This document shows positions 1 to 64,000 of a DNA stretch of 64,000 bases, in pieces. Under the pieces are notes generated by a model, which made no database searches, was not told the origin of the DNA, and saw only the letters and a program-made list of their open reading frames with translations. The translations under genes were made by a program, and so were the position numbers. The stretch is from the NCBI GenBank assembly GCA_946481075.1, contig CAMLMC010000002.1:186001-250000 (forward strand). The letters run 5' to 3'. Numbering within the stretch: position 1 is the stretch's first letter; each line of letters starts with the position of its first letter. The stretch comes from an uncultured Alphaproteobacteria bacterium. Its GTDB lineage: Bacteria; Pseudomonadota; Alphaproteobacteria; Micavibrionales; Micavibrionaceae.

Positions 1-1
1 G

Positions 2-97
2 ACACATCCCAAAGGCGTGATGCAAGGCGTTGTCAATGTGGCCCATGCGATCGATCTGGCAGCGGGCGTTATCAGTGATGAAGGTGTGAAACAATGA
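2..97 (+). CDS. 3' end of an unidentified gene (partial)
   Basis: An open frame enters from the left edge and stops with TGA at 95-97. Only 31 residues are visible, a hydrophobic and Ala/Val-rich stretch containing VMQGVVNVAHAIDLAAG and ending DEGVKQ, which is not enough to name the family. The stop overlaps the argS start in an ATGA arrangement, so the two genes are probably translationally coupled and co-transcribed. The frame has no stop over its visible length and its codon use resembles argS. Confidence 0.55.
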   Translation, partial: THPKGVMQGVVNVAHAIDLAAGVISDEGVKQ

Positions 98-1848
98 GCT
101 CTTTGGCGCAAAAACTATCCGGCATTGTTGGCGATGCGTTTGAGGCACAAGGGCTCGACCGCGCCTTTGGCCGTGTGACGGTATCCGACCGCGGCGATTT
201 GGCACAATTTCAATGCAACGGCGCGATGCCCGCTTCGAAACAGGCCGGCAAAAACCCGCGTGAGATAGCATCAGCCATAGTGGCCAAACTTCTTGAAAAG
301 CCGGTCTTTGCCAAAGCCGATATCGCAGGTCCCGGATTTATCAATTTGATCGTTACGGATGAATTCCTGTCCGATCATCTAAAGGAGTCTGCCGCTGAGC
401 CAAAACAGGGAGTGTCTGATATAGGACGCGGCGATACCGTTGTCCTCGATTACGGCGGTCCGAACATTGCCAAGGCGATGCATGTGGGGCATTTGCGTGC
501 CGCGATCATCGGTGAGAGTGTCTGGCGCATCATGGATTTTTGCGGCTACAAGGCGCTGGGGGATATCCACCTCGGTGACTGGGGCACGCACATGGGGATG
601 CTGATCGGTGATTATATTGCGACCAAAGAAGAGCATCTTGTAACGAATTGCGACCTGGCCAATGACGCACAGGTTGAGGCACTTATCAATGATATGGCAG
701 AGCGTTATCCGCGCGCGGCGACGGCGGCCAAGGAAAATCCGGAATTGATGGAGCGTGCCCGCGTGATTACGGTTCAGCTTCAAAACAAGGAAGAGCCGTA
801 TTATTCGATCTGGTCGAAAATCCGCGCCGTATCCATGCGAAGCATGGAGGCGAATTACAAGGCGCTCGGTGTTCATTTTGACCTTTGGAAGGGTGAGGCC
901 GATGTGCATGATTATATCGCGCCGATGGTCGAAGAACTGAAAAAGAAAGGCCATGCCGTTGAAAGTGACGGCGCGGTGGTTGTGCCGGTTGCCAAGAACG
1001 ACGACAAGAAGGAGGTTCCGCCGCTCATTCTCTATAAACGCGATGGCGCGGTGATGTATGGCACCACCGATATGGCGACAATTGTCGAGCGTGTGAAACT
1101 GTATGATCCCACAAAAATTATTTACGTGGTGGACCAGCGTCAGGGTTTGCATTTTGAACAGGTGTTCCGCGCCGCGCGTTTGGGCGGCCTTGTCCGCGAT
1201 GATGTCGAACTGACCCATGCCGGTTTTGGCACGATGAACGGCAGCGATGGAAAACCGTTCAAAACCCGCGCTGGCGGCGTTATGCGCCTTGATGATCTGA
1301 TTGCCATGGCGCTTGATAAGGCAAAGGCGCGGATGGCGGAGGCCAAGGTCGGTGCCGATATGCCCGCCGAGGAACAGGCCGATATCGCGCACAAGGTGGC
1401 GATTGCCGCGATCAAATTTGCCGACCTGCAAAACGCGCGTCAGGCAGACTACGTTTTCGATCTGGACCGTTTGACGAGTTTTGAAGGGAAGACCGGCCCT
1501 TATCTGCTTTATCAAGCCGTGCGGATTAAATCGCTTTTAAGAAAAGCAGGATCGGAAGGATCACCCGATGCGCTTTCATTACAAGATGCCGACCGTCCAC
1601 TTGCATTGGTGCTCACGGGCCTTCCGGATGCGGTAGAAGGGGCGCTGAACAACTATGCCCCGCATCATTTGTGCGATTATGCCTTTAAACTGGCACAGGC
1701 ATTCAGCTCGTTCTACGGGAACTGCCACATTCTTTCGGAAGAGGATGAGGGATTGCGCAACAGTCGTCTGGCGCTTTGCGCGCTGACCTACAAGCAGTTG
1801 GAGCTCGTGTTAAACCTGCTCGGCATCGATATTCCAGAGAGGATGTAG
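94..1848 (+). CDS. argS: Arginyl-tRNA synthetase
   Basis: Class I aminoacyl-tRNA synthetase that charges tRNA-Arg with arginine in the cytoplasm. The 584-residue length is normal. Residues about 1-100 form the N-terminal domain that contacts the tRNA D-loop. The ATP-binding HIGH motif reads HVGH at residues 130-133 inside a typical DYGGPNIAKAMHVGHLR block. A KMSKS-equivalent loop, GKPFKTRAGG, lies in the second half, and the C-terminal helical domain ends in the usual LGIDIPERM. The ATG at 94 overlaps the stop of the upstream gene. A tRNA-Arg(CCG) gene, one of its substrates, is in this window at 37.6 kb. Confidence 0.98.
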   Translation: MSSLAQKLSGIVGDAFEAQGLDRAFGRVTVSDRGDLAQFQCNGAMPASKQAGKNPREIASAIVAKLLEKPVFAKADIAGPGFINLIVTDEFLSDHLKESAAEPKQGVSDIGRGDTVVLDYGGPNIAKAMHVGHLRAAIIGESVWRIMDFCGYKALGDIHLGDWGTHMGMLIGDYIATKEEHLVTNCDLANDAQVEALINDMAERYPRAATAAKENPELMERARVITVQLQNKEEPYYSIWSKIRAVSMRSMEANYKALGVHFDLWKGEADVHDYIAPMVEELKKKGHAVESDGAVVVPVAKNDDKKEVPPLILYKRDGAVMYGTTDMATIVERVKLYDPTKIIYVVDQRQGLHFEQVFRAARLGGLVRDDVELTHAGFGTMNGSDGKPFKTRAGGVMRLDDLIAMALDKAKARMAEAKVGADMPAEEQADIAHKVAIAAIKFADLQNARQADYVFDLDRLTSFEGKTGPYLLYQAVRIKSLLRKAGSEGSPDALSLQDADRPLALVLTGLPDAVEGALNNYAPHHLCDYAFKLAQAFSSFYGNCHILSEEDEGLRNSRLALCALTYKQLELVLNLLGIDIPERM

Positions 1849-1851
1849 GCG

Positions 1852-1918
1852 TGTCATTCTGAGCGTAGCGAAGAATCCCAAGAGATCCTTCAGTCGCTAT
1901 CGCTCCTTCAGGATGACA
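1852..1918. repeat. REP-like palindromic repeat, copy 1
   Basis: Begins TGTCATTCTGAG and ends CAGGATGACA, with imperfect inverted arms and an internal AGCGAAGAATC block. A second copy lies in the opposite orientation at 36537-36600. This copy fills the gap between the argS stop and the 3' end of the RAYT transposase gene, the usual setting for REP sequences and the transposase that mobilises them. Confidence 0.8.
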
Positions 1919-1921
1919 ATT

Positions 1922-2605
1922 TTATTTTTGCAGAAGTCTTGTGAACGTCACTGAACGGCGGCCCGGTTTCTGTGGTCGAACGGTGCGACCCACCATGCTT
2001 TCGACACTGTCGAGAAAATAATCGCTGCCGCGCGGGCGGCCGGTTTGCAGGTGCCGTTCTATGGCTTTGGGGTCTTGTTCTTCCGGCCATTCGTTCAGAA
2101 AACCATTCCAGTCCGGCACGAAATGGAGAAGCGGTTTTTCCGGTGACAACAACTTATCCTCGCGCCCCTTTACATGCGCACGGGCGCTGCTCCATAAATA
2201 GGCGTCCGGCGTGGGGGCAATGCCCGCCATGACAGGCGTCATTTCGATATAACGCACGGCGTTCAGCAGATGGGTTTCATCCATGGGGTATGAAAAAAAC
2301 CGGTCCTGAAACAGATGCCCGCGCCATGAATTGCGTTCGTTGATGCGGCGGGTATAGCGGCGGTGCGCTTCGCCAAGCGCGCGGGCAAGGGCGTTTTCCT
2401 TACGCGGCACGGCGATCAACTGGATTTGGTTGGCCATCAGGCAGTAGGCCCAGATGGATACACCCGCTTCCTTGCATTCTTCGGCGAGGAAATCGATATA
2501 GGCCTCGTAATCGCCTTTTTCGAAAAACACCGGCTCCCCGCGGTTGCCGCGCTGGGTGATGTGATGGGGGGTATCGGGTAAAACGATTCGTGCTTGTCTG
2601 GCCAT
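1922..2605 (-). CDS. REP-associated tyrosine transposase (RAYT, IS200-like) with altered HUH motif
   Basis: Y1-type single-strand transposase of the TnpA-REP group. The N-terminus (MARQARIVLPDTPHHITQRG) and the helix carrying the probable catalytic tyrosine (RYIEMTPVMAG, matching the family pattern YxxxNPVRAG) are recognisable. Length (227 residues) is typical. The family's metal-binding HUH motif, normally NHVHL, reads NQIQL here: both histidines are glutamines (codons CAA and CAG). The frame is otherwise intact, so the protein may have lost nicking activity or uses other ligands. It stands as a single gene without flanking IS ends, next to a REP-like repeat, which is how domesticated RAYTs occur. 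Confidence 0.85.
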   Translation of the reverse strand: MARQARIVLPDTPHHITQRGNRGEPVFFEKGDYEAYIDFLAEECKEAGVSIWAYCLMANQIQLIAVPRKENALARALGEAHRRYTRRINERNSWRGHLFQDRFFSYPMDETHLLNAVRYIEMTPVMAGIAPTPDAYLWSSARAHVKGREDKLLSPEKPLLHFVPDWNGFLNEWPEEQDPKAIERHLQTGRPRGSDYFLDSVESMVGRTVRPQKPGRRSVTFTRLLQK

Positions 2606-2664
2606 GAGAAGAGATTAGGGGAAATGACGGTGGGCGTCAATAACTCTATCCTGTCCCCGGAAGT

Positions 2665-3324
2665 TTATCGGGCCAGCCAAACAAAAAAGATTTGATTGAA
2701 AGAAGATGTTGCGCGGCAGAATGTTGTGTGACCTCTGTAGGTTGCATTTTCATCTCCAAAGACAGGTGATGCATCATTCGCGGTACTAATGGTCAACCCC
2801 AGAATTCGGTTATAGGCGTCACAAATCTCCGGTTTGATAAAATTAAAATGAACCATGTAGTCATTTGCGGAAGTTCCAACATCCACAATGGAGTAGGTCA
2901 GCATTCTAAAATATAAATTGCCATGCTGAGCGGTATTTGGAGCGGCTATAGATGCAATCTGGTATTTTTTCCAGTCCATGTTGAAATTTACCTTGCCACC
3001 ATTCTGATCGAAAACATGGCATGTTTTATCAACAGGCGCGGATGGAGAGGCATTATGGACGTTAAACCCGTTCGTATCTCCAGAATTTACAAAGCTGATG
3101 TCATTTTCTGAGCATCCTTGTGCCCGTAATTTATTGGTGGCTCTCTCGACTACACCAAAAAAATTTATTAATTCCTGCGCAGCGATCTTGGCCTGCTGGG
3201 CAGTTAGATTTCCTTGGCCCTGCTGGCTGCCGCGCATGAAGGTGTACATCAGGGCCGCGAACAGGGCGACGGCGATTAAAATGATGATGATGGCACTGCC
3301 CGACTGCCTGTTTCTGTATTTCAA
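2665..3324 (-). CDS. Pseudopilin-like membrane-anchored protein of unknown function
   Basis: About 219 residues. A short basic N-terminus (KYRNRQSGS) precedes a hydrophobic helix (AIIIILIAVALFAAL), which resembles a class III signal/pilin stalk, although the Glu-5 of true pilins is absent. The rest looks periplasmic and has four cysteines. No family is recognised. No ATG fits: a TTG at 3324 is chosen because an AAGG ribosome binding site lies nine bases upstream, overlapping the dotL stop; a TTG at 3345 in the same frame lacks one. The gene follows dotL by five bases and is probably the last gene of that operon, so it may be a secretion accessory. It is more AT-rich than its neighbours. Confidence 0.6.
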   Translation of the reverse strand: MKYRNRQSGSAIIIILIAVALFAALMYTFMRGSQQGQGNLTAQQAKIAAQELINFFGVVERATNKLRAQGCSENDISFVNSGDTNGFNVHNASPSAPVDKTCHVFDQNGGKVNFNMDWKKYQIASIAAPNTAQHGNLYFRMLTYSIVDVGTSANDYMVHFNFIKPEICDAYNRILGLTISTANDASPVFGDENATYRGHTTFCRATSSFNQIFFVWLAR

Positions 3325-3328
3325 AACA

Positions 3329-5689
3329 TTATTCCTTTTTGCCAAACAGGTTGGAGGCGAGGTTCGACCCGGCCTCTTCCAGAATCGATTTTGTTTCGCT
3401 ATCGAGTTCTGGTGCCTTAAACGCGGTTGCCGTTTTCTCGTCGATCAATTCATTCCATGACACTTTGTTTTCTTCCCTGACGGGGGCGGCAGGCGCCGTT
3501 GTTTCGGCAGGGGCTGCCGCTGTATCGCTCTTCTTGAAAAAGCCCATCGGGTTTGATGGTTTTGCGGCGGCTGGTGCTGGCTCTGCCGCCTTTACCGGCG
3601 CTGCAAGTGGCGCAGCAGGAGTGGATGGGGCGGTAGCCGCCGGGGCCGTTGTGGCGGCGGGAGCTGGCGGCGGTGTAGTCTCACCGCTCAGCGCTTTCGC
3701 GGCCTCGTCCGGATATTGGCGGGCGTGGAGTTCGGATACGGCGGCGATGCCGTAATCGGTCGGAACGTCGAAAATCTTCGTGCCTATTTTATAACCATCG
3801 CACAGCGCGTCGATCTGTTCCGATCCCGCAGAATTCACATCGGCCTTTGCCGCCGTCCATGTTTTGTTGATCAGATGGTCGCGCAATTGCGTAATCTGCT
3901 TGCGGTGCTTGATGATCTGTTCATCCGGCGGAGGCAGGGAAAGATAACGCGTGACGCGCATGGCCTTGGCATGACCGGGGTTCGAATAGAAAATCTGGAC
4001 ATCGATGACGGTGCCTTCGAAAATCATGACCGCCATACCTTCGCGGAGTTTCTTCAGATCGCCATAGTCGGCGCGTTCCATGAAACCGATACCGGCGGCG
4101 TTGTTGTCGTAGAAAGACCCGGTGGACACGCCGCCATGAAGCTGGAAGCCTGTCGTCTGCATGATCTGGGCCTTACCGGCCTGACGTTCGAAATAATCTT
4201 TTGTATCGGTCGGGTCAGAGAGCTTGCCGAAGATCTTGATGTTACAGTTACCGGTGATGGAACGGGATTCTTCCTTCACACGTTTTTGCAGGGCGGGCAA
4301 ATCCTGCGCCGAGAAGATAAGGCAGAAACCAAGCGAACGTGCTTGCGCCGCCATAACGGCCATACCTTCGGAGACGTAATATCCGACCTCGTCGAACACT
4401 GTGATGAACGGTGTTGCCGAGTGTGCGGGTTTGGATTCGATAACGGTGGCAGATTCGCCTTCCACTGTCGCGCCGAGCGTTGACCCCATCATCCCTTTCA
4501 GGGTCGCGGCCACGATTTTACCAAGGTTCGCGGTTTCATCGCCGGATTTTTCAAGGGCAGGAATGAGAACGATCAGCACGCGGCGATTCAAAACAACATC
4601 GACCATGTCGACGTCCGCGGCCTGCGTATCGAAGATGTAGCCGTAATCATCGCCAAGCGATTGCAGGGAGCGAGTGAACTGCATGGTCAGATAGCCGTGC
4701 TGCTGACGTACTGTGGTCGTGTCGATCATCGGCTGGTCCGGCCCGGCTGGCTTTTCCTTCCCGTTGTCGTCAAACGCGGCGTCGACATAACCCGGCAGCG
4801 TATCAAGGTAACCCTTGATTGATTCCCGCAGATCATGAGGCAGCGCGTCGTCGCGGCTGAGCTTGATGATATTATTCAAAGAAAGATAATCGCGGATCGT
4901 GCTGACGGATAGCGGGATGTCTTGGTTGTCACGCTTCCAGGTCAGGGCGGGCATAAGCGAGGAAATCAGGGAAACCGCACGTTCCTTCCACATCGCGTTG
5001 TCGCCTTCCGCCTGTGGCATCAGGGAGACCAGCATGTTGGTCAGGTAACCGGCGGAACCGGAACTGAACGGGTTCATCGTATTCGACGGCGCACGCGCAT
5101 CGGAGTTACCGGTCATATAGTTCAGGACCAGAAGGTCGTCGTCCCGGCCGAAGCGACGGACGAGGGAGGAAAGGGACGACCACAAGTCTGTATCAGCTTT
5201 ACCGTCGATGTAAACGAAGCCCGAACCCCATGTCATGGCGTTCGTTACCATCGATTTCAAACCTTCGGTCTTACCGGCCCCGGTGGTTCCAAGGTAGAGG
5301 ATGTGCGTTCTGGCATCGGAGTTGGAGAACCAGATTTCCTCATTCGTGTTATCGCCGCCGCGCGTGTTGCCGAGATAGAGGATGCCCTCCGGCTGCCCGG
5401 AACGGCCCGGACCCATATTCACGGGGTCCTTGAATTTCGAATCCATTGGATGCTTGAAAGGCAGTCTACGCTCGCGGGTTCTCAGCCACCAAAAGAAGAG
5501 AATGCTGGTGGCCAGAACAATGTCTGTAACCAACCGAATGGCGGGGATAAAGTAGAGAGGTAGAATAAACATAAGAAACAACACAAACGAGTGTTTGGGT
5601 TTCTTCATCCATTCCGCAAGACGGATATAGATTGGCCTTACGTCGCGAAGGTTCGCGTAATAGCCATATTTTCTTTCATTCACTGCCAT
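3329..5689 (-). CDS. dotL: Type IVB secretion coupling ATPase DotL/IcmO
   Basis: VirD4-type coupling protein that recruits substrates to a Dot/Icm (type IVB) secretion channel. The 786-residue length matches Legionella DotL. Two hydrophobic segments lie near residues 34-68, the Walker A motif GTTGAGKT near 134-141 and Walker B FITVFDEVG near 428-436. The ATPase domain continues to about 600. After that the protein changes to an Ala/Pro-rich linker of roughly 90 residues and a short charged tail ending FGKKE. In Legionella the C-terminal region of DotL binds adaptor chaperones; here that region is mostly low complexity. It lies downstream of dotM in one operon, with a small membrane protein gene between them. 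Confidence 0.88.
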   Translation of the reverse strand: MAVNERKYGYYANLRDVRPIYIRLAEWMKKPKHSFVLFLMFILPLYFIPAIRLVTDIVLATSILFFWWLRTRERRLPFKHPMDSKFKDPVNMGPGRSGQPEGILYLGNTRGGDNTNEEIWFSNSDARTHILYLGTTGAGKTEGLKSMVTNAMTWGSGFVYIDGKADTDLWSSLSSLVRRFGRDDDLLVLNYMTGNSDARAPSNTMNPFSSGSAGYLTNMLVSLMPQAEGDNAMWKERAVSLISSLMPALTWKRDNQDIPLSVSTIRDYLSLNNIIKLSRDDALPHDLRESIKGYLDTLPGYVDAAFDDNGKEKPAGPDQPMIDTTTVRQQHGYLTMQFTRSLQSLGDDYGYIFDTQAADVDMVDVVLNRRVLIVLIPALEKSGDETANLGKIVAATLKGMMGSTLGATVEGESATVIESKPAHSATPFITVFDEVGYYVSEGMAVMAAQARSLGFCLIFSAQDLPALQKRVKEESRSITGNCNIKIFGKLSDPTDTKDYFERQAGKAQIMQTTGFQLHGGVSTGSFYDNNAAGIGFMERADYGDLKKLREGMAVMIFEGTVIDVQIFYSNPGHAKAMRVTRYLSLPPPDEQIIKHRKQITQLRDHLINKTWTAAKADVNSAGSEQIDALCDGYKIGTKIFDVPTDYGIAAVSELHARQYPDEAAKALSGETTPPPAPAATTAPAATAPSTPAAPLAAPVKAAEPAPAAAKPSNPMGFFKKSDTAAAPAETTAPAAPVREENKVSWNELIDEKTATAFKAPELDSETKSILEEAGSNLASNLFGKKE

Positions 5690-5695
5690 GGCGCG

Positions 5696-6256
5696 TTAAA
5701 ACCCCCGAAGGACCTCGTCGGCGGAGAGCGGAACGCCGCTTTCCCCTTGATCAATTGATGTTGATGATGGATCTGTCGCCGTGCCGAGAATTTCCGGTTC
5801 GGGCGACAATCCCGACACGAAAGAAAAAAGGAAGATAAGAACTATGGCGGTGGCGAGCGCGGCCAGCCATTTATATCCGGCACCGGACGATTTTACAGTG
5901 GCGGGCGCCGCATAAACCGGTTGCCCCGATTGTACAATCGTCGTTGATGGCGGTGTCATTTTGCCTTCGGCCTTGCCGAGCGCGTCCGATACTTGCATTA
6001 AGGCGTATATGGCACGTTCGCGGCTTTCAAACGGGGCGATTTCGTGCTCTTCCCCCTTGGGTGTCTTAAGCGCAAGTAGGAAGATATTATCGTTGGCGCG
6101 GACTTCCAGAGCAGACGCCTTCACGTTGCCGAGTTCCATACGCCAGATGATCGGGTTGATGGCATCGGGCAATGTCAGTATCAGGTTACCATCAACCACC
6201 TTGGCGGATGATTGATATGTTCCCTGTTTCTTGAAAAAATTGCACATCGTATTCAT
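5696..6256 (-). CDS. Unknown single-pass membrane protein between dotM and dotL
   Basis: 186 residues. The N-terminal half is soluble and beta-rich; a Ser/Thr/Pro linker follows, then one membrane helix (WLAALATAIVLIFLFSFV) near residues 130-148 and an acidic tail ending in LRGF. No named family is recognised. It starts three bases after the dotM stop and ends six bases before the dotL start, so the three genes are surely co-transcribed. In Legionella the DotL-DotM complex also contains DotN, a zinc protein; this product has no comparable cysteine set and is not an obvious DotN, so it may be a lineage-specific subunit. Confidence 0.65.
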   Translation of the reverse strand: MNTMCNFFKKQGTYQSSAKVVDGNLILTLPDAINPIIWRMELGNVKASALEVRANDNIFLLALKTPKGEEHEIAPFESRERAIYALMQVSDALGKAEGKMTPPSTTIVQSGQPVYAAPATVKSSGAGYKWLAALATAIVLIFLFSFVSGLSPEPEILGTATDPSSTSIDQGESGVPLSADEVLRGF

Positions 6257-6259
6257 GTC

Positions 6260-7462
6260 CTATGCCGCTTTTGGTTTCTTGATGCCACTTTTTTTCGATC
6301 CGCTGTAATCAAGCTGTGGAATTGGCCGTGCCTTATTGGATGCCATATATTCTGCCAGTGACTTCGCAGGGTCTGTTACCTTTGGGCGCGGGATAGGGCG
6401 CTGCGCCATCTTTTCTGCCTTGAAATGCGCCATGGCCCCGATTGCTTCCATATGGAAAGACTGGCGCCCCAGATTGTTCAGCGGATACCAGAGTGCGCGG
6501 TTGAATGCCCGCATCCACACGAATTGTGCCGGAGCCAAAACCCCGCCTTCTTCCCGCGCGGTTGCCAGAGCCCGAAGAAGAGCGGTTGTTTCCCATGCGT
6601 GCTGGTTGCATTTCTTTAAAGTTGGCCCTGCAATATCCTCACGCGCTAAAACCGCGCGCGCTTCTTTAAGCAATTTCGAATCCTTGCTGAGATTGATTTT
6701 GTTATCGCTCCAGCATTGGGCAAGGCGGCCCATCATTGTATCGGCATCGGCGCGTTTGCGCGCGGCCTTCAGGCAACAGGCGGCCATGAAAATCTGCTTG
6801 TAGGGTTCCAGATGCTTGACGCCGCGCCAGCGTGGGCCGAGTTGTTTGGCAAAGGCCTTGGCAGCCGCATCTTCGTCCAGTTTGTTGTCTATGACCGGAA
6901 TGGAATTGTAGGCGATCCATTCTTCCGGGCTTAAGGCTTCCGCAAACAAGGGCAATTCCGCCGGGACGGGCGCACCCGGCGCACGGGGCGGTTGTTTTGA
7001 TGGGTTGAAATCGACGACGGGCGATATGATGGGGAAAATCTTCGCCTGACGTTTGATCAAACCATCCAGATCATATTTGGTGCGGTGTTCGGTTCCGGGG
7101 CCGTTGAACAAGGCCCAGAAGGCGAAGGCAAGGGTCAATAGAATGGTGATCCACATATAGGGCCCCATGGCCACAGTGGAAAGCATTCCTAAAAACGCGC
7201 CGTCAATCCGTTCCGTGGGAATGGTTCTTGCGACATCCATCATCTGGGTATAGGGGATATCCTGTCCGTTCCAGGATACGGTGTAATCAGCGGGGAGGAA
7301 CCAGGATATAATCCACATCTCGCCATAGCGAATCCAGCGGATTCCACTTTCGATCTGATCACTGAATTTCAGCCAGATGACATAGGCAATTGCCGCAAAC
7401 ACCGCGAGCAAAATACCCCATCCCATGGCCATTTCGCTGGCGCCGGATTTTTTATCAGACAT
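6260..7462 (-). CDS. dotM: Type IVB secretion coupling-complex protein DotM/IcmP
   Basis: 400 residues, close to Legionella DotM/IcmP. The N-terminus has hydrophobic segments (GWGILLAVFAAIAYVIW near residue 14; WITILLTLAFAFWALF near 103) followed by a large basic cytoplasmic domain with the family's layout, including TALLRALATAREEGGVLAPAQF and WYPLNNLGR. DotM partners DotL at the inner membrane and its cytoplasmic domain helps recognise substrates. It is the first gene of the minus-strand run dotM - unknown - dotL - pseudopilin-like. The start ATG at 7462 has an AGGTAG site upstream, and a GC-rich hairpin lies in the leader. Confidence 0.85.
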   Translation of the reverse strand: MSDKKSGASEMAMGWGILLAVFAAIAYVIWLKFSDQIESGIRWIRYGEMWIISWFLPADYTVSWNGQDIPYTQMMDVARTIPTERIDGAFLGMLSTVAMGPYMWITILLTLAFAFWALFNGPGTEHRTKYDLDGLIKRQAKIFPIISPVVDFNPSKQPPRAPGAPVPAELPLFAEALSPEEWIAYNSIPVIDNKLDEDAAAKAFAKQLGPRWRGVKHLEPYKQIFMAACCLKAARKRADADTMMGRLAQCWSDNKINLSKDSKLLKEARAVLAREDIAGPTLKKCNQHAWETTALLRALATAREEGGVLAPAQFVWMRAFNRALWYPLNNLGRQSFHMEAIGAMAHFKAEKMAQRPIPRPKVTDPAKSLAEYMASNKARPIPQLDYSGSKKSGIKKPKAA

Positions 7463-7482
7463 AAGACTTTTCTACCTAAATC

Positions 7483-7508
7483 CCGCCCCCGGGCTATACG
7501 GGGGGCGG
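7483..7508 (-). promoter_or_regulatory. GC-rich hairpin in the dotM leader
   Basis: CCGCCCCC and GGGGGCGG form an eight-base inverted repeat around a ten-base loop, 21 bases upstream of the dotM start. On the minus strand it is not followed by a U-run, so it is not a clear terminator; it could stabilise or regulate the dotM leader. On the plus strand no gene ends upstream of it. Confidence 0.35.
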
Positions 7509-7715
7509 CTTTGCTATCCTTTTATAATTTAACAGATTTTCCCCTGTTTTTACAAAATTTAATCGCCGAATGCAAAAAGGCAAAAAAAACACTGTTCCGC
7601 GCCGTATTTTTTTGTTACACATCCTCTCGGTCAATCGCGGGAAAACTTCAAAAACCGCAGAAATTGGCCGTTTTCGGGGCTTTTTAAGATAAAAGTCAAG
7701 ATTCGGTTTTGGTGT

Positions 7716-7790
7716 GCCGGCATAGCACAGCGGTAGTGCAGCGGTTTTGTAAACCGAAGGTCGGGAGTTCAATCCTCTCTGCCGGCACCA
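7716..7790 (+). tRNA. tRNA-Thr (anticodon TGT)
   Basis: A 75-base cloverleaf with encoded CCA. The acceptor arm is GCCGGCA/TGCCGGC, the anticodon stem GCGGT/ACCGA-like around loop TTTGTAA, and the T-loop TTCAATC. The anticodon TGT decodes ACA threonine codons. A second tRNA follows 14 bases downstream, so both are probably one transcript. Confidence 0.95.
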
Positions 7791-7804
7791 TTTTCCGATT
7801 ATGT

Positions 7805-7879
7805 GGGCGGTTAGCTCAGCGGTAGAGCACTACCTCGACACGGTAGGGGCCACAGGTTCAATCCCTGTACCGCCCACCA
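7805..7879 (+). tRNA. tRNA-Val (anticodon GAC)
   Basis: A 75-base cloverleaf with encoded CCA. The acceptor arm GGGCGGT pairs with ACCGCCC, the anticodon stem CTACC/GGTAG encloses loop TCGACAC, and the T-loop is TTCAATC. The anticodon GAC decodes GUC/GUU valine codons. It forms a tandem pair with tRNA-Thr. Confidence 0.95.
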
Positions 7880-7965
7880 TTCTTTTCCAATAAATATCCG
7901 TTCGTTGATAAGTCCATAGGCCAATCGCCCGGCACGAAATTTTCTGGCGGTTTTCAAAGGGAATC

Positions 7966-9000
7966 TTATGTTTTGTACGGGCCGTTGCCGACGTTGTAGT
8001 AATCCCTGTACCAGCCCACAAAACGCGAGAGGCCGTCTTGCAATCTGGTCCGCGGTTTGAAATCGCAAATCTTTTCCAGCTCCTCTGTATCTGCGTATGT
8101 GGCATACACATCACCCGGCTGCATGGGAAGCATTTCGGTCACGGCCTCTATGCCTGTTTCCTTTTCCAGTATTCTGATCATGTCCATCAGGTCTGCTGGA
8201 CTGCTGTTCCCGATATTATACAGGCGGTAGGGTGCTTTGCTTGTCGCCGGATCTGGCTTGTCTCCGCTCCAATTCGGGTTGGGCGCCGGATGAATATCAA
8301 TCAAGCGGACAATCGCTTCGATAATGTCATCAATATAGGTGAAATCGCGTTTCATATCCCCATGATTGAAAATTTGAATCGGCTTTTTTTCAAAAATCGA
8401 TTTTGTAAATTTAAAATACGCCATATCGGGTCTTCCCCATGGCCCATAGACCGTAAAAAACCGCAGGCCGGTGCACGGTAATCCGTAAAGATGGGCATAG
8501 GAGTGCGCCATCAATTCATTGGATTTTTTAGTGGCGGCATACAATGAAACCGGATGGTCGACATTGTCGGACACCGAAAACGGGAGCCGCGTGTTTGCAC
8601 CGTACACAGAGCTGGAGGATGCATATAGAAGATGGCCGATATCGTTGCGGCGGCACGCTTCCAGCACATTCAAAAATCCCGCAAGATTGCTTGAAACATA
8701 GGCATGCGGGTTTTCTATCGAATATCTGACTCCCGCCTGTGCCGCCAGATTTACAACGGCTTCGGGTTTATGCGCCTTAACGATGTCATCGAGCCTTTGA
8801 CCATTCTCCAGCGCCATGGCTTCGAATGTGAAATTCGAATGCGTTTTAAGGTTTTTCAGCCGGTTTTCTTTTAAACCAACGTCATAATAGTCGTTCAAAT
8901 TGTCTATGCCGACCACATGCACGCCCATACCGCACAGGCGCGATGCCAGATGATAACCGATAAACCCGGCGGCGCCGGTGACAAGAATGGTTTTAGGCAT
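7966..9000 (-). CDS. NAD-dependent sugar epimerase, probably UDP-glucuronate 4-epimerase
   Basis: Extended short-chain dehydrogenase of about 344 residues. The N-terminal Rossmann motif GAAGFIGYHLA binds NAD, and the catalytic YxxxK is in SLYAATKKSNE. The motifs FFTVYGPWGRPDMAYFKF and NHGDMKRDFTYIDDI are typical of UDP-glucuronate 4-epimerases, which make UDP-galacturonate for surface polysaccharides. An ATG at 9057 would add 19 residues before the Rossmann fold; the ATG at 9000 is preferred because the protein then starts MPKTILVTG like its relatives. It overlaps the upstream glycosyltransferase gene by eight bases, which suggests joint use of UDP-uronic acid. Confidence 0.88.
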   Translation of the reverse strand: MPKTILVTGAAGFIGYHLASRLCGMGVHVVGIDNLNDYYDVGLKENRLKNLKTHSNFTFEAMALENGQRLDDIVKAHKPEAVVNLAAQAGVRYSIENPHAYVSSNLAGFLNVLEACRRNDIGHLLYASSSSVYGANTRLPFSVSDNVDHPVSLYAATKKSNELMAHSYAHLYGLPCTGLRFFTVYGPWGRPDMAYFKFTKSIFEKKPIQIFNHGDMKRDFTYIDDIIEAIVRLIDIHPAPNPNWSGDKPDPATSKAPYRLYNIGNSSPADLMDMIRILEKETGIEAVTEMLPMQPGDVYATYADTEELEKICDFKPRTRLQDGLSRFVGWYRDYYNVGNGPYKT

Positions 9001-10144
9001 GTGGTCCCTCATCAAGAATGCTGGCAACCATTTGCCGTACATCGTTTCCATCGCCAATCGTCGATATCATTTTTGCAAGCATTTCTTCCCAATTCAGGAT
9101 GGACGACCGGTCGATCATACCCCGGTCATATGCCATGGCGGTATAAAACGCTTTCCCGATTGTCTCATCGACACGGCTGGAATCGTATGGAATGACATGC
9201 GCCCGTCCGATCGAGGCAAATTTGGGCGCGACTATAGGAAGAGAGCAGTATGTATATTGAACAAGTTTCAGGCTCGATTCACTTAAATATTCGCAATCTT
9301 CCGAATGGGAATAAGGGGCAAGTCCGATGTCCGCAAACTTGATATAGGGGATCAGTTTTTCCATGGCGAATTCGCCATAGACGATCACGTTCGGCAGGGG
9401 CGTTTCCAGTTTTGCCTTGCGGCCAAAAATATGAAACTTCCATGTCGGAAATTCCTTAGCCAAAACCTCGATTGCGTGCGCATCAAATTGCATGTCGCCG
9501 ATGCTGATGGCATTCTGCCCTGTGGGATAGGGATTGACGGTTGCATTATCAAACAATCTTTTTTCGATGGCCTGGGGGATATATTGTACGGGCGCATCCG
9601 GCGGGAAATCGGCGATAGACGCTGTTGCATTTACCCTGATGGCGTCTTGCAGGGGGAGCGACAGCCTGTCTGTGTGGGGAATGATGGGATGGTATTTTAT
9701 AACAGAGTAACGATCGCTGAAATTATACAGGAAGCGGGCATTGGGAAATAGCTTCGCCAGCCTTGGCACCAGAACAATGCCGGCCCCGCTTTCGACAATA
9801 AAGAAATCAACGCCTTCGAGCCCGCTTAAAAGATTCTTCGGCATCATTTTTGGATATAGCGCAAAGACTGGCCAAGACAGAAGATTAAGGAGCCGATTGC
9901 CCAGATCGACCGGATGAAACAGCGGGCACCAGACATATCTTTGGATATTGTCAGAGAACTGCACCCATTTGTTATAGGGCGGATTGTTTTTACGGGCATT
10001 TTTTTTCAAAGCCGTTACGCGGCTGAAGCCCACGGTCATCCAGCGGACCGAATGTCCCCTGCGTGCCAGAATATCCGCCCAGAAGTGGAACCCTGTTTTG
10101 CGGTCACCATCTATTGCGTGGTGGGTTATCAATACGACTTTCAA
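8993..10144 (-). CDS. GumK-like glucuronosyltransferase (GT70 family)
   Basis: GT-B-fold glycosyltransferase resembling Xanthomonas GumK, which transfers glucuronate from UDP-glucuronate to a lipid-linked oligosaccharide at the inner membrane. Matching blocks are VESGAGIVLVPRLAKLFPNA, NVIVYGEF, YIKFADIGLAPYS and SSLKLVQYTYCSLPIVAP. There is no ATG start; TTG at 10144 has GGGA seven bases upstream, and TTG at 10162 is an alternative. The stop overlaps the start of a UDP-glucuronate epimerase-type gene, which supports a uronic-acid sugar donor. The acceptor is unknown. Confidence 0.78.
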   Translation of the reverse strand: MKVVLITHHAIDGDRKTGFHFWADILARRGHSVRWMTVGFSRVTALKKNARKNNPPYNKWVQFSDNIQRYVWCPLFHPVDLGNRLLNLLSWPVFALYPKMMPKNLLSGLEGVDFFIVESGAGIVLVPRLAKLFPNARFLYNFSDRYSVIKYHPIIPHTDRLSLPLQDAIRVNATASIADFPPDAPVQYIPQAIEKRLFDNATVNPYPTGQNAISIGDMQFDAHAIEVLAKEFPTWKFHIFGRKAKLETPLPNVIVYGEFAMEKLIPYIKFADIGLAPYSHSEDCEYLSESSLKLVQYTYCSLPIVAPKFASIGRAHVIPYDSSRVDETIGKAFYTAMAYDRGMIDRSSILNWEEMLAKMISTIGDGNDVRQMVASILDEGPHA

Positions 10145-10262
10145 TCCAAAATCCCGTTCCAAGGTTGTAACAAGGTTAGGATTATTAGCAATTATAAGGC
10201 AGGAAAGACAATATAAACTACGTGTGTTTGCATAATTTCATTAGCTCTTTTTGTCTTCCTGG

Positions 10263-11369
10263 CTAAAAAAGCGAAAGCTGCGCCTCCCGCGCGTTTCGGC
10301 GGAAATGCGCGGTTGAAAGCGGCGGGGTGGGTTTGTTCAAGCCGTATTTCGCCTTATAGAGTTTGAAAATATCGGCGATGCTTTCGGCGTAACGGCCTGT
10401 GCCGCGCATGCGAGTCTCGAAATCGGACTCATAGAGTTTGCCGCCGCGCGTATCGCGGACATGGGACAGGACTTTTTCAGCACGATCGGGGTAATGATCA
10501 CGCAGCCATGTCTGGAACATGTCTTTAACGCTATAGGGAAGGCGCAGCATCGTGTAGTGGGCCCGCGTTGCGCCTGCATCGGCGGCGGCCTTTAAAATAG
10601 CCGGGATTTCATGGTCGGTCAGGCCGGGCAGAACGGGGCCGATCATAATGCCGACCTTGATGTTTTCCTTGGCGAGCATTTCGACAGCCTTTAACCGCAA
10701 TGCGGGTTGCGAGGCGCGGGGTTCCATCGTTCGCGCAAGCTTGCCATCAAGCGTGGTGATGGATAACAGAATGCCGATGCCATTCCAGTCCCGCATCTCT
10801 CTAAAAATATCCATGTCACGCGTAACGAGGAAGTTTTTTGTTACAATCGACACAGGATTGCGGAATTCGTTGAACACTTTCAGGCAGCCGCGGGTGATTT
10901 CTAGTTTCCGCTCGCTCGGCTGGTAACAATCCGTGACACCGCTCATCATGACGACTTTCGGGGTCCAAGCTTTAGAGGAAAGCTTTCCGGCAACAAGATC
11001 CGGCGCATTCGGCTTCACATAGATTTGCGTTTCGAAATCAACACCTGCAGACAGACCGAGATATTCATGCGTTGGCCGCGCGAAACAATAAATGCAGCCA
11101 TGTTCGCATCCGCGATAGGGGTTGACCGAGGCCTCCATTCCCACATCGGGGCTGTCGTTGGTGGTGATGATGGACCGGCTGGTATCGGTATGCAAAACAG
11201 TGCGCATTTGCAGCCCATTTGCCAAGTCTTCCTCTTCGGCGAGGGCAATGGCATCGTAGTCATCACCGTCGGTAACGCGGGATTGCCTTTCAAACCGGCC
11301 CGATGTGTTTTCCCGTGTACCGCGGCCGCGGATCATTGGGCTGGGTTGGGCGAAATAAGGTTTGTTCAT
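10263..11369 (-). CDS. PA0069-family radical SAM protein (spore photoproduct lyase-like)
   Basis: 368 residues. The radical SAM cluster motif CxxxCxxC is CEHGCIYC inside NPYRGCEHGCIYCFARPTHE, where the three cysteines bind the 4Fe-4S cluster that cleaves S-adenosylmethionine. The N-terminus GRGTRENTSGRFE is characteristic of the PA0069 family, which is related to DNA-repair photoproduct lyases; its substrate is not established. It stands alone on the minus strand, with 196 bases before the divergent gene at 11566. Confidence 0.88.
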   Translation of the reverse strand: MNKPYFAQPSPMIRGRGTRENTSGRFERQSRVTDGDDYDAIALAEEEDLANGLQMRTVLHTDTSRSIITTNDSPDVGMEASVNPYRGCEHGCIYCFARPTHEYLGLSAGVDFETQIYVKPNAPDLVAGKLSSKAWTPKVVMMSGVTDCYQPSERKLEITRGCLKVFNEFRNPVSIVTKNFLVTRDMDIFREMRDWNGIGILLSITTLDGKLARTMEPRASQPALRLKAVEMLAKENIKVGIMIGPVLPGLTDHEIPAILKAAADAGATRAHYTMLRLPYSVKDMFQTWLRDHYPDRAEKVLSHVRDTRGGKLYESDFETRMRGTGRYAESIADIFKLYKAKYGLNKPTPPLSTAHFRRNAREAQLSLF

Positions 11370-11512
11370 AACAGGCAGACTATCATATGTTCTTGATTTG
11401 TTCTATATAAATGATGATCAGGGCGACTTTGAATTTTTAAACAAAAAAAGGACAGAAGCGGGCGAAGAGAACACTTGCGAAAACCCTGACGGAGGAATAG
11501 ATATACGTACTT

Positions 11513-11531
11513 GAGAATAATTCCTATTATC
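11513..11531 (+). promoter_or_regulatory. Fur-box-like inverted repeat upstream of the 781-residue protein gene
   Basis: The 19-base site GAGAATAATTCCTATTATC has near-palindromic ends (GAGAAT/ATTATC) and matches 13 of 19 bases of the classical Fur consensus. It sits 35 bases before the ATG at 11566, in an AT-rich leader without a clear ribosome binding site. It could be an operator, but one weak match is little evidence. Confidence 0.25.
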
Positions 11532-11565
11532 AGGATTTTCAATAATACTTTAACAGTGATTACCT

Positions 11566-13911
11566 ATGACGGCGGCCCTGAAAAAACAGCAAGAATTTGA
11601 TGTGTCATCACAAGCGGAATTGCATGGCAATGACGCGGTGGAAGATCTTGACCCGCTTTTTGCACAGGCCGTCCAGCGCGTGTTTGATCTGCGTGAACGC
11701 GGCATCGAACTCAAGGTCAAAGCCCGCAACAAACCATATGATGCATTGATCGAAGTCGCAGAGCAGTTGCGCGAATTTGGCCTCTCCAACAACGTTGCGG
11801 ATGTGCTTGTGGACGCTCTGGAAACACAGGCGACGCAACTGGGTGCGGATTTTACACGCAAAGAAAAACCGACCCCGCTCGAAGTGTCGATTACGGTTGC
11901 GGACAAAGCGCCCGAACTTGATAAAAGCAAAACCCATTTCATGGTTGCCTTTGACGGCAAGAAAAAATACGGCGCGGAATACAGCACTGTTGATTATCAC
12001 CTTGCCGGACAGGGATCGAACTGGACCAAATCGACATCGACGAATGTTCCGGCGCTGGAAAAAATGTTCACTGGGGGCGGCGAACAATATCTGATCTTCC
12101 ATTTCGAAAAACTGGAAGGCGATGGTGTCGATGGTTTAAATGTTTCCAGCGGCGCGCAACAATTGCCGCAAGCCGAAGTAAACACAGTGAGTATTTTGGA
12201 GGCCGCAGGACCGCGTGCCCGCGCCGCCGATCTTGCGCCTGTTCGCGAGGCGATGGAAAGCGGGAAGATGTCACCTGCCGAAACGGCCGTGATCAATACG
12301 GTTGCCCAATTGAACCGCACAGTGGAATCAATCGCCCGTGCACCGGAACAGCTAAAGCAGGCGCAACAGATTGTGAAACCGATCCGCCAGGAAGTTACAC
12401 AAAAACTGGAAGCGATGACGCAATCCGGCCAATTGCCGAAACCCGCCGTTCTGAATGCCGTTATTGCCTCCGCCCAGCGCGCCGAAGTTGTTATCGCTCC
12501 GCAAAAGCCGCAAGTGGTTGCACCGGCCGCGGTGAAACCGGCGGTAACGACAACAAACAATGCGTCTTCGCCTGTGATGAAGGCCGATAACAACAATACC
12601 GTCAGTTCTGTTAAGGCAGCCGCGCCGAAAGCAGAGGCCCCCGCTGTGGCACAACCTGCTCGTCCGGAGCCAGTGGCCGCCGCACCTTCTGCTCAAAAAT
12701 TCACATCACAAGTATCTGCACCGGTGGTGCCCAAGGTTGAAACTCCTGCCGCTGTACAGCCTGTTCGCGTGGCCCCTGTAGCGGTGGCTCCTGCGATTGT
12801 TACGCCGTCTCCTGCGCAAGTGGCTCCTACCGTTGCCAAGCCCGCCATGGCCGAAATGAAAGCACCGGAAACGCCGCGTGTTCAGGCGGTGGAAGCGCCG
12901 CGTGCCTTTGTTCAGGCACCCGTTGTGGCGGCCCCTGTGCCCCAACAGCCTGCCTATGTTGCTCCCGTGCAATCTGCCCCGCCTGTGCATAAACAGGAAA
13001 CGCCATCCTATACGGCGCCGGTTCAGGCAGCCCCCGTTGTGACGCCTGTAGCGCAAAAAGCCGAAGTGGTCGCACCGGTCCAGCAAACGCCAAAGATTGA
13101 AAATCCGACGGATGAAATTGAAGAAGAGGGACCGTCGATCGCCGTGCCACGCGCTGCGGTTAAACCAAATTCTCCCGTGAACACTGGACCCCGCTCGACG
13201 GGCTCTTCGGGCAACGGTGTTTCCGCTTTCGCGGCGGGCGGCTCTATAAGCTCTTTCGGAAACGATGCACCGGTTATCGCGGCGCAGACTGCCGAGGCCC
13301 CTAAAATTGAATCTCGTGACAGCGATGCGCCGGAAATGACGAAAGCGCAAGCAATCGAACAAACGCAGGCTGTCCAGATGAAATCGGCGCAGGATGCGAT
13401 CACATCTGTTGCGGCATCGCTTGGTGTTTCGGCTACGGCGCTCAATATTTCGGCGGCTGAAATCGCGGCTGCGCCGCAGGCGACGAAACAAACCTTACGG
13501 AACATGGCGCAAAAACCGATCCAGCAGATGATGGAATCCCAAATCATCGTGGAGCGGGAAGAACGCGAAGCCGATCAGCGCAAGGAGCGTGAAAAATTCC
13601 TTGCCGCGCAGGAGCGCGAAGCCGATGAGAAAAAGGCCAAAGAGAAAAAAGAACATGAGGCCGCAATGGCGCGCGCCAGCGCCATGCAACAACCCCTGAT
13701 GCAAACAATGCAGGCCGCCGAAATCGCCCGCCCGAAAGCCGCCGAGCCAACGCAGGCACAGACCGACTACGAGAAGTTTTTCAAACGAGATGAGATTAAA
13801 ACAACGACGAGTTTGTCATCCAGTTTTAATACAGCATGCAGTGGTAATTGCGCAACGTGCCGTGGCTGTAGTGTTGGCGGGCAATCCCGTGCACCGGCAC
13901 CGACAGTTTAA
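11566..13911 (+). CDS. Large Ala/Pro/Val-rich protein of unknown function with Cys-rich tail
   Basis: 781 residues, family not recognised. Residues 1 to about 200 look folded and mixed alpha/beta (THFMVAFDGKKKYGAEYSTV). A helical part reaches about 310. From there to about 530 the chain is low complexity, dominated by Ala, Pro, Val and Gln. A very charged coiled-coil-like helix (EREEREADQRKEREKF) lies near 660-710. The last 30 residues hold four closely spaced cysteines (CSGNCATCRGC), a possible metal site or disulphide knot. No signal peptide or membrane helix is seen. The stop codon directly abuts the stop of the convergent gene at 13912, whose product also has a SGNCxxxC motif. The two may be functionally linked. 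Confidence 0.65.
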   Translation: MTAALKKQQEFDVSSQAELHGNDAVEDLDPLFAQAVQRVFDLRERGIELKVKARNKPYDALIEVAEQLREFGLSNNVADVLVDALETQATQLGADFTRKEKPTPLEVSITVADKAPELDKSKTHFMVAFDGKKKYGAEYSTVDYHLAGQGSNWTKSTSTNVPALEKMFTGGGEQYLIFHFEKLEGDGVDGLNVSSGAQQLPQAEVNTVSILEAAGPRARAADLAPVREAMESGKMSPAETAVINTVAQLNRTVESIARAPEQLKQAQQIVKPIRQEVTQKLEAMTQSGQLPKPAVLNAVIASAQRAEVVIAPQKPQVVAPAAVKPAVTTTNNASSPVMKADNNNTVSSVKAAAPKAEAPAVAQPARPEPVAAAPSAQKFTSQVSAPVVPKVETPAAVQPVRVAPVAVAPAIVTPSPAQVAPTVAKPAMAEMKAPETPRVQAVEAPRAFVQAPVVAAPVPQQPAYVAPVQSAPPVHKQETPSYTAPVQAAPVVTPVAQKAEVVAPVQQTPKIENPTDEIEEEGPSIAVPRAAVKPNSPVNTGPRSTGSSGNGVSAFAAGGSISSFGNDAPVIAAQTAEAPKIESRDSDAPEMTKAQAIEQTQAVQMKSAQDAITSVAASLGVSATALNISAAEIAAAPQATKQTLRNMAQKPIQQMMESQIIVEREEREADQRKEREKFLAAQEREADEKKAKEKKEHEAAMARASAMQQPLMQTMQAAEIARPKAAEPTQAQTDYEKFFKRDEIKTTTSLSSSFNTACSGNCATCRGCSVGGQSRAPAPTV

Positions 13912-14643
13912 TTACGCCTGCTTTTCAAAAACGAACTGACGAATATAGGGGAACGCAGGGCCTAAATCCGCTTTTAGGCCTGATTCTGTTGCGCGTGTAT
14001 CCCCGCCATTGACGCAATTGTTTCCGCAATTGCCAGAAAATACTACAGTTAAAATACCGCCTTTGTAGGATTTTGCACTGACATGTCCTTTATCGGACCT
14101 GATCGTATCATAGACTGTCGTGCGTTCACCGCGGCCTTGCTTACGATCAAACTCTGCTTTGTTGGCCGTTGCCTCCATATAGGATTTTCTTAAATGAACA
14201 CTGATATTCTGCATGATATCGGCATCGCTGCCCATAGCTTGCGGATTTGAATAAAAAGGTTTTTTGTTCTTTATGAACTCTCGTTCCATAATGTCGGCAT
14301 AACTTTGTGCGATTGTTTTTGGTGCCGATGCTGCGAGCTGCCCCCCCAATTGGGTTGCCGATGTTTTTACCTCGTTGTCCCACGATAAACCGGATCTAAG
14401 CGTTATTTCGAGACAATCCCATGGCCCACCTTCATACTCTTTTAGCTTCGAGGATGAAAAGAGGGTGATGGAGGCCACACGCGGATCGGCCAAAATCATC
14501 GCCGCGCCATAAAATCCGGATTGTTTGGCCTGATCTTTATTGGATATTTTATGCTCGCCCATCGGTAGGACGGGCGGCTTATCTTGCAGAATAAACACGC
14601 ACGATTCATCCGTGCCGGATCGTTTTTTATAAGCAACACTCAT
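13912..14643 (-). CDS. Unknown 243-residue protein with SGNC motif
   Basis: A soluble-looking protein with no recognised family and no signal peptide. The N-terminus (SGTDESCVFILQDKPPVLPMGE) suggests a beta-rich fold, the middle is helical, and near the C-terminus is GILTVVFSGNCGNNCVNGGD with two cysteines. A similar SGNCxxxC spacing occurs in the tail of the convergent 781-residue protein. It lies 21 bases downstream of the gene at 14665-15435 on the same strand and is probably co-transcribed with it. Confidence 0.6.
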   Translation of the reverse strand: MSVAYKKRSGTDESCVFILQDKPPVLPMGEHKISNKDQAKQSGFYGAAMILADPRVASITLFSSSKLKEYEGGPWDCLEITLRSGLSWDNEVKTSATQLGGQLAASAPKTIAQSYADIMEREFIKNKKPFYSNPQAMGSDADIMQNISVHLRKSYMEATANKAEFDRKQGRGERTTVYDTIRSDKGHVSAKSYKGGILTVVFSGNCGNNCVNGGDTRATESGLKADLGPAFPYIRQFVFEKQA

Positions 14644-14664
14644 TTTTACACACCTTGAAATTTT

Positions 14665-15435
14665 TTATGGCGATAATGGCGCAGGACCTTGGTCCTCGAA
14701 TGCAAACGGGCTGTTTTCAATCTCATCATCTATATCTATTTGTTTGTCTTCCGGCTCAGGCTCTGGTTCTGGCGGGAATTTTTGTGTAGCCACGGTTAAA
14801 GCAGCATTGTCCTTGATATCGAGGTAGATGTCATACGCCTTTTGTTTCAGGCCGCCATTGAACGCCGCATAGGGTGGGATTTTTGACTCCGCGACTTCTT
14901 CTGAACTGGCGTCCAGCCCAATATCCTTGCAGACTAGTTTTAAAATATATCGTGATAATTCATCACTGGTGTCGCCGAAATTGACTTTGGTCCAGCCCAA
15001 GGCCTTTGCACTATGCGCCAAAATCATCGCGGCTTTCACGCGTTCGATGACAGCCTGTTCCGCCTCTACCTTGTTCTTGTCGGTATAATCCATTTCAAGA
15101 TGCCGACAAGTGATGTGTTCATGCCGTCCGGGGGCTTGGGGCAAATAAAACACAACAAAATGCCGGTCATAGATGGTCGTGACAAGCTCTTCCTTGGTGT
15201 CAGGATGCGGGCTTGGGAAAACTTTTGTTATTGTTTTCGCAAGGAAGGCGAGGCTGTCGTCGTTTGTGGCTTTGTCAAAATCCCATCTCGGCTCGAACTG
15301 AATGTCTGTGACGCCTTTGGATTTCAGACCTGCTTCATAATCGAGCATCTTCATGATGCGTTCGCGGCGCCAGCGTTTACGCATGCGCGTGTCGAAATCG
15401 TCGTTCGGATCGTCTTCGTTGCGGATATCCATCAT
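14665..15435 (-). CDS. Unknown 256-residue protein, first gene of a two-gene unit
   Basis: A soluble, charged protein. The N-terminal third is basic and helical (RMRKRWRRERIMKML), the middle has FVVFYLPQAPGRHEHITC and AAMILAHSAKALGWTKVNFGD, and the C-terminus is Pro/Glu/Asp-rich. The AHSAKALGWTKVNF segment vaguely recalls LPD7-type domains of mobile-element proteins, but this is too weak to name. The ATG at 15435 is chosen over a GTG at 15444 because an AGG site lies eight bases upstream. That site forms one arm of a perfect 27-base palindrome, so translation or transcription of this unit is probably controlled. Confidence 0.6.
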   Translation of the reverse strand: MMDIRNEDDPNDDFDTRMRKRWRRERIMKMLDYEAGLKSKGVTDIQFEPRWDFDKATNDDSLAFLAKTITKVFPSPHPDTKEELVTTIYDRHFVVFYLPQAPGRHEHITCRHLEMDYTDKNKVEAEQAVIERVKAAMILAHSAKALGWTKVNFGDTSDELSRYILKLVCKDIGLDASSEEVAESKIPPYAAFNGGLKQKAYDIYLDIKDNAALTVATQKFPPEPEPEPEDKQIDIDDEIENSPFAFEDQGPAPLSP

Positions 15436-15443
15436 AGAACACA

Positions 15444-15470
15444 CCTAATTGATAACGGTTATCAATTAGG
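15444..15470. promoter_or_regulatory. Perfect 27-bp palindrome over the ribosome binding site of the 14665 gene
   Basis: Two 13-base arms, CCTAATTGATAAC and GTTATCAATTAGG, flank one central base. As DNA it looks like a dimeric repressor operator; the core TTGATAAC/GTTATCAA resembles LacI-family sites. As minus-strand RNA it would fold into a hairpin whose 3' arm contains the AGG ribosome binding site of the gene starting at 15435. Both roles are possible. Confidence 0.6.
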
Positions 15471-15519
15471 GGATCGGGGCAAAAAAGTCAAAGAAAATCG
15501 TGCAGCCGGAAATGCCCCA

Positions 15520-15891
15520 TCAGGCCTTCCGGTCAAGGAGCTTCAGGCTTTCCTCGGCCATGTCTTCGGCGGTTTTGATGACAGAGAGGCTGGCTTTATA
15601 GCTGATTTCCGCAAGTTTGAGGTTTACGGCCTCTTCGGCGAAATCCACGTTCGGCAGGCCGATAAAGCCGGAGGGGTCCGCCAGCGGGGAATCAGGGGCA
15701 TAAACCCGGGACGTACCGTTCGGGCGGTCGACGTTGCGGGCCTGTGCACCACCGGTTTCATTGGTTGTCTGGACTGTCGTCTGGGGCGTGTAGCCGACGC
15801 TGGAGGCGTTCGCGATATTGCCAGCCGCCGCCTCTACCCGTTTCGAGGAGGCGAAAAGTCCGGTTAACGCGGTGGATATGGCACCAATCAT
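15520..15891 (-). CDS. FlgC-like flagellar basal-body rod family protein
   Basis: 123 residues. The N-terminus MIGAISTALTGLFASSKRVE followed by AAGNIANASSVGYTP is the flagellar rod/hook N-terminal motif (helix then N-A-N). The C-terminus VDFAEEAVNLKLAEISYKAS matches the family's C-terminal helix. It is slightly shorter than normal FlgC (about 135-140 residues). The ATG at 15891 is chosen because the frame upstream to 16071 has no family similarity and overlaps the divergent gene at 15957. No other flagellar gene is nearby, so it may be a paralogue instead of the main rod protein. Confidence 0.75.
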   Translation of the reverse strand: MIGAISTALTGLFASSKRVEAAAGNIANASSVGYTPQTTVQTTNETGGAQARNVDRPNGTSRVYAPDSPLADPSGFIGLPNVDFAEEAVNLKLAEISYKASLSVIKTAEDMAEESLKLLDRKA

Positions 15892-15956
15892 CTTTATAGG
15901 ATACCATATTTGCGTTAAAAGATTCTGCAAATTTAAGCCGTCCGGAGAGCCCAAGC

Positions 15957-16433
15957 ATGAAAAAAATGAACCATTTTGCCCTGATTTTGGCGAGTTCAGT
16001 CCTGGCATTGTCTGCTCCGGCGATGGCGGCAGGCGGATTTGGCTGGTGGCCCGGTCACTGGCAATGGGCACAGTATAAAAACTTCAATCCCTATCTGGAA
16101 GAAGGTAAAAAATCCCAGAATACCCAGTGGGATGAGGAAGACTGGTACGTGCAGGACTGGATTGCGCAAAACGGTGACGGGTTCAAACTGATCGACGGGT
16201 GGTTCCGCACCAATATTCTGCACAAACAGGATGAAGAAGGCGGGGTGCCCGTGGTGATTGTCGGCCCGCAATTCTATCGCCTGTCTGGTTTCGACAAACG
16301 CCGTGTGATAACGACCCTTGATGCCGTTTATGGCGTAACCTACAACAATGCGCACCCCGTTATCCTGTTGAAAGACTGGAGAACGAAACGCCAGATCGGC
16401 GTTTTTACCAAAGACGGGCTTCAGCTCGAATAG
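15957..16433 (+). CDS. Secreted protein of unknown function
   Basis: 158 residues with a clear Sec signal peptide (MKKMNHFALILASSVLALSAPAMA, cleavage after about residue 24). The mature part is rich in tryptophan (GFGWWPGHWQWAQY) and has a compact alpha/beta second half (VPVVIVGPQFYRLSGFDKRR) ending in KDGLQLE. No family is recognised. A GGAGAG ribosome binding site precedes the ATG. It is divergent from the FlgC-like gene and probably periplasmic or exported. Confidence 0.7.
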   Translation: MKKMNHFALILASSVLALSAPAMAAGGFGWWPGHWQWAQYKNFNPYLEEGKKSQNTQWDEEDWYVQDWIAQNGDGFKLIDGWFRTNILHKQDEEGGVPVVIVGPQFYRLSGFDKRRVITTLDAVYGVTYNNAHPVILLKDWRTKRQIGVFTKDGLQLE

Positions 16434-16439
16434 GCCAAA

Positions 16440-17369
16440 CTACATGACATTGGTTTTGTGAACGCTCACATCCTTTATGCGCGCGCGGGCAAGCTTTTGT
16501 TCGCGGTAGAGGATAAAGACGTTAGAGGCAATAACGATTACCCCGCCCGTTAATATGGTCGTGGTCGGCCATTCGTTCCAGATGGCCCAGCCAAAGAGCG
16601 TCGCCCAGATAATGCCCGAATAGTTGAACACGGTGACGATGGAGGCCTGTGCGTATTTATAGGCGATCGAGAGTAAAAATTGCGCAATTACACCAGTCAG
16701 GCCAAGACAAATGATATAGGGAACTTCCTGCCATGATGGCATCGAGAAGACGAGCGGCATAGGAATCAGCGATACAAACGTGCCGATAAAGACGAAATAG
16801 AAAGTCACGGTTTCGGGGCTTTCCGTTTTACCGAGCGAGCGCAGGATGGTTTGCAAGGCTGCATGCATAGTGGCAGCAGACAAAGCCACAGCAGCGCCTG
16901 TCATATTCACATCGCCCGTGGGTTGAAGCATATACAAAACGCCTGCGAAACCGACAAGAATGGCGCCCCATCGGTATGGCCCGACATATTCCTTCAGTAT
17001 AAAAAAACCGAGTATGGGAACAAGAAGCGAAGAGGTGAAGAGGAAAGCTGTGGCATCCGCCATCGGGAGCAGCGAGAATGCGCCGAATGTTGCAACAAGG
17101 CTGATTGTTCCTATTACCGATCGGGCGATGATTTTCTTTGGCGATGATTTAATCACCAGCATATCACGCCGCCCCATCGCATAGACGATAAAAAGCATCG
17201 GCATCAGCGCGATGACATTTCGGTAAAAACCGATCTCTACGACATGGTGGTTTTCCGACAGTAATTTGGCAAACACATTCATAACGGCGAACATGAAGAA
17301 CGCTGCCACGGCGCAAGACATGCCGAGGATCGGGCGGTCTGTATGGGCATGGGGGCTTTGTTCGGGCAT
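16440..17369 (-). CDS. DMT-superfamily (EamA) transporter
   Basis: 309-residue inner-membrane protein with about ten hydrophobic helices arranged as two EamA repeats. Examples are SCAVAAFFMFAVMNVFAKLL at the start, VPILGFFILKEYVG closing the first repeat and GGVIVIASNVFILYREQKLA at the end. Family members export metabolites such as amino acids or S-adenosylmethionine; the substrate cannot be read from sequence. A second, different EamA transporter is at 46410-47279. Confidence 0.88.
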   Translation of the reverse strand: MPEQSPHAHTDRPILGMSCAVAAFFMFAVMNVFAKLLSENHHVVEIGFYRNVIALMPMLFIVYAMGRRDMLVIKSSPKKIIARSVIGTISLVATFGAFSLLPMADATAFLFTSSLLVPILGFFILKEYVGPYRWGAILVGFAGVLYMLQPTGDVNMTGAAVALSAATMHAALQTILRSLGKTESPETVTFYFVFIGTFVSLIPMPLVFSMPSWQEVPYIICLGLTGVIAQFLLSIAYKYAQASIVTVFNYSGIIWATLFGWAIWNEWPTTTILTGGVIVIASNVFILYREQKLARARIKDVSVHKTNVM

Positions 17370-17442
17370 ATGCGCAACTTAACTTTTTCGAGGGGCTTTT
17401 TATGCTATACTGCTTGCTGGTAACTATGGGAAGAGCGAAATC

Positions 17443-17775
17443 ATGGTTGACGGACTCTTAACGAGAGATCAGGTGCAAAAAGGCATAACAATTGCCCGTA
17501 TGAAGGTTGGCATCCCATCATATCGGCCTCAAACGGCAGGCCTTACCGAAACGGAATCGCTCCTCGCCGATATTGTTGATATTGGCTCCGCGGTGCAGGA
17601 ACGGGCGCAAAAAACCCGCCGCCTTGATGGTTATCTGCGGTTTTTTCAATCTTTCCTGAGATATATAAACCATGATCCGGCCAGACTATCCGTAAGGCCG
17701 CAGATCAGCCCCGTAAGTATAGAATATATCAATCTCGAAAACCCTTATAAATCCGGTATCGACAAAAAGGTCTAG
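17443..17775 (+). CDS. Small unknown protein (110 residues)
   Basis: A short soluble protein with a helical centre (TETESLLADIVDIGSAVQER) and a basic C-terminal half. No family is recognised and no export signal is seen. A GGGAAG sequence lies upstream of the ATG, and the gene stands alone between the DMT transporter and the small exported protein gene at 17831. Coding status rests on the ribosome binding site and the clean frame. Confidence 0.5.
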   Translation: MVDGLLTRDQVQKGITIARMKVGIPSYRPQTAGLTETESLLADIVDIGSAVQERAQKTRRLDGYLRFFQSFLRYINHDPARLSVRPQISPVSIEYINLENPYKSGIDKKV

Positions 17776-17830
17776 GAACTATTGTGCCGATTTAACTGTT
17801 GGAAAAATAATCCGTTTAGAGGAGATGCAC

Positions 17831-18100
17831 ATGAAGAAAACAATGCTTATGACGGGGCTGGCCGTTCTTGCCTTTATGCCTGTAGCATATGGTGCAGAAG
17901 AGACGCCTGTGTCCGAAACAACAAAGGTTATCGTTGAGCCCGGCAAAACCGAAGTGGTGACAGAGGGCAAGACGACCGTGGTTGTAGAGGAAGAAACCAA
18001 ATTGCGCGACGCCATCACCGGTGAACCGGTAGATGAAAAAACCGATGAAGAAAAAGAAGATATGAGCTTGCGGGATAAAGTCCGCGGCAAAATGGAATGA
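17831..18100 (+). CDS. Small exported acidic protein
   Basis: 89 residues with a signal peptide (MKKTMLMTGLAVLAFMPVAYG) followed by a Val/Thr/Glu-rich segment (TKVIVEPGKTEVVTEGKTTV) that looks like a short repeated beta pattern. The C-terminus is very charged. The ATG at 17831 is preferred over 17825 because GAGGAG then lies at normal spacing. A strong terminator follows at 18115. Function unknown; probably periplasmic. Confidence 0.65.
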   Translation: MKKTMLMTGLAVLAFMPVAYGAEETPVSETTKVIVEPGKTEVVTEGKTTVVVEEETKLRDAITGEPVDEKTDEEKEDMSLRDKVRGKME

Positions 18101-18114
18101 TAGTTTCCTAATAA

Positions 18115-18139
18115 AAAAGGCCGGTGATTCCGGCCTTTT
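18115..18139. terminator. Bidirectional intrinsic terminator
   Basis: GGCCGG and CCGGCC form a six-pair stem with a five-base loop, flanked by an A-run on the left and TTTT on the right. It can end both the plus-strand small exported protein gene and the minus-strand ilvC transcript, which converge here. Confidence 0.88.
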
Positions 18140-18147
18140 GTTTGTTC

Positions 18148-19341
<1,194 letters not shown>

Positions 19342-19770
19342 TTACTGATCCATAGCCGTTTGTGAGGCATTGACCAAGTTCATGAAGTTCTTCAGGCCGC
19401 CAATCACGTCCCCATCCTTTTTGCCAAGGATAATATCGTCATAGGATAGGCTTTCCAATGTGGCGACATGCGATGTTTTGGCAATCCCCCATTGCTCGGC
19501 ATAAAGACAGCTATATTCTTTTTCACGCTCGATCCAGCCATCCTTTTCAAATGTTTTTAAGGTAATGCGGCGGAAACTGTCACCATCCTTATTGTCCTCG
19601 AAGGCATAGGTCGTAGATAGGATATCTGCAATCTTGGCGGGGGCGATCGCCACTTCAATGGCTGCCTTGCACCCTTTTACCATTTTTTCATCGGCTTGAT
19701 CCTGGCTGACGCAGGCGGAGAGGACGAGGAGAGAGAGTACGGATAAAAAAGATAAAGAATATTTTTTCAT
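19342..19770 (-). CDS. Lipoprotein of unknown function
   Basis: 142 residues with a lipoprotein signal peptide: a basic start, a hydrophobic helix and the lipobox LSAC, so Cys-20 would be acylated. The mature protein is small and alpha/beta (TLKTFEKDGWIEREKEYSCL). No family is recognised. It sits between ilvN and ilvC on the same strand, an unusual place for an envelope protein, and is probably transcribed with them. Confidence 0.75.
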   Translation of the reverse strand: MKKYSLSFLSVLSLLVLSACVSQDQADEKMVKGCKAAIEVAIAPAKIADILSTTYAFEDNKDGDSFRRITLKTFEKDGWIEREKEYSCLYAEQWGIAKTSHVATLESLSYDDIILGKKDGDVIGGLKNFMNLVNASQTAMDQ

Positions 19771-19791
19771 TTTGGATTCCTTCTTTAAAAA

Positions 19792-20349
19792 TTACATGGC
19801 CCCGCGGCCGCGCGACATGGCGGCAACGCCTGTGCGGCTGACATCAATCATGCCAAGGCCGCGCATCAAATCAATAAACGCATCGACTTTTTCAGAAGAT
19901 CCGGTGACTTCGAAGACAAAGGATTCGAGAGTAGAATCAACAACACGGGCACGGAAAATATCGGCGGTGCTGAGGGCCTCCACTCGCTTTTCACCAAGAC
20001 CCGCAACTTTGATCAGGGCCAGCTCGCGCTCCACATGCGCACCCTCTGTGGTCAGATCAATGACGCGGTGAACGGGCACCAGACGCTCCAATTGATTTTT
20101 AATTTGTTCGATGACAAGCGGTGTGCCGGAACTAATGACTGTAATACGCGAAAGGTTGTTGTCATGATCCGTTTCGGCAACGGTCAGGCTTTCGATATTG
20201 TAACCGCGGCCCGAAAACAGGCCAATGACACGGGCCAAAACGCCCGGTTCGTTATCGACCAGAACGGAAAGCGTGTGCTTTTCCTCGCGTTCGCCCTTGG
20301 GGCCTGTCCCGTAAACACTTTTGCTGCCAAGTTCTTTTTTTCTAGCCAT
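19792..20349 (-). CDS. ilvN: Acetolactate synthase regulatory (small) subunit
   Basis: 185 residues. An N-terminal ACT domain (HTLSVLVDNEPGVLARVIGL) that binds valine for feedback inhibition is followed by the C-terminal small-subunit domain (RELALIKVAGLGEKRVE). It associates with the IlvB catalytic subunit encoded upstream. The length and the two-domain layout also match what is called IlvH in enterics. A 66-codon gene lies between it and ilvB. Confidence 0.95.
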   Translation of the reverse strand: MARKKELGSKSVYGTGPKGEREEKHTLSVLVDNEPGVLARVIGLFSGRGYNIESLTVAETDHDNNLSRITVISSGTPLVIEQIKNQLERLVPVHRVIDLTTEGAHVERELALIKVAGLGEKRVEALSTADIFRARVVDSTLESFVFEVTGSSEKVDAFIDLMRGLGMIDVSRTGVAAMSRGRGAM

Positions 20350-20398
20350 ACCCTTGATTAAAGGACAAAAAGGGACGGCTGTCCAGTGGCTACAGCTT

Positions 20399-20599
20399 TT
20401 AATTCAAGCTTGCGAACTGGTTATCTTGCAGCGGTTTCCGTGGAGGAACAAAGAAGTTTTTCGGTGTTTCCAGCAAACCGATTTGCTGGAATTTATCCTG
20501 AACATTCATATCTTCCATGTCCTGATAGGCCATGCAGACATTGTAGGTCACAATTGAAAAGACCAGCAACAAAAGTGTAAAATTCAATTTATAATTCAT
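20399..20599 (-). CDS. Small membrane or exported protein between ilvB and ilvN
   Basis: 66 residues beginning MNYKLNFTLLLLVFSIVTYN, a single hydrophobic helix or uncleaved signal, followed by a polar tail (LETPKNFFVPPRKPLQDNQF). The ATG at 20599 has GGAGAG at good spacing; the longer frame from 20638 does not. No family is recognised. It interrupts the ilvB-ilvN pair on the same strand. Confidence 0.5.
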   Translation of the reverse strand: MNYKLNFTLLLLVFSIVTYNVCMAYQDMEDMNVQDKFQQIGLLETPKNFFVPPRKPLQDNQFASLN

Positions 20600-20698
20600 T
20601 GTATCTCTCCTCATTGACGCCCCCACCTGTTGTATCAACGGGCGTCAAATAAGGAGAGTTCCTGAAAATTTTAAGGCAGGCTTATTGTTACAATATTG

Positions 20699-22507
20699 TT
20701 ACACAAGCTTTTTATCGTACTGGCTGGGATCGGCGGCCAGAATCATTTCATTGTGCGCCTTGCCGGATGGGATCATCGGGAAGCAGTTTTCCTTTTGATC
20801 CACGCAAACATCGACGATTGTTACGCGGTCCGTATTCATCATCCGCTCGATCACATCATCGAGTTCTGCCGGAGTCGTCGCGCGCAGGCCGATCCCGCCA
20901 TAGGCTTCGGCCAGTTTGACGAAGTCGGGCAGGGAGTCGGTGTAGGAATTGGAATAACGCTCCCCATGCAGTAATTCCTGCCATTGCCGCACCATCCCCA
21001 TCCATTGGTTGTTGAGGATAAAGATTTTGACCGGAAGGCGGTATTGTACGGCCGTGCTCATTTCCTGAATATTCATCAGGATCGAGGCTTCACCGGCAAC
21101 ATCGATGCACAGGGCATCGGGGTGCGCCATCTGCGCGCCGATGGCGGCAGGAAGGCCGTAACCCATGGTGCCGAGTCCGCCGGATGTCATCCATCTATTG
21201 GGCTTGTTGAATTTCAGGAATTGCGCCGCCCACATCTGGTGCTGGCCGACTTCGGTGGAGATGTAGGTTTCCCGCTTGTCCTTTTCTATCGCGGCCTGAA
21301 GTTTTTCGAGCGCATATTGCGGTTTGATGACGTCATCGCTTCTTTGATAGTTGAGGCATTTTACGCTGCGCCACTTTTCGATCTGTGCCCACCAGTCGTT
21401 CATGGCGTCTGCATCGGCCTTGAATCCGCGCTTAGTCCAAGCATCAAGCAGTGCCTTTGTTGCCTTGCCGGCATCGGCGACAATCCCGAGATCAACATGA
21501 ACGTTTTTATTGATGGAAGATGGATCGATATCGATATGAATTTTCTTGGAGTTCGGCGCAAAGGCATTAAGGCGGCCTGTTACGCGGTCATCGAACCGCG
21601 CGCCGATACAAATCATCACATCGCAATCATGCATGGTCCAGTTGGCCTCGTACGTGCCGTGCATACCAAGCATACCGAGCCATTGTTTGTCATCCGCCGG
21701 AAAGGCCCCAAGTCCCATAAGGGTCGATGTTATTGGGAAGCCTGTGGCATGGACCAGAGCGGTGAGCGTTTTGCTTGCCTCTGGCCCTGCATTGATAATG
21801 CCACCGCCCGTGTAAAAAACGGGTTTCTTTGCAGACGCCATCATCTCGATGGCCTGATTGATCAAATCCGGATCTGCTTCCGTGCGGGGTTGGTACATAT
21901 GCAGCGGGGCTTCATCTTTTGAAACATAGGCACCGTCTGCAAACTGGATGTCCTTCGGCAAGTCGATGAGAACGGGGCCGGGCCGGCCGGAGCGTGCGAC
22001 ATGAAAGGCTTCATGAATGATCTGGGCAAGGTCGTTCACATCTTTGACAAGGTAATTGTGCTTGGTACAAGCGCGGGTGATGCCCGTTGTATCCGCCTCT
22101 TGAAATGCGTCGGTACCGATCAGGAAGGTTGGAACCTGTCCCGTAATGCAAACCATGGGAATGGAATCGAGCAAAGCATCGGTCAGGGCCGTAACGGTGT
22201 TCGTTGCGCCGGGGCCGCTTGTTACAAGGCAGACGCCAACCTTGCCGGTGGATCGGGCATAGCCTTCCGCCGCATGTCCGGCCCCCTGTTCGTGGCGAAC
22301 CAGAACATGTTTGACCTTCTTTTGTTGGTAGAGCGCATCATAAATCGGCAAAACAGCACCACCCGGATAACCGAAGATCGTATCCACGCCCTGCTGCGCC
22401 AAAGCTTCCATCACGATTTGTGCGCCAGTCAGTATGCGCGGCTTCACGGCTGGCTTGACGGGGGCTTCGAATTGGATTGCCTGATCGGTGCCGGTTTTGG
22501 GGGTCAT
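20699..22507 (-). CDS. ilvB: Acetolactate synthase catalytic (large) subunit
   Basis: 602-residue thiamine-diphosphate enzyme that condenses two pyruvates, or pyruvate and 2-oxobutyrate, in the first committed step of branched-chain amino acid synthesis. The N-terminal motif FGYPGGAVLPIYDAL carries the region contacting the cofactor, RHEQGAGHAAEGYAR holds the catalytic glutamate, and the C-terminal GDG-type metal motif is DVAGEASILMNIQEM (GEA variant) with NNQWMGMVRQWQELL after it. It is preceded by a leader peptide gene and attenuator at 22742-22871 and by a second hairpin just before its ribosome binding site. Confidence 0.97.
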   Translation of the reverse strand: MTPKTGTDQAIQFEAPVKPAVKPRILTGAQIVMEALAQQGVDTIFGYPGGAVLPIYDALYQQKKVKHVLVRHEQGAGHAAEGYARSTGKVGVCLVTSGPGATNTVTALTDALLDSIPMVCITGQVPTFLIGTDAFQEADTTGITRACTKHNYLVKDVNDLAQIIHEAFHVARSGRPGPVLIDLPKDIQFADGAYVSKDEAPLHMYQPRTEADPDLINQAIEMMASAKKPVFYTGGGIINAGPEASKTLTALVHATGFPITSTLMGLGAFPADDKQWLGMLGMHGTYEANWTMHDCDVMICIGARFDDRVTGRLNAFAPNSKKIHIDIDPSSINKNVHVDLGIVADAGKATKALLDAWTKRGFKADADAMNDWWAQIEKWRSVKCLNYQRSDDVIKPQYALEKLQAAIEKDKRETYISTEVGQHQMWAAQFLKFNKPNRWMTSGGLGTMGYGLPAAIGAQMAHPDALCIDVAGEASILMNIQEMSTAVQYRLPVKIFILNNQWMGMVRQWQELLHGERYSNSYTDSLPDFVKLAEAYGGIGLRATTPAELDDVIERMMNTDRVTIVDVCVDQKENCFPMIPSGKAHNEMILAADPSQYDKKLV

Positions 22508-22518
22508 GATGCTTCCTT

Positions 22519-22560
22519 AATAAAACAAAGCCCGCGAGGGGAGGCCCCAGGCGTGGCTTT
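22519..22560 (-). terminator. Terminator-like hairpin directly upstream of ilvB
   Basis: On the minus strand AAAGCC pairs with GGCTTT around an inner GGGG/CCCC stem, followed by GTTTTATT. The AAGGA ribosome binding site of ilvB comes immediately after the U-run, so a transcript ending here would lack ilvB. It may be a second attenuator or a processing signal. The 233 bases between it and the upstream attenuator hold no other recognised gene; an open frame overlapping the ilvB start by ATGA runs through the hairpin. Confidence 0.55.
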
Positions 22561-22741
22561 GTGGTTTGCACAATGGAGGTTTAAGCTGTAATACCCCTTC
22601 ATTATGGACATAATCATTGAGCGTTTGCAAAAGAAATGGAATTTTCTTTCAAAAAAAGCAAGATTATTATAATGAACGTTTATATGATGCATAACTTCCA
22701 TACCTTAATTGCATAGCTTGGTTCTTTTCTTTCAAACCAAT

Positions 22742-22778
22742 AAAAAAGCCCCGGCAGATTTCTCTATCGGGGCGCTTT
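22742..22778 (-). terminator. Attenuator terminator of the ilv operon
   Basis: On the minus strand GCCCCG and CGGGGC form a stem followed by TTTTTT (plus-strand A-run 22742-22747). It lies 24 bases after the stop of the Val/Leu-rich leader peptide. A competing six-base pairing is visible: GGCGCT in the last leader codons (plus 22813-22818) can pair with AGCGCC (plus 22771-22776), which overlaps the terminator's 5' arm. This is the arrangement expected for translation-coupled attenuation. Confidence 0.82.
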
Positions 22779-22802
22779 ACGTGTTTGACTTATCCAGATA
22801 CG

Positions 22803-22871
22803 TCAGACTGTTAGCGCCTCCGTTAGAAGCACCACCAGCACGACGACCAGAATGGACAAAGCTTGTTGCAT
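22803..22871 (-). CDS. ilv operon leader peptide (22 codons)
   Basis: Encodes a 22-residue peptide whose core is SILVVVLVVLL: six Val, six Leu and one Ile. It is placed ten bases after the miaA stop, with an AGG site eight bases before its ATG, and is followed by an intrinsic terminator with a competing antiterminator pairing. Leader peptides rich in the end-product amino acids control ilv operons in other proteobacteria: ribosome stalling on Val/Leu/Ile codons when charged tRNA is scarce prevents the terminator from forming. The downstream target is ilvB. Confidence 0.82.
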   Translation of the reverse strand: MQQALSILVVVLVVLLTEALTV

Positions 22872-22880
22872 AAAATAAGC

Positions 22881-23786
22881 CTATGACAGAATTTCAATAC
22901 CTGCAATATTTTTTTGCGATGCAATCTGGTTTTTAAACCATGTTACCTGCCGCTTGGCATATTGGCGTGTTTCCGTCTGGGCCAGATTGATTGCTTCATC
23001 CTTCGATATTTCACCAATCCGGTAACGGCGAAGCGGTTGTGCACCGACAGTTTTCATCAAAATGGCATCGGGCTTGATTTCGCCGTTGGCCACACGGGAA
23101 TCGAACGCGGACAGTTCTTCGATTGCGCCGTTGTTCACCATATAAACAAAACGGTGGTTAATCCGTTCATGAAGAGCAGAGCGTTCCGGCATCACCAGCG
23201 TGATATCGAATTGCCAGTCGGCAGGAGGTGCAACTTTCGGAATTTGTTGCCATTGCGCAAGTGGTTTTCCCGTCGCCTCCAATATCTCCCATGCATGGAC
23301 AAGCCGGGCTGTGTGCATGGGATGATAGAGCGCCGCTGTTTCCGGATCACGCTTTTGCAGTTCTTCATAAAAGGCAGGGTTGCCAAGCTCCATCTGTTTT
23401 GCCACGGCGGCCTTACGGATGTCATCCGGCACTTCTGGAATGGGCGAAAGCCCTTCGATCAGTGCCTTGATATACAGCCCGTTACCGCCCGTGATGATCG
23501 GCGTTTTGCCGCGTTCAAAAATATTCTCAATTAGCGGCATCGCCATCTTCACCCATGACCCTGCGGAGCAAAGTTCGTTCGGGTGCAGAACGCCGTAGAG
23601 TTCATGATGTGCGATATCAAGGTCTTCCTGCGGCGGTTGCGCGGTCAATATCGGCAGGCCTTCATATATTTGGCGTGAGTCGCAATTGACGATGACGCCG
23701 TCCAGTTTTTGCGCCATGTCGATGGCAAGCGCCGATTTCCCGCCTGCCGTTGGCCCCGCCACGATATGAATGGTTTTCTTATCCAT
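22881..23786 (-). CDS. miaA: tRNA dimethylallyltransferase
   Basis: Transfers a dimethylallyl group to A37 of tRNAs reading UNN codons. The 301-residue protein begins with the P-loop GPTAGGKSALA, continues with VNCDSRQIYEGLPILTAQP and ITGGNGLYIKALIEGL, and ends with the family's QTETRQYAKRQVTWFKNQ motif. It lies upstream of the ilv leader on the same strand, as in many alphaproteobacteria. A terminator separates it from degP, so it probably starts its own transcript. Confidence 0.97.
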   Translation of the reverse strand: MDKKTIHIVAGPTAGGKSALAIDMAQKLDGVIVNCDSRQIYEGLPILTAQPPQEDLDIAHHELYGVLHPNELCSAGSWVKMAMPLIENIFERGKTPIITGGNGLYIKALIEGLSPIPEVPDDIRKAAVAKQMELGNPAFYEELQKRDPETAALYHPMHTARLVHAWEILEATGKPLAQWQQIPKVAPPADWQFDITLVMPERSALHERINHRFVYMVNNGAIEELSAFDSRVANGEIKPDAILMKTVGAQPLRRYRIGEISKDEAINLAQTETRQYAKRQVTWFKNQIASQKNIAGIEILS

Positions 23787-23821
23787 GCCCTGTTGTGCGG
23801 CGAATGCGGACTTTTTTCAAT

Positions 23822-23856
23822 AAAATAAAACAAAACAGGCACCCTGGGGCGCCTGT
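23822..23856 (-). terminator. Intrinsic terminator after degP
   Basis: On the minus strand ACAGGC and GCCTGT form a stem with an inner CCC/GGG pairing, followed by a T-rich run (TTTTGTTTTATTTTATTG). It lies between the degP stop and the miaA start and should end degP transcription. Confidence 0.85.
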
Positions 23857-23884
23857 GATGCAATCTTTATACGGCGCTGCCTTA

Positions 23885-25474
23885 TTACTCAGAAGGTTTT
23901 TCGTCCTTCTTGCCTTCATCTTTTTTGAACTGAAGGGCAACGAAACGGACATCGCCTTCGCGGTTCGTCAGGACGAGGACAGATGGTTTTCCATCTTTCT
24001 TCACCTTTTCTATGACATCCTGCGCGGCCTTTGGCGTTTCGACCGGGGTTTGGTTGATCTCTACGATCACATCGCCCTCGGAAAGCCCTTGCTTCGCGGC
24101 TTCACCCGAGGGGTCTGCCTTCATCACGACAACCCCGTTTACATCGGCAGGGATATTATAGGTCTTACGCGATGTTTCGCTAACCGACCCGATATTCATG
24201 CCGAAATCGGTGAGTTCCGTACCTTTTGTCGGGGCCATCGGTTTGGTCGATTCTTCGGAGAGAAGACCATTCTCTTCGGCCTTTTCAAGTTCACCCACCT
24301 TGATGGAGGTTTTACGTTCCTTTCCATCGCGCCAGTATTTCAGTTCGACATCCTTGTCAATCGGCGTTTCAGCGACGATGCGCGGCAGATGGCGCATTTC
24401 ATCGACAGGTTTTCCATCGAATTCGGTGATGATGTCACCGGCCTTCAGCTTGGCTTTTTCAGCAGGTCCGCCTTCGGTAATGCTGGCCACCAGTGCGCCG
24501 CGCGCTTTGCCCAGAGACAGGCTTTCCGCTATTTCATCCGTCACGCTTTGAATGCGCACGCCGATCCATCCGCGTCGCGTGCGGCCATATTCGGCGAGTT
24601 GGTTGATAACGGATTTTGCAAGGTTTGAGGGAATCGCAAAACCGATTCCGACCGAGCCGCCGGAGGGCGAGAAGATGGCCGTGTTGATGCCTATAACTTC
24701 ACCTTTGAGGTTGAACATCGGGCCGCCGGAATTACCGCGGTTGATAGAGGCATCCGTCTGTATAAAATCATCATAGGGGCCTGCATTGATATTGCGTTGT
24801 TGCGCCGAAATAATACCGGCCGTCACCGTGCCGCCAAGGCCGAACGGGTTACCAATCGCCAGAACCCAATCCCCTACGCGCAGGTTATCCGAGTCGCCGA
24901 ATTTGACGTCGGTCAGTTTCTTATCGGTTTCCACCTTGAGCAGTGCGAGATCCATTTTTTCGTCTTTACCGATAATCTTGGCGGTAATGGTTGTGTCGTC
25001 GGTAAAGGTCACGCGCACTTCGTCCGCGTCCTGCACGACGTGGTTATTCGTAACGATATAGCCCTTATCCGCATCGATCACGAAACCGGAGCCGAGGGAG
25101 GCCGGTGGAATGGGGGAGGGCATACCGCCGCCATTGCCGCCGCGACGATTGAGAAACTGTTCAAAGAAATCTTCGGGGAAGCCCGGAATTTGCGGCAGTT
25201 CAGGAAGCTGCTCCTGCAAATCCATTGAGGGCTCTTCCGCTTTGTGCGTCGAAGATATATTGACCACCGCCGGAAGCAGGTGATCCGCCAGATCGGCAAA
25301 ACTGTTCGGGGCGCCGGCCGGAACAGGGATGGCGGCCGTGTTCGATTCCTTCACGATATCCGTTTGGCTGGTTTCGGCAGGTTTGGATTTATCGCCCATC
25401 GCATGGCACATGGCGGGAATACCTGCCGCCGCCAGAAGAGCCAGAGCGAATACGGTTATAATCTGCTTACGCAT
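23885..25474 (-). CDS. degP: Periplasmic serine protease, DegP/HtrA (Do) family
   Basis: 529 residues with a signal peptide (residues 1 to about 26). The trypsin-like domain carries the triad His-145 (NNHVVQDADEV), Asp-175 (MDLALLKVE) and Ser-249 (NRGNSGGPMF). Two PDZ domains follow, the first near GWIGVRIQSV and the second near GVVVMKADPSGEA. DegP degrades or refolds misfolded envelope proteins. The linker before His-145 is Gly/Pro-rich and the C-terminus is charged. It is followed by its own terminator. Confidence 0.95.
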   Translation of the reverse strand: MRKQIITVFALALLAAAGIPAMCHAMGDKSKPAETSQTDIVKESNTAAIPVPAGAPNSFADLADHLLPAVVNISSTHKAEEPSMDLQEQLPELPQIPGFPEDFFEQFLNRRGGNGGGMPSPIPPASLGSGFVIDADKGYIVTNNHVVQDADEVRVTFTDDTTITAKIIGKDEKMDLALLKVETDKKLTDVKFGDSDNLRVGDWVLAIGNPFGLGGTVTAGIISAQQRNINAGPYDDFIQTDASINRGNSGGPMFNLKGEVIGINTAIFSPSGGSVGIGFAIPSNLAKSVINQLAEYGRTRRGWIGVRIQSVTDEIAESLSLGKARGALVASITEGGPAEKAKLKAGDIITEFDGKPVDEMRHLPRIVAETPIDKDVELKYWRDGKERKTSIKVGELEKAEENGLLSEESTKPMAPTKGTELTDFGMNIGSVSETSRKTYNIPADVNGVVVMKADPSGEAAKQGLSEGDVIVEINQTPVETPKAAQDVIEKVKKDGKPSVLVLTNREGDVRFVALQFKKDEGKKDEKPSE

Positions 25475-25644
25475 AGGAGATCCTTTTTAGAATGAACAGG
25501 GCTTTAATCTAGGACGGCGTTGGCCGAGCGTCAATAAACCATCACGAGGATGCAAGCGCCGCGCCAGTTGGCATGTCCGCTTATTATGAAATGCCGCTAT
25601 CATGGCAAAATAGAGGCGTTTTTTTTGGAATTGTATGGGGATTT

Positions 25645-25671
25645 AAAAACCCCGCCTTTTGGCGGGGTTTG
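25645..25671. terminator. Intrinsic terminator after hflC
   Basis: AAACCCCGCC and GGCGGGGTTT form a ten-pair perfect stem with a TTTT loop; the A-run on the left is the U-run for the minus-strand hflK-hflC transcript, which ends six bases away. The stretch from here to the degP start (25475-25644) holds no recognisable gene. Confidence 0.88.
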
Positions 25672-25676
25672 TTGTC

Positions 25677-26714
25677 TTATTGGCCTTCAAAATATTTGAA
25701 GAAGGCACTGTCTGGCGACAGGATCATCCGGGTTTCGGGATCGGCCAGAGTGTTTCTATAGGCCTCCATCGACCGCATAAAGGCGTAAAATTCCGGATCC
25801 TTGTTAAAGGCTTGCGCATAGGTTTGTATTGCCTCGCGGTCACCTTCCCCGCGTTTGATCTGCGCATCACGCTCTGCATTCGCAAGGATGACGGTTTTTT
25901 CACGGTCGGCGTTGGCGCGGATTTCGGTCGCGAGCTGTTCCCCGAAGGCGCGGGTTTCGGTCGCCCGTTCATTCATTTCCGATATCATGCGGCGCACGGT
26001 GGAATCGCGCAATGCCTCGCCGAGATCGGCGCGGACAATGCGGATATCGACGATTTCGATGCCGAGCTTGCCATCCGTGATCCGCTGGATCGACTGGCGG
26101 TTAATGGCCGCCATCACGCGGGTGCGTTCTTCGGAAAGAAGTTCTTTGAGCGTGGTGCCGCCAAGCACCGCGCGGGTGGCGTCATCCACGATATTTTCGA
26201 CCGTGGTGTTCGCGCGCTGAACATTACCGAGCGATTTCAGGAATTGAAGCGGATCGACGATGCGATAGCGGACGTAAGAATCGACGATGATAGGTTCCCC
26301 GCTTACGTTACCAATTGGCGGGACAACGACAGGCGCGGGCGTTGCCGGAGTTGCTTCTGCGGTGCTTGTTTCTCCTGCTTCGGTTCCTTCTGTTGAATCG
26401 GCAGCTGTTGTTTCTTCTGTTTCAACAGGCGCTGCTTCTTCTTCGGCTTCGGGCGCGCGGTATGTCAGGCTGCTCGCGATAACCATTTGCTCCGGCGCGG
26501 GGTCTACGGCCAGGATGCGGCGGTCAAAACGGCGCACTTCCTGTACCAGCGGCACTTTGAAGTGGAGGCCGGGGGAGCGCAGCTCGCCCACAGGTTGACC
26601 GAGTTGCAGGACGATCGCCTGCTGCGTCTGGTCAACCGTAAAGACAGCCTGCGAGAGGACGATGATACCAAGACCAAGGGCAATGGCGCCGAGTGTGAGT
26701 TTGTTCTGGTTCAT
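25677..26714 (-). CDS. hflC: FtsH protease modulator HflC
   Basis: 345 residues. An N-terminal membrane helix (LTLGAIALGLGIIVLSQAVF) anchors a periplasmic SPFH/prohibitin domain (QTQQAIVLQLGQPVGELRSPG), followed by a coiled coil (ANADREKTVILANAERDAQI). HflC forms a large complex with HflK around FtsH and restrains its proteolysis of membrane proteins. About 50 extra residues rich in Glu, Ala and Thr are inserted in the SPFH domain near residues 90-125, which is unusual but seen in alphaproteobacterial members. It follows hflK by two bases. Confidence 0.94.
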   Translation of the reverse strand: MNQNKLTLGAIALGLGIIVLSQAVFTVDQTQQAIVLQLGQPVGELRSPGLHFKVPLVQEVRRFDRRILAVDPAPEQMVIASSLTYRAPEAEEEAAPVETEETTAADSTEGTEAGETSTAEATPATPAPVVVPPIGNVSGEPIIVDSYVRYRIVDPLQFLKSLGNVQRANTTVENIVDDATRAVLGGTTLKELLSEERTRVMAAINRQSIQRITDGKLGIEIVDIRIVRADLGEALRDSTVRRMISEMNERATETRAFGEQLATEIRANADREKTVILANAERDAQIKRGEGDREAIQTYAQAFNKDPEFYAFMRSMEAYRNTLADPETRMILSPDSAFFKYFEGQ

Positions 26715-26716
26715 GA

Positions 26717-27901
26717 TTATTGCTGTCCTTGTACGGGGCGTTGCGGTTGCTGCGATGTGCCTGCGGCGGGTGCGGTACGGTTGAGTTCATTCAACGGAAG
26801 ATAGGGAACGACACCTTTGCCGGCCTGTTCATCCATAATGATTTTTTGTGCGTTTTGCAGAACCTGTTCCATGGTTTCGATATACATACGTTCCTTCGTG
26901 ACGTCCTTACCGGATTGGTATGCCTCCAGAACGGCGTCAAAACGTGACGCATCCCCGTTCGCACGGGCAATAACGGATTGCTGATAGGCCTCAGCCTGCT
27001 GGATGACTTGCGTGGCGGCTCCGCGGGCCTTCGGAATGACATCTTCGCGGTAGGCGCCTGCGCGGTTTTGGGCGTCTTCGGCGTCCTGTTTCGCAGATTG
27101 CACATCCTGGAAGGCGGGTTGGACATCCGGATGCACTTCGGCGGAATTGATCAGCACTTGCGCGATATTGATCCCGGATTTGTAATCATTCAGAATCTTT
27201 TGCATGATACTCTTGGCATTGCCGGCAACGGCCGCGCGCTCAGTCGTAATAATCGGGAACATACCCGTTTGCCCCACAACCTCGCGGATTGCGCTTTGTG
27301 CGACTTTACGCAGGGTGTTTTCCGGGTTTTCAATGTTAAAGATAAAATCTTCGGCCGATGAAATGTTCCACTGAACGACAAAGTCGAGATCGACGATGTT
27401 GAAATCAGAGGTGAGCATCAGGCTTTCTTCCGGTACGTCGCGGATGCCGCTCGTCTGGCCCCGCACGGCTGACCCCGCAAAGCCGATATTCATGGTGCGG
27501 ATTTCATTGACGTTGAGGATTGTGGCGCTTTCGATCGGTGTGGGGAGGCGGTATTTCAAACCTTCCGTATCAACCGTGCGGTTCCACGCACCAAAACGCT
27601 GGACCACCGCGTGTTCCCCCGGATTGACAATGTAAAAACCGCTGGCGAGCCAGAGTGCCGCTACTGCGACGGCGCCGAGCACGACGAACTTGCCGGTATT
27701 GCCTCCGCCTGTACCTTTAGGGAACAGATCGCGCAAATTATCCTGAAATTTACCGAACATGTCGTCGAAATCGGGCGGGCCACCATTGTTGCCGCCCCCG
27801 CCAGAGCCCCATGGTCCGCGGTTTCCGCCGTTGTTTCCGCCGCCAGGCGGCGTACCCCATGGATTGCGTCCTTTGTTACCCGATTGATTGTCCCAAGCCA
27901 T
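26717..27901 (-). CDS. hflK: FtsH protease modulator HflK
   Basis: 394 residues. The N-terminus is Gly/Asn/Pro-rich and disordered, as in other HflK proteins. A membrane helix (FVVLGAVAVAALWLASGFYI) near residue 75 and an SPFH domain (EHAVVQRFGAWNRTV) follow, then a coiled coil (EDVIPKARGAATQVIQQAEA). The Gln/Pro-rich C-terminal tail is typical. It forms the HflK-HflC assembly with the next gene and is divergent from mrp. Confidence 0.95.
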   Translation of the reverse strand: MAWDNQSGNKGRNPWGTPPGGGNNGGNRGPWGSGGGGNNGGPPDFDDMFGKFQDNLRDLFPKGTGGGNTGKFVVLGAVAVAALWLASGFYIVNPGEHAVVQRFGAWNRTVDTEGLKYRLPTPIESATILNVNEIRTMNIGFAGSAVRGQTSGIRDVPEESLMLTSDFNIVDLDFVVQWNISSAEDFIFNIENPENTLRKVAQSAIREVVGQTGMFPIITTERAAVAGNAKSIMQKILNDYKSGINIAQVLINSAEVHPDVQPAFQDVQSAKQDAEDAQNRAGAYREDVIPKARGAATQVIQQAEAYQQSVIARANGDASRFDAVLEAYQSGKDVTKERMYIETMEQVLQNAQKIIMDEQAGKGVVPYLPLNELNRTAPAAGTSQQPQRPVQGQQ

Positions 27902-28010
27902 GGCGTTCCTTAAACTTCCTTGTTCGCTTTCATTTTTCCTTGCATGCCCTGTGGCGATGCCGGATAAGGATAGCGACTTTCACAAGGCGAGAAAACCACT
28001 TTATACGGTC

Positions 28011-29063
28011 ATGACGCAAACGCTGGAACACAGGATTTATGCGGCTTTGAGCACGGTTGCCCACGAAAATGGCGACATCGTGGCAAAGGGCATGGTCACT
28101 TCGCTTTATATCGACGGTAAAAACGGCGATGTGACATTTGCCATAGAGGTGGACCCCGCCATGGGCGCGGCAATGGAGCCGCTGCGTCAGCAAGCGGAAG
28201 CCGCTGTGAAGGCGATCAACGGCATAGGGGAAGTCACGGCAATTTTAACGGCGCAGAGAAAGCCTGAACAAAAAACCGAAGCCGACCCGCATGGTATGGG
28301 CAAAAACCCTCGGCTGGATCTTCCGGTCAAGCACATCATCGCTGTAGGAAGCGGCAAGGGCGGTGTGGGCAAATCCACCGTCGCCTTCAATCTAGCCATC
28401 GCTTTGGCCGAAAGTGGAAAGTCGGTCGGATTGCTGGATGCGGATATCTATGGTCCGTCTGTTCCGCGTCTTTCTGGAATTACGGGTCAAAAGCCAACAA
28501 CGAACGAAGCCGGAAAATTAATTCCGTTGCGTGCACACGGATTGAAACTGATGTCGATGGGCTTCCTCGTTGAAGAGGAAAAGGCGATGATCTGGCGCGG
28601 CCCGATGGTCCAGACGGCCTTCTACCAAATGCTACGGGACGTTTTGTGGGGCGATGAAAATGCCGATCTCGATATCCTCGTCATCGACCTTCCGCCAGGG
28701 ACGGGCGATGTGCAACTCACGCTCGCGCAGAAAATATCGGCGAGCGGCGCGGTGATCGTTTCCACGCCTCAAGATCTGGCTTTAATAGATGCACGCAAGG
28801 CCATTGCAATGTTTGAAAAAACAGACGTCCCTGTTTTGGGTGTTGTGGAGAATATGAGCTATTACAAATGCCCTTCCTGCGGCCATGAAGACCATATCTT
28901 CGGCCATGGCGGAGCGCGGGAAGAGGCATCGAAACATGGCGTCCCGTTTCTGGGCGAAATCCCCCTCGATGGTGTTATCCGGACCAATTCGGATGCGGGC
29001 GAAAAGGCGGGCCATCCGGCCTATGCTCAAATTGCGGCGGAAGTGCTCAAGGCTCTCAAATAA
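28011..29063 (+). CDS. mrp: Mrp/ApbC-type iron-sulphur cluster carrier ATPase
   Basis: 350 residues. The N-terminal MIP18-like domain (EHRIYAALSTVAHENGDIV) precedes a deviant Walker A, GSGKGGVGKSTVA. The Walker B-like VIDLPPGTGDVQL and the CxxC pair KCPSCG bind the bridging 4Fe-4S cluster in the dimer. The protein delivers Fe-S clusters to target enzymes. The frame is open from 27888, but that start would overlap hflK and adds no family similarity; the ATG at 28011 gives the normal N-terminus. Confidence 0.94.
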   Translation: MTQTLEHRIYAALSTVAHENGDIVAKGMVTSLYIDGKNGDVTFAIEVDPAMGAAMEPLRQQAEAAVKAINGIGEVTAILTAQRKPEQKTEADPHGMGKNPRLDLPVKHIIAVGSGKGGVGKSTVAFNLAIALAESGKSVGLLDADIYGPSVPRLSGITGQKPTTNEAGKLIPLRAHGLKLMSMGFLVEEEKAMIWRGPMVQTAFYQMLRDVLWGDENADLDILVIDLPPGTGDVQLTLAQKISASGAVIVSTPQDLALIDARKAIAMFEKTDVPVLGVVENMSYYKCPSCGHEDHIFGHGGAREEASKHGVPFLGEIPLDGVIRTNSDAGEKAGHPAYAQIAAEVLKALK

Positions 29064-29151
29064 ATCTATACGGCCCGTATTATTTTCTTGCGCTTTGGCG
29101 GCCCGATCGCTTAGCGTATTTTAAATAAGAGCTAAGAACAGGGACCGTGTC

Positions 29152-29790
29152 ATGAAACATGTAAAATTACAAAAGCCCGACCTTGCCGAAATTCTATCGG
29201 CTTTTGGCGGGATCAGCTGTGCTGCAATTGGCGTCACCTTGCGCGAAGACGAGGCCAACCAGAAGGCCATAAAGAACGCGAAAGAGGCGCAGGCCGAAAC
29301 AATCCTGCGCAATGACTGGCCGCGCCACCCGCTGTGTGTCCTTGAAGCAAAGCTCTCGGATATACGCTATGACAGCCGCCACAAACTTATCCTCGGTTCG
29401 TCCAATACAGACCAGCAAGGATTGCAAGATGGAATTGCCGAAAAGACGTTGTTGGCCCTTATGGACTCCCTGCCGATTTTAAAGGGGCATGAGGATGCGC
29501 CGTTGATGCGTCTGGTTGGCGGTTTTGGCAAGAAAGGCCCCGCGACCCATACCGGCGGAACGATTCGCGATGTGATCATCCATATTGAGTCGATGGCCGA
29601 GCGCGAGGCCAAGGGAGAGGGGCGTGCCCTGATCCACGCAACAGGTGCGGGTGCTATAACGCCCGTGCATACACCGCCCTATATGCCCAAAAAGCAAAAG
29701 GCGGCAGCGGTGGAGAATTCAGATATAGAAGATATGGGCGCCGACCAGTTCATAGAACAGATTAAGGCGGAATTGCAGCTGAGCCTTTAA
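29152..29790 (+). CDS. Unknown soluble protein (212 residues)
   Basis: No family recognised. The protein is mixed alpha/beta with a helix rich in Ala, Glu and Lys near residues 30-50 (EDEANQKAIKNAKEAQAETI), a Gly-rich segment LVGGFGKKGPATHTGGTIRD, and an acidic helical C-terminus. There is no signal peptide or membrane helix. It follows mrp on the same strand after 88 bases and its stop abuts that of folA on the other strand. Confidence 0.6.
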   Translation: MKHVKLQKPDLAEILSAFGGISCAAIGVTLREDEANQKAIKNAKEAQAETILRNDWPRHPLCVLEAKLSDIRYDSRHKLILGSSNTDQQGLQDGIAEKTLLALMDSLPILKGHEDAPLMRLVGGFGKKGPATHTGGTIRDVIIHIESMAEREAKGEGRALIHATGAGAITPVHTPPYMPKKQKAAAVENSDIEDMGADQFIEQIKAELQLSL

Positions 29791-30276
29791 TTATTTGCGG
29801 TCGAGCGTGAGGAAATCGCATCCCTCGATCTTGCGTTCTTCGACGATTTCCCAATCATCCTCGTTCAATGCCGGAAATGTTGCATCGCCTTCAGGGGATT
29901 GATGCACGCGGGTGAGATAAATGCGGTCCGCACGGGGCAGGGCCTGCGCGTAAATCTGCGCGCCGCCGATGACCATAATCTCCGATACGCCTTCCACCTT
30001 GCCCGCCTGATCGAACGCCTCATCGAGGTCTTTCACGGTCAGGGCGCCGTCATATTGCGGGTTCTTTCGACTGACCACGATATTGATGCGGCCCGGCAAA
30101 GGTTTGCCAAGGCTCGCCACGATGCTCTCGAACGTCTTGCGGCCCATGATGCAGGGCTTGCCCATCGTCACATTTTTGAAATGTTTGAAATCCTCCGGAA
30201 TGTGCCAGAGCATTTTGTTGTCCCCGCCGATGACATTGTTATCCGCGGCCGCGACGATGAGGGAGATTGTGGGCAT
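29791..30276 (-). CDS. folA: Dihydrofolate reductase
   Basis: 161 residues; reduces dihydrofolate to tetrahydrofolate with NADPH. The N-terminus ISLIVAAADNNVIGGDNKML, the following WHIPEDFKHFKNVTMGKPCI with the catalytic acidic residue, and MGRKTFESI are all standard. Its ATG overlaps the thyA stop (TAATG), so the two are translationally coupled, which makes sense because thymidylate synthase produces the dihydrofolate this enzyme recycles. Confidence 0.97.
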   Translation of the reverse strand: MPTISLIVAAADNNVIGGDNKMLWHIPEDFKHFKNVTMGKPCIMGRKTFESIVASLGKPLPGRINIVVSRKNPQYDGALTVKDLDEAFDQAGKVEGVSEIMVIGGAQIYAQALPRADRIYLTRVHQSPEGDATFPALNEDDWEIVEERKIEGCDFLTLDRK

Positions 30277-31070
30277 TAAACCGCCACCGCACCTTTGATA
30301 TGCGGATGGGCCTCATAACCGACCAGTTCGAAATCCTCGTACTTGAAATCGAAGATATTCTTCACATGCGGGTTCAGGTGCATTTCGGGGAGCGGATATG
30401 GCTCGCGGGAAAGCTGTTCTTTCACCTGCTCCAAATGGTTGGTGTAGATATGCGCATCTCCAAATGTATGGACGAACTCACCGGGTTTCAGACCGCAGAC
30501 TTGCGCCACCATCAGGGTGAGAAGGGCATAGGAGGCGATGTTGAACGGCACGCCAAGGAAAATATCGGCGCTGCGCTGGTAGAGCTGGCAGGAAAGTTTT
30601 CCGTCCGCGACATAGAACTGGAAGAAACAGTGGCAGGGCGGCAACGCCATTTTCGGAATTTCGCCGACGTTCCAGCTGGAGACGATCAAACGGCGGTCAT
30701 CCGGATTGGTTTTGATGCGTTCGATGACGTTTGAAATCTGGTCGATTGTGCGGCCATCGGCGGTAGGCCAGCTGCGCCATTGATGGCCGTAAACGGGGCC
30801 GAGGTCGCCGTTTTCATCCGCCCATTCGTTCCAGATGCGCACGCCATTGTCGGTCAGGTATTTGATGTTGGTATCGCCCGCGAGGAACCAGAGAAGTTCA
30901 TGGACGATGGATTTCAGGTGAAGCTTTTTCGTCGTCACCATGGGGAAACCTTCGGCAAGGTCAAACCGCATCTGGTGGCCGAAAACAGAAATCGTGCCCG
31001 TGCCGGTGCGGTCTTCCTTTTTGACGCCTTCGTCTAGGACGCGTTTCATCAGGTCATGGTATTGCTTCAT
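30276..31070 (-). CDS. thyA: Thymidylate synthase
   Basis: 264 residues, the normal ThyA length; converts dUMP and methylenetetrahydrofolate to dTMP and dihydrofolate. The catalytic nucleophile is Cys-146 in [12 protein letters not shown], and the substrate-binding motifs RRLIVSSWN and [17 protein letters not shown] are intact. It is the first gene of a thyA-folA pair on the minus strand. A nine-base inverted repeat lies about 55 bases upstream of its start. Confidence 0.98.
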
Positions 31071-31123
31071 GGCGAACTCCCCGTATTTGTCTGGATAAGG
31101 GAGTATAGGCCGATTCCGGCGCC

Positions 31124-31145
31124 ATTCACCCCAAAAGGGGTGAAT
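31124..31145. promoter_or_regulatory. Perfect inverted repeat upstream of thyA
   Basis: ATTCACCCC and GGGGTGAAT, nine bases each, flank AAAA. It lies between thyA (minus) and the divergent gene at 31273 and has no U-run in the orientation of either gene, so it is more likely an operator or leader structure than a terminator. The rest of the 202-base gap holds a possible plus-strand promoter with TTGACA at 31183. Confidence 0.4.
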
Positions 31146-31272
31146 TTGTCCGAAAATCCACGGTTTATTTCCCTGATTACGTTTGACATTATGTTAAATA
31201 TAAGATAGGTTTTTGCATCATAATCGTGCTATATGCCAAAAACGGCATATATAAGACTAAAGAAGGTGTGAG

Positions 31273-31812
31273 ATGAACGAGATTTCGAGCAAAGCCGCAT
31301 TTGGTCCAAGTGCCGAAGGACAAGGTGGTAGCCGCGGAATTATATTCAGCGATTGCAATGGTACTTTGGTTGGCCTGAATGATGGCACCAAATTCTTTAA
31401 GGAATATGCGGTCTATTTAAAGGCTATGCAGCATTCCGGATATACAGTTATTCTTCATTCTCTTGATATGAACGGTAACGCAGGCCTTTTGCCATCGCAA
31501 TTCCTAATGTCAGGAACCAGAATTAAGGCAGAAGATTTTGCTTATGATGGGCTAATCGTATCAGACAAAAGAGAAGATACGAAAGGCATGAAAGGCATTG
31601 TTGCTTTTGATGATGACCAAGGTTCGCACTATGTCGAAGTCGATCATAAATTTGATACCAACGACCCTTTTACCAAGGCCGGAATCATGAGAATAGCTGC
31701 GGAATTTGAGGCGAGCGGCCGCACCAAAAAATTCACTTTCAACCCCGATGATTTCAAAGCGCCGGAGCCTGGCTTGAATGTCGGTTCCCCAGATGTTACA
31801 GGACCGCGATGA
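31273..31812 (+). CDS. HAD-like protein with altered catalytic motif
   Basis: 179 residues. Near the start is IIFSDCNGTLVG, which fits HAD motif I (hhhDxDGT) except that the second aspartate is Asn-29; the nucleophile position is Asp-27. GYTVILHSLD fits motif II with Ser-63, and GIVAFDDDQ could be motif IV. The general acid is therefore missing, so phosphatase activity is doubtful. The N-terminal 20 residues are Gly/Ser-rich and the C-terminus is Pro-rich. Its stop overlaps the next gene's ATG (ATGA). It is more AT-rich than its neighbours. The HAD assignment is inference from motifs. Confidence 0.6.
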   Translation: MNEISSKAAFGPSAEGQGGSRGIIFSDCNGTLVGLNDGTKFFKEYAVYLKAMQHSGYTVILHSLDMNGNAGLLPSQFLMSGTRIKAEDFAYDGLIVSDKREDTKGMKGIVAFDDDQGSHYVEVDHKFDTNDPFTKAGIMRIAAEFEASGRTKKFTFNPDDFKAPEPGLNVGSPDVTGPR

Positions 31813-32441
31813 AAGAAAAACGCGATTTTTTGAATCTGGGAAAGGAGCATCGCGATGCGGCCACGCTTATGTCTACGCATCTTAATATCGCCAAGGTACG
31901 CGCCTTCCCTGATAAAACTTCCCCCATTCCTGTGTCCGACCAGATTACGGCGGATAAACGCGCAGGGGCCGTCATGCGGCAAGTCCATGTGATGAATCAG
32001 TTAAACCAGATTCCCGCCGATGTACCGGAAGAAGCAAAAATTCAGGCCGATCTTGCCTATTTGAACGCCCTGCATCGCGTGGGCGGGGACCAAGCCGTGG
32101 AAGAGGAACTTCTTCGCCGCAAGAATTATAAACTTCTGATGGAGCGCAATGACCATACGGCGCAAGCAGGTGATGTTCCGATGGCTCCGCTGGAGCCCGA
32201 TGCCATTGCGAAATCCACCGTGTCTTATGTTGATCCTGATTCATCAATTGCGCCGGAACATCAGGCTTTGCGCGATAAATTGAAAGCGGCCTCCAGGATG
32301 CCGCCGCACGAGCAAAGGGTGGAGGTGAGCGAAGCGCTTTCGTATGCTTCCACACATGGTGTGGCAAATGCCGCCGACTATATCCAGATCGCCCGCCTGT
32401 CGCTGGCGGCGCAGGGTAAGATAGGGCCCAGAGTCGCCTGA
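31809..32441 (+). CDS. Unknown helical protein coupled to the HAD-like gene
   Basis: 210 residues, soluble and mostly helical (EEAKIQADLAYLNALHRVGG; QAVEEELLRRKNYKLLMERN). No signal peptide, membrane helix or known family is seen. The ATG overlaps the upstream stop by four bases, so the two products are made together and may interact. The ssrA promoter begins 20 bases after its stop. Confidence 0.6.
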   Translation: MKEKRDFLNLGKEHRDAATLMSTHLNIAKVRAFPDKTSPIPVSDQITADKRAGAVMRQVHVMNQLNQIPADVPEEAKIQADLAYLNALHRVGGDQAVEEELLRRKNYKLLMERNDHTAQAGDVPMAPLEPDAIAKSTVSYVDPDSSIAPEHQALRDKLKAASRMPPHEQRVEVSEALSYASTHGVANAADYIQIARLSLAAQGKIGPRVA

Positions 32442-32461
32442 TCGCGGCTTTTTCAGTTATC

Positions 32462-32490
32462 TTGAAATCTTAACGTTTTATCCCTATATT
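32462..32490 (+). promoter_or_regulatory. Promoter of ssrA
   Basis: TTGAAA at 32462-32467 and TATATT at 32485-32490 are separated by 17 bases, a near-consensus sigma-70-type promoter. The predicted start is near 32497, just before the GGGGC that begins the acceptor-side segment of tmRNA. Confidence 0.8.
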
Positions 32491-32496
32491 GAAGGT

Positions 32497-32842
32497 ACGG
32501 GGCTTGCCCCGTTATGACGCTAAACGTTGTTACGGAATAGGCGTCGTGGACCCGGGGGCAGTGCCCGGCAGGTCCACCAGTATTCGTCTTCACGGGCGAA
32601 TGCAGGCGGGCCTGAAACAGGATCGACACGCGTAATAAAGGTAATTTGCGGCGTTCGGAATGATACCGCCGGGGTTTTGCCCGAAGGGTCAAGCATTATA
32701 AATGCAAACGATAACTACCAAGCACCAGTTGCTCTCGCCGCGTAACGCAGCCTGAGCTACTAAAGCTACAATTCCTGTGACAGTGCTGTTACAGGTGGGG
32801 TTCGGCCGGTTCCTCGCAACAGAATACCGGCCATTTTCTTTT
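32497..32842 (+). ncRNA. ssrA: tmRNA, two-piece (circularly permuted) alphaproteobacterial type
   Basis: The tRNA-like 3' part comes first: a T-arm CCGGG-GGCAGTG-CCCGG and acceptor strand CAGGTCC, discriminator A and CCA ending at 32579. After an intervening segment of about 28 bases the coding piece begins at 32608 with GGGCCTG, which pairs with the acceptor strand, followed by the conserved GGATCGAC. The tag frame resumes at GCA 32704 and ends at TAA 32743-32745, giving the peptide ANDNYQAPVALAA, which ends in the ClpX signal LAA. tmRNA with SmpB rescues stalled ribosomes and marks the product for proteolysis. Processing into two RNAs is known in this class. The ClpXP adaptor gene sspB is nearby. 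Confidence 0.93.
32804..32842 (+). terminator. Terminator of ssrA
   Basis: GGCCGGT (32804-32810) pairs with ACCGGCC (32826-32832) and is followed by ATTTTCTTTT. It closes the ssrA transcript. Confidence 0.75.
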
Positions 32843-32912
32843 CCCTATGAATAATTGCCGTAAAGTGCAAATGCCCGTTTGATTTTCGCCTTTGGCGGGG
32901 CGAACATGGCGC

Positions 32913-34898
32913 ATGACACAAACACGCTTTTCCATTCTATCCTCTTCCCTCTGGTTGCTTGCCTTTGTTTGCGCACTGTTTCCCGTCGGCGATTATGAGC
33001 TCGAATTTTTCACCGGCTCTATCGTTCTTTTGTTCGGCTGGTCCTTTTGCCTGCTTGCCCGCAATATCACGGAAGGATGGAGCGTTCCGAAATCGCCCGT
33101 GCTGGTTTTTTCGGCCCTGTTCTTTCTTCTGACGATTGCCAGCCTGTTCTGGTCGGAGATTAAGCCGATCACCTTGATGGTGGTCTGTCTGTTTTCGGTT
33201 CTGCCTATGACCTTCCTGACATGGTCGGTTCGGCCCGATCCTAAGGCCTTTAAGATTGTTGCCTGTGTCATGGTACCGGTGTTCCTGATCCTCGGTATTT
33301 GGGCGGTTGTGCAATATTATACCTTACAGGACACATATTTCTGGCAGGCGCGCTATCCTTTGGCCGATCCATCTTCCCTTGGTGCGTTGCTGTCGCTGGC
33401 CTTCTTCGCCGCGATCGGGTGGATGGTATCCGATGTATCGCGCGCTCAGAAGGCAATCGCACTCATTCTTTGCCTTGTCCTGCTCGCCGGCATTGTGGCA
33501 ACCGCCGCACGCGGGCCGGTGTTTGCCATGATACCGGCGCTGGTACTGTTTGCCGTTTTACTTTGGCCACGGATTAAAGCCTCAAAAGCATATATTCTGG
33601 CGCTGCTAGTGGGCGGGCTTATCGTTGTTTCCGCTATGCATGCGACCAGCGCAAGCAACGAACGTATGGCAGAGCGCATCAAGGAAACCGTCACGCTCGA
33701 ACTGCGTGATGGCGATGTTTTGAACCTGCGAGGTTATCTCTGGTCAGCCACGGTTGACATTATCAAGGACTATCCGCTGCTTGGGACTGGGTTTGGTACC
33801 TATTATCTCTACCTGCCGGAATATAAGGATAACACTTATAGCGCGCCAGCCTATCACGCGCACTCGGATCCTCTGGAATTCTGGGCGGAGCTGGGCATTC
33901 TTGGCCCCATCCTCTTTTATGCCATGCTGATTGCCGCCGCGATACGCACTTTCCGTGCGTTGAAGGCAGCGCGACCGGATCAGAAGAACGAGAAAATTGT
34001 CGTGGTGACAACATTTACCGCTCTGTTCGCGATGATCATTCACACCCATGTCAGCTTCAATCTTTATAACCTGTCGATCCTGATGATCTCGGGCATTATG
34101 CTTGCCGTATGGTTTTATACTACGGGCCGCTTGGTGGCCGATGTGCATAAGACAGTGGATTTTGACGGGGCGCCGCCGCTTATCGCCAAGTCGGCCCTGT
34201 CTTTGCCCTACATATTCATGACAGGTTTGTTCCTGAGCATGGTTGCGGGTGAATATTACGCTGGAAAAGCACTGGACAACCTGTTCGCGCACGACATGGA
34301 GAAGTTTGCCGAAAATATCAACAAGGCGGGGCGGGTCAGCAATTACACGAATTTCCGGTCTTATATTTTTGCGGTGAATGTGCCGCTGACCCTGTTGCAG
34401 GCGAATGGGGCGCGTCTTGATTTGGAAGAACGCAAGGCGCTTTACGATCAGGCGATAGGCTACATGGAAAACGTGCTTGCCATCAACCCGCGTAGCGAGA
34501 CGGCCTATTATTACATGGCGCAAGCCCAAAAACTGGCAGGCCCCGGCGTGGTTCCCGATGACGCGCCGACGCAGGAAGAGTTGTATCAGGAGGCCCTGCG
34601 GTTGAATCCGATGCATCTTGGTGCGCGTCTGGCGCTCTATCGTCTTGCCAAAGCGAACGGGGATTCGGTTTATAAACAAATCGAAATTCTTGAACCTGCC
34701 AAGGACATGTATTTCAATCTGCCGATCGCGGAAGAATATTACCGCGAACTGGCGCTCCTTTATCTGGAAACCGGAAATTCCGTAAAATCGCGGGATGTTA
34801 TGGCCAAGATGCTTGAATTCCGCAGACGCTCTGATTTCAGCCGGAAAGTGCAGGGGGCGACAGTTCCGGGTTCCCTGATGCGACTTGAGGCGGAATAG
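32913..34898 (+). CDS. O-antigen ligase/polymerase-like membrane protein with C-terminal repeat domain
   Basis: About 661 residues. The N-terminal 430 residues have about ten membrane helices (FSILSSSLWLLAFVCALFPV; ALILCLVLLAGIVATAARGP) and the large periplasmic loop typical of the Wzy/WaaL family, with LLGTGFGTYYLYLPEY and YHAHSDPLEFWAELG. The remaining 220 residues are soluble and TPR-like (IGYMENVLAINPRSETAYYY). Such proteins polymerise or ligate surface glycans at the periplasmic face. The ATG at 32913 is preferred over a TTG at 32892. It is not next to other glycan genes. Confidence 0.85.
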   Translation: MTQTRFSILSSSLWLLAFVCALFPVGDYELEFFTGSIVLLFGWSFCLLARNITEGWSVPKSPVLVFSALFFLLTIASLFWSEIKPITLMVVCLFSVLPMTFLTWSVRPDPKAFKIVACVMVPVFLILGIWAVVQYYTLQDTYFWQARYPLADPSSLGALLSLAFFAAIGWMVSDVSRAQKAIALILCLVLLAGIVATAARGPVFAMIPALVLFAVLLWPRIKASKAYILALLVGGLIVVSAMHATSASNERMAERIKETVTLELRDGDVLNLRGYLWSATVDIIKDYPLLGTGFGTYYLYLPEYKDNTYSAPAYHAHSDPLEFWAELGILGPILFYAMLIAAAIRTFRALKAARPDQKNEKIVVVTTFTALFAMIIHTHVSFNLYNLSILMISGIMLAVWFYTTGRLVADVHKTVDFDGAPPLIAKSALSLPYIFMTGLFLSMVAGEYYAGKALDNLFAHDMEKFAENINKAGRVSNYTNFRSYIFAVNVPLTLLQANGARLDLEERKALYDQAIGYMENVLAINPRSETAYYYMAQAQKLAGPGVVPDDAPTQEELYQEALRLNPMHLGARLALYRLAKANGDSVYKQIEILEPAKDMYFNLPIAEEYYRELALLYLETGNSVKSRDVMAKMLEFRRRSDFSRKVQGATVPGSLMRLEAE

Positions 34899-35046
34899 GC
34901 GTCTTTTCCACAAAAGCCTGTATGTGGCATAAGAAACTTCTGGAAAAAAGGGGGGTGGGCTGTAAGCTTACCGACAGATTCGTAAAAATGCCTACCAAAG
35001 AAAACATCCTCTTGATTTTCCACCCTGATCTTGCGACTGATAGAAC

Positions 35047-35553
35047 ATGATTGAAGAAGACGAAGATACATTGCGTTACGACAGAATGGTTGAAACCGCG
35101 CTGCGCGGTGTCGTGCGCCAGGCCGTCAGTGAAGTGATCGAGGCGGGGGAATTGCCCGGTGACCATCATTTCTACATTACCTTCATGACCGATTTTCCGG
35201 GCGTGAAAATTCCAAGCTATCTGCATGACCGTTATCCCGGCGAAATGACCATCGTTTTGCAATACCAGTTCTATGATCTGGATGTGGACGAGGAAAAAAT
35301 GAACGTGACGCTCTCGTTCAACAACGTGCCGGAGCGTCTCGAGATTCCGCTGGCGGCGATCACGATTTTCGCGGATCCGTCTGTTAATTTTGCGTTGCAG
35401 TTCCAGCCGATGAGCGATGAAGGCGAAGAAGATTTCCCCGATCCCGGTGATGATGATACGACCCCGCCCACAGGGTCCGATGACACCAAGGGCGGCGGTG
35501 GCGACAAGAAGACGGGCGAGGTTGTCAGCCTCGACAAATTCAGAAAAAAATAA
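35047..35553 (+). CDS. sspB: ClpXP adaptor SspB (alphaproteobacterial type)
   Basis: 168 residues. Residues 1 to about 120 form the SspB fold, with ALRGVVRQAVSEVIEAGELP, HHFYITFMTDFPGVKIP and PGEMTIVLQYQFYDL. An acidic, Gly-rich linker follows and the protein ends VVSLDKFRKK, the segment that docks on ClpX. SspB binds the ssrA tag and speeds delivery of tagged proteins to ClpXP. The ssrA gene lies 2.2 kb upstream on the same strand. Confidence 0.93.
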   Translation: MIEEDEDTLRYDRMVETALRGVVRQAVSEVIEAGELPGDHHFYITFMTDFPGVKIPSYLHDRYPGEMTIVLQYQFYDLDVDEEKMNVTLSFNNVPERLEIPLAAITIFADPSVNFALQFQPMSDEGEEDFPDPGDDDTTPPTGSDDTKGGGGDKKTGEVVSLDKFRKK

Positions 35554-35559
35554 TACATC

Positions 35560-35580
35560 ATCCCCGCCCCAAGCGGGGAT
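35560..35580. repeat. Short ATCCCCGC/GCGGGGAT hairpin element
   Basis: ATCCCCGC and GCGGGGAT flank a five-base loop. The same eight-base arms occur in the composite repeat at 50297-50350, so it appears to be a half copy of a dispersed element. It is followed by TGATTT and may double as a weak terminator for sspB; its 3' arm also contains the GGGGA that could serve as ribosome binding site for the next gene. Confidence 0.6.
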
Positions 35581-35586
35581 TGATTT

Positions 35587-36546
35587 ATGCGAGATGAAAT
35601 GACCAATTACCCTTTGAATAACACTGAACATGCCGTGAAGATGGTGCGCGGGCAAATGGTGGATGCCATTCGGGGCAACCGCGTCATTCCGCTCAAGATG
35701 TATTATCCCGTCGCAGAAAAACTAACCCATCTTCCGCTGATTCTCTGGAGCCACGGGCTCGGCGGTTCCATCGATGGTGCCGCGTTTTTATCGCGACTAT
35801 TCTGTAGTCAGGGGTATGTTGTTTTGCATGTCCAGCATCAGGGCACGGATAGTGCATTGTGGGAGGGCAAGCCCGGCCATCCGTGGGACATCATCAAATC
35901 GCTCAATATCCCGCGTTCAGCGACACTCGCACGTTTTGCCGATATTCCCTTCGTCCTCGACAATCTGCCGGAGTTTCTAGAACAGCATCCCGAGGTAAAA
36001 CCGCATGTCGATCTCAATAATGTCGCCATGTCCGGCCATTCCTTTGGGGCGATGACGACGCAAGTGATGCTGGGCCAGCGGTTTCCGAATGAAGAAGGAA
36101 TATTGACGGATTACTCTGACCCGAGGTTCAAATGCGGAATATTTTATTCGCCCGTTCCGGCGTTTCACCTGACCGGTGCGATGCCGCAGGATATTTATGG
36201 AGATATCGACCGCCCCGCGTTTCATATGACAGGGACGGATGATTCATCACCTGTCGAAGGGTTTGGGTATGAGCGCCGGCTCAATGTTTACGATTATTCG
36301 CATAAAGCAGAGAAGATGCTGCTCGTCCTCAAAGACGGTGATCACATGATTTACAACGGCAGCCGCGGCAAACTGGGCCAGAATCCGAACCGCGAACGGC
36401 ACGAAGATGTCGTCAAAACTGCCGCGCTGGCCTATTGGGATTCCCATTTGAAAGGCGATAAAGCGGCGCGGGAGTGGTTGACCGGCGGCGGTTTCGCCAC
36501 ATATCTAAACGGCGATGGTGAATTTAAATACGAACTGTCATCCTGA
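35587..36546 (+). CDS. Alpha/beta hydrolase, dienelactone/PAF-acetylhydrolase-like
   Basis: 319 residues. LILWSHGLGGSIDGAAFLSR holds the oxyanion-hole region and the nucleophile elbow is GHSFGAMTTQ, with serine as nucleophile. A later HxxF/His motif (KDGDHMIYNG) supplies a probable catalytic histidine. There is no obvious signal peptide. The substrate is unknown; relatives include lipases, dienelactone hydrolases and PAF-acetylhydrolases. The last codons and TGA stop (36544-36546) lie inside a REP-like repeat, so the C-terminus may have been altered by repeat insertion. Confidence 0.8.
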   Translation: MRDEMTNYPLNNTEHAVKMVRGQMVDAIRGNRVIPLKMYYPVAEKLTHLPLILWSHGLGGSIDGAAFLSRLFCSQGYVVLHVQHQGTDSALWEGKPGHPWDIIKSLNIPRSATLARFADIPFVLDNLPEFLEQHPEVKPHVDLNNVAMSGHSFGAMTTQVMLGQRFPNEEGILTDYSDPRFKCGIFYSPVPAFHLTGAMPQDIYGDIDRPAFHMTGTDDSSPVEGFGYERRLNVYDYSHKAEKMLLVLKDGDHMIYNGSRGKLGQNPNRERHEDVVKTAALAYWDSHLKGDKAAREWLTGGGFATYLNGDGEFKYELSS

Positions 36547-36600
36547 GGCAGGGCTGAAGGATCTCTTAATTAGAGATTCTTCGCTGCGCTCAGAATGACA
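36537..36600. repeat. REP-like palindromic repeat, copy 2 (inverted)
   Basis: Read on the minus strand it begins TGTCATTCTGAGCG, continues AGCGAAGAATC and AGAGATCCTTCAG, and ends CTCAGGATGAC, matching copy 1 at 1852-1918 in the opposite orientation. It overlaps the end of the upstream hydrolase gene and ends 12 bases before the start of the ABC ATPase gene. Confidence 0.8.
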
Positions 36601-36612
36601 AGAAAGAAAAAA

Positions 36613-37539
36613 ATGGCTGACCTGGCAATACAGATTTCCGATTTAAAAAAGACCTATCAGGCTTCTGGCAAGGCGCCCGAGAAGCACGCCCTCAAAGGTG
36701 TTTCACTGAATATTCCTAAAGGTTCTATCTATGGCCTTCTCGGCCCCAACGGGGCAGGGAAATCGACGCTCATCAATATTCTGGCGGGTCTTGTCGTCAA
36801 GACATCCGGCAGCGTGAATGTGTGGGGCCGCGATATCGATAAGGAGCCGCAGAACGTGAAGGCCGCGCTCGGCATCGTTCCGCAGGAAATCAATTTCGAT
36901 CCGTTCTTTTCGCCGCGCAAGCTGCTCGATATTCAGGCCGGGATGTATGGTGTGCCGAAGGCCGAACGCAAAAGCATGGAACTGCTTGACCTCGTTGGCC
37001 TGAAAGACAAGGCCGATGCTTACACACGGTCTCTCTCCGGCGGTATGAAGCGCCGTCTATTGGTGGCGAAGGCCTTGGTGCATACGCCGCCGATTTTGAT
37101 TTTGGATGAACCAACGGCGGGCGTTGATGTCGAACTACGCCAGATGCTGTGGGAAAAGGTGCGTATGTTGAACGCGCAGGGCGTAACAATCCTGCTCACC
37201 ACACACTATCTAGAAGAGGCCGAGGAATTATGCGACAAAATTGCGATCATCAATCACGGCCAGATCATTGTCGATGAAGATAAGCGGACGCTCGTTGGCC
37301 GTCTTGATAACAAGGAAATTATTTTCCGCCTTGACCGTGATATGTGGGACATACCGGATACATTGAACGGTTACGCGGTGACGAAGGATGATGGCCGGAC
37401 TTTACGCATCCGTTATTCCCCGAAGGATGTAAGCGCGGGGACCTTGATCGCGGCGGTCCAGGGGGCGGGATACGGCATAGCCGATCTTTCCACCGAAGAA
37501 AGCAATCTTGAGGATGTTTTCCTTCAACTAACGCGGTAA
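36613..37539 (+). CDS. ABC transporter ATP-binding protein (ABC-2 type export)
   Basis: 308 residues. Walker A is GPNGAGKST, the signature RSLSGGMKRRLLVAKAL, Walker B PPILILDEPTAG and the H-loop TTHYLEEAEEL. The C-terminal 80 residues form the extra domain of ABC-2 exporters. No permease gene is next to it: a tRNA follows, so its membrane partner must be elsewhere. A start at 36595 lies inside the REP-like repeat; the ATG at 36613, giving MADLAIQISDLKKTY, is preferred. Confidence 0.93.
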   Translation: MADLAIQISDLKKTYQASGKAPEKHALKGVSLNIPKGSIYGLLGPNGAGKSTLINILAGLVVKTSGSVNVWGRDIDKEPQNVKAALGIVPQEINFDPFFSPRKLLDIQAGMYGVPKAERKSMELLDLVGLKDKADAYTRSLSGGMKRRLLVAKALVHTPPILILDEPTAGVDVELRQMLWEKVRMLNAQGVTILLTTHYLEEAEELCDKIAIINHGQIIVDEDKRTLVGRLDNKEIIFRLDRDMWDIPDTLNGYAVTKDDGRTLRIRYSPKDVSAGTLIAAVQGAGYGIADLSTEESNLEDVFLQLTR

Positions 37540-37597
37540 TCTGGCTGGACAGGGCGGGCCGAACTGGCTAAAACCTTGATTTATAGAAAAATGGTAC

Positions 37598-37674
37598 GCA
37601 GCCGTAGCTCAGCTGGATAGAGCGCTTCCCTCCGAAGGAAGAGGTCGTGGATTCGAATTCCGCCGGTTGCGCCA
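37598..37674 (+). tRNA. tRNA-Arg (anticodon CCG)
   Basis: A 77-base cloverleaf with encoded CCA. Acceptor GCAGCCG pairs with CGGTTGC with one G-U; the anticodon stem CTTCC/GGAAG encloses loop CTCCGAA, and the T-loop is TTCGAAT. Anticodon CCG decodes CGG. A small accessory-looking cassette lies just downstream. Confidence 0.95.
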
Positions 37675-37722
37675 TTCTCCTTCTTTCCGGAACCAAACTG
37701 TTCTGTCCGTAGTAGGCAGATC

Positions 37723-37881
37723 ATGGAACAAAAAATCCCCGATACGCCGCATACAAAAGCCGGATATAAACGCCAAAAAGGCCCGATTCCGCTTAGCGCC
37801 CTTTTTTTGGCGTTGGGACTGCTAGCGGTTTTTGTTCTTTTCTGGGGCTTGCCGCTCGCCGAAAGTGTGCTTGGGAGCTAG
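37723..37881 (+). CDS. Small single-pass membrane protein (52 residues)
   Basis: A short frame starting at ATG 37723 and stopping at TAG. The first 20 residues are polar and basic (TKAGYKRQKGP) and are followed by one strong membrane helix (LSALFLALGLLAVFVLFW) and a short periplasmic tail ending SVLGS. The topology is coherent, which supports it as real, but a ribosome binding site is not obvious and no family is recognised. Confidence 0.5.
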   Translation: MEQKIPDTPHTKAGYKRQKGPIPLSALFLALGLLAVFVLFWGLPLAESVLGS

Positions 37882-37893
37882 CAAAAAAAAGTC

Positions 37894-37922
37894 TTGACAA
37901 ATTAGGAATAATATCCTATATA
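37894..37922 (+). promoter_or_regulatory. Near-consensus promoter with inverted repeat in the spacer
   Basis: TTGACA (37894-37899) and TATATA (37917-37922) are 17 bases apart. The spacer and -10 contain TAGGA-ATAATA-TCCTA, an inverted repeat that would let a regulator cover the promoter. It drives the LamG-like gene at 38097 through a leader of about 170 bases. Confidence 0.75.
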
Positions 37923-38040
37923 TTGAAGTCTGTCGCACCCGAATTGTGTCTTTTGCCATCCAAAGCGGGGCGCGCAATAAATATTTTAAAAATGAATTTC
38001 AGTGCATGAAGCGATAACCCGCTTTCTCAAACCATACTGC

Positions 38041-38089
38041 CCTTTCTATGGTGCAGCGCGGGCCGCGCGCATATAGCACCCAAGAAAGG
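38041..38089 (+). promoter_or_regulatory. Leader hairpin covering the ribosome binding site of the LamG-like gene
   Basis: CCTTTCT (38041-38047) pairs with AGAAAGG (38083-38089), continued by GGTGC/GCACC after a small internal loop and an inner GCGCG/CGCGC hairpin. AGAAAGG is the ribosome binding site for the ATG at 38097, so the closed form would block translation. Confidence 0.6.
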
Positions 38090-38096
38090 TTTATCT

Positions 38097-38858
38097 ATGC
38101 AGCTTGGCCCCCGCCCTGGTTTTGGCGCCTATTTTTCCGGCACTGCGCCCACGCCGCCGTCCTTTATACCATCCGATCTATCCGATCTTGCCCTGTGGCT
38201 GGATGCTTCGGATACATCAACGATTACGCAAGTCGCAGGATCGGTAAGCCAGTGGTCCGATAAATCGGGCAACGGCCGTCACGCGACACAGGGCGCGGGG
38301 TCAAGACAGCCTTTGACAGGTTCAGCCACGATGAATGCGCGAAATGTCATTGCATTCGATGGATCGGATGACAGGATGTCTTTACCATCATCTCTGTATA
38401 GTGTGCCGTCAGGAAACAATACCATCCTTGTTGTTGCCCAAAGCACCGTGTCATCCGATGGCGCAACGGCGCGGCGATTGTTCAGTGGAAAGGTTTCAAG
38501 CACGACAAATTATGGCCTTATCCCGTTGCCGCAAACGAGCAATTTTTCGATCAGGAATGGCGGGCAGCTTAATTTCAGCTACACGAAGGATACGAACGCA
38601 CATATATGGGGTATGCGCCGGAACGGTTCTGCCCTGTCGTCCTATCTTGACGGGGCGGCGAGCTCCAACAGTTCGGCCTCGAACATAACATTGACGGAAC
38701 TGACGATTGCCCAGGATACAGGCGGTACATCCGGTCAAGCTTTTGGCGGTTACATCGCGGAGATACTGCTTTATACGCGCGCGCTTTCGGATGATGAAAT
38801 GAACCAGATTGGTGCCTATTTCGTGGGTAAATGGAATACCGCGTGGACGGATTTATAA
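38097..38858 (+). CDS. LamG-like (concanavalin-fold) domain protein
   Basis: 253 residues. LALWLDASDTSTITQVAG, VSQWSDKSGNGRHATQ and the C-terminal GYIAEILLYTRALSDDEM are typical of LamG-like jelly-roll domains found in phage tail-fibre and surface-binding proteins. The N-terminus is Pro-rich (LGPRPGFGAYFSGTAPTPP) without a signal peptide. The composition is rich in Ser, Thr and Asn. It is expressed from a strong promoter with a structured leader. A phage or secreted binding role is possible; no other phage gene is nearby. Confidence 0.75.
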   Translation: MQLGPRPGFGAYFSGTAPTPPSFIPSDLSDLALWLDASDTSTITQVAGSVSQWSDKSGNGRHATQGAGSRQPLTGSATMNARNVIAFDGSDDRMSLPSSLYSVPSGNNTILVVAQSTVSSDGATARRLFSGKVSSTTNYGLIPLPQTSNFSIRNGGQLNFSYTKDTNAHIWGMRRNGSALSSYLDGAASSNSSASNITLTELTIAQDTGGTSGQAFGGYIAEILLYTRALSDDEMNQIGAYFVGKWNTAWTDL

Positions 38859-38872
38859 TAAGGAGAAGATAG

Positions 38873-39202
38873 ATGATCTATCGAACAGGGACACAGCAGC
38901 AGGCAGCTCATGATCTGGCGATTGTCAACCTTGTTGCCGCAGACTATTGGAATGCCCAAGGGTATGCCGTGATTGATATACCGGATGGAAAAGCTGTGAT
39001 CGGCAAAAACGCAGGCACAGGTGATGATAATCCTGCAGGCCTCACGACCACATGGGCGGTGATAGAAGAATTACCGGATGGCCGCTTTGGATTTGTTGAT
39101 CCGGTGAACGATGCGCGTTTCCGCCGGTGGAAGGACCATATACCGCAAGGCATAAGCCTCCAGTGCAGCGAGGAGCAGTTTACGCCGCTTGATCCTGCGT
39201 AA
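38873..39202 (+). CDS. Small unknown protein following the LamG-like gene
   Basis: 109 residues, soluble, alpha/beta (YWNAQGYAVIDIPDGKAVIG; ELPDGRFGFVDPVNDARF). It starts 14 bases after the LamG-like stop with a TAAGGAGA ribosome binding site, so the two are one operon. No family is recognised; small proteins behind tail-fibre-like genes are sometimes assembly helpers, which is only a guess here. It overlaps the convergent kinase gene by 23 bases. Confidence 0.6.
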   Translation: MIYRTGTQQQAAHDLAIVNLVAADYWNAQGYAVIDIPDGKAVIGKNAGTGDDNPAGLTTTWAVIEELPDGRFGFVDPVNDARFRRWKDHIPQGISLQCSEEQFTPLDPA

Positions 39203-40568
39203 TGCGGAACTGGCCGAGCAGATCCTTCTGGCGTTTTTCCATGGCTTTCAGATCGAAATCCGCGATCATGTCGTTGAAGACGCGGTACCAGTTCACCTCG
39301 GCCTTCAAATGCAGGAAGACGGAACCAAGGCCAAGCGCCGCGCGGTCCATAAAGACGAATTCCCGCGGGATAGAAACGCTGCCCGAAGATTTGCTGGCTT
39401 CGCGCAATTTTTCATGAACCTTCTGTGCGATTTCACGGCCGAACACGCCGTTGGTCACTTCGCCGATCGGGCGCACCTTGTCTTCCATCAGCGGGGCATA
39501 AAGGAACCGCGCCCATATGTTGAGGATGTCGATCTGTTCCGAAGACAGGTTCTTAAAACCCCATGTTTCATAGGCATGGACGGACCGGTCGATGTCATTC
39601 TCCATCAGGGAGTGGTAGAGGTCGATCACGCCGCCGACGAATTTTGGCGGGAAAATACGTACGCACCCAAAATCGAGCAGGTTGATAGAGCGGTCCTTGC
39701 GCACTGAATAATTTCCGAGATGCGGGTCGCCGTGAATGATGCCGTAATGATACAGCGGCACATACCAGGCACGGAACATATTCATCGCCAGTTCATTCCG
39801 TTCATCCGGGTGGGCGTCGACAAAATTTAAAATCTTCTCGCCGTCCATCCATTCGCTGGAGAGCAGACGGGATGTCGATAGATCATCAATAATTTCCGGC
39901 ACATGAACGGCTGTTTCATCGCGCAGCATATGTGCATACATTTTGCCGTAGCGTGCCTCTAATTCATAATCCAGTTCTTCATATAAACGGGCCGCGAGTT
40001 CTTCATGGATATGCTTGGTATTGATCGCGCGGTCATACCGTTCAAAAACAGAAAAGATAATTTTCAATTGATTGAGGTCTGCCGAAATCGCCGATTGCAT
40101 ATCCGGATATTGCAGCTTGCAGGCGATTTTGCGTCCGTCATGCATAATGGCGCGGTGAACCTGTCCCAGACTTGCGGCGGCGGCGGCATCCTTTTCGAAT
40201 GATTTAAATTTGGATTCCCAGTCCGGCCCAAGCTCTGCCTTCATGCGGCGTTTGACAAACGGCCATCCCATCGGCGGTGCATTGGATTGCAGCTGTTGAA
40301 AATCACGCGCATATTCGGCAGGCAGTGCCTCTGGAATTGTTGCAAGAATTTGCCCGACCTTCATCAAGGGGCCTTTGAGGCTGCCGAGCGCGGCGGTCAA
40401 TTCGCGCGCATGGTCTTCCCGTTCGATTTTAAGTCCGAGGTAACGCTCCCCTGCGAGTTTTGCCGCCAATCCCGCCATGGTTCCGCCCACGCGGCCATAA
40501 CGCATCAGGCGCCCGCCAAGCGATGCGCCTTCGCCCCGTCTTCCGCTGTCTTCATTGTTTTTTGCCAT
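39180..40568 (-). CDS. AarF/ABC1/UbiB-family atypical kinase
   Basis: 462 residues. The family's KxGQ motif is LMKVGQILAT, the Ala-rich nucleotide loop is AAAAASLGQVHRA, and the catalytic/metal region HGDPHLGNYSVR and LLDFGCVRIF follow. UbiB-family ATPases support ubiquinone synthesis at the membrane. The usual pair of C-terminal UbiB membrane helices is not present, so it resembles the soluble ABC1/ADCK type. The divergent neighbour is a COQ9-family gene; in mitochondria Coq8 and Coq9 act in the same complex. Confidence 0.9.
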   Translation of the reverse strand: MAKNNEDSGRRGEGASLGGRLMRYGRVGGTMAGLAAKLAGERYLGLKIEREDHARELTAALGSLKGPLMKVGQILATIPEALPAEYARDFQQLQSNAPPMGWPFVKRRMKAELGPDWESKFKSFEKDAAAAASLGQVHRAIMHDGRKIACKLQYPDMQSAISADLNQLKIIFSVFERYDRAINTKHIHEELAARLYEELDYELEARYGKMYAHMLRDETAVHVPEIIDDLSTSRLLSSEWMDGEKILNFVDAHPDERNELAMNMFRAWYVPLYHYGIIHGDPHLGNYSVRKDRSINLLDFGCVRIFPPKFVGGVIDLYHSLMENDIDRSVHAYETWGFKNLSSEQIDILNIWARFLYAPLMEDKVRPIGEVTNGVFGREIAQKVHEKLREASKSSGSVSIPREFVFMDRAALGLGSVFLHLKAEVNWYRVFNDMIADFDLKAMEKRQKDLLGQFRITQDQAA

Positions 40569-40664
40569 GGCAAGAGAATTGGTTTTTTTGGGCCAAAAGT
40601 CCAGTCATTCTTTGGCTTTTCGGGGTCTTTCCCTTTGGCCCCATCCCGCCTATAGTCATTGGTT

Positions 40665-41255
40665 ATGACACAAGCAAATCGGGATATAAAAGACCGGATT
40701 ATCGGAACAGCGTTGCCTGCTATTCCTTTTGAAGGATGGACTCTGGACGCGCTCAAAGCTGCGGCCATCGAATCCGGATATGACAGTGCGATGGTTCGCG
40801 CGGTCTTTCCGGGCGGGATTGCGGATGCCGTGTCCCATTTCGCCTGTATGGCCGACCGCGCAATGGCGGAGGCTTATAAGGCCGCCGATACGCACGGATT
40901 GAAAGTGCGGGAGAAAATAGCCCATGCCGTCTGGGCTCGTTTTGAATATTTGGCGCAGCATAAAGAGGCCGAGCGTTTGGCCGTGGCCTTCTGGATGCGT
41001 CCGATGCGTAAGTTTGCTGCGGCCAAAATCGTCTGGACCACGGCGGACATGATCTGGACCCTCGCGGGCGATACCGCCACGGACTACAACCGCTATACCA
41101 AACGCGCGCTGCTCTCCGGCATCCTCACGGCCACAACGCTTTACTGGCTCAACGATGAATCCAGGGGGCATAAGGACAGCCGCGCTTTTCTGGACCGCCG
41201 CATCGACAATGCCCTTGCCATCGGCAGGATTGCCGGAAAATTGAAAAGGGCCTAA
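40665..41255 (+). CDS. COQ9-family protein
   Basis: 196 residues. The N-terminus is TetR-like helical (LKAAAIESGYDSAMVRAVFP) and the C-terminal COQ9 domain has ATDYNRYTKRALLSGILTAT with TTLYWLNDESRGHKDSRAFL, the family hallmark. COQ9 binds lipid-like intermediates and supports hydroxylation in ubiquinone synthesis. The ATG at 40665 is preferred over a TTG at 40659. It is divergent from the ABC1-type kinase gene. Confidence 0.92.
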   Translation: MTQANRDIKDRIIGTALPAIPFEGWTLDALKAAAIESGYDSAMVRAVFPGGIADAVSHFACMADRAMAEAYKAADTHGLKVREKIAHAVWARFEYLAQHKEAERLAVAFWMRPMRKFAAAKIVWTTADMIWTLAGDTATDYNRYTKRALLSGILTATTLYWLNDESRGHKDSRAFLDRRIDNALAIGRIAGKLKRA

Positions 41256-41292
41256 ACTGTTTTTTCCATTGAACGCATTGAAGGTTTTCCCC

Positions 41293-41937
41293 TTGTCCAG
41301 TGAATTGATCCAGAAACTAACCTTTCCTTTGCTTGCCCTGATTGCCGCGGCGTTGTTTACGGGCCTGTTTTTTTATGCGGGTGCCGTTGACCGCAACGAT
41401 CCCCCCCCGCCGGATGCGAAGGAGATATTCGAGGACAGTCTTGGAAAACCTTCCATCCAGTCCGATGTGCCTGGCGGGACAGCGGACCTGTCCATTGAGC
41501 ATATGAGCGGACAGGAAGTAGCACGATGGGTCGAGGTTATCGCGGTTGAATGTCTTTCCCTGACGCCCTCCAATTTCGACGAAAACACACGGCTTGTGAA
41601 AAATTACTTCACCGAACCCGGTTATCAGCAATATCAATCCTATCTGGCACAGACAAAGTTCGCGGAGGTTATTAAGGGGCGGGGCCTGCAATCAGGCGCG
41701 ATACTGGAGCGCCCGCCGCTCGAAGCCAACTCGATGGTGCAGAACGGTGTTTATAAATGGCTCTATGAAGTGCCGATAACGCTGAGCTTTATTCCTGCTG
41801 GGCAGACCCGTGGCAGCGCCGCCAACGCGCAAAACCAGCGTTTTACCCTGCGCTTGCAACTGACACGGGCGCAAGATCCGCAAAATCCCAACAGAATCAA
41901 GGTTGAGATCTGGCAGATTCTGCCAGCCCGGGGTTAA
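41293..41937 (+). CDS. dotI: Type IVB secretion protein DotI/IcmL-like
   Basis: About 214 residues. An N-terminal membrane helix (FPLLALIAAALFTGLFFYAG) is followed by a periplasmic domain of the DotI/IcmL/TraM fold: VARWVEVIAVECLSLTPSNF, then NYFTEPGYQQYQSYLAQ and YKWLYEVPITLSF. DotI is an inner-membrane part of the Dot/Icm channel related to VirB8. No ATG is available; TTG at 41293 has GAAGG eight bases upstream. It is 34 kb from dotL-dotM, so the system's genes are dispersed. Confidence 0.78.
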   Translation: MSSELIQKLTFPLLALIAAALFTGLFFYAGAVDRNDPPPPDAKEIFEDSLGKPSIQSDVPGGTADLSIEHMSGQEVARWVEVIAVECLSLTPSNFDENTRLVKNYFTEPGYQQYQSYLAQTKFAEVIKGRGLQSGAILERPPLEANSMVQNGVYKWLYEVPITLSFIPAGQTRGSAANAQNQRFTLRLQLTRAQDPQNPNRIKVEIWQILPARG

Positions 41938-42045
41938 TCCCCAGAATTCACAGGCGGGCAGGGGCTTTCGCCTTTACAAAGCTGGATGAGGCCTCCTTAT
42001 ATAGGGGCACACAAAACATCAATAATTGAGGACAAGGCGTACACC

Positions 42046-42345
42046 ATGAGTGAAGCAGCAGCGAGCGTGGCCAATTTCAGCCAGCAACAGGAATCCACGG
42101 CGAATGATACGGGCGGTGTATCCGGCCAGCGTTTGAAGGCCTTTATCGAACGCGTGGAGCGGCTTGAAGAAGAAAAAGCGGCGCTTGCCGAGGACATCAA
42201 GGACATCATGGCCGAGGCAAAAAGCGTCGGTTTTGATACCAAAATTATCCGCAAGGTGATCCGCCTTCGCAAGATGGATAAGGAAAAACGGCAGGAAGAG
42301 GAAGAGCTACTGGAGCTGTATAAATCCGCTATCGGTATGGAATAA
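42046..42345 (+). CDS. gapR: Nucleoid-associated protein GapR (DUF2312)
   Basis: 99 residues. The signature is RLKAFIERVERLEEEKAALA followed by DIKDIMAEAKSVGFDTKIIR. GapR binds overtwisted, AT-rich DNA and supports chromosome replication in Caulobacter and relatives. The ATG at 42046 follows AGGACAAGG; upstream codons to 41986 show no family similarity. It is found almost only in Alphaproteobacteria. Confidence 0.95.
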   Translation: MSEAAASVANFSQQQESTANDTGGVSGQRLKAFIERVERLEEEKAALAEDIKDIMAEAKSVGFDTKIIRKVIRLRKMDKEKRQEEEELLELYKSAIGME

Positions 42346-42354
42346 AAGGCTTTT

Positions 42355-42383
42355 TTGACTTTAACCCGACAGTAACATATTTT
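42355..42383 (+). promoter_or_regulatory. Candidate promoter after gapR
   Basis: TTGACT at 42355-42360 and TATTTT at 42378-42383 with a 17-base spacer. A transcript from it would start just before the hairpin at 42395 and reach the gene at 42424. Confidence 0.45.
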
Positions 42384-42394
42384 CTATATCATGA

Positions 42395-42423
42395 CCCCGA
42401 AATCAGAGTTTCGGGGTTGTTTT
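42395..42423 (+). terminator. Intrinsic terminator between gapR and the next gene
   Basis: CCCCGAAA and TTTCGGGG form an eight-pair stem with a six-base loop, followed by TTGTTTT. It probably ends gapR transcription. The U-run touches the ATG of the next gene at 42424, so for a transcript from the promoter at 42355 it would be a 5'-terminal hairpin. Confidence 0.75.
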
Positions 42424-43017
42424 ATGGTTGGGGAACCGCAAAACCTTATAGATATCATGAATGTCGTGGCCACAGGCCTCGATAGCGGTGAAATTTCTCC
42501 TGAAAACGCAAAACGAACTAGACAAACCAGCTCCGCGAGGCCCGCCGGACCCGCTTTAACGGAATTCGATGCGTTTGCGCATCTCGATCCTCTTCTGGCC
42601 GGCCTTCAAAAGCAATATCTCGATGCCAAGGCGCAACGCCTGCAGGCCGTTAAAGAGTTCGGTGCGGATTCGCCGATGACCGAAATGGCGGTTGATGCCG
42701 AAGATTCTGCGTGGTGCGCCGCGCAGACGCGCTACATCGAACTGCGCGCCGACCGCGCGCTGATGGGTGAGGCGCAAACGATGATGCGCGAAGCCGAGGA
42801 AGAAGAACGCGCAGCCGAAAAAGAGGCCCGCGAAAAAGAGGCGATGACTTTGCTTGCACATATGCAGATGGTCGAACGCATGCACACGCACGAAAAGACG
42901 TCATCGAATTTCGGATGGTGGTTATTGTTCTATTTGTTGTCTGAACAGGCCCACAGGCATGTACAACAAATGCTTTCTTACCAGCAGACTTACCGCTTTA
43001 ACCGGGTTGCGGCATAG
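42424..43017 (+). CDS. Unknown helical protein (197 residues)
   Basis: Soluble and largely helical, with a long charged coiled-coil-like segment (MMREAEEEERAAEKEAREKE) near residues 120-145, and a C-terminal hydrophobic patch (GWWLLFYLLSEQ) that may be a membrane-associating helix. No family is recognised. The ATG at 42424 is preferred because an earlier one at 42391 lies before the terminator hairpin. The stop lies 20 bases inside the end of the convergent PRPP synthetase-like gene. Confidence 0.55.
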   Translation: MVGEPQNLIDIMNVVATGLDSGEISPENAKRTRQTSSARPAGPALTEFDAFAHLDPLLAGLQKQYLDAKAQRLQAVKEFGADSPMTEMAVDAEDSAWCAAQTRYIELRADRALMGEAQTMMREAEEEERAAEKEAREKEAMTLLAHMQMVERMHTHEKTSSNFGWWLLFYLLSEQAHRHVQQMLSYQQTYRFNRVAA

Positions 43018-44269
43018 AACGGCTGTTGATTAACTCACGGAGCCGTTGAAGCGGGGTGGGGTCCGGCGCTACGCCGTTCGGTTTGATCTTCAGTGCCAGT
43101 TGTTCGTTCACCAATGGTGCGATCGTTTCAATCACCAGTTTTGATTTGTCTTCGTAATCGACATTGCCGAGTTTTTCAACCGCGCCGGGGATGGTGTCGG
43201 TGAGCATAACTTTATCAAGAACATCGCTTTCCAAAAGTTTTTTCAACGCACCATCAGTCAGAACCGCGTGGGTTGCGATGGCTATCACGCTTGCTGCACC
43301 TCGTTCTTTGAGTTTCTCTGCCGCGTGCAGGGTTGTGCTTCCACCGCTGATAATGTCGTCGATGATAACGCAGACCTTACCGGCAACATCACCATGGAAA
43401 TCAATGATTTCAGTCGTGTCTGCATTGATCCTGTGTTTGCTGATCCCGAACATGCAGGGGTTATGACGCACATCATGCTGGCTTGCGGCGTTTGCAAACT
43501 CCGTTTCCTTGTAAAGTTCTTCGCCAAAGCTGTAGGCGCGCTGCATTCCAAAATCATTCGGTTTGTTCATGCCATCCGGAGAGCCGACAATCACCTGACA
43601 CATATTGTCGCGCACCAGTTCAAATTCGGCGGCAATGCTTTTGGCAAAGAAATCGCCCATATTCACAAATGTGACGTTTTCGCGTCCAAAAGTTTCGCGG
43701 TAGATACGAACGCCGTCGCGGGAATGTGGCTCAAATCCTACGACCTGATCAATGCCTGCAAGTTTCATAATCGTTGCGAATTCTTGACAGGCAACAGCGT
43801 TGTATTGCCGCGTAACGATCTTGCTGCCATTTTCACCATCCGCTTCCTTCTTGAATTCGCGGTCGTTACGCATAAAGGGAAGATGGGGGGCAATCAGGCG
43901 TATGTTCTTAACGCCGTTCTTCTTTAAAAAGCTTGCGCCAAAGGCAAGGCCTAGCGCGCGGCTGCTGGTGTTTTCACCGCTGAGCGAATGGATGATCGTG
44001 ACATCCGCGCCGTTCAGCTCATCAAAAATCCGCTGTTTTTGCTCGACTGTCAGACGCTGCTCAATCGGGTGGTCGTCTAGTTTTCCGTCAATGAATAATT
44101 CAAAGATCGCTTCGCCATCTCTGAACGTACCGAAACGGCTTTGGATGACGCGGCCGGGTTCGGTTATGATGGGCGAACCATCATCAGCATTGCCGTCACC
44201 GAACATCGGCAAAATGCCTTGCGCAATTGCTTTCGACGTGCGGCCCACAATGATGAAATGCTTACCCAT
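42998..44269 (-). CDS. Ribose-phosphate pyrophosphokinase (PRPP synthetase) homologue
   Basis: 423 residues, about 100 longer than usual. Recognisable parts are LPFMRNDREFK (for the canonical ARQDRK ATP loop), the catalytic-loop region ISKHR, and the phosphoribosyl motif CVIIDDIISGGSTTLHAAE. The motif reads DDIISGGSTT where most enzymes have DDxxxTGGTx. The family makes phosphoribosyl pyrophosphate for nucleotide, His and Trp synthesis. The extra length comes from insertions in the first half, such as the segment around DDGSPIITEPGR. It may be a divergent class or a specialised paralogue. Confidence 0.82.
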   Translation of the reverse strand: MGKHFIIVGRTSKAIAQGILPMFGDGNADDGSPIITEPGRVIQSRFGTFRDGEAIFELFIDGKLDDHPIEQRLTVEQKQRIFDELNGADVTIIHSLSGENTSSRALGLAFGASFLKKNGVKNIRLIAPHLPFMRNDREFKKEADGENGSKIVTRQYNAVACQEFATIMKLAGIDQVVGFEPHSRDGVRIYRETFGRENVTFVNMGDFFAKSIAAEFELVRDNMCQVIVGSPDGMNKPNDFGMQRAYSFGEELYKETEFANAASQHDVRHNPCMFGISKHRINADTTEIIDFHGDVAGKVCVIIDDIISGGSTTLHAAEKLKERGAASVIAIATHAVLTDGALKKLLESDVLDKVMLTDTIPGAVEKLGNVDYEDKSKLVIETIAPLVNEQLALKIKPNGVAPDPTPLQRLRELINSRSMPQPG

Positions 44270-44357
44270 GAAAAAATCCCGGCTGACTTGAAATATGCCG
44301 GGACCTTAACGATGTTTTCCGTATTCAGTCAATCAAAAACGCCGAAAACCGCGGATA

Positions 44358-46298
44358 TTAACCGTTCTTGCGTCCCGCGATCAGGTCGTCTACCACGGCC
44401 GGATCGGCCAGTGTGCTGGTATCGCCCAGCGTGTCGAACTCTTCCGCCGCGATCTTGCGCAATATGCGGCGCATGATCTTGCCGGAGCGGGTCTTCGGCA
44501 ATCCCGGTGCCCATTGAATGACATCGGGGGACGCAATCGGACCAATGATCTTACGTACGGTTGCGACAATTCCTTTTTTAATATCTTCGGTCGGTTCTAC
44601 CCCGCCCATCAACGTGACATAGGCGTAAATCCCTTGCCCCTTGATATCATGCGGGAAACCAACGACCGCGCTTTCGGCAACGGCCTCATGTTCGTCAATC
44701 GCGCTTTCGATTTCGGCGGTACCGAGACGGTGGCCGGAGACGTTGATCACATCATCCATCCGGCCCGTGATCCAGTAATATCCATCCGCGTCGCGCCGCG
44801 CGCCATCGCCCGTAAAATATTTGCCGGGGAAGGTGGAGAAGTAAGTTTGTTCGAACCGCGCATGATCGCCAAACACGGTGCGCATCTGCCCCGGCCAGCT
44901 ATCATTGATACAGAGCGCGCCTTCGGTTGCGCCATGCAGTTCAACTCCGTTCGCATCTACGATCACGGGCTTAATGCCAAAGAAGGGCAATGTGGCCGAT
45001 CCCGGTTTGGTTGCCGTGGCTCCGGGTAGCGGCGTAATCATGTGCCCGCCGGTTTCCGTTTGCCACCATGTATCGACGATGGGGCAGCGCCCTTCGCCTA
45101 CGACATCGTTGTACCAATGCCAGGCCTCTGCATTAATCGGTTCGCCCACCGTGCCCAGAATACGCAAACTTTTTCGCGATGTGTTTGTCACAAAGTCATT
45201 CCCTGCCTTGATGAGGGAACGAATGGCGGTCGGCGCGGTGTAGAAGGAATTGACCTTGTGCTTGTCCACCACCTGCCAGAACCGGCCCCAGTCCGGATAA
45301 TTAGGCACGCCTTCGAAGATGATCGAGGTTGCGGCATTGGCGAGCGGTCCATAGACAATGTAAGAATGTCCTGTGACCCAGCCGACATCCGCCGTACACC
45401 AGTAAATATCGCCAGGTTTATAATCAAACGTGCATTCATGGGTATAAGAGGCATAGACCATATAGCCGCCCGTGGTGTGCAAAACGCCCTTCGGTTTCCC
45501 TGTAGAGCCGGACGTATAAAGGATAAAGAGCGGGTCTTCCGCATTCATCTTTTCCGGTTCGCACACATCGCTTTGCGTATGAACAAGATTGTGCCACCAG
45601 ATATCGACCTTTGGATTCCACCCCACTTCGCCGCCCGTGCGTTTAAAGACGAGAACCGTGTGCACATTCGGGCAGTGTTTCAAGGCTTCGTCGGTGTTGG
45701 CTTTTAAGGGAATCTTCTTGCCGCCGCGCACGCCTTCATCGGCCGTGATCACCACATCGGATTTACAATCGAGGATACGGTCTTTGAGCGAGTCCGGTGA
45801 AAATCCGCCGAAGACGACAGAGTGGATCGCCCCGATACGTGCGCAGGCCAGCATGGAATAAACCGCCTGTGGCACCATCGGCATATAAATTGTGACGCGG
45901 TCACCCTTTTTCACGCCGCGGGATTTGAGGGCATTGGCAAGTTTGCAGACTTCGGACTTCAGTTCGCCATAGGTGATATGCTGATCGACGTTCGGATCAT
46001 CGCTTTCCCAGATCAGGGCGACATCGTTTTCCTTGTGCGGAAGGTGGCGGTCGATACAGTTGTAGGAGGCGTTCAGGATTCCGTCTTCATACCACTTGAT
46101 TGAGACGGGCATATCGAACGATGTGTTCTTGATGATGGTCGGCTGCCTGAACCATGTGATGCGCGAACCGACATCCTTCCAAAAGCCCTCGGGGTCTTGG
46201 ATTGAGCGTTTATAAAGCTCTTTGTATTTTTCCGCTGTGATATGGGCGGATGTTTTCAAATCCGATGGAGGCGGGAAAAGGGGATTGGTATCGAGCAT
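44358..46298 (-). CDS. acs: Acetyl-coenzyme A synthetase
   Basis: 646 residues, the normal Acs length; makes acetyl-CoA from acetate, ATP and CoA through acetyl-AMP. The AMP-binding motif is [19 protein letters not shown], followed by [19 protein letters not shown], and the C-terminal motif [15 protein letters not shown] carries the catalytic lysine that is reversibly acetylated. It is a single gene with 111 bases between it and the DMT transporter gene at 46410. Confidence 0.98.
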
Positions 46299-46409
46299 GG
46301 AAAAGCCTTTCGATCGTTGGTCAACCCATTCTTTTTTATTGTTATTTTATTCTACCACGGGCGACGTTAACGATTGAAGAATATCCTATTGTGCGCTGCG
46401 GCGAAACGG

Positions 46410-47279
46410 CTATTCCAGCCCTTTTTGAATGCGCCGGAGTGTAATGATTCCAACCCCCGCCATTGTGAGCAGACCGCCTGCGGTCATCTGCCATGAAATA
46501 TGTTCACCCAAAAAGAAGACGGACATGATAACGGCGAGGAATGGGATCATAAGCGAAAAAGCACTGAGGCGACCGATATCACCTGTATGCATCAATCTCT
46601 GCCACCAGATATGCGTCATCGTGATAATGAAGGCCTGATAGATGTAAACGGGTGCGAGGACCTGCCAGTTCGCCTCCGGCAGGCTGGCCCAGCTTCCCGG
46701 TTCAAGCAACAGGCTTGCTGCATACAGGAACGGCACGGCCAGCACATTAAAGAAACAGATGTAGGTTGCAGGATGCACTGTCTGTAAATGTTTCATGCGG
46801 ATATAGCTGAGCGCGAGGGCGAAGGTGGAAACCAGCATAATCGCAATCCCTGCTGGGTTCGCCAGAATATCGGGCTTTCCGATCATGACAACGACACCCG
46901 CCACAGCAACACCGATGCCGCCCCATGTCCGCCAGCGGATTGTTTCTTTAAAGAACAGCCAGCCGAGTATGGTGGCAAAGATGACTTGCGTTTGTAAAAG
47001 AACCGCAACGCTACCTGCGTCCAGCATACGTAGCCCCACGAACATCAGGCCGATATGAAGGACGTTCATGAGGATGGAGATTTGTAAGATAGTCCAGAAT
47101 TGTTTTCTGCCGGGCCACTGCACGAAAGGGATGAAGGGCAGGCAGGCGAGGAAGAAGCGCAGCGTCGCCGCAGTAACGGGCGGCAATTCCATCACCGCAT
47201 ATTTGATGGCGATTACATTCCCGGCCCACAGGACGATAATGAGGAGGAGCAGAGCGTATTGTGTGCGGGTGAATGGCAT
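46410..47279 (-). CDS. DMT-superfamily (EamA) transporter
   Basis: 289-residue membrane protein with about ten helices in two EamA repeats, starting TQYALLLLIIVLWAGNVIAI and including FATILGWLFFKETIRWRTWG and MSVFFLGEHISWQMTAGG. The family exports small metabolites; the substrate is not predictable. It is not closely similar to the other EamA protein at 16440. Confidence 0.9.
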   Translation of the reverse strand: MPFTRTQYALLLLIIVLWAGNVIAIKYAVMELPPVTAATLRFFLACLPFIPFVQWPGRKQFWTILQISILMNVLHIGLMFVGLRMLDAGSVAVLLQTQVIFATILGWLFFKETIRWRTWGGIGVAVAGVVVMIGKPDILANPAGIAIMLVSTFALALSYIRMKHLQTVHPATYICFFNVLAVPFLYAASLLLEPGSWASLPEANWQVLAPVYIYQAFIITMTHIWWQRLMHTGDIGRLSAFSLMIPFLAVIMSVFFLGEHISWQMTAGGLLTMAGVGIITLRRIQKGLE

Positions 47280-47347
47280 GCGCGCAATATGATGGCGCGC
47301 CGTGCAAAAGACAAAGGCTTTTCAAAAATATTTATCGAACGCGTGTC

Positions 47348-47755
47348 TTAAGAATTCGACATCGCGATGATTTTGTCCCATTCGGCTTTTGTCACCGGGC
47401 CGACGGACAGGCGAGATTGGCGGATCAGGGCCATATCGGCGAGTTCGGGCGTTGCCTTGATCTCCTTTAATGTGACGGGTCGCTTAAGCGGCCTTAACGC
47501 CTTGAAATCAACTTGATCGAACCGGCCTGTTTCATCGGTGGGGTCCGGATAGGCTTCCTTCACCACCTCCATGATACCGACTATTTCGAGGCCTTCATTG
47601 GAGTGGTAAAAAAATGAGAGATCGCCGACCTTCATGGCGCGAAGGTTGTTACGGGCGGCGTAATTGCGCACACCGTGCCAGCCTTCGATCTTCTTTTTCA
47701 CATGGTCATCCCACGAAAAAACGTAGGGTTCGGATTTGCAGAGCCAGTAATTCAT
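47348..47755 (-). CDS. EVE-domain protein
   Basis: 135 residues, the whole protein being one EVE (PUA-like) domain: MNYWLCKSEPYVFSWDD at the start, then WHGVRNYAARNNLRAMKVGD and FFYHSNEGLEIVGI. EVE domains bind modified bases in DNA or RNA; stand-alone bacterial members are of uncertain function. Its ATG overlaps the stop of the secreted-protein gene upstream (ATGA). Confidence 0.92.
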   Translation of the reverse strand: MNYWLCKSEPYVFSWDDHVKKKIEGWHGVRNYAARNNLRAMKVGDLSFFYHSNEGLEIVGIMEVVKEAYPDPTDETGRFDQVDFKALRPLKRPVTLKEIKATPELADMALIRQSRLSVGPVTKAEWDKIIAMSNS

Positions 47756-48072
47756 ATGGGGCAGAGTACACGAGGCGTATCAGTTGGAAAAGAGATTGTC
47801 TGCGTTTCGGAATTGTAGTTCGCCTCGAAAACTTCAAGAGGCATTTTATAAGCGCCAAGGCCAGATTCATCGCGAATGTAAACGAATCCAAGCTCCTCAA
47901 CCGCAAGGTTGGGATCACGGCATGCCTGGGAAAGGCCGCCCGGCTTCTTTATGTCCAAGCTGGCGAGATAACCCAGTGGTTGATAGTTTGGCAGTGCTGC
48001 CTCCGTGGCAGTGGGCATGACTGCATAAAAGGCCGCTATAAGAGCTGGCGCGGCGGGTTTCAGATGTGGCAT
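47752..48072 (-). CDS. Small secreted protein of unknown function
   Basis: 106 residues with a probable signal peptide (AAPALIAAFYAVMPTATEAA, cleavage near residue 25). The mature part has two cysteines that could form a disulphide (SQACRDPN and RVLCPI). A strong AAGGGGGA ribosome binding site precedes the ATG. It overlaps the EVE-domain gene by four bases, so the two are translated together, an odd pairing of a periplasmic and a cytoplasmic protein. Confidence 0.6.
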   Translation of the reverse strand: MPHLKPAAPALIAAFYAVMPTATEAALPNYQPLGYLASLDIKKPGGLSQACRDPNLAVEELGFVYIRDESGLGAYKMPLEVFEANYNSETQTISFPTDTPRVLCPI

Positions 48073-48162
48073 AATTCCCCCTTATGACATTTGATATGCC
48101 ATAAGGTAATCACTGCCATTTTATTTTTGCAATGCTATTCGATTCTGCTTTGCACAAATTTT

Positions 48163-49155
48163 TTATGCAGCTTCCGCGCGGACCGGGCGGTCAAGCATTT
48201 GTTCGATGATGTCATCGACATTGGCGCCTTCGGTCAGGCATTTGTTCATGGCAATTGAAATCGGCATTTCCACCGCATTGTTTTTGGCCATGGTGGCGAG
48301 CGCCTTGGCGGTGTGCACGCCTTCGGTCACGGAATTACGCTCTGCCAGAATGTCTTCCAGTTTGCGCCCCTGTCCCAAGGCCACGCCGAGCGAGAAGTTG
48401 CGTGATTGCATGGACGAACAGGTCAGGATCATATCGCCGACACCGCACATGCCCATCAATGTTTCTTTCTTCGCGCCCAATGCTGCGGCAAGGCGGGCGA
48501 TTTCGGCAAGGCCGCGTGTGACAAGAGCGGCGCGCGCACTATCGCCCAGTTTCTTGCCCTCGATCACGCCACAGGCAATCGCGATGACATTCTTAACTGC
48601 CCCGCCCACTTGCGCGCCGATGATATCATCCGATGCATACATGCGAAGGGCGCGGCTGTTTAAATGCTCCGCCAGCTTTTCGCTTTCTTCCTTGTTTTCC
48701 ATGGCGAGTGTCACGGCACTTGGCAATCCCCGCGCGATTTCGGCGGCGAAAGTCGGGCCGGTCAGGATGGCGATTTTCGCTTTGGGCATTACCTCTTTTG
48801 CGACTTGTGAAAGAAGCAGGCCGGAATTGATTTCAACGCCCTTTGAACAAATGACGAGCGGTGTGGATTCGGCAACATGCCCCTTTAATGATTCCAGTGT
48901 GCTGCGCAGGTGCTGCGCTGGCGATACGATCAGGATGGCATCGGTCTTCGCAGCCTCAAGCATGTCGCCGGTTGCACGGATTTTACCATCAAGCACAATA
49001 CCCGGAAGGAACATTTTGTTTTCATGGGCGGCGTTGATCGAGGTCACGACTTCATCTTCGCGCGCCCAGAGAACAACATCCTTGCCTGTCGCCGCCTGTG
49101 CTTGCGCCAGTGCCGTACCCCATGCGCCGCCGCCGATAATGCCTATCTTGTTCAT
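48163..49155 (-). CDS. gpsA: NAD(P)H-dependent glycerol-3-phosphate dehydrogenase
   Basis: 330 residues; reduces dihydroxyacetone phosphate to sn-glycerol-3-phosphate for phospholipid synthesis. The Rossmann motif is IGIIGGGAWGTALAQAQA, and ICSKGVE, LTGPTFAAEIARGLPSAVTL and the active-site lysine region GGAVKNVIAIACGVIEGKKL are intact. It lies 27 bases after tsaD on the same strand. Confidence 0.97.
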   Translation of the reverse strand: MNKIGIIGGGAWGTALAQAQAATGKDVVLWAREDEVVTSINAAHENKMFLPGIVLDGKIRATGDMLEAAKTDAILIVSPAQHLRSTLESLKGHVAESTPLVICSKGVEINSGLLLSQVAKEVMPKAKIAILTGPTFAAEIARGLPSAVTLAMENKEESEKLAEHLNSRALRMYASDDIIGAQVGGAVKNVIAIACGVIEGKKLGDSARAALVTRGLAEIARLAAALGAKKETLMGMCGVGDMILTCSSMQSRNFSLGVALGQGRKLEDILAERNSVTEGVHTAKALATMAKNNAVEMPISIAMNKCLTEGANVDDIIEQMLDRPVRAEAA

Positions 49156-49182
49156 GTCTTGACTTTCAATGTTGATGATTTT

Positions 49183-50265
49183 TTAAGCTTTAATGCCCGC
49201 GCCCGGCCTTGATTCCGCACCGGGATCTAGCGGCCAGCGCGGACGCGCCGGGACATCCAGAGCATCGGATAATCCACGCGATAATTTTTCAATGCCTGTC
49301 CATGCGATCATAGCACCATTATCCGAGCATAATTCAAGCGGGGGTGCAACAAATTCCATTCCGCTGTTTTCCGCCAGTTTTTGCAATGCGGTGCGGATAC
49401 GTTTATTGGCGGCGACCCCGCCGGATACCACCAACGATGGCGAGTTATCACGGTTCCCATACTCATTTTTAAAACGCGTGATGGCCTGTGCACAGCGTTC
49501 TTCCACAATATTTGCCACCGTTTCCTGGAATGCGTAGCAAAGCATTGCGACATCATCGAATTGCAGATTTCCTTCCGGCAATTTTTCAACATGCTGACGT
49601 ACTGCGGTTTTTAAACCGGAGAAAGAAAAGTCGCAGCCATCGCGCCCTTTCATAGGCGATGGCAGAGGAAAGCGCGTAATCGCTTCGGCGTGATCTACAC
49701 ATTGCATGGCCGCCTTTTCCACATGCGGACCGCCGGGATGTGGCAGGCCCATCAGTTTCGCCGCCTTGTCGAAACATTCACCGAGCGCATCATCGATGGT
49801 CGTGCCCCAACGTTTATAAATGCCTACATCTTCGGCGACCAGAATTTGTGTATGGCCACCGGAGACAAGCAACAGAAGATAGGGGAATTCAAGGTTGTTC
49901 GTCAGACGGGGGGTGAGCGCGTGTGCCTCCAGATGGTTCACCGCGACGAAGGGCAGGTTGTGCGCGGCGGCAATAGCCTTCGCCTCCATCATTCCGACCA
50001 TAACGCCGCCGATCAGGCCCGGGCCGCAGGTGGCGGCAACACCGGATAAATCTCTGAACCCGATTTTGGCATCGGCCATGGCGGCGGCGATCAGGGTATC
50101 CAGATGATCCATGTGTGCACGCGCGGCGATTTCCGGCACGACGCCGCCAAACTCCCTGTGCTCTTCCAGTTGGCTGAGCACCAGATTGGCGAGAATCGTC
50201 TTGTCATCGCGGATTAACGCAACGGCGGTTTCATCGCAGGATGTTTCTATGCCAAGAACGATCAT
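49183..50265 (-). CDS. tsaD: tRNA N6-threonylcarbamoyladenosine transferase TsaD
   Basis: 360 residues. The N-terminus IVLGIETSCDETAVALI is diagnostic, and the metal ligands His-111 and His-115 lie in NHLEAHALTPR. LLLVSGGHTQI and VVSGGVAANKRIR form the ATP site. TsaD transfers threonylcarbamoyl to A37 of ANN-reading tRNAs. It is divergent from hemC, the usual alphaproteobacterial order, with a palindromic repeat in the gap. Confidence 0.98.
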   Translation of the reverse strand: MIVLGIETSCDETAVALIRDDKTILANLVLSQLEEHREFGGVVPEIAARAHMDHLDTLIAAAMADAKIGFRDLSGVAATCGPGLIGGVMVGMMEAKAIAAAHNLPFVAVNHLEAHALTPRLTNNLEFPYLLLLVSGGHTQILVAEDVGIYKRWGTTIDDALGECFDKAAKLMGLPHPGGPHVEKAAMQCVDHAEAITRFPLPSPMKGRDGCDFSFSGLKTAVRQHVEKLPEGNLQFDDVAMLCYAFQETVANIVEERCAQAITRFKNEYGNRDNSPSLVVSGGVAANKRIRTALQKLAENSGMEFVAPPLELCSDNGAMIAWTGIEKLSRGLSDALDVPARPRWPLDPGAESRPGAGIKA

Positions 50266-50296
50266 GGAGGGGGTTTTAGCATGGTTTTTTGGGGTT

Positions 50297-50350
50297 TGTC
50301 ATGCCCGCCTTGTGCGGGCATCCGGATCCCCGCATAAAGCGGGGATGACA
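50297..50350. repeat. Composite palindromic repeat between tsaD and hemC
   Basis: TGTC and GACA frame two hairpins: ATGCCCGC/GCGGGCAT with a five-base loop, CCGG as spacer, and ATCCCCGC/GCGGGGAT with a five-base loop. The second hairpin recurs singly at 35560-35580. The TGTCAT...ATGACA frame is shared with the REP-like copies at 1852 and 36537, but the internal sequence differs. Confidence 0.8.
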
Positions 50351-50381
50351 GCCATGGGAAAGGCTGATAGAAAAATTATCC

Positions 50382-51317
50382 ATGACCCAATCTTCCTTAA
50401 AAATAGGCACACGCGGTTCCCCTCTGGCCCTGAAACAGGCGCATACGGTAGAGGCGCTGCTTAAGGCCGCGCATCCGGTCCTGCAAACCGAAATCGTGGT
50501 GATCAAAACATCCGGTGATTGGAAACCGGAAGACGGTGAAACGCGCCTTGCGGAAGAGCAGGGTGGCAAGGGATTGTTCGCCCGCGAACTGGAACAGGCC
50601 CTGATTGCCGGCGAAATTGACTGCGCCGTGCATTCAACCAAGGACATGGAATCATTCCTGCCCGAAGGTTTGGCGCTCGATCATTTTCTGGAGCGTGAAA
50701 ATCCGCAAGATGCGTTTATCTGCCATAAGGCATCGAGCTTTATGGATTTGCCCAAAGGCGCGGTGATCGGCACATCCTCAATGCGCAGACACGCTTTTGT
50801 TCAGGCTCTGCGCCCTGATCTTGAGGTCGTGCCTTTACGCGGGAATGTGAATACCAGACTAGAAAAACTTGCGGCGGGGCAGGTCGACGCGACTTTTCTT
50901 GCGATGGCTGGGCTTAACAGGCTCGAAATTACAGGCGATTTCATTCACCCGATCGATTGGGATTTGATGTTGCCCGCATGCGGACAGGGGATCATCGGCA
51001 TTGAAACGCGGGAGGATGATGCCGATACAAGATCCTTGCTTGATGCAATTCATCATGATGTGTCCGGTTTTGCCGCGATGGCTGAACGCAGCGCCCTGCA
51101 ACTTCTGGACGGGTCTTGTCGGTCCGCCATCGGCGCCTATGCGCGTGTTACGGGCAAGGTATTCCGACTTGATGTTCACGTGGCCGATGTGGGGCAGAAA
51201 CGTATCTATCGCGATCATGATATCGCCTATATTGGGTCGCTACACGAGGCCACGGATCTTGGCATCCACGTGGCGGAGCGTTTGAAAAATTCTCTTCCTG
51301 CGCATATCCTCGAATAA
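50382..51317 (+). CDS. hemC: Porphobilinogen deaminase (hydroxymethylbilane synthase)
   Basis: 311 residues; joins four porphobilinogens into hydroxymethylbilane in haem synthesis. The N-terminus LKIGTRGSPLALKQAH, the substrate-binding STKDME and TSSMRRHAFVQALRPDLEV and the Cys-246 that holds the dipyrromethane cofactor (LLDGSCRSAIGAYA) are all present. Its stop overlaps the hemD start (TAATG). Confidence 0.97.
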   Translation: MTQSSLKIGTRGSPLALKQAHTVEALLKAAHPVLQTEIVVIKTSGDWKPEDGETRLAEEQGGKGLFARELEQALIAGEIDCAVHSTKDMESFLPEGLALDHFLERENPQDAFICHKASSFMDLPKGAVIGTSSMRRHAFVQALRPDLEVVPLRGNVNTRLEKLAAGQVDATFLAMAGLNRLEITGDFIHPIDWDLMLPACGQGIIGIETREDDADTRSLLDAIHHDVSGFAAMAERSALQLLDGSCRSAIGAYARVTGKVFRLDVHVADVGQKRIYRDHDIAYIGSLHEATDLGIHVAERLKNSLPAHILE

Positions 51318-52033
51318 TGCAAGATAAGGTTGTGATATTGCGTGCGCAGGAGGATGCGGATGATATTGCGCAGGCCGTGCGGGAGCGGGGCCTGATCCCG
51401 TTGACCGAACCTGTTTTATCCATCGAATATTTTCCGGTCGATATGCCCGAAACCGGCCCCGAACATCCGCTTATTTTCACATCTGCCCATGGTGTACAGG
51501 CCTTTGCCCGTTTAAGCGCGGAGCGGGACCATCCTATCTACACAGTGGGGCGCAATACGGCGGACGCTGCGCGGCAGGCGGGGTTCGTACAGGTTAAAAG
51601 TGCGTCCGGTACGGTCAGCGATCTTGTGGATTTGCTATCAGGGGCCTTTGAAGCAGGATTAAAATCCCCGATTTACATTCGTGGAGAGGATATTTCGCAG
51701 AATTTATCGGAGATTTTGAGGGGAAAAGGCATTAAAATCGATGAAATTATCGTTTATAGAACCATTTCCGCCGAAAAACTCTCGTTAGATGTCCTGAAAT
51801 CGCTGGTTTCGCGTGAAATTAAGGCTGTTATGGTGTTCTCGGCCAAAGGCGGGCGGGTTTTTTCGGACTTGATCCGGCAATATGGCCGCGAAGGCCAGTG
51901 CAAAATCATTAAGGCCTTGTGCATAGGGGAGGGCGTGGTAGAGTCCGTTTCCGTATTGCCATTTCAGGAAGTGGTTGTGGCCCCCACCCCCGACCGATAT
52001 GGTATGATAGAGTTGCTGGACCACTTGACGTAA
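51317..52033 (+). CDS. hemD: Uroporphyrinogen-III synthase
   Basis: 238 residues. The family is very divergent; here ILRAQEDADDIAQAVRERGL, LIFTSAHGVQAFARL and VMVFSAKGGRVFSDLI fit the two-domain HemD fold. It closes hydroxymethylbilane into uroporphyrinogen III. Position between hemC and the mitofilin-like gene and translational coupling to hemC support the call. Confidence 0.9.
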   Translation: MQDKVVILRAQEDADDIAQAVRERGLIPLTEPVLSIEYFPVDMPETGPEHPLIFTSAHGVQAFARLSAERDHPIYTVGRNTADAARQAGFVQVKSASGTVSDLVDLLSGAFEAGLKSPIYIRGEDISQNLSEILRGKGIKIDEIIVYRTISAEKLSLDVLKSLVSREIKAVMVFSAKGGRVFSDLIRQYGREGQCKIIKALCIGEGVVESVSVLPFQEVVVAPTPDRYGMIELLDHLT

Positions 52034-52060
52034 AACATAAGTGAAGGATTGGTAGTTACT

Positions 52061-53791
52061 ATGAGCCTGGAAGACGATTCCCTGAAAAATGCATCGGCGT
52101 TTATCGAACGATTTGGCGGTATCCGCCCGATGGCCGCGAAAATCGGTGCGCCGGTCACAACGGTGCAGGGATGGAAAAAACGCGATGTCATCCCGGGTAC
52201 GCGCCGAGAGGATATTGTCAAGGCAGCCAACGAAAACGGCATCGATATTACCGATCTTCTGGACGGTGGCGACCCTGCGCCGGCAGTCGTGGGCATCGAG
52301 GGTATTCATGCCCCGTCCACGAGCGCCTTTGCCGACATTAAAGCCGCAGACACCAAGGCAGGCGACGAACCGAAAATCACGATCGAGCCGATCATCAAAC
52401 CGCAGGCAAAGCCCCTGCCGCCTTCATTCCAAAGCAAAATAGATACCACACACGAAGACTTGATGAACGCCATCGCGCTTGGCCAAAAAAAGGCTGTGAA
52501 CGCGAGCCTGTGGTCTACCGCGATTTTTGTTGTACTGGTGGGTGCTGGCGCTGGATTCCTGTTGTGGCCGACCGCGCAGAAAATAGAGCAGCATGATGTA
52601 CAACTGGCCGAAATCGAAGGCAAGATGTCATCGATTGACACCGATGTGCAGTCTATGAATGAAACCGCGAATTTCCTGAAGGGCATGGTGCCCGAAGAAG
52701 TGCAGATGCGGATGGGCGAACTTCGCGCGCAGGCAGATGACATTCAGAAAAAGGTCACGAATGTTGCAATTCAGGCCGAAGATATTCGCGATGCCGTACT
52801 GGCAACCGATGCAGGTACACTCGCCGACCGTCTTTCCGTGCTTGAGGCCAAACTGCGTGAAACCGAAGGCGGGCAGGACCTTGCCGATTTGACGGCGCGT
52901 GTGCGCGGACTCGAAGCCGCCTATGCCGATGGCCAGTTGTCGGCATCTGTTGATGAACTGCGCAAGATTGTGGACTCCCTTGATGGACAGGTGAACTCAA
53001 TCGACACCAAACTCGCGCAGGTGCAGCAACAACAAACGAGCCCGCTGGGCCAGACATTGCAGGGCGTGACGGGCAATGATTTGAAGGCCGCAGCGATGCT
53101 GATCGCCTTTGCACAATTGCGTGAATCGCTGAACCGCAGCGCGCCGTTTCAGGAAGATCTTGTTCTGTTGCAAAAACTGGCGGGCGAAGATGATCCGGAG
53201 CTGCAGGCGGCGCTGACCAAACTTGCACCACAAGCAGAAAAAGGCGGCGTGCTGACTCAGGAAGGTTTGTCCGAAGAATTCAAGACCATGGCGGGCGATA
53301 TCGTCTTTTCATCCCTAAAAGGTGAAGATGTTTCTATCACGGAAAAGGCCAAGGTGCGCCTCACCGAAATCGTCAATGTGAAAAAGGACGGCGAAGTGAT
53401 TGGCGGCAATGCCACACAGCAGGCCGTTGCCACGGCGCAAGCCCAACTGGATCAGGGCGATGTTCAGGGTGCGATTGCCACGCTGCAATCCCTCGACGGG
53501 GATGCCAAGAAAACGGCGCAGCCTTTCATCGATCAGGCACAGGCGACGTTGATGGCCGAACAAGTGCAGAACCTGCTTCGCCAGACTATTTTGGCCAAGG
53601 TCGGCGCGGATGTGACCAGCGCGGCGGGAACCGCTTCCACTGCCCAGCCGTTGACGGTCGATGACATCAAGGCAAAAGTTCAGGATGTACTTCCGGGCCA
53701 GCAGGGCGTTGTCGAAGATGAGGAATCGGGTTTCAAGGTCCTGCCGGCGCCAAAAGGATTCAAAGGGTTTTCTGATACGCAGGCCGAATAA
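52061..53791 (+). CDS. Mitofilin (Mic60)-like inner-membrane protein of the haem cluster
   Basis: 576 residues. An N-terminal HTH-like segment (FGGIRPMAAKIGAPVTTVQG) is followed by a linker, one membrane helix near residues 148-169 (SLWSTAIFVVLVGAGAGFLL), a long periplasmic coiled coil, and a C-terminal helical domain with Ala/Gln-rich stretches. Position between hemD and hemY is conserved in Alphaproteobacteria, where this gene is the proposed ancestor of mitochondrial Mic60, which shapes cristae. The ATG at 52061 is preferred over 52049. Confidence 0.82.
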   Translation: MSLEDDSLKNASAFIERFGGIRPMAAKIGAPVTTVQGWKKRDVIPGTRREDIVKAANENGIDITDLLDGGDPAPAVVGIEGIHAPSTSAFADIKAADTKAGDEPKITIEPIIKPQAKPLPPSFQSKIDTTHEDLMNAIALGQKKAVNASLWSTAIFVVLVGAGAGFLLWPTAQKIEQHDVQLAEIEGKMSSIDTDVQSMNETANFLKGMVPEEVQMRMGELRAQADDIQKKVTNVAIQAEDIRDAVLATDAGTLADRLSVLEAKLRETEGGQDLADLTARVRGLEAAYADGQLSASVDELRKIVDSLDGQVNSIDTKLAQVQQQQTSPLGQTLQGVTGNDLKAAAMLIAFAQLRESLNRSAPFQEDLVLLQKLAGEDDPELQAALTKLAPQAEKGGVLTQEGLSEEFKTMAGDIVFSSLKGEDVSITEKAKVRLTEIVNVKKDGEVIGGNATQQAVATAQAQLDQGDVQGAIATLQSLDGDAKKTAQPFIDQAQATLMAEQVQNLLRQTILAKVGADVTSAAGTASTAQPLTVDDIKAKVQDVLPGQQGVVEDEESGFKVLPAPKGFKGFSDTQAE

Positions 53792-53839
53792 CAAAAGGCC
53801 TGTCTTGTTATCTTCACTCACCAATAGCGGGAGGTTCGC

Positions 53840-55201
53840 TTGATCCGCGCATTGTGGTATTTCATTCAGCTTTGTGTTGTCGCGGGTGCGGCGATCTGGC
53901 TTGCCTCGCGTCCCGGCGCGGTCGATATTGCATGGCAGGATTACACGCTGTCCGTACAACTGGGCGCATTTCTTCTGGCCTTTGTCGTTCTTGTCATTTT
54001 GATGATGGCGATATTTAAAGTGATCGGTCTGATTGTCGGCCTGCCGGGCCGTTACAAAAACTATCGCGGGCTTAAGGCCCGGGAAAAGGGATATCAGTCA
54101 CTGACCCGTGGATTTGTCGCCCTTGCCGCTGGGGACGCGAAGAAGGCCACGCAATACGCGAAGGAGGTGCGGCACCTTATTCCGCATGAAACCGGTTTGC
54201 CGCTCTTGCTGGAGGCGCAGGCCGCACGTCTGCGCGGCGAAGAAGAACTGGCGCGTCATTCTTTTGAAGAGCTGTTGCAGGACAAGGATGCCGCGTTCTT
54301 TGGTGTGCGCGGACTTTTGAAATCCTCGCTGGATAGCGGAGATTACATTGCTGCGCTCGAATATGCCCGTACCGCGATGGAAAAAAATCCGAAACAGCCG
54401 TGGATTGTGAAATCGGTTTATGATCTGGAGATTAAAAACCAGCAATGGCACAACGCCTATCAGACTCTCGCGAAGGTGCGCAAGTTTAAGGCCATGGACG
54501 AAGCACAGGCGAAAAGCGATGAAATCGCCTTGCTCCTGATCATGGCCGATGACGACGCTGCGACAGGCAAGAACGAGGATGCCTTGAAAAAAGTAGAACG
54601 CGCCGTGCGTCTCGACCCCGGTTTCGTTCCTGCTGTTACGCATCTGGCAGAGCTATACTGGAACAGCAAGCGCAGGCCGCGTATTGCTTCCCTGATTGAA
54701 ACCGCATGGCGTTTAAACCCGCATCCCGGTCTTGCCGTATGGTGGGACAAGGTTGCACCCGAAAACAAAACCGATGATTCTATGCGCCGACTGAGATGGC
54801 AGGAAAAACTGGTGGCAATTCATCCGCAAAATCCCGATGCGCAAATCTCGGCGGCGATGGTTGCGATTGAGGACGGATTGTGGGGCGAAGCGAGGGCGCA
54901 TCTTGCCGAGGCGGAAAAAGCCCGCCCGTCTGCGCAAATCTTCCGTCTGCGATCGCGCCTTGAAGAGGTGAGCACGCATGACCAGAAACGCGCAAAAGAA
55001 CTTTTGGAAATGGCATCCGAGGCTCCGGCCGATCCGGTCTGGTATTGCAAGCTGACCGGGATTGTCTATCACGAATGGTCGCCGATTGCCTTGCCGCACG
55101 GAGGGTTCAATACAATCGTCTGGGGACATCCCGTCGTTGTCGCCAATCAAAATCAGGTCACAGGCGGTTTTGGCAACCCCTTGTTGATCGAGAAAATCTA
55201 G
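53840..55201 (+). CDS. hemY: HemY-type membrane protein with TPR domain
   Basis: 453 residues. Two N-terminal membrane helices (WYFIQLCVVAGAAIWLAS and LGAFLLAFVVLVILMMAIF) are followed by TPR-like helical repeats (ALEYARTAMEKNPKQPWIVK; ALKKVERAVRLDPGFVPAV). HemY of this type is encoded with haem genes; its exact role is unresolved. The start is TTG at 53840, with GCGGGAGG at ideal spacing. It ends four bases inside the convergent rhomboid gene. Confidence 0.9.
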   Translation: MIRALWYFIQLCVVAGAAIWLASRPGAVDIAWQDYTLSVQLGAFLLAFVVLVILMMAIFKVIGLIVGLPGRYKNYRGLKAREKGYQSLTRGFVALAAGDAKKATQYAKEVRHLIPHETGLPLLLEAQAARLRGEEELARHSFEELLQDKDAAFFGVRGLLKSSLDSGDYIAALEYARTAMEKNPKQPWIVKSVYDLEIKNQQWHNAYQTLAKVRKFKAMDEAQAKSDEIALLLIMADDDAATGKNEDALKKVERAVRLDPGFVPAVTHLAELYWNSKRRPRIASLIETAWRLNPHPGLAVWWDKVAPENKTDDSMRRLRWQEKLVAIHPQNPDAQISAAMVAIEDGLWGEARAHLAEAEKARPSAQIFRLRSRLEEVSTHDQKRAKELLEMASEAPADPVWYCKLTGIVYHEWSPIALPHGGFNTIVWGHPVVVANQNQVTGGFGNPLLIEKI

Positions 55202-55953
55202 GCCCGCATTAGCTTGATCACGGCAAACCCGCCGAGGAAACCGCCTACATGCGCGGCCCATGCGATCATGCTGCCGCCCGGTCCGCCCATCATGCCAAAA
55301 CCGATCGAAAGGCCGATCCATATCAGGGCGAAAGGCAGAATGCCGAGGCGTCCACCCATTTCCTGCTGCCCGCGATTGAGCATCACGATTGCGGCGGCGA
55401 AGAAACCGCTAAGCCCACCTGATGCGCCGATCATCGGGAACTCCGAAGATGTGTTCAGAATATAATGCGCAAGCACGCCGAACAGTCCGCTGCCGAAAAA
55501 CAGGATCAGCATGCGTTTAGATCCCAGCCAGCGTTCTATGCCGCTGCCAAAGGCCAGCAGCATGAACCCGTTCATGGCGATGTGATGCCAGCTTCCATGC
55601 AGGAACATATGCGTAATCGGGGTAAGCCACGCAAGGAGCGGGGTAGGGTTCTCGCCGGAAAAATACGCCGGGATGAACCCGAAATTCATGATGATGTCAT
55701 CGGCTGCCTGAGGACTCAAAACCAGATTGAGGAGGATGTGAATAGCCACGATCAGCGCCAGAAGGGACGATGTGACAGGCGGTATGTTGAACAAGGCCTC
55801 TTTGGGCGTGCGCGCCTGATGCAGGCGGCGTTCTATTTCTTCTTTTTCACGGCGCATGCGGTCACGCTCTGCCAATGTTGGGAGGGGGACCACCTTGTCA
55901 TTGTCTGGGCCGCCGCCCTGATCGCCGTCATTCCCGTTTAAGTGCGAAGACAT
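55198..55953 (-). CDS. Rhomboid-family intramembrane serine protease
   Basis: About 251 residues. A charged cytoplasmic N-terminus of about 65 residues precedes six hydrophobic helices. The catalytic serine lies in GASGGLSGFFAA and the catalytic histidine in WAAHVGGFLGGF; the conserved HGSWHHIAMNGFMLL loop is present, so the enzyme should be active. The ATG at 55953 is preferred because AAAGGG lies five bases upstream; ATG at 55977 lacks a site. Confidence 0.93.
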   Translation of the reverse strand: MSSHLNGNDGDQGGGPDNDKVVPLPTLAERDRMRREKEEIERRLHQARTPKEALFNIPPVTSSLLALIVAIHILLNLVLSPQAADDIIMNFGFIPAYFSGENPTPLLAWLTPITHMFLHGSWHHIAMNGFMLLAFGSGIERWLGSKRMLILFFGSGLFGVLAHYILNTSSEFPMIGASGGLSGFFAAAIVMLNRGQQEMGGRLGILPFALIWIGLSIGFGMMGGPGGSMIAWAAHVGGFLGGFAVIKLMRA

Positions 55954-56005
55954 ATAAACCCTTTGTTTTGTAAACAACCATTCCCACTATAGAAACCAGA
56001 ATAGA

Positions 56006-56040
56006 AAAATACAGCGGCTTTTTTATGGCCGCTGTATTTT
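56006..56040. terminator. Intrinsic terminator, 13-pair stem
   Basis: AAAATACAGCGGC pairs perfectly with GCCGCTGTATTTT around a nine-base loop. It ends the minus-strand transcript of the gene at 56064-56732 before the rhomboid gene. Confidence 0.85.
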
Positions 56041-56063
56041 GTTTCATTTCAAGGGCGTATTTC

Positions 56064-56732
56064 CTAGGGCGTGAGACCGCCGAACATCGGGCCGGTTTTC
56101 TCCGCATCATATTTATATTTGATTTTTTCGTCACCGCGGGCTTCAAGACCGCCGCCTGGCGTGGCTTTTTGGATGATATCGCTGACGCCCTTCATCAGGT
56201 CCATCGCCATGATCTTGGTTTGCGAAAGTTGATGCTTGAGGTTCTCAAGGGCCTGTGCATAGGCTTCTTTGGCTATTTCGCGGCCCATAATCACGAATTT
56301 CTGGATTTCACCGGATAGCGAAACCGCGCCATCGGCGATCTTGCTAAACGCGTTCAGGGATACCTCGGTTTCAATCTCCGGATTGCGGCGGTTCGGTTTC
56401 TTGCCGCCGCCGCCGGATTTGCCACGGGCGCCTTCACCGTCTTCATCGTCATCGGTTTCGTCGCGATTGTCGTTCGTCGTTTTGATATCGAGATAAGTCG
56501 CAGCCTGGAATGTCACTGGATAGTGGCGTAGTTCCTTCGCATCGAGTGTATGGCCGCTCATGCCCGCTTTGATTTCAACGCGCACGTTGCTTTTGTCATG
56601 CCAGTCGAAAACGACGCAGTGGCTTTTATATTCGCCGTGCTGGACGTATTTCTTCACCACCTTCTTACCGGGGTAGAAAGCCTCATCTTCCAATCCTGCG
56701 CTGTGCAGAAGTTCTTCGATGTTTACCTGCAT
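56064..56732 (-). CDS. Unknown soluble protein (222 residues)
   Basis: The N-terminal 80 residues are alpha/beta (VQHGEYKSHCVVFDWHDKSN). A very acidic segment (DETDDDEDGEG) and a Gly/Lys-rich linker follow near residues 90-115, then a long helical C-terminal part (GREIAKEAYAQALENLKHQL). No membrane helix, signal peptide or known family is seen. It is a single gene with its own terminator. Confidence 0.6.
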   Translation of the reverse strand: MQVNIEELLHSAGLEDEAFYPGKKVVKKYVQHGEYKSHCVVFDWHDKSNVRVEIKAGMSGHTLDAKELRHYPVTFQAATYLDIKTTNDNRDETDDDEDGEGARGKSGGGGKKPNRRNPEIETEVSLNAFSKIADGAVSLSGEIQKFVIMGREIAKEAYAQALENLKHQLSQTKIMAMDLMKGVSDIIQKATPGGGLEARGDEKIKYKYDAEKTGPMFGGLTP

Positions 56733-56936
56733 GTCTTACGCACTCCTTGTACCCACCATTATTTTACGAAATTGTAGGTTCATCATGCTTCCAAAGATTT
56801 AAAGAAACGTAAAGAAATGATGATTTTTTGATGGCCGCCGGCCATGCCCGGGGAAGCGCTTGTTTCGTATGAAATTTTGCCGAGTTGTCTGATTTTATGA
56901 TACAGTGAGATCAGAATTTTATAGGAAGGAATGGAT

Positions 56937-57455
56937 ATGCGTTTTGGCTCTTTCTTGGTGGTTGCAGGTTTGACGCTCTGCGGTATGGCAGGCGCTGCAG
57001 TCGCCCAGACCCCCTTATATATTCCTATGACGTCACAGCAGGGTTATGGCACCACGCAATCGGGCAATGTTCCGGTTTATAACAATCTGGGATCGCCGCT
57101 GCCGATGGACCAGATGATTGCCGGCAAAAACGCACCTTCTTACAATTACAATGCACCAAAGCCTTATAACCTTAACCCTACAACATACGGCAACGGCGTT
57201 CTGACGGCGGATCAGGTGGCGCGTGCGCGCGCCGAACGTAATGCCAGGGCCCAGCAATACGCACAGGAATATATGCAGCAGGCAACAGAATCCCAATATG
57301 GGCAACAGGCCCAGCAGGCCATGGGTGGTGTAGCCAACGCCTATGGCAATTACATGGAGCCTCAGCAGACGCAAAAGCCGAAGAAGAAGCGCCTTGTCTA
57401 TCGCGAGCAGGACGAGATTTTGCAAACGCCACCGCGTTTGTTCAATATCGACTGA
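56937..57455 (+). CDS. Exported Gln/Tyr/Asn-rich protein of unknown function
   Basis: 172 residues with a signal peptide (FLVVAGLTLCGMAGAAVAQ, cleavage near residue 24). The mature chain is low complexity: Pro, Tyr, Asn and Gln rich, with YNYNAPKPYNLNP, then a Gln/Ala-rich helix (AQQYAQEYMQQATESQYGQQ) and a basic KPKKKRL segment. The ATG at 56937 has AGGAAGGA at normal spacing; the ATG at 56931 would touch it. Located just before polysaccharide genes, but a terminator separates them. Confidence 0.65.
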   Translation: MRFGSFLVVAGLTLCGMAGAAVAQTPLYIPMTSQQGYGTTQSGNVPVYNNLGSPLPMDQMIAGKNAPSYNYNAPKPYNLNPTTYGNGVLTADQVARARAERNARAQQYAQEYMQQATESQYGQQAQQAMGGVANAYGNYMEPQQTQKPKKKRLVYREQDEILQTPPRLFNID

Positions 57456-57482
57456 CCTTCAGCCCGAATAAAACTTGCACCG

Positions 57483-57508
57483 CGCCCCGCCTTCTGGTGG
57501 GGTGTTTT
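57483..57508 (+). terminator. Intrinsic terminator before the Wzy-like gene
   Basis: CCCCGCC and GGTGGGG form a seven-pair stem with a TTCT loop, extended by one or two outer pairs, then TTTT. The ATG of the next gene follows two bases later. Confidence 0.65.
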
Positions 57509-57510
57509 GC

Positions 57511-58704
57511 ATGATGGTTCATCGCATCGCCTCAACGCCTGTGCCGGTTCTTGCCCTGTTCGCGGCGATAGTGGTCTATGGCATGTTCGGGTCCCCCACG
57601 CCGGATAACCCCGGTGCGGTGGAAGCCGTTGTGGGCGCTTTGCTCATCCTTGCCGCCGGAATGGGACTGATGGGGCGGTTCCGCAGGCTCGATTTGGGGG
57701 AACCGTTTTTTCTGCGTATACTCCATGTTCTTTTCCTGACAGGCATCACTGTCCCTGTCCTCACCGGAATATATAACGGCAATGAGATGGCGTTGATCGT
57801 TCGCGATTTATTATCTTTTGCTTTTTTGTGTCTGCCGATTTTCCTGATGCGTATATTCGAGATAAACGAAGGGGCGGCGAGGTTCCTGCCTATATTAATG
57901 CTGGGCGCAGGGGCCGCGTTCGCGGTGCGGACCCTTATCCCCGCGTTCAATTTGTGGATCGCCGATGGCGAGCTTTTATACCTGTCCAATTCCCCCTTAG
58001 TTCTGTTTGCCGCGATCTTTACGGCGGGGTTTGTTTGGCGAGCGCTGGTTCATATATCGGTATCGCGTCTTCCGGTGCTGATAGGAGGCGGGATCATAAT
58101 TGCCGTGATTGTCGCGGCCATGCTGTTGGATATCCAGCGTGCCACCATCGCCGCGATCGGGCTCAGTCTCTTTGTCTTTTGGGGCGATACCCTGATCCGG
58201 ACACCGGGTCGGATTGTCCTGCCCACCATCTTGCTGATGGCTCTCTTATATATAATTGCGCCATGGGTGGCGGAGACCGCAGGCGCCATTTACAAGAAGA
58301 CAGCGGAAGTGGGGATGAATATGCGCGTTCAGGAGGCCGGGGCAGTTTTTGCGTCTGCCGCGGCAGACCCTGTCCGATTCTTCGCCGGGTCCGGATGGGG
58401 AGGGGTTTTCGCCTCTCCTGCCGTTGGTGGGCTGGACGTAAATTATACCCACAGTCTTTTGACATTGATGTTTTTAAAGGGCGGGGCGTTGATGGCGCTT
58501 TTGGCCACGGTGTTCTGCATCGCCGTATTCTATGAGATTGTCCTTATATTTCAAAGGGACAGGGGCAGGGCGATGGCCGTTTTCTGGCCGTTCATTATCC
58601 CGGTTTTTCTCTATGCTTCCCATAAATCTCTCGATTTCGGGCTATTGCTTCTACTCATCGGGGTGTGGAGTAAGCGGTCCGCCCCGTTGCGCGAAACGTC
58701 CTAG
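57511..58704 (+). CDS. O-antigen polymerase/ligase-like membrane protein
   Basis: About 397 residues with ten or more hydrophobic helices (VPVLALFAAIVVYGMFG; AIFTAGFVWRALVHISVS; GLLLLLIGVWSK) and a periplasmic loop near residues 260-310 containing FFAGSGWGGVFASPAVGG and YTHSLLTLMFLKGG, typical of Wzy/WaaL-type proteins. It is followed by a glycosyltransferase, a Wzz-like protein and a second glycosyltransferase, forming a glycan assembly unit. Confidence 0.8.
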   Translation: MMVHRIASTPVPVLALFAAIVVYGMFGSPTPDNPGAVEAVVGALLILAAGMGLMGRFRRLDLGEPFFLRILHVLFLTGITVPVLTGIYNGNEMALIVRDLLSFAFLCLPIFLMRIFEINEGAARFLPILMLGAGAAFAVRTLIPAFNLWIADGELLYLSNSPLVLFAAIFTAGFVWRALVHISVSRLPVLIGGGIIIAVIVAAMLLDIQRATIAAIGLSLFVFWGDTLIRTPGRIVLPTILLMALLYIIAPWVAETAGAIYKKTAEVGMNMRVQEAGAVFASAAADPVRFFAGSGWGGVFASPAVGGLDVNYTHSLLTLMFLKGGALMALLATVFCIAVFYEIVLIFQRDRGRAMAVFWPFIIPVFLYASHKSLDFGLLLLLIGVWSKRSAPLRETS

Positions 58705-58749
58705 TCGTGTATTCACAAAGAATATCCATATCGTAAAAGACGTAGGCCG

Positions 58750-59982
58750 ATGACCTTAAACAAGCCGTCTGTTCTGTTAATCAACCGGGTGTACCCGCCA
58801 GCAAGGGGGGCAAGTGGCCGCGTCCTGCGCGATCTGGCCCGCGAAATGGCGCGCGCGGGATGGCAGGTCACGGTCCTGACTACGGGTGAAAAAACATTCT
58901 CTGAAAACGATGGCGGAATAGCGGTCTACCGCGTCAAGGCCAACCAATCGCCCAAGGGGTTTTTCAGCTACGCCCGCATTCTGGCCCGGCTTTACCTCGC
59001 CGCGATGAAACAGCCGCATCACGACCTTGTCGTCACCATGACCGATCCTCCACTGCTCGTGACCGTTGGCCGCCGTTTTGCGAAGAAGCGGCATTGCGCC
59101 CATATGCACTGGTGTCATGATCTTTATCCGGACTTGTTCCCATCCATCGGCGTCAAGATGCCGGATTTTGTTATGAAGTCGCTTTCACGCACCGCACGCC
59201 GTTCGATGAACAAATCCGGTAAGGTAATTGCCGTAGGCCGTTGCATGGCGAAATATCTTGCCCATACAGGCGTTGAAACGGGGCGTATCAGCATCGTGCC
59301 CAATTGGCCGGATCAGGAAATTATCGAGGCCAACCGTGGTGCAAGCAACGATGTACGGATGAAGGCGAATGTTGCCAATGCCCGCCCGCCGGAACAGTTA
59401 ATACGCGATACATCGCCGCGATTCCGGGTTTTATATGCCGGTAATATCGGACGTGCGCATCCGATGAACACGATACTGGAAGCCGCAGAAGCGCTTTCGA
59501 TTCATCCTGAAATAGAGTTTGTTTTTGTAGGCGATGGGCCGAACCATGACCGCCTTGCGTCTGAGCGGGCACGCCGCGAACTTCAAAACGTAAAATTGCT
59601 GCCTTATCAACCCGCAAGTAAACTTAAGGATCTGATGGAAAGCGGTGATGTGCATCTGGTGAGCATGCGCGACGATGCGGCGGGACTGCTGGTCCCATGT
59701 AAGTTCTATTCCGCGCTGGCCGCCGCGCGCCCCGCCATCTATATCGGGCCGGACGATACGGAGATTGCCCGCATTATAAAAGATTATGGATGCGGCGCGA
59801 TTGTTCCGCAAGGTGATGGGCAAACGCTCGCGCAGGCAATTCTTTATTTCCGAAGCGAGCCGAATGCATGGTTCGATGCGCAGCAAGGCGCATTGGAGGC
59901 GGCGCAGGAATGCCGTCCCGTCAAATCGATTCTTTCCATTATGAAGGAAGCCGAAAACACCATCCGTACGCGCGTGGCATAA
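58750..59982 (+). CDS. Glycosyltransferase family 4 (WbuB-like)
   Basis: 410 residues of GT-B fold. The N-terminal domain starts SVLLINRVYPPARGASGRVL and contains MHWCHDLYPDLFPSIGVKMP; the C-terminal nucleotide-sugar domain has RVLYAGNIGRAHPMNTILEA, EFVFVGDGPNHDRL and VPCKFYSALAAARPAIYIG. Such enzymes add a sugar to undecaprenyl-linked intermediates in the cytoplasm. It follows the Wzy-like gene by 45 bases and precedes the Wzz-like gene by six. Confidence 0.9.
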   Translation: MTLNKPSVLLINRVYPPARGASGRVLRDLAREMARAGWQVTVLTTGEKTFSENDGGIAVYRVKANQSPKGFFSYARILARLYLAAMKQPHHDLVVTMTDPPLLVTVGRRFAKKRHCAHMHWCHDLYPDLFPSIGVKMPDFVMKSLSRTARRSMNKSGKVIAVGRCMAKYLAHTGVETGRISIVPNWPDQEIIEANRGASNDVRMKANVANARPPEQLIRDTSPRFRVLYAGNIGRAHPMNTILEAAEALSIHPEIEFVFVGDGPNHDRLASERARRELQNVKLLPYQPASKLKDLMESGDVHLVSMRDDAAGLLVPCKFYSALAAARPAIYIGPDDTEIARIIKDYGCGAIVPQGDGQTLAQAILYFRSEPNAWFDAQQGALEAAQECRPVKSILSIMKEAENTIRTRVA

Positions 59983-59988
59983 GCGGAC

Positions 59989-60813
59989 ATGAACAGCGAA
60001 CCAACCCTTGCAGATATGATTGCATCGTTCTGGAAGGCGCGGGTCTACATTCTTGTTTCCATGGTCGTGACATTGATTGCCGGGGCAATTATCATTCTAA
60101 GCGCTACGCCGCTTTATAAGGCGACCATGATTGTGGCACCTGCGGATGGTTATGCGCTTGGCGACTATGCTTCGACGCGTGCTGAAGGCCAATCACTCGA
60201 CATTCCTTTCTGGCGGCCCAAAGACCAAGAAGGCGTATCGACCGATTTTTACCGATTCGTCTATACATCGACGGGGACATCAGTAGCGGCTATATTGCTT
60301 AAGGATCAATCGGTGCTGGCCGGTATTGCCAAAGATGGGCGCTGGCGCCATGGATCGGAGGCGTGGAGCGCGGAAGAGCTTGCGGAATATTTGCAAAAAA
60401 ATTTAAAGATCGAGCATCTGGGCACGACGCCGTTGCGACGGATCAGCTATAACCATCCCGATGCGGATTTTGCCGCGGCACTGCTCCGCAAGGTTCATCT
60501 GGTTTCGGACCAACTTATTCGCCGAGACCGCAGGCGCCAATCGGAAACCCGGATCAACTATCTACAAGATTCATTGCAGAAAACCCTCAACCCTGATCAC
60601 CGCAAGGGTATTGCCAATCTTTTAATTCAGCAGGAACATATCAGAATGCTGGCGAATCTCGATGAGCCATACGCCGCGATCGTGGTGGAACCTCCGGCGA
60701 GCGCGCCAAAACCTGTCTGGCCCAATACCCCGGCTATTCTAATTGTGTTTGCCATGATGGGGGTTGTGGGTGGCTATCTGGTCTGGTCGGTACGGCACCC
60801 ACATGCAAGATAA
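59989..60813 (+). CDS. Wzz-like chain-length/polysaccharide co-polymerase
   Basis: 274 residues. A membrane helix near residues 20-42 (VYILVSMVVTLIAGAIIILS) and another near the C-terminus (TPAILIVFAMMGVVGGYLVW) flank a periplasmic helical region; the second follows the Pro-rich VVEPPASAPKPVWPNTPA, typical of Wzz proteins. These set chain length during Wzy polymerisation. There is no cytoplasmic kinase domain. Confidence 0.85.
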   Translation: MNSEPTLADMIASFWKARVYILVSMVVTLIAGAIIILSATPLYKATMIVAPADGYALGDYASTRAEGQSLDIPFWRPKDQEGVSTDFYRFVYTSTGTSVAAILLKDQSVLAGIAKDGRWRHGSEAWSAEELAEYLQKNLKIEHLGTTPLRRISYNHPDADFAAALLRKVHLVSDQLIRRDRRRQSETRINYLQDSLQKTLNPDHRKGIANLLIQQEHIRMLANLDEPYAAIVVEPPASAPKPVWPNTPAILIVFAMMGVVGGYLVWSVRHPHAR

Positions 60814-61615
60814 GATTCCGATTACTGTTATTATTACGACCTTGAATGAAGAAAAAAATCTTCCGCGTTGTCTTTCGGCGCTTCAGTGTTTTGATGAGAT
60901 CATCGTCGTTGATTCACATTCAAAAGATAATAGCCGCATGATTGCGGAAAGCTTCGGCGCGCGTTTTGTTTCCTTCACATGGAATGGACAGTACCCAAAG
61001 AAACGGCAGTGGTGTCTTGATAATCTTACCATCCAGCATGACTTCGTTTTCTTCGTGGATGCCGATGAGGAGGTGACAAAGGAACTGGCGGACGAAATCG
61101 CGGTGCTTGATTTCTCCCGCGCGGGATATTTCATTGATGGACTCTATGTGGCTGATGGTGTGGTTCTTAAACGCGGCATGCGCAATCGCAAACTCTGCCT
61201 GATCAACCGCCACAAGATGGAGTTTCCCGTAGTCGATGATCTGGATATCCCGGGCATGGGGGAAATAGAAGGCCATTACCAGCCCGTTTTGAGGAGTTGT
61301 GCAAAAGGTATGAAAATTGGACGGCTGGACGCCTCCCTGTTGCATTACTGCTTTAACGATGCGGGGAGGTGGGAGCAGAAGCATCATGGTTATGCGCTCT
61401 GGGAAAAGGGAATGATTGATAAAAAGGCCTATCCCGACGATCCGGTCGCTTGGCGAAATAGGATAAAATCTTTATTCCGCGCATCCCGGTATAAGCGGTG
61501 GGCATTCTTGTTTTATTACGGCCTGTTAAGAGGCGGTGTCCTAGAGGGGCGAAAGAATATCGACCTTCTTTTCAAAAAAGCGGATTATTATCGTGCCATC
61601 GATACCAGAAAATGA
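60803..61615 (+). CDS. Glycosyltransferase family 2 (WaaE/KdtX-like)
   Basis: 270 residues of GT-A fold: PITVIITTLNEEKNLPRCLS, FDEIIVVDSHSKDNS, QHDFVFFVDADEEV with the metal-binding DxD, and YRAIDTRK at the end. WaaE/KdtX proteins transfer glucose to lipopolysaccharide core sugars. The start at ATG 60803 overlaps the Wzz-like stop by 11 bases. The 3' end overlaps the convergent gene at 61588 by 28 bases. Confidence 0.88.
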   Translation: MQDKIPITVIITTLNEEKNLPRCLSALQCFDEIIVVDSHSKDNSRMIAESFGARFVSFTWNGQYPKKRQWCLDNLTIQHDFVFFVDADEEVTKELADEIAVLDFSRAGYFIDGLYVADGVVLKRGMRNRKLCLINRHKMEFPVVDDLDIPGMGEIEGHYQPVLRSCAKGMKIGRLDASLLHYCFNDAGRWEQKHHGYALWEKGMIDKKAYPDDPVAWRNRIKSLFRASRYKRWAFLFYYGLLRGGVLEGRKNIDLLFKKADYYRAIDTRK

Positions 61616-62265
61616 GTAAACACCTGGCGTGCGTACACAAAAACAGCAGTTATTCGCCCACATAGCTTATTTCCCAGTCTCGATCGCATTTCTTCGCTCC
61701 GTCCCAGACGGGCCTGTGTTTGCGATATGCCGCCCCGTCCAAAAAGGCAAAGCGGAGCGGGAATATAGGAAAAATTTTTCGCTTTCTTCAAAAACCTAGC
61801 CGTGAAATCAAAATCACCGGCGATTTTATAAGTCTCATCAAACCTTAAACCGTTTATACAATCGCGTTTGTAGATCATCGCCTGATGATGGGTGAACATG
61901 CCGCGCCAGAGCGTCGTATGTTTACGGGCACGTTTAATGTGGAAATGCATTCCGTCATGTTCCATGGCGTCACCATAGATAAAGTCTGATGGAAAAACAT
62001 CGATGTGGCGAGTAATCAGCGTAAGAGTTTCCGGATCAGCAAGGATATCGCCGCCATTCAGGAAAAGAATATACCCGCCTTGCGAACGATCGAGCCCCTT
62101 GTTCATGGCATTGTAAATACCGCTATCGGCTTCATTGTTTCCGTCAATCACAATCCATTCAAAGTCACGGCAGGTTTGGGTCTCCAGACTCTGCTTGGTT
62201 TTGTCAAACCCATCCGGATCGTCTTTTGTGATGGTTATGATTGAGAATAATGGTTTAGTCGTCAT
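61588..62265 (-). CDS. Glycosyltransferase family 2
   Basis: 225 residues: PLFSIITITKDDPDGFDKTK, the nucleotide-binding WIVIDGNNEAD and the DxD-equivalent YILFLNGGDILAD. Members resemble WcaA/colanic-acid-type and LPS side-chain transferases. The ATG at 62265 overlaps the stop of the upstream SLBB export gene by 11 bases, so it belongs to the polysaccharide export operon that continues off the right edge. Confidence 0.88.
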   Translation of the reverse strand: MTTKPLFSIITITKDDPDGFDKTKQSLETQTCRDFEWIVIDGNNEADSGIYNAMNKGLDRSQGGYILFLNGGDILADPETLTLITRHIDVFPSDFIYGDAMEHDGMHFHIKRARKHTTLWRGMFTHHQAMIYKRDCINGLRFDETYKIAGDFDFTARFLKKAKNFSYIPAPLCLFGRGGISQTQARLGRSEEMRSRLGNKLCGRITAVFVYARQVFTHFLVSMAR

Positions 62266-64000
62266 CACCAAGATCGTCGATATAGAACCCCGTGAGGGCG
62301 ATGTTTGCAAGGATCGTGCTGATTTTTTCCGCGCTTTCTAAGAAGTCGAAAGGCTTTGGATCACGCGGGACAATGATGGTGGAACCCGGCGGGATCATCG
62401 TTATTTTTTGCTTCCATGCGCTAACAGAAAGCGGCTGTGCACTGCCATCCGGATAAACGACAAAGGCGCGGTCCATATCGGCGTAATAGGTCGGTCCGCC
62501 CGCTTCATCGATATAATTGTCCGCATCCTTTCCTTTACGGAATTGCAGGGAAGCGGGGGAGAGCACTTCGCCGCCGACGCGCACTGTGAAGGGGCGGCGC
62601 GGGATGTAAATTTTATCGCCCGGCTCCAGCAAGATGTTCTGTTCCGGGTCATGGCTGAGCACACCCGGATCGGCCTCGACAGTGATGCGGCCCACGGCTT
62701 CCGCGTTCTTTAACTGCGCAATCAGACCTTGTGTCATGGATATGGCTGCGGCATCGGGCTTTTTGTCCTTGTCATCCTGTTTCAGGATGCTGGCAAGTTG
62801 CATTTCCAGTTCCTGTGCTGCGGCCTTGTAGCGGCTTTGCTCCTGCTTGCGTTCAGATGCGCGGCTGAAGATCACGCCATCCGGATAGGCGATATCAGTA
62901 AGCCCCCCTGCACGTTGTAATAGGCTCATCATCGTATCGCCCGGGAGAAGATCATATTTGCCCGGGTTTCTAATCTCGCCCAGCAGCGTGATGCTTTGTT
63001 CTTCGACACGGTTGAATTTTTGCATGACGCGCACAGTATCCCCGGGCGATATTTTGATCTGCGCCATATTGTCTTTTGAAAAACTGACATTGATACGGTT
63101 TGGCGCCATCGCATCCGCGCTTTCATCGGCGGGTATCAATCGGCTGGTCACTTCGATATTATCGGTATCGGCTTCTATCGTCGCGCCACCTGCAACCGCC
63201 AGCAAGGTTTCAAGGCTGGTATCTTTGGCAACCGGATACGCACCCGGCTGACGCACAGCGCCGCGTATAAAGGCGGAACGTTCCTGAAGGAAAGACGATA
63301 TATAGCCATCTTTGACAATATCGTCGGCGGCCGGTGTTGAAGAGACTTTTTGCAGCAGAGGTTCAGAAGAAGTTTTTTTGCCTAGGTTGTGTATCTGCGC
63401 CATCGTGAAAAGATGAACGATATCGCCTTCCGACAAGGGCGCATCGAAATCTTTCTGCAGAACCTGGCGCGGCGAGAATTCAACAAGCGATTTTGTAAGT
63501 GTTTCTGGATCGCGCCGTTCAATTACGCCGAGGAGGGGATAAACATTATCCCCGAAGGCATTCTGGTTGCCTATAAGCTCTGAAAGGCTCTTCGCTTTCT
63601 TGAGATCATGTTCGCCCGTTTCGCGGCCGGCGCCTGACAGAGTAATGTTCCGGCCGCGTTTGGTTGTGGCCTGCGCGACGTTCAGGATACTGCCATCACC
63701 GAACTGGCGCTTTGCAGGTTCATCAATATCCTCGACAATTTCTTCGCCCGTATCGGTGAGGGCCAGGCGGATAAAACGGTTGCTGCCGGGCGCCAATACA
63801 CCGCCCGCAAGACCAAGCATTTCCATGGCGCTTAAATTTTCGCCTTTGCGGATTTCATAGATTGCGGGGCGTTTGACTGCGCCCGTTATCGCCACTGTCG
63901 GTCCGATCGGTGGTACGATCAGGCGGTCACCATCGCGAAGTCGCGTATCAGCAGCTTCGCCGCCCTGAATCATAACATTGTAAAGATCAATAAACTGGCT
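62255..64000 (-). CDS. Polysaccharide export protein with multiple SLBB domains (partial, 5' end outside window)
   Basis: At least 581 residues; the frame is open to the right edge, so the N-terminus, including any signal peptide and export domain, is missing. Four SLBB-type beta-grasp repeats are visible: VAITGAVKRPAIYEIRKGEN, FIRGAVRQPGAYPVAKD, LLGEIRNPGKYDLLPGDTMM and VRVGGEVLSPASLQFRKGK. The C-terminus ends LTGFYIDDLGDDD after an amphipathic segment. Such outer-membrane proteins form the exit channel for capsule or exopolysaccharide. The next gene is a GT2 transferase with overlapping start. Confidence 0.9.
   Translation of the reverse strand, partial: SQFIDLYNVMIQGGEAADTRLRDGDRLIVPPIGPTVAITGAVKRPAIYEIRKGENLSAMEMLGLAGGVLAPGSNRFIRLALTDTGEEIVEDIDEPAKRQFGDGSILNVAQATTKRGRNITLSGAGRETGEHDLKKAKSLSELIGNQNAFGDNVYPLLGVIERRDPETLTKSLVEFSPRQVLQKDFDAPLSEGDIVHLFTMAQIHNLGKKTSSEPLLQKVSSTPAADDIVKDGYISSFLQERSAFIRGAVRQPGAYPVAKDTSLETLLAVAGGATIEADTDNIEVTSRLIPADESADAMAPNRINVSFSKDNMAQIKISPGDTVRVMQKFNRVEEQSITLLGEIRNPGKYDLLPGDTMMSLLQRAGGLTDIAYPDGVIFSRASERKQEQSRYKAAAQELEMQLASILKQDDKDKKPDAAAISMTQGLIAQLKNAEAVGRITVEADPGVLSHDPEQNILLEPGDKIYIPRRPFTVRVGGEVLSPASLQFRKGKDADNYIDEAGGPTYYADMDRAFVVYPDGSAQPLSVSAWKQKITMIPPGSTIIVPRDPKPFDFLESAEKISTILANIALTGFYIDDLGDDD

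Follow-up and report, generated by a model that had tools for sequence, protein, structure and literature searches.

Control of amino acid operons by ribosome-mediated attenuation is textbook material. The ilvL and ivbL attenuators of Escherichia coli combine a leader peptide rich in valine, leucine and isoleucine with a four-strand RNA switch, as does the locus described here; they differ from it in their unrelated leader sequences and their ordinary mode of translation initiation. Closer to hand, the Caulobacter ilvBN attenuator is described as having a leader in which Ile and Val codons occur in tandem, and a terminator whose formation stalling prevents (PMC4117421, which cites Tarleton, Malakooti and Ely 1994). 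According to that description, it is likewise an alphaproteobacterial system in which a leader and a terminator precede the same enzyme genes, and ilv attenuation can thus be considered already known in alphaproteobacteria. The original prediction of an ilv leader device in the present lineage stands, but the device is not new to the class. A further likeness is found in trpL/rnTrpL of Sinorhizobium meliloti, described as a leaderless leader frame with a terminator and ribosome-dependent logic, albeit for tryptophan rather than branched-chain amino acids, and with additional trans-acting roles reported for rnTrpL (PMC7298713, PMC10117765). We consider it very probable that the stretch upstream of ilvB studied here controls the ilvB operon by ribosome-mediated transcription attenuation. 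It is a known type of switch with family-specific features, extending ribosome-mediated ilv attenuation to a little-studied, small-genome alphaproteobacterial family that includes a MAG titled Micavibrio.

The window (the whole 64,000-nucleotide stretch of DNA that was analysed) contains, in order along its minus strand, miaA, a 22-codon frame, a terminator hairpin, ilvB, ilvN and ilvC (Table 1). The encoded IlvB shares 84% identity with its counterpart from a Pseudomonadota MAG (L001) and 73% with the one from the MAG titled Micavibrio (L002). These two genomes group together in a single family group (n = 104 genomes), to which we infer the window belongs. Elsewhere in the window, an alphaproteobacterial tmRNA gene is located at 32458-32835 on the plus strand (222.8 bits).

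Table 1 Features of the ilvB upstream region and neighbouring genes, in window coordinates.
Feature	Position	Strand	Basis
miaA	23786-22881	minus	MiaA upstream of leader
Predicted promoter P1, overlapping the miaA end	22878..22906	minus	conserved -35 spacing; -10 assigned by eye
Leader frame MQQALSILVVVLVVLLTEALTV, 22 codons, probably leaderless	22803..22871	minus	ORF reading and relatives
Strand 1, within Val/Leu codons	22825..22833	minus	MFE structure; weak S1:S2 co-variation
Strand 2 (GGAGGCGCU), final leader codons	22813..22821	minus	MFE fold, duplex energies
Strand 3 core AGCGCC, antiterminator partner of strand-2 GGCGCU	22771..22776	minus	S2:S3 co-variation
Intrinsic terminator: GCCCCG 22773-22768, CGGGGC 22753-22748, six U 22747-22742	22742..22773	minus	-17.0 kcal/mol
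P2, promoter-like: AT-rich box 22671-22638, -35 TTGCAA (22630-22625), -10 CATAAT (22606-22601)	22601..22671	minus	alignment and promoter scan
5' leader of P2: CCTCC (22579-22575), terminator-like hairpin AAAGCC...GGGCTTTGTTTT directly before ilvB	22521..22600	minus	alignment, model matches
ilvB, acetolactate synthase large subunit, putative regulated gene	20699..22507	minus	NCBIfam NF006581, TIGR00118
ilvN, acetolactate synthase small subunit	19792..20349	minus	TIGR00119
ilvC, ketol-acid reductoisomerase	18148..19293	minus	TIGR00465

The leader frame is short and rich in codons for the products of the pathway, both in the window and in 52 of 71 relatives. Isoleucine, valine and leucine make up 13 of the 22 residues of MQQALSILVVVLVVLLTEALTV in the window, exactly as the original prediction had counted them for a frame between miaA and ilvB, and 10 residues of the best 11-residue stretch. 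The distance from the leader stop to AAAGCGCCCCG is 24 nt, and the hairpin closes with six T (22747-22742), so the intrinsic terminator that separates the leader from ilvB (-17.0 kcal/mol, with six U) was found at the distance and with the U-tract that had been described. The proposed pairing of GGCGCT with AGCGCC proved exact: GGCGCT in the final codons (22818-22813; codons GAG GCG CTA) is fully complementary to AGCGCC (22776-22771), and the latter overlaps the 5' arm of the terminator (22773-22768). The resulting antiterminator GGCGCU:AGCGCC makes use of this arm, and is mutually exclusive with the terminator. In addition, the MFE structure of the window contains a 9-pair helix between strand 1 and strand 2 (22833-22825 with 22821-22813), which would permit termination in the absence of translation, and all four classical attenuator strands are thus present. 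The original prediction of a complete attenuator logic was correct for strands 2, 3 and 4, but had overlooked strand 1 with its 1:2 hairpin, as well as P1 and the P2 region. Upon folding, the 169-nt strand reached -61.1 kcal/mol versus -41.7 ± 3.6 kcal/mol for shuffled sequences (z = -5.4, 0/200). A simple terminator scan, limited to uninterrupted stems and loops of 3-8, listed three sites that do not include the leader terminator, probably because a stem with an internal mismatch falls outside these limits. None of the Rfam leader families matched the window at gathering score, the best of the sub-threshold matches being His_leader with 17.5 bits versus 49.

We compared the ilvB upstream DNA of 71 relatives, drawn from the 86 genomes of the family in which IlvB was matched. 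The remaining 15 were left out, having either fragmentary IlvB matches (seven: G016, G024, G029, G068, G074, G075, G081) or a distant IlvB paralogue only (eight: G032, G040-G044, G048, G049). To be counted as a leader, a frame had to contain at least 7 Ile/Val/Leu (ILV) in a stretch of 11 residues and to have a hairpin and a T-run after it. An ILV-rich leader and terminator precede ilvB in 52 of the 71 relatives, i.e. in 53 of 72 upstream regions when the window is included, although one of the leaders counted is doubtful (L137, located 1,146 nt from ilvB). No leader was detected by these criteria in the other 19 relatives, L002 included. The leader frames keep their Val/Leu core while the sequence varies. 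MiaA was found in the upstream DNA of 41 of the 71 relatives, 32 of them among the 52 with a leader. Three of the relatives without leader peptide (L109, L118 and L124) share another leader-like stretch before ilvB, GGCTGAACAGGAAAC ... GCGCG ... CGCGCTTTAA. Across the family, 18 of 104 genomes lack an IlvB match and 14 of 104 lack a LeuA match, which could reflect either gaps in the assemblies or the loss of the branched-chain pathway.

Strands 2 and 3 were found to co-vary among these leaders. When strand 2 of each genome was paired with strand 3 of the same genome, the duplex energies added up to -1179.4 kcal/mol, compared to a mean of -984.2 kcal/mol (sd 21.9) when strand 3 was dealt out among the genomes, the best of 20,000 such rounds reaching -1078.1 kcal/mol. 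With trimmed strands, own pairs were matched by 0/20,000 permutations for 2:3 and likewise by 0/20,000 for 3:4. Co-variation of strands 1 and 2 is weak (reached by 198/20,000), while the control pair 1:3 displays no own-pair advantage (16,379/20,000 permutations reach it). A composition control in which strand 3 was reversed retained a small own-pair gain (1.2 of 3.4 kcal/mol, about a third, reached by 5/20,000), so part of the 2:3 signal is due to base composition. The exchange of one helix for another is directly visible in some cases, with GGGACGC:GCGUCCC in L097 and AAGGGCG:CGCCCUU in L086 occupying the same place. The presence of a conserved Val/Leu-rich frame in relatives, which the original prediction had anticipated, is hence borne out, and the combination of leader, terminator and co-varying antiterminator in the window and 52 of 71 relatives supports the translation-dependent attenuator it proposed.

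The putative promoter P1 consists of a -35 box TTGCAG (22906-22901), a 17-nt spacer and a -10 box TAGGCT (22883-22878), followed by TATTTT and the AUG. A TTG[CAT] motif starting 33-38 nt 5' of the AUG was observed in 42 of 52 leaders (L092, which has no upstream sequence, was excluded from this count), compared to a mean of 3.4 and a maximum of 10 in 1000 shuffles; 39 of the 42 boxes read TTGC. Counted by column, the family leaders have a T/A peak resembling a -10 box at -13 to -11, and Shine-Dalgarno-like 4-mers are rare between -18 and -4 (4 of the 52). As judged from these sequence features, the leader mRNA is probably leaderless, with transcription starting at or adjoining the AUG.

The promoter spacing suggests RNA polymerase would start at P1, at or directly beside the leader AUG, and hence that the leader would be translated from a leaderless mRNA. 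With ample supplies of Val-tRNA and Leu-tRNA, the ribosome would reach the stop codon and cover strand 2, allowing the 3:4 terminator to form. When these run low, the ribosome would stall on the Val/Leu codons and cover strand 1 (fully at approximately codons 11-13), in which case 2:3 pairing would precede synthesis of strand 4 and transcription would proceed into ilvB. If the leader is not translated, 1:2 and 3:4 would both form and transcription would stop. Such an attenuator would most likely turn the operon on upon shortage of branched-chain amino acids.

Stalling was simulated at codons 6-22 (17 positions), the downstream edge of the ribosome being set 15 nt away from where the stalled codon begins. 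For stalls at codons 11-13, strand 1 is entirely or nearly entirely covered, and strand 2 is free or one base short. The 2:3 fold available before strand 4 exists amounts to -19.3 kcal/mol at codons 11 and 12 and -15.0 kcal/mol at codon 13, with the terminator at -17.0 kcal/mol. The same 2:3 value of -19.3 kcal/mol is obtained at codons 7-10, where some or all of strand 1 is exposed and available for the 1:2 helix; for stalls at codon 9 or earlier, most of strand 1 is uncovered and this helix does form. A stall at codon 14 reduces the 2:3 fold to -11.1 kcal/mol, and from codon 15 onwards to -4.6 kcal/mol or weaker, leaving the terminator (-17.0 kcal/mol) as the only strong fold. When the complete window RNA is considered, the terminator is part of the MFE structure at 16 of the 17 stall positions (the exception being codon 6), and antitermination must therefore be kinetic, as is usual for ribosome-mediated attenuators.

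A second promoter-like region, P2, lies between the terminator and ilvB. Nine relatives, picked by eye, share with the window an alignable AT-rich box, a promoter-like TTG...(C/T)ATAAT pair, CCTCC and a terminator-like hairpin, with the exception of L083, which is without the -10 hexamer, and of L086 and L151, which have TCTCC for CCTCC. The promoter scan yielded 3 sites versus 1.7 expected by shuffling. The AT-rich consensus, itself drawn from such sequences, is matched at 27 or more of 33 positions in 7 of the 19 relatives that have no leader. Going by these motifs, transcription from P2 would sidestep the leader attenuator in the clade of the window, and could lower its importance. A role of the P2 element as a dispersed sRNA is disfavoured, though not refuted: the corresponding model (R1) matched 6 of 104 genomes, once each and before ilvB, five of these six genomes being among the six sequences from which it was built. 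This search scored 37 candidates per genome, out of ~180-540 first-look candidates in the genomes listed, under strict filters, so more copies are possible. In the window, R1 matched its own site and, weakly, two plus-strand sites (E 2.4 and 3.1). We also rejected the AT-rich box as a general regulator site, since matches with at most 3 mismatches were found in 3 of 104 genomes, always before ilvB, at a strict threshold and with a consensus made from the same ilvB regions.

The existence of P2 raises the question of whether the upstream hairpin is a mere terminator at the end of miaA, with the small frame incidental and ilvB driven by P2 alone. Such a reading would account for a terminator that begins 108 nt past miaA and for a downstream region with its own -35 and -10 boxes that would bypass it. 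However, no MiaA was detected in the examined upstream DNA of 20 of the 52 leader-bearing relatives, and in many relatives the leader ends less than 200 nt from ilvB. The retention of the Val/Leu core despite sequence change, the co-variation of strands 2 and 3 and the conserved spacing of P1 are all at odds with an incidental frame, rendering this explanation highly improbable.

A less drastic alternative concerns only the origin of the transcript, as the leader could be read from a longer RNA with an ordinary 5' UTR, for instance by read-through from miaA, leaving the attenuation logic unchanged. The gap to miaA is short, and TTG[CAT] is absent at 33-38 nt in 10 of the 52 leaders, including that of the closest relative L001, where TGGACT and TTTAAT were assigned by eye instead. 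Against this, promoter-like boxes occur at a fixed distance from the AUG and 48 of the 52 leaders have no Shine-Dalgarno-like 4-mer at -18 to -4, hence we regard a longer transcript as unlikely and a leaderless start at P1 as the more probable reading. The leader RNA released by termination could furthermore have a trans-acting function, be it as an sRNA or as a small leaderless mRNA, comparable to Sinorhizobium rnTrpL/peTrpL, given that the architecture matches that of the trp attenuator as described in PMC7298713 and PMC10117765. The leader peptides differ outside the ILV core, however, and such an additional role appears very unlikely.

In alphaproteobacteria beyond the family, 30 loci picked by eye out of 78 have a short Ile/Val/Leu-containing frame before ilvB, with five T no more than 70 nt past the stop in 24 of the 30. 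These leaders are 11-19 residues long and their ILV-richest 11 residues include 5-7 ILV, compared to 22 residues and 10 ILV for the window, and several of the loci have GGAG-like sequences before the ATG, unlike the window. TTGAC is located 35-38 nt 5' of the leader ATG in 11 of the 30, a spacing as seen in the window family, and the arrangement may thus be common in alphaproteobacteria. The set of 53 attenuator candidates assembled here, most of them probably leaderless, offers a comparative basis for studying how ribosome loading directly on the first AUG times the switch.

Asparagine is the third commonest residue of the 53 leaders (132 of 1,227), with at least two Asn per leader in 47 of them. 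It accounts for 22% of the non-ILV residues, versus 4.0% in the ilvB coding sequence (whole or 5' part) of the same genomes. In the leader core from residue 7 onwards, 48 of 100 non-ILV residues are Asn, compared to 2 for Lys, which is also encoded by AA-codons. The window leader is the sole one of the 53 without Asn, and contains two Gln codons; the enrichment therefore concerns the family rather than the window's copy. It is conceivable, though unlikely, that the family ilv attenuator senses asparaginyl-tRNA besides Val, Leu and Ile, and the Asn codons provide a testable hint of such a second input. Glutamine-dependent transamidation is a route to Asn-tRNA. No AsnRS match exceeded the cut-off in any of the 104 family genomes, while GatB was found in 94, suggesting Asn-tRNA would be supplied by this route. 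Sub-threshold AsnRS matches, presumably to related synthetases, occur in 103 of the 104, with G062 and G069 reaching 144-146 bits over part of the model versus a cut-off of 342.6. Were Asn-tRNA indeed sensed, branched-chain synthesis would be coupled to nitrogen status. AsnB-type proteins score above cut-off in 90 of 104 genomes, and the family is thus not simply an Asn auxotroph. Other possible readings are that Asn serves as a polar breaker of a hydrophobic peptide, or that its codons provide an unstructured start for leaderless initiation. The phrase "asparagine codons" was absent among the matches listed in the literature on ilv and leader-peptide attenuation. Asn might also be a general filler in leaders of this family; to compare other leaders, the best 30 trpE loci were examined, where no convincing Trp leader was observed, and the best 30 leuA loci, which yielded one leader candidate (L158, MDKKSASLLLLNLLLMNP). 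In G001:C63, G104:C2, G092:C16, G056:C10 and G095:C90, leuA shares its contig with an AsnB-type gene at a distance of ~5-35 kb.
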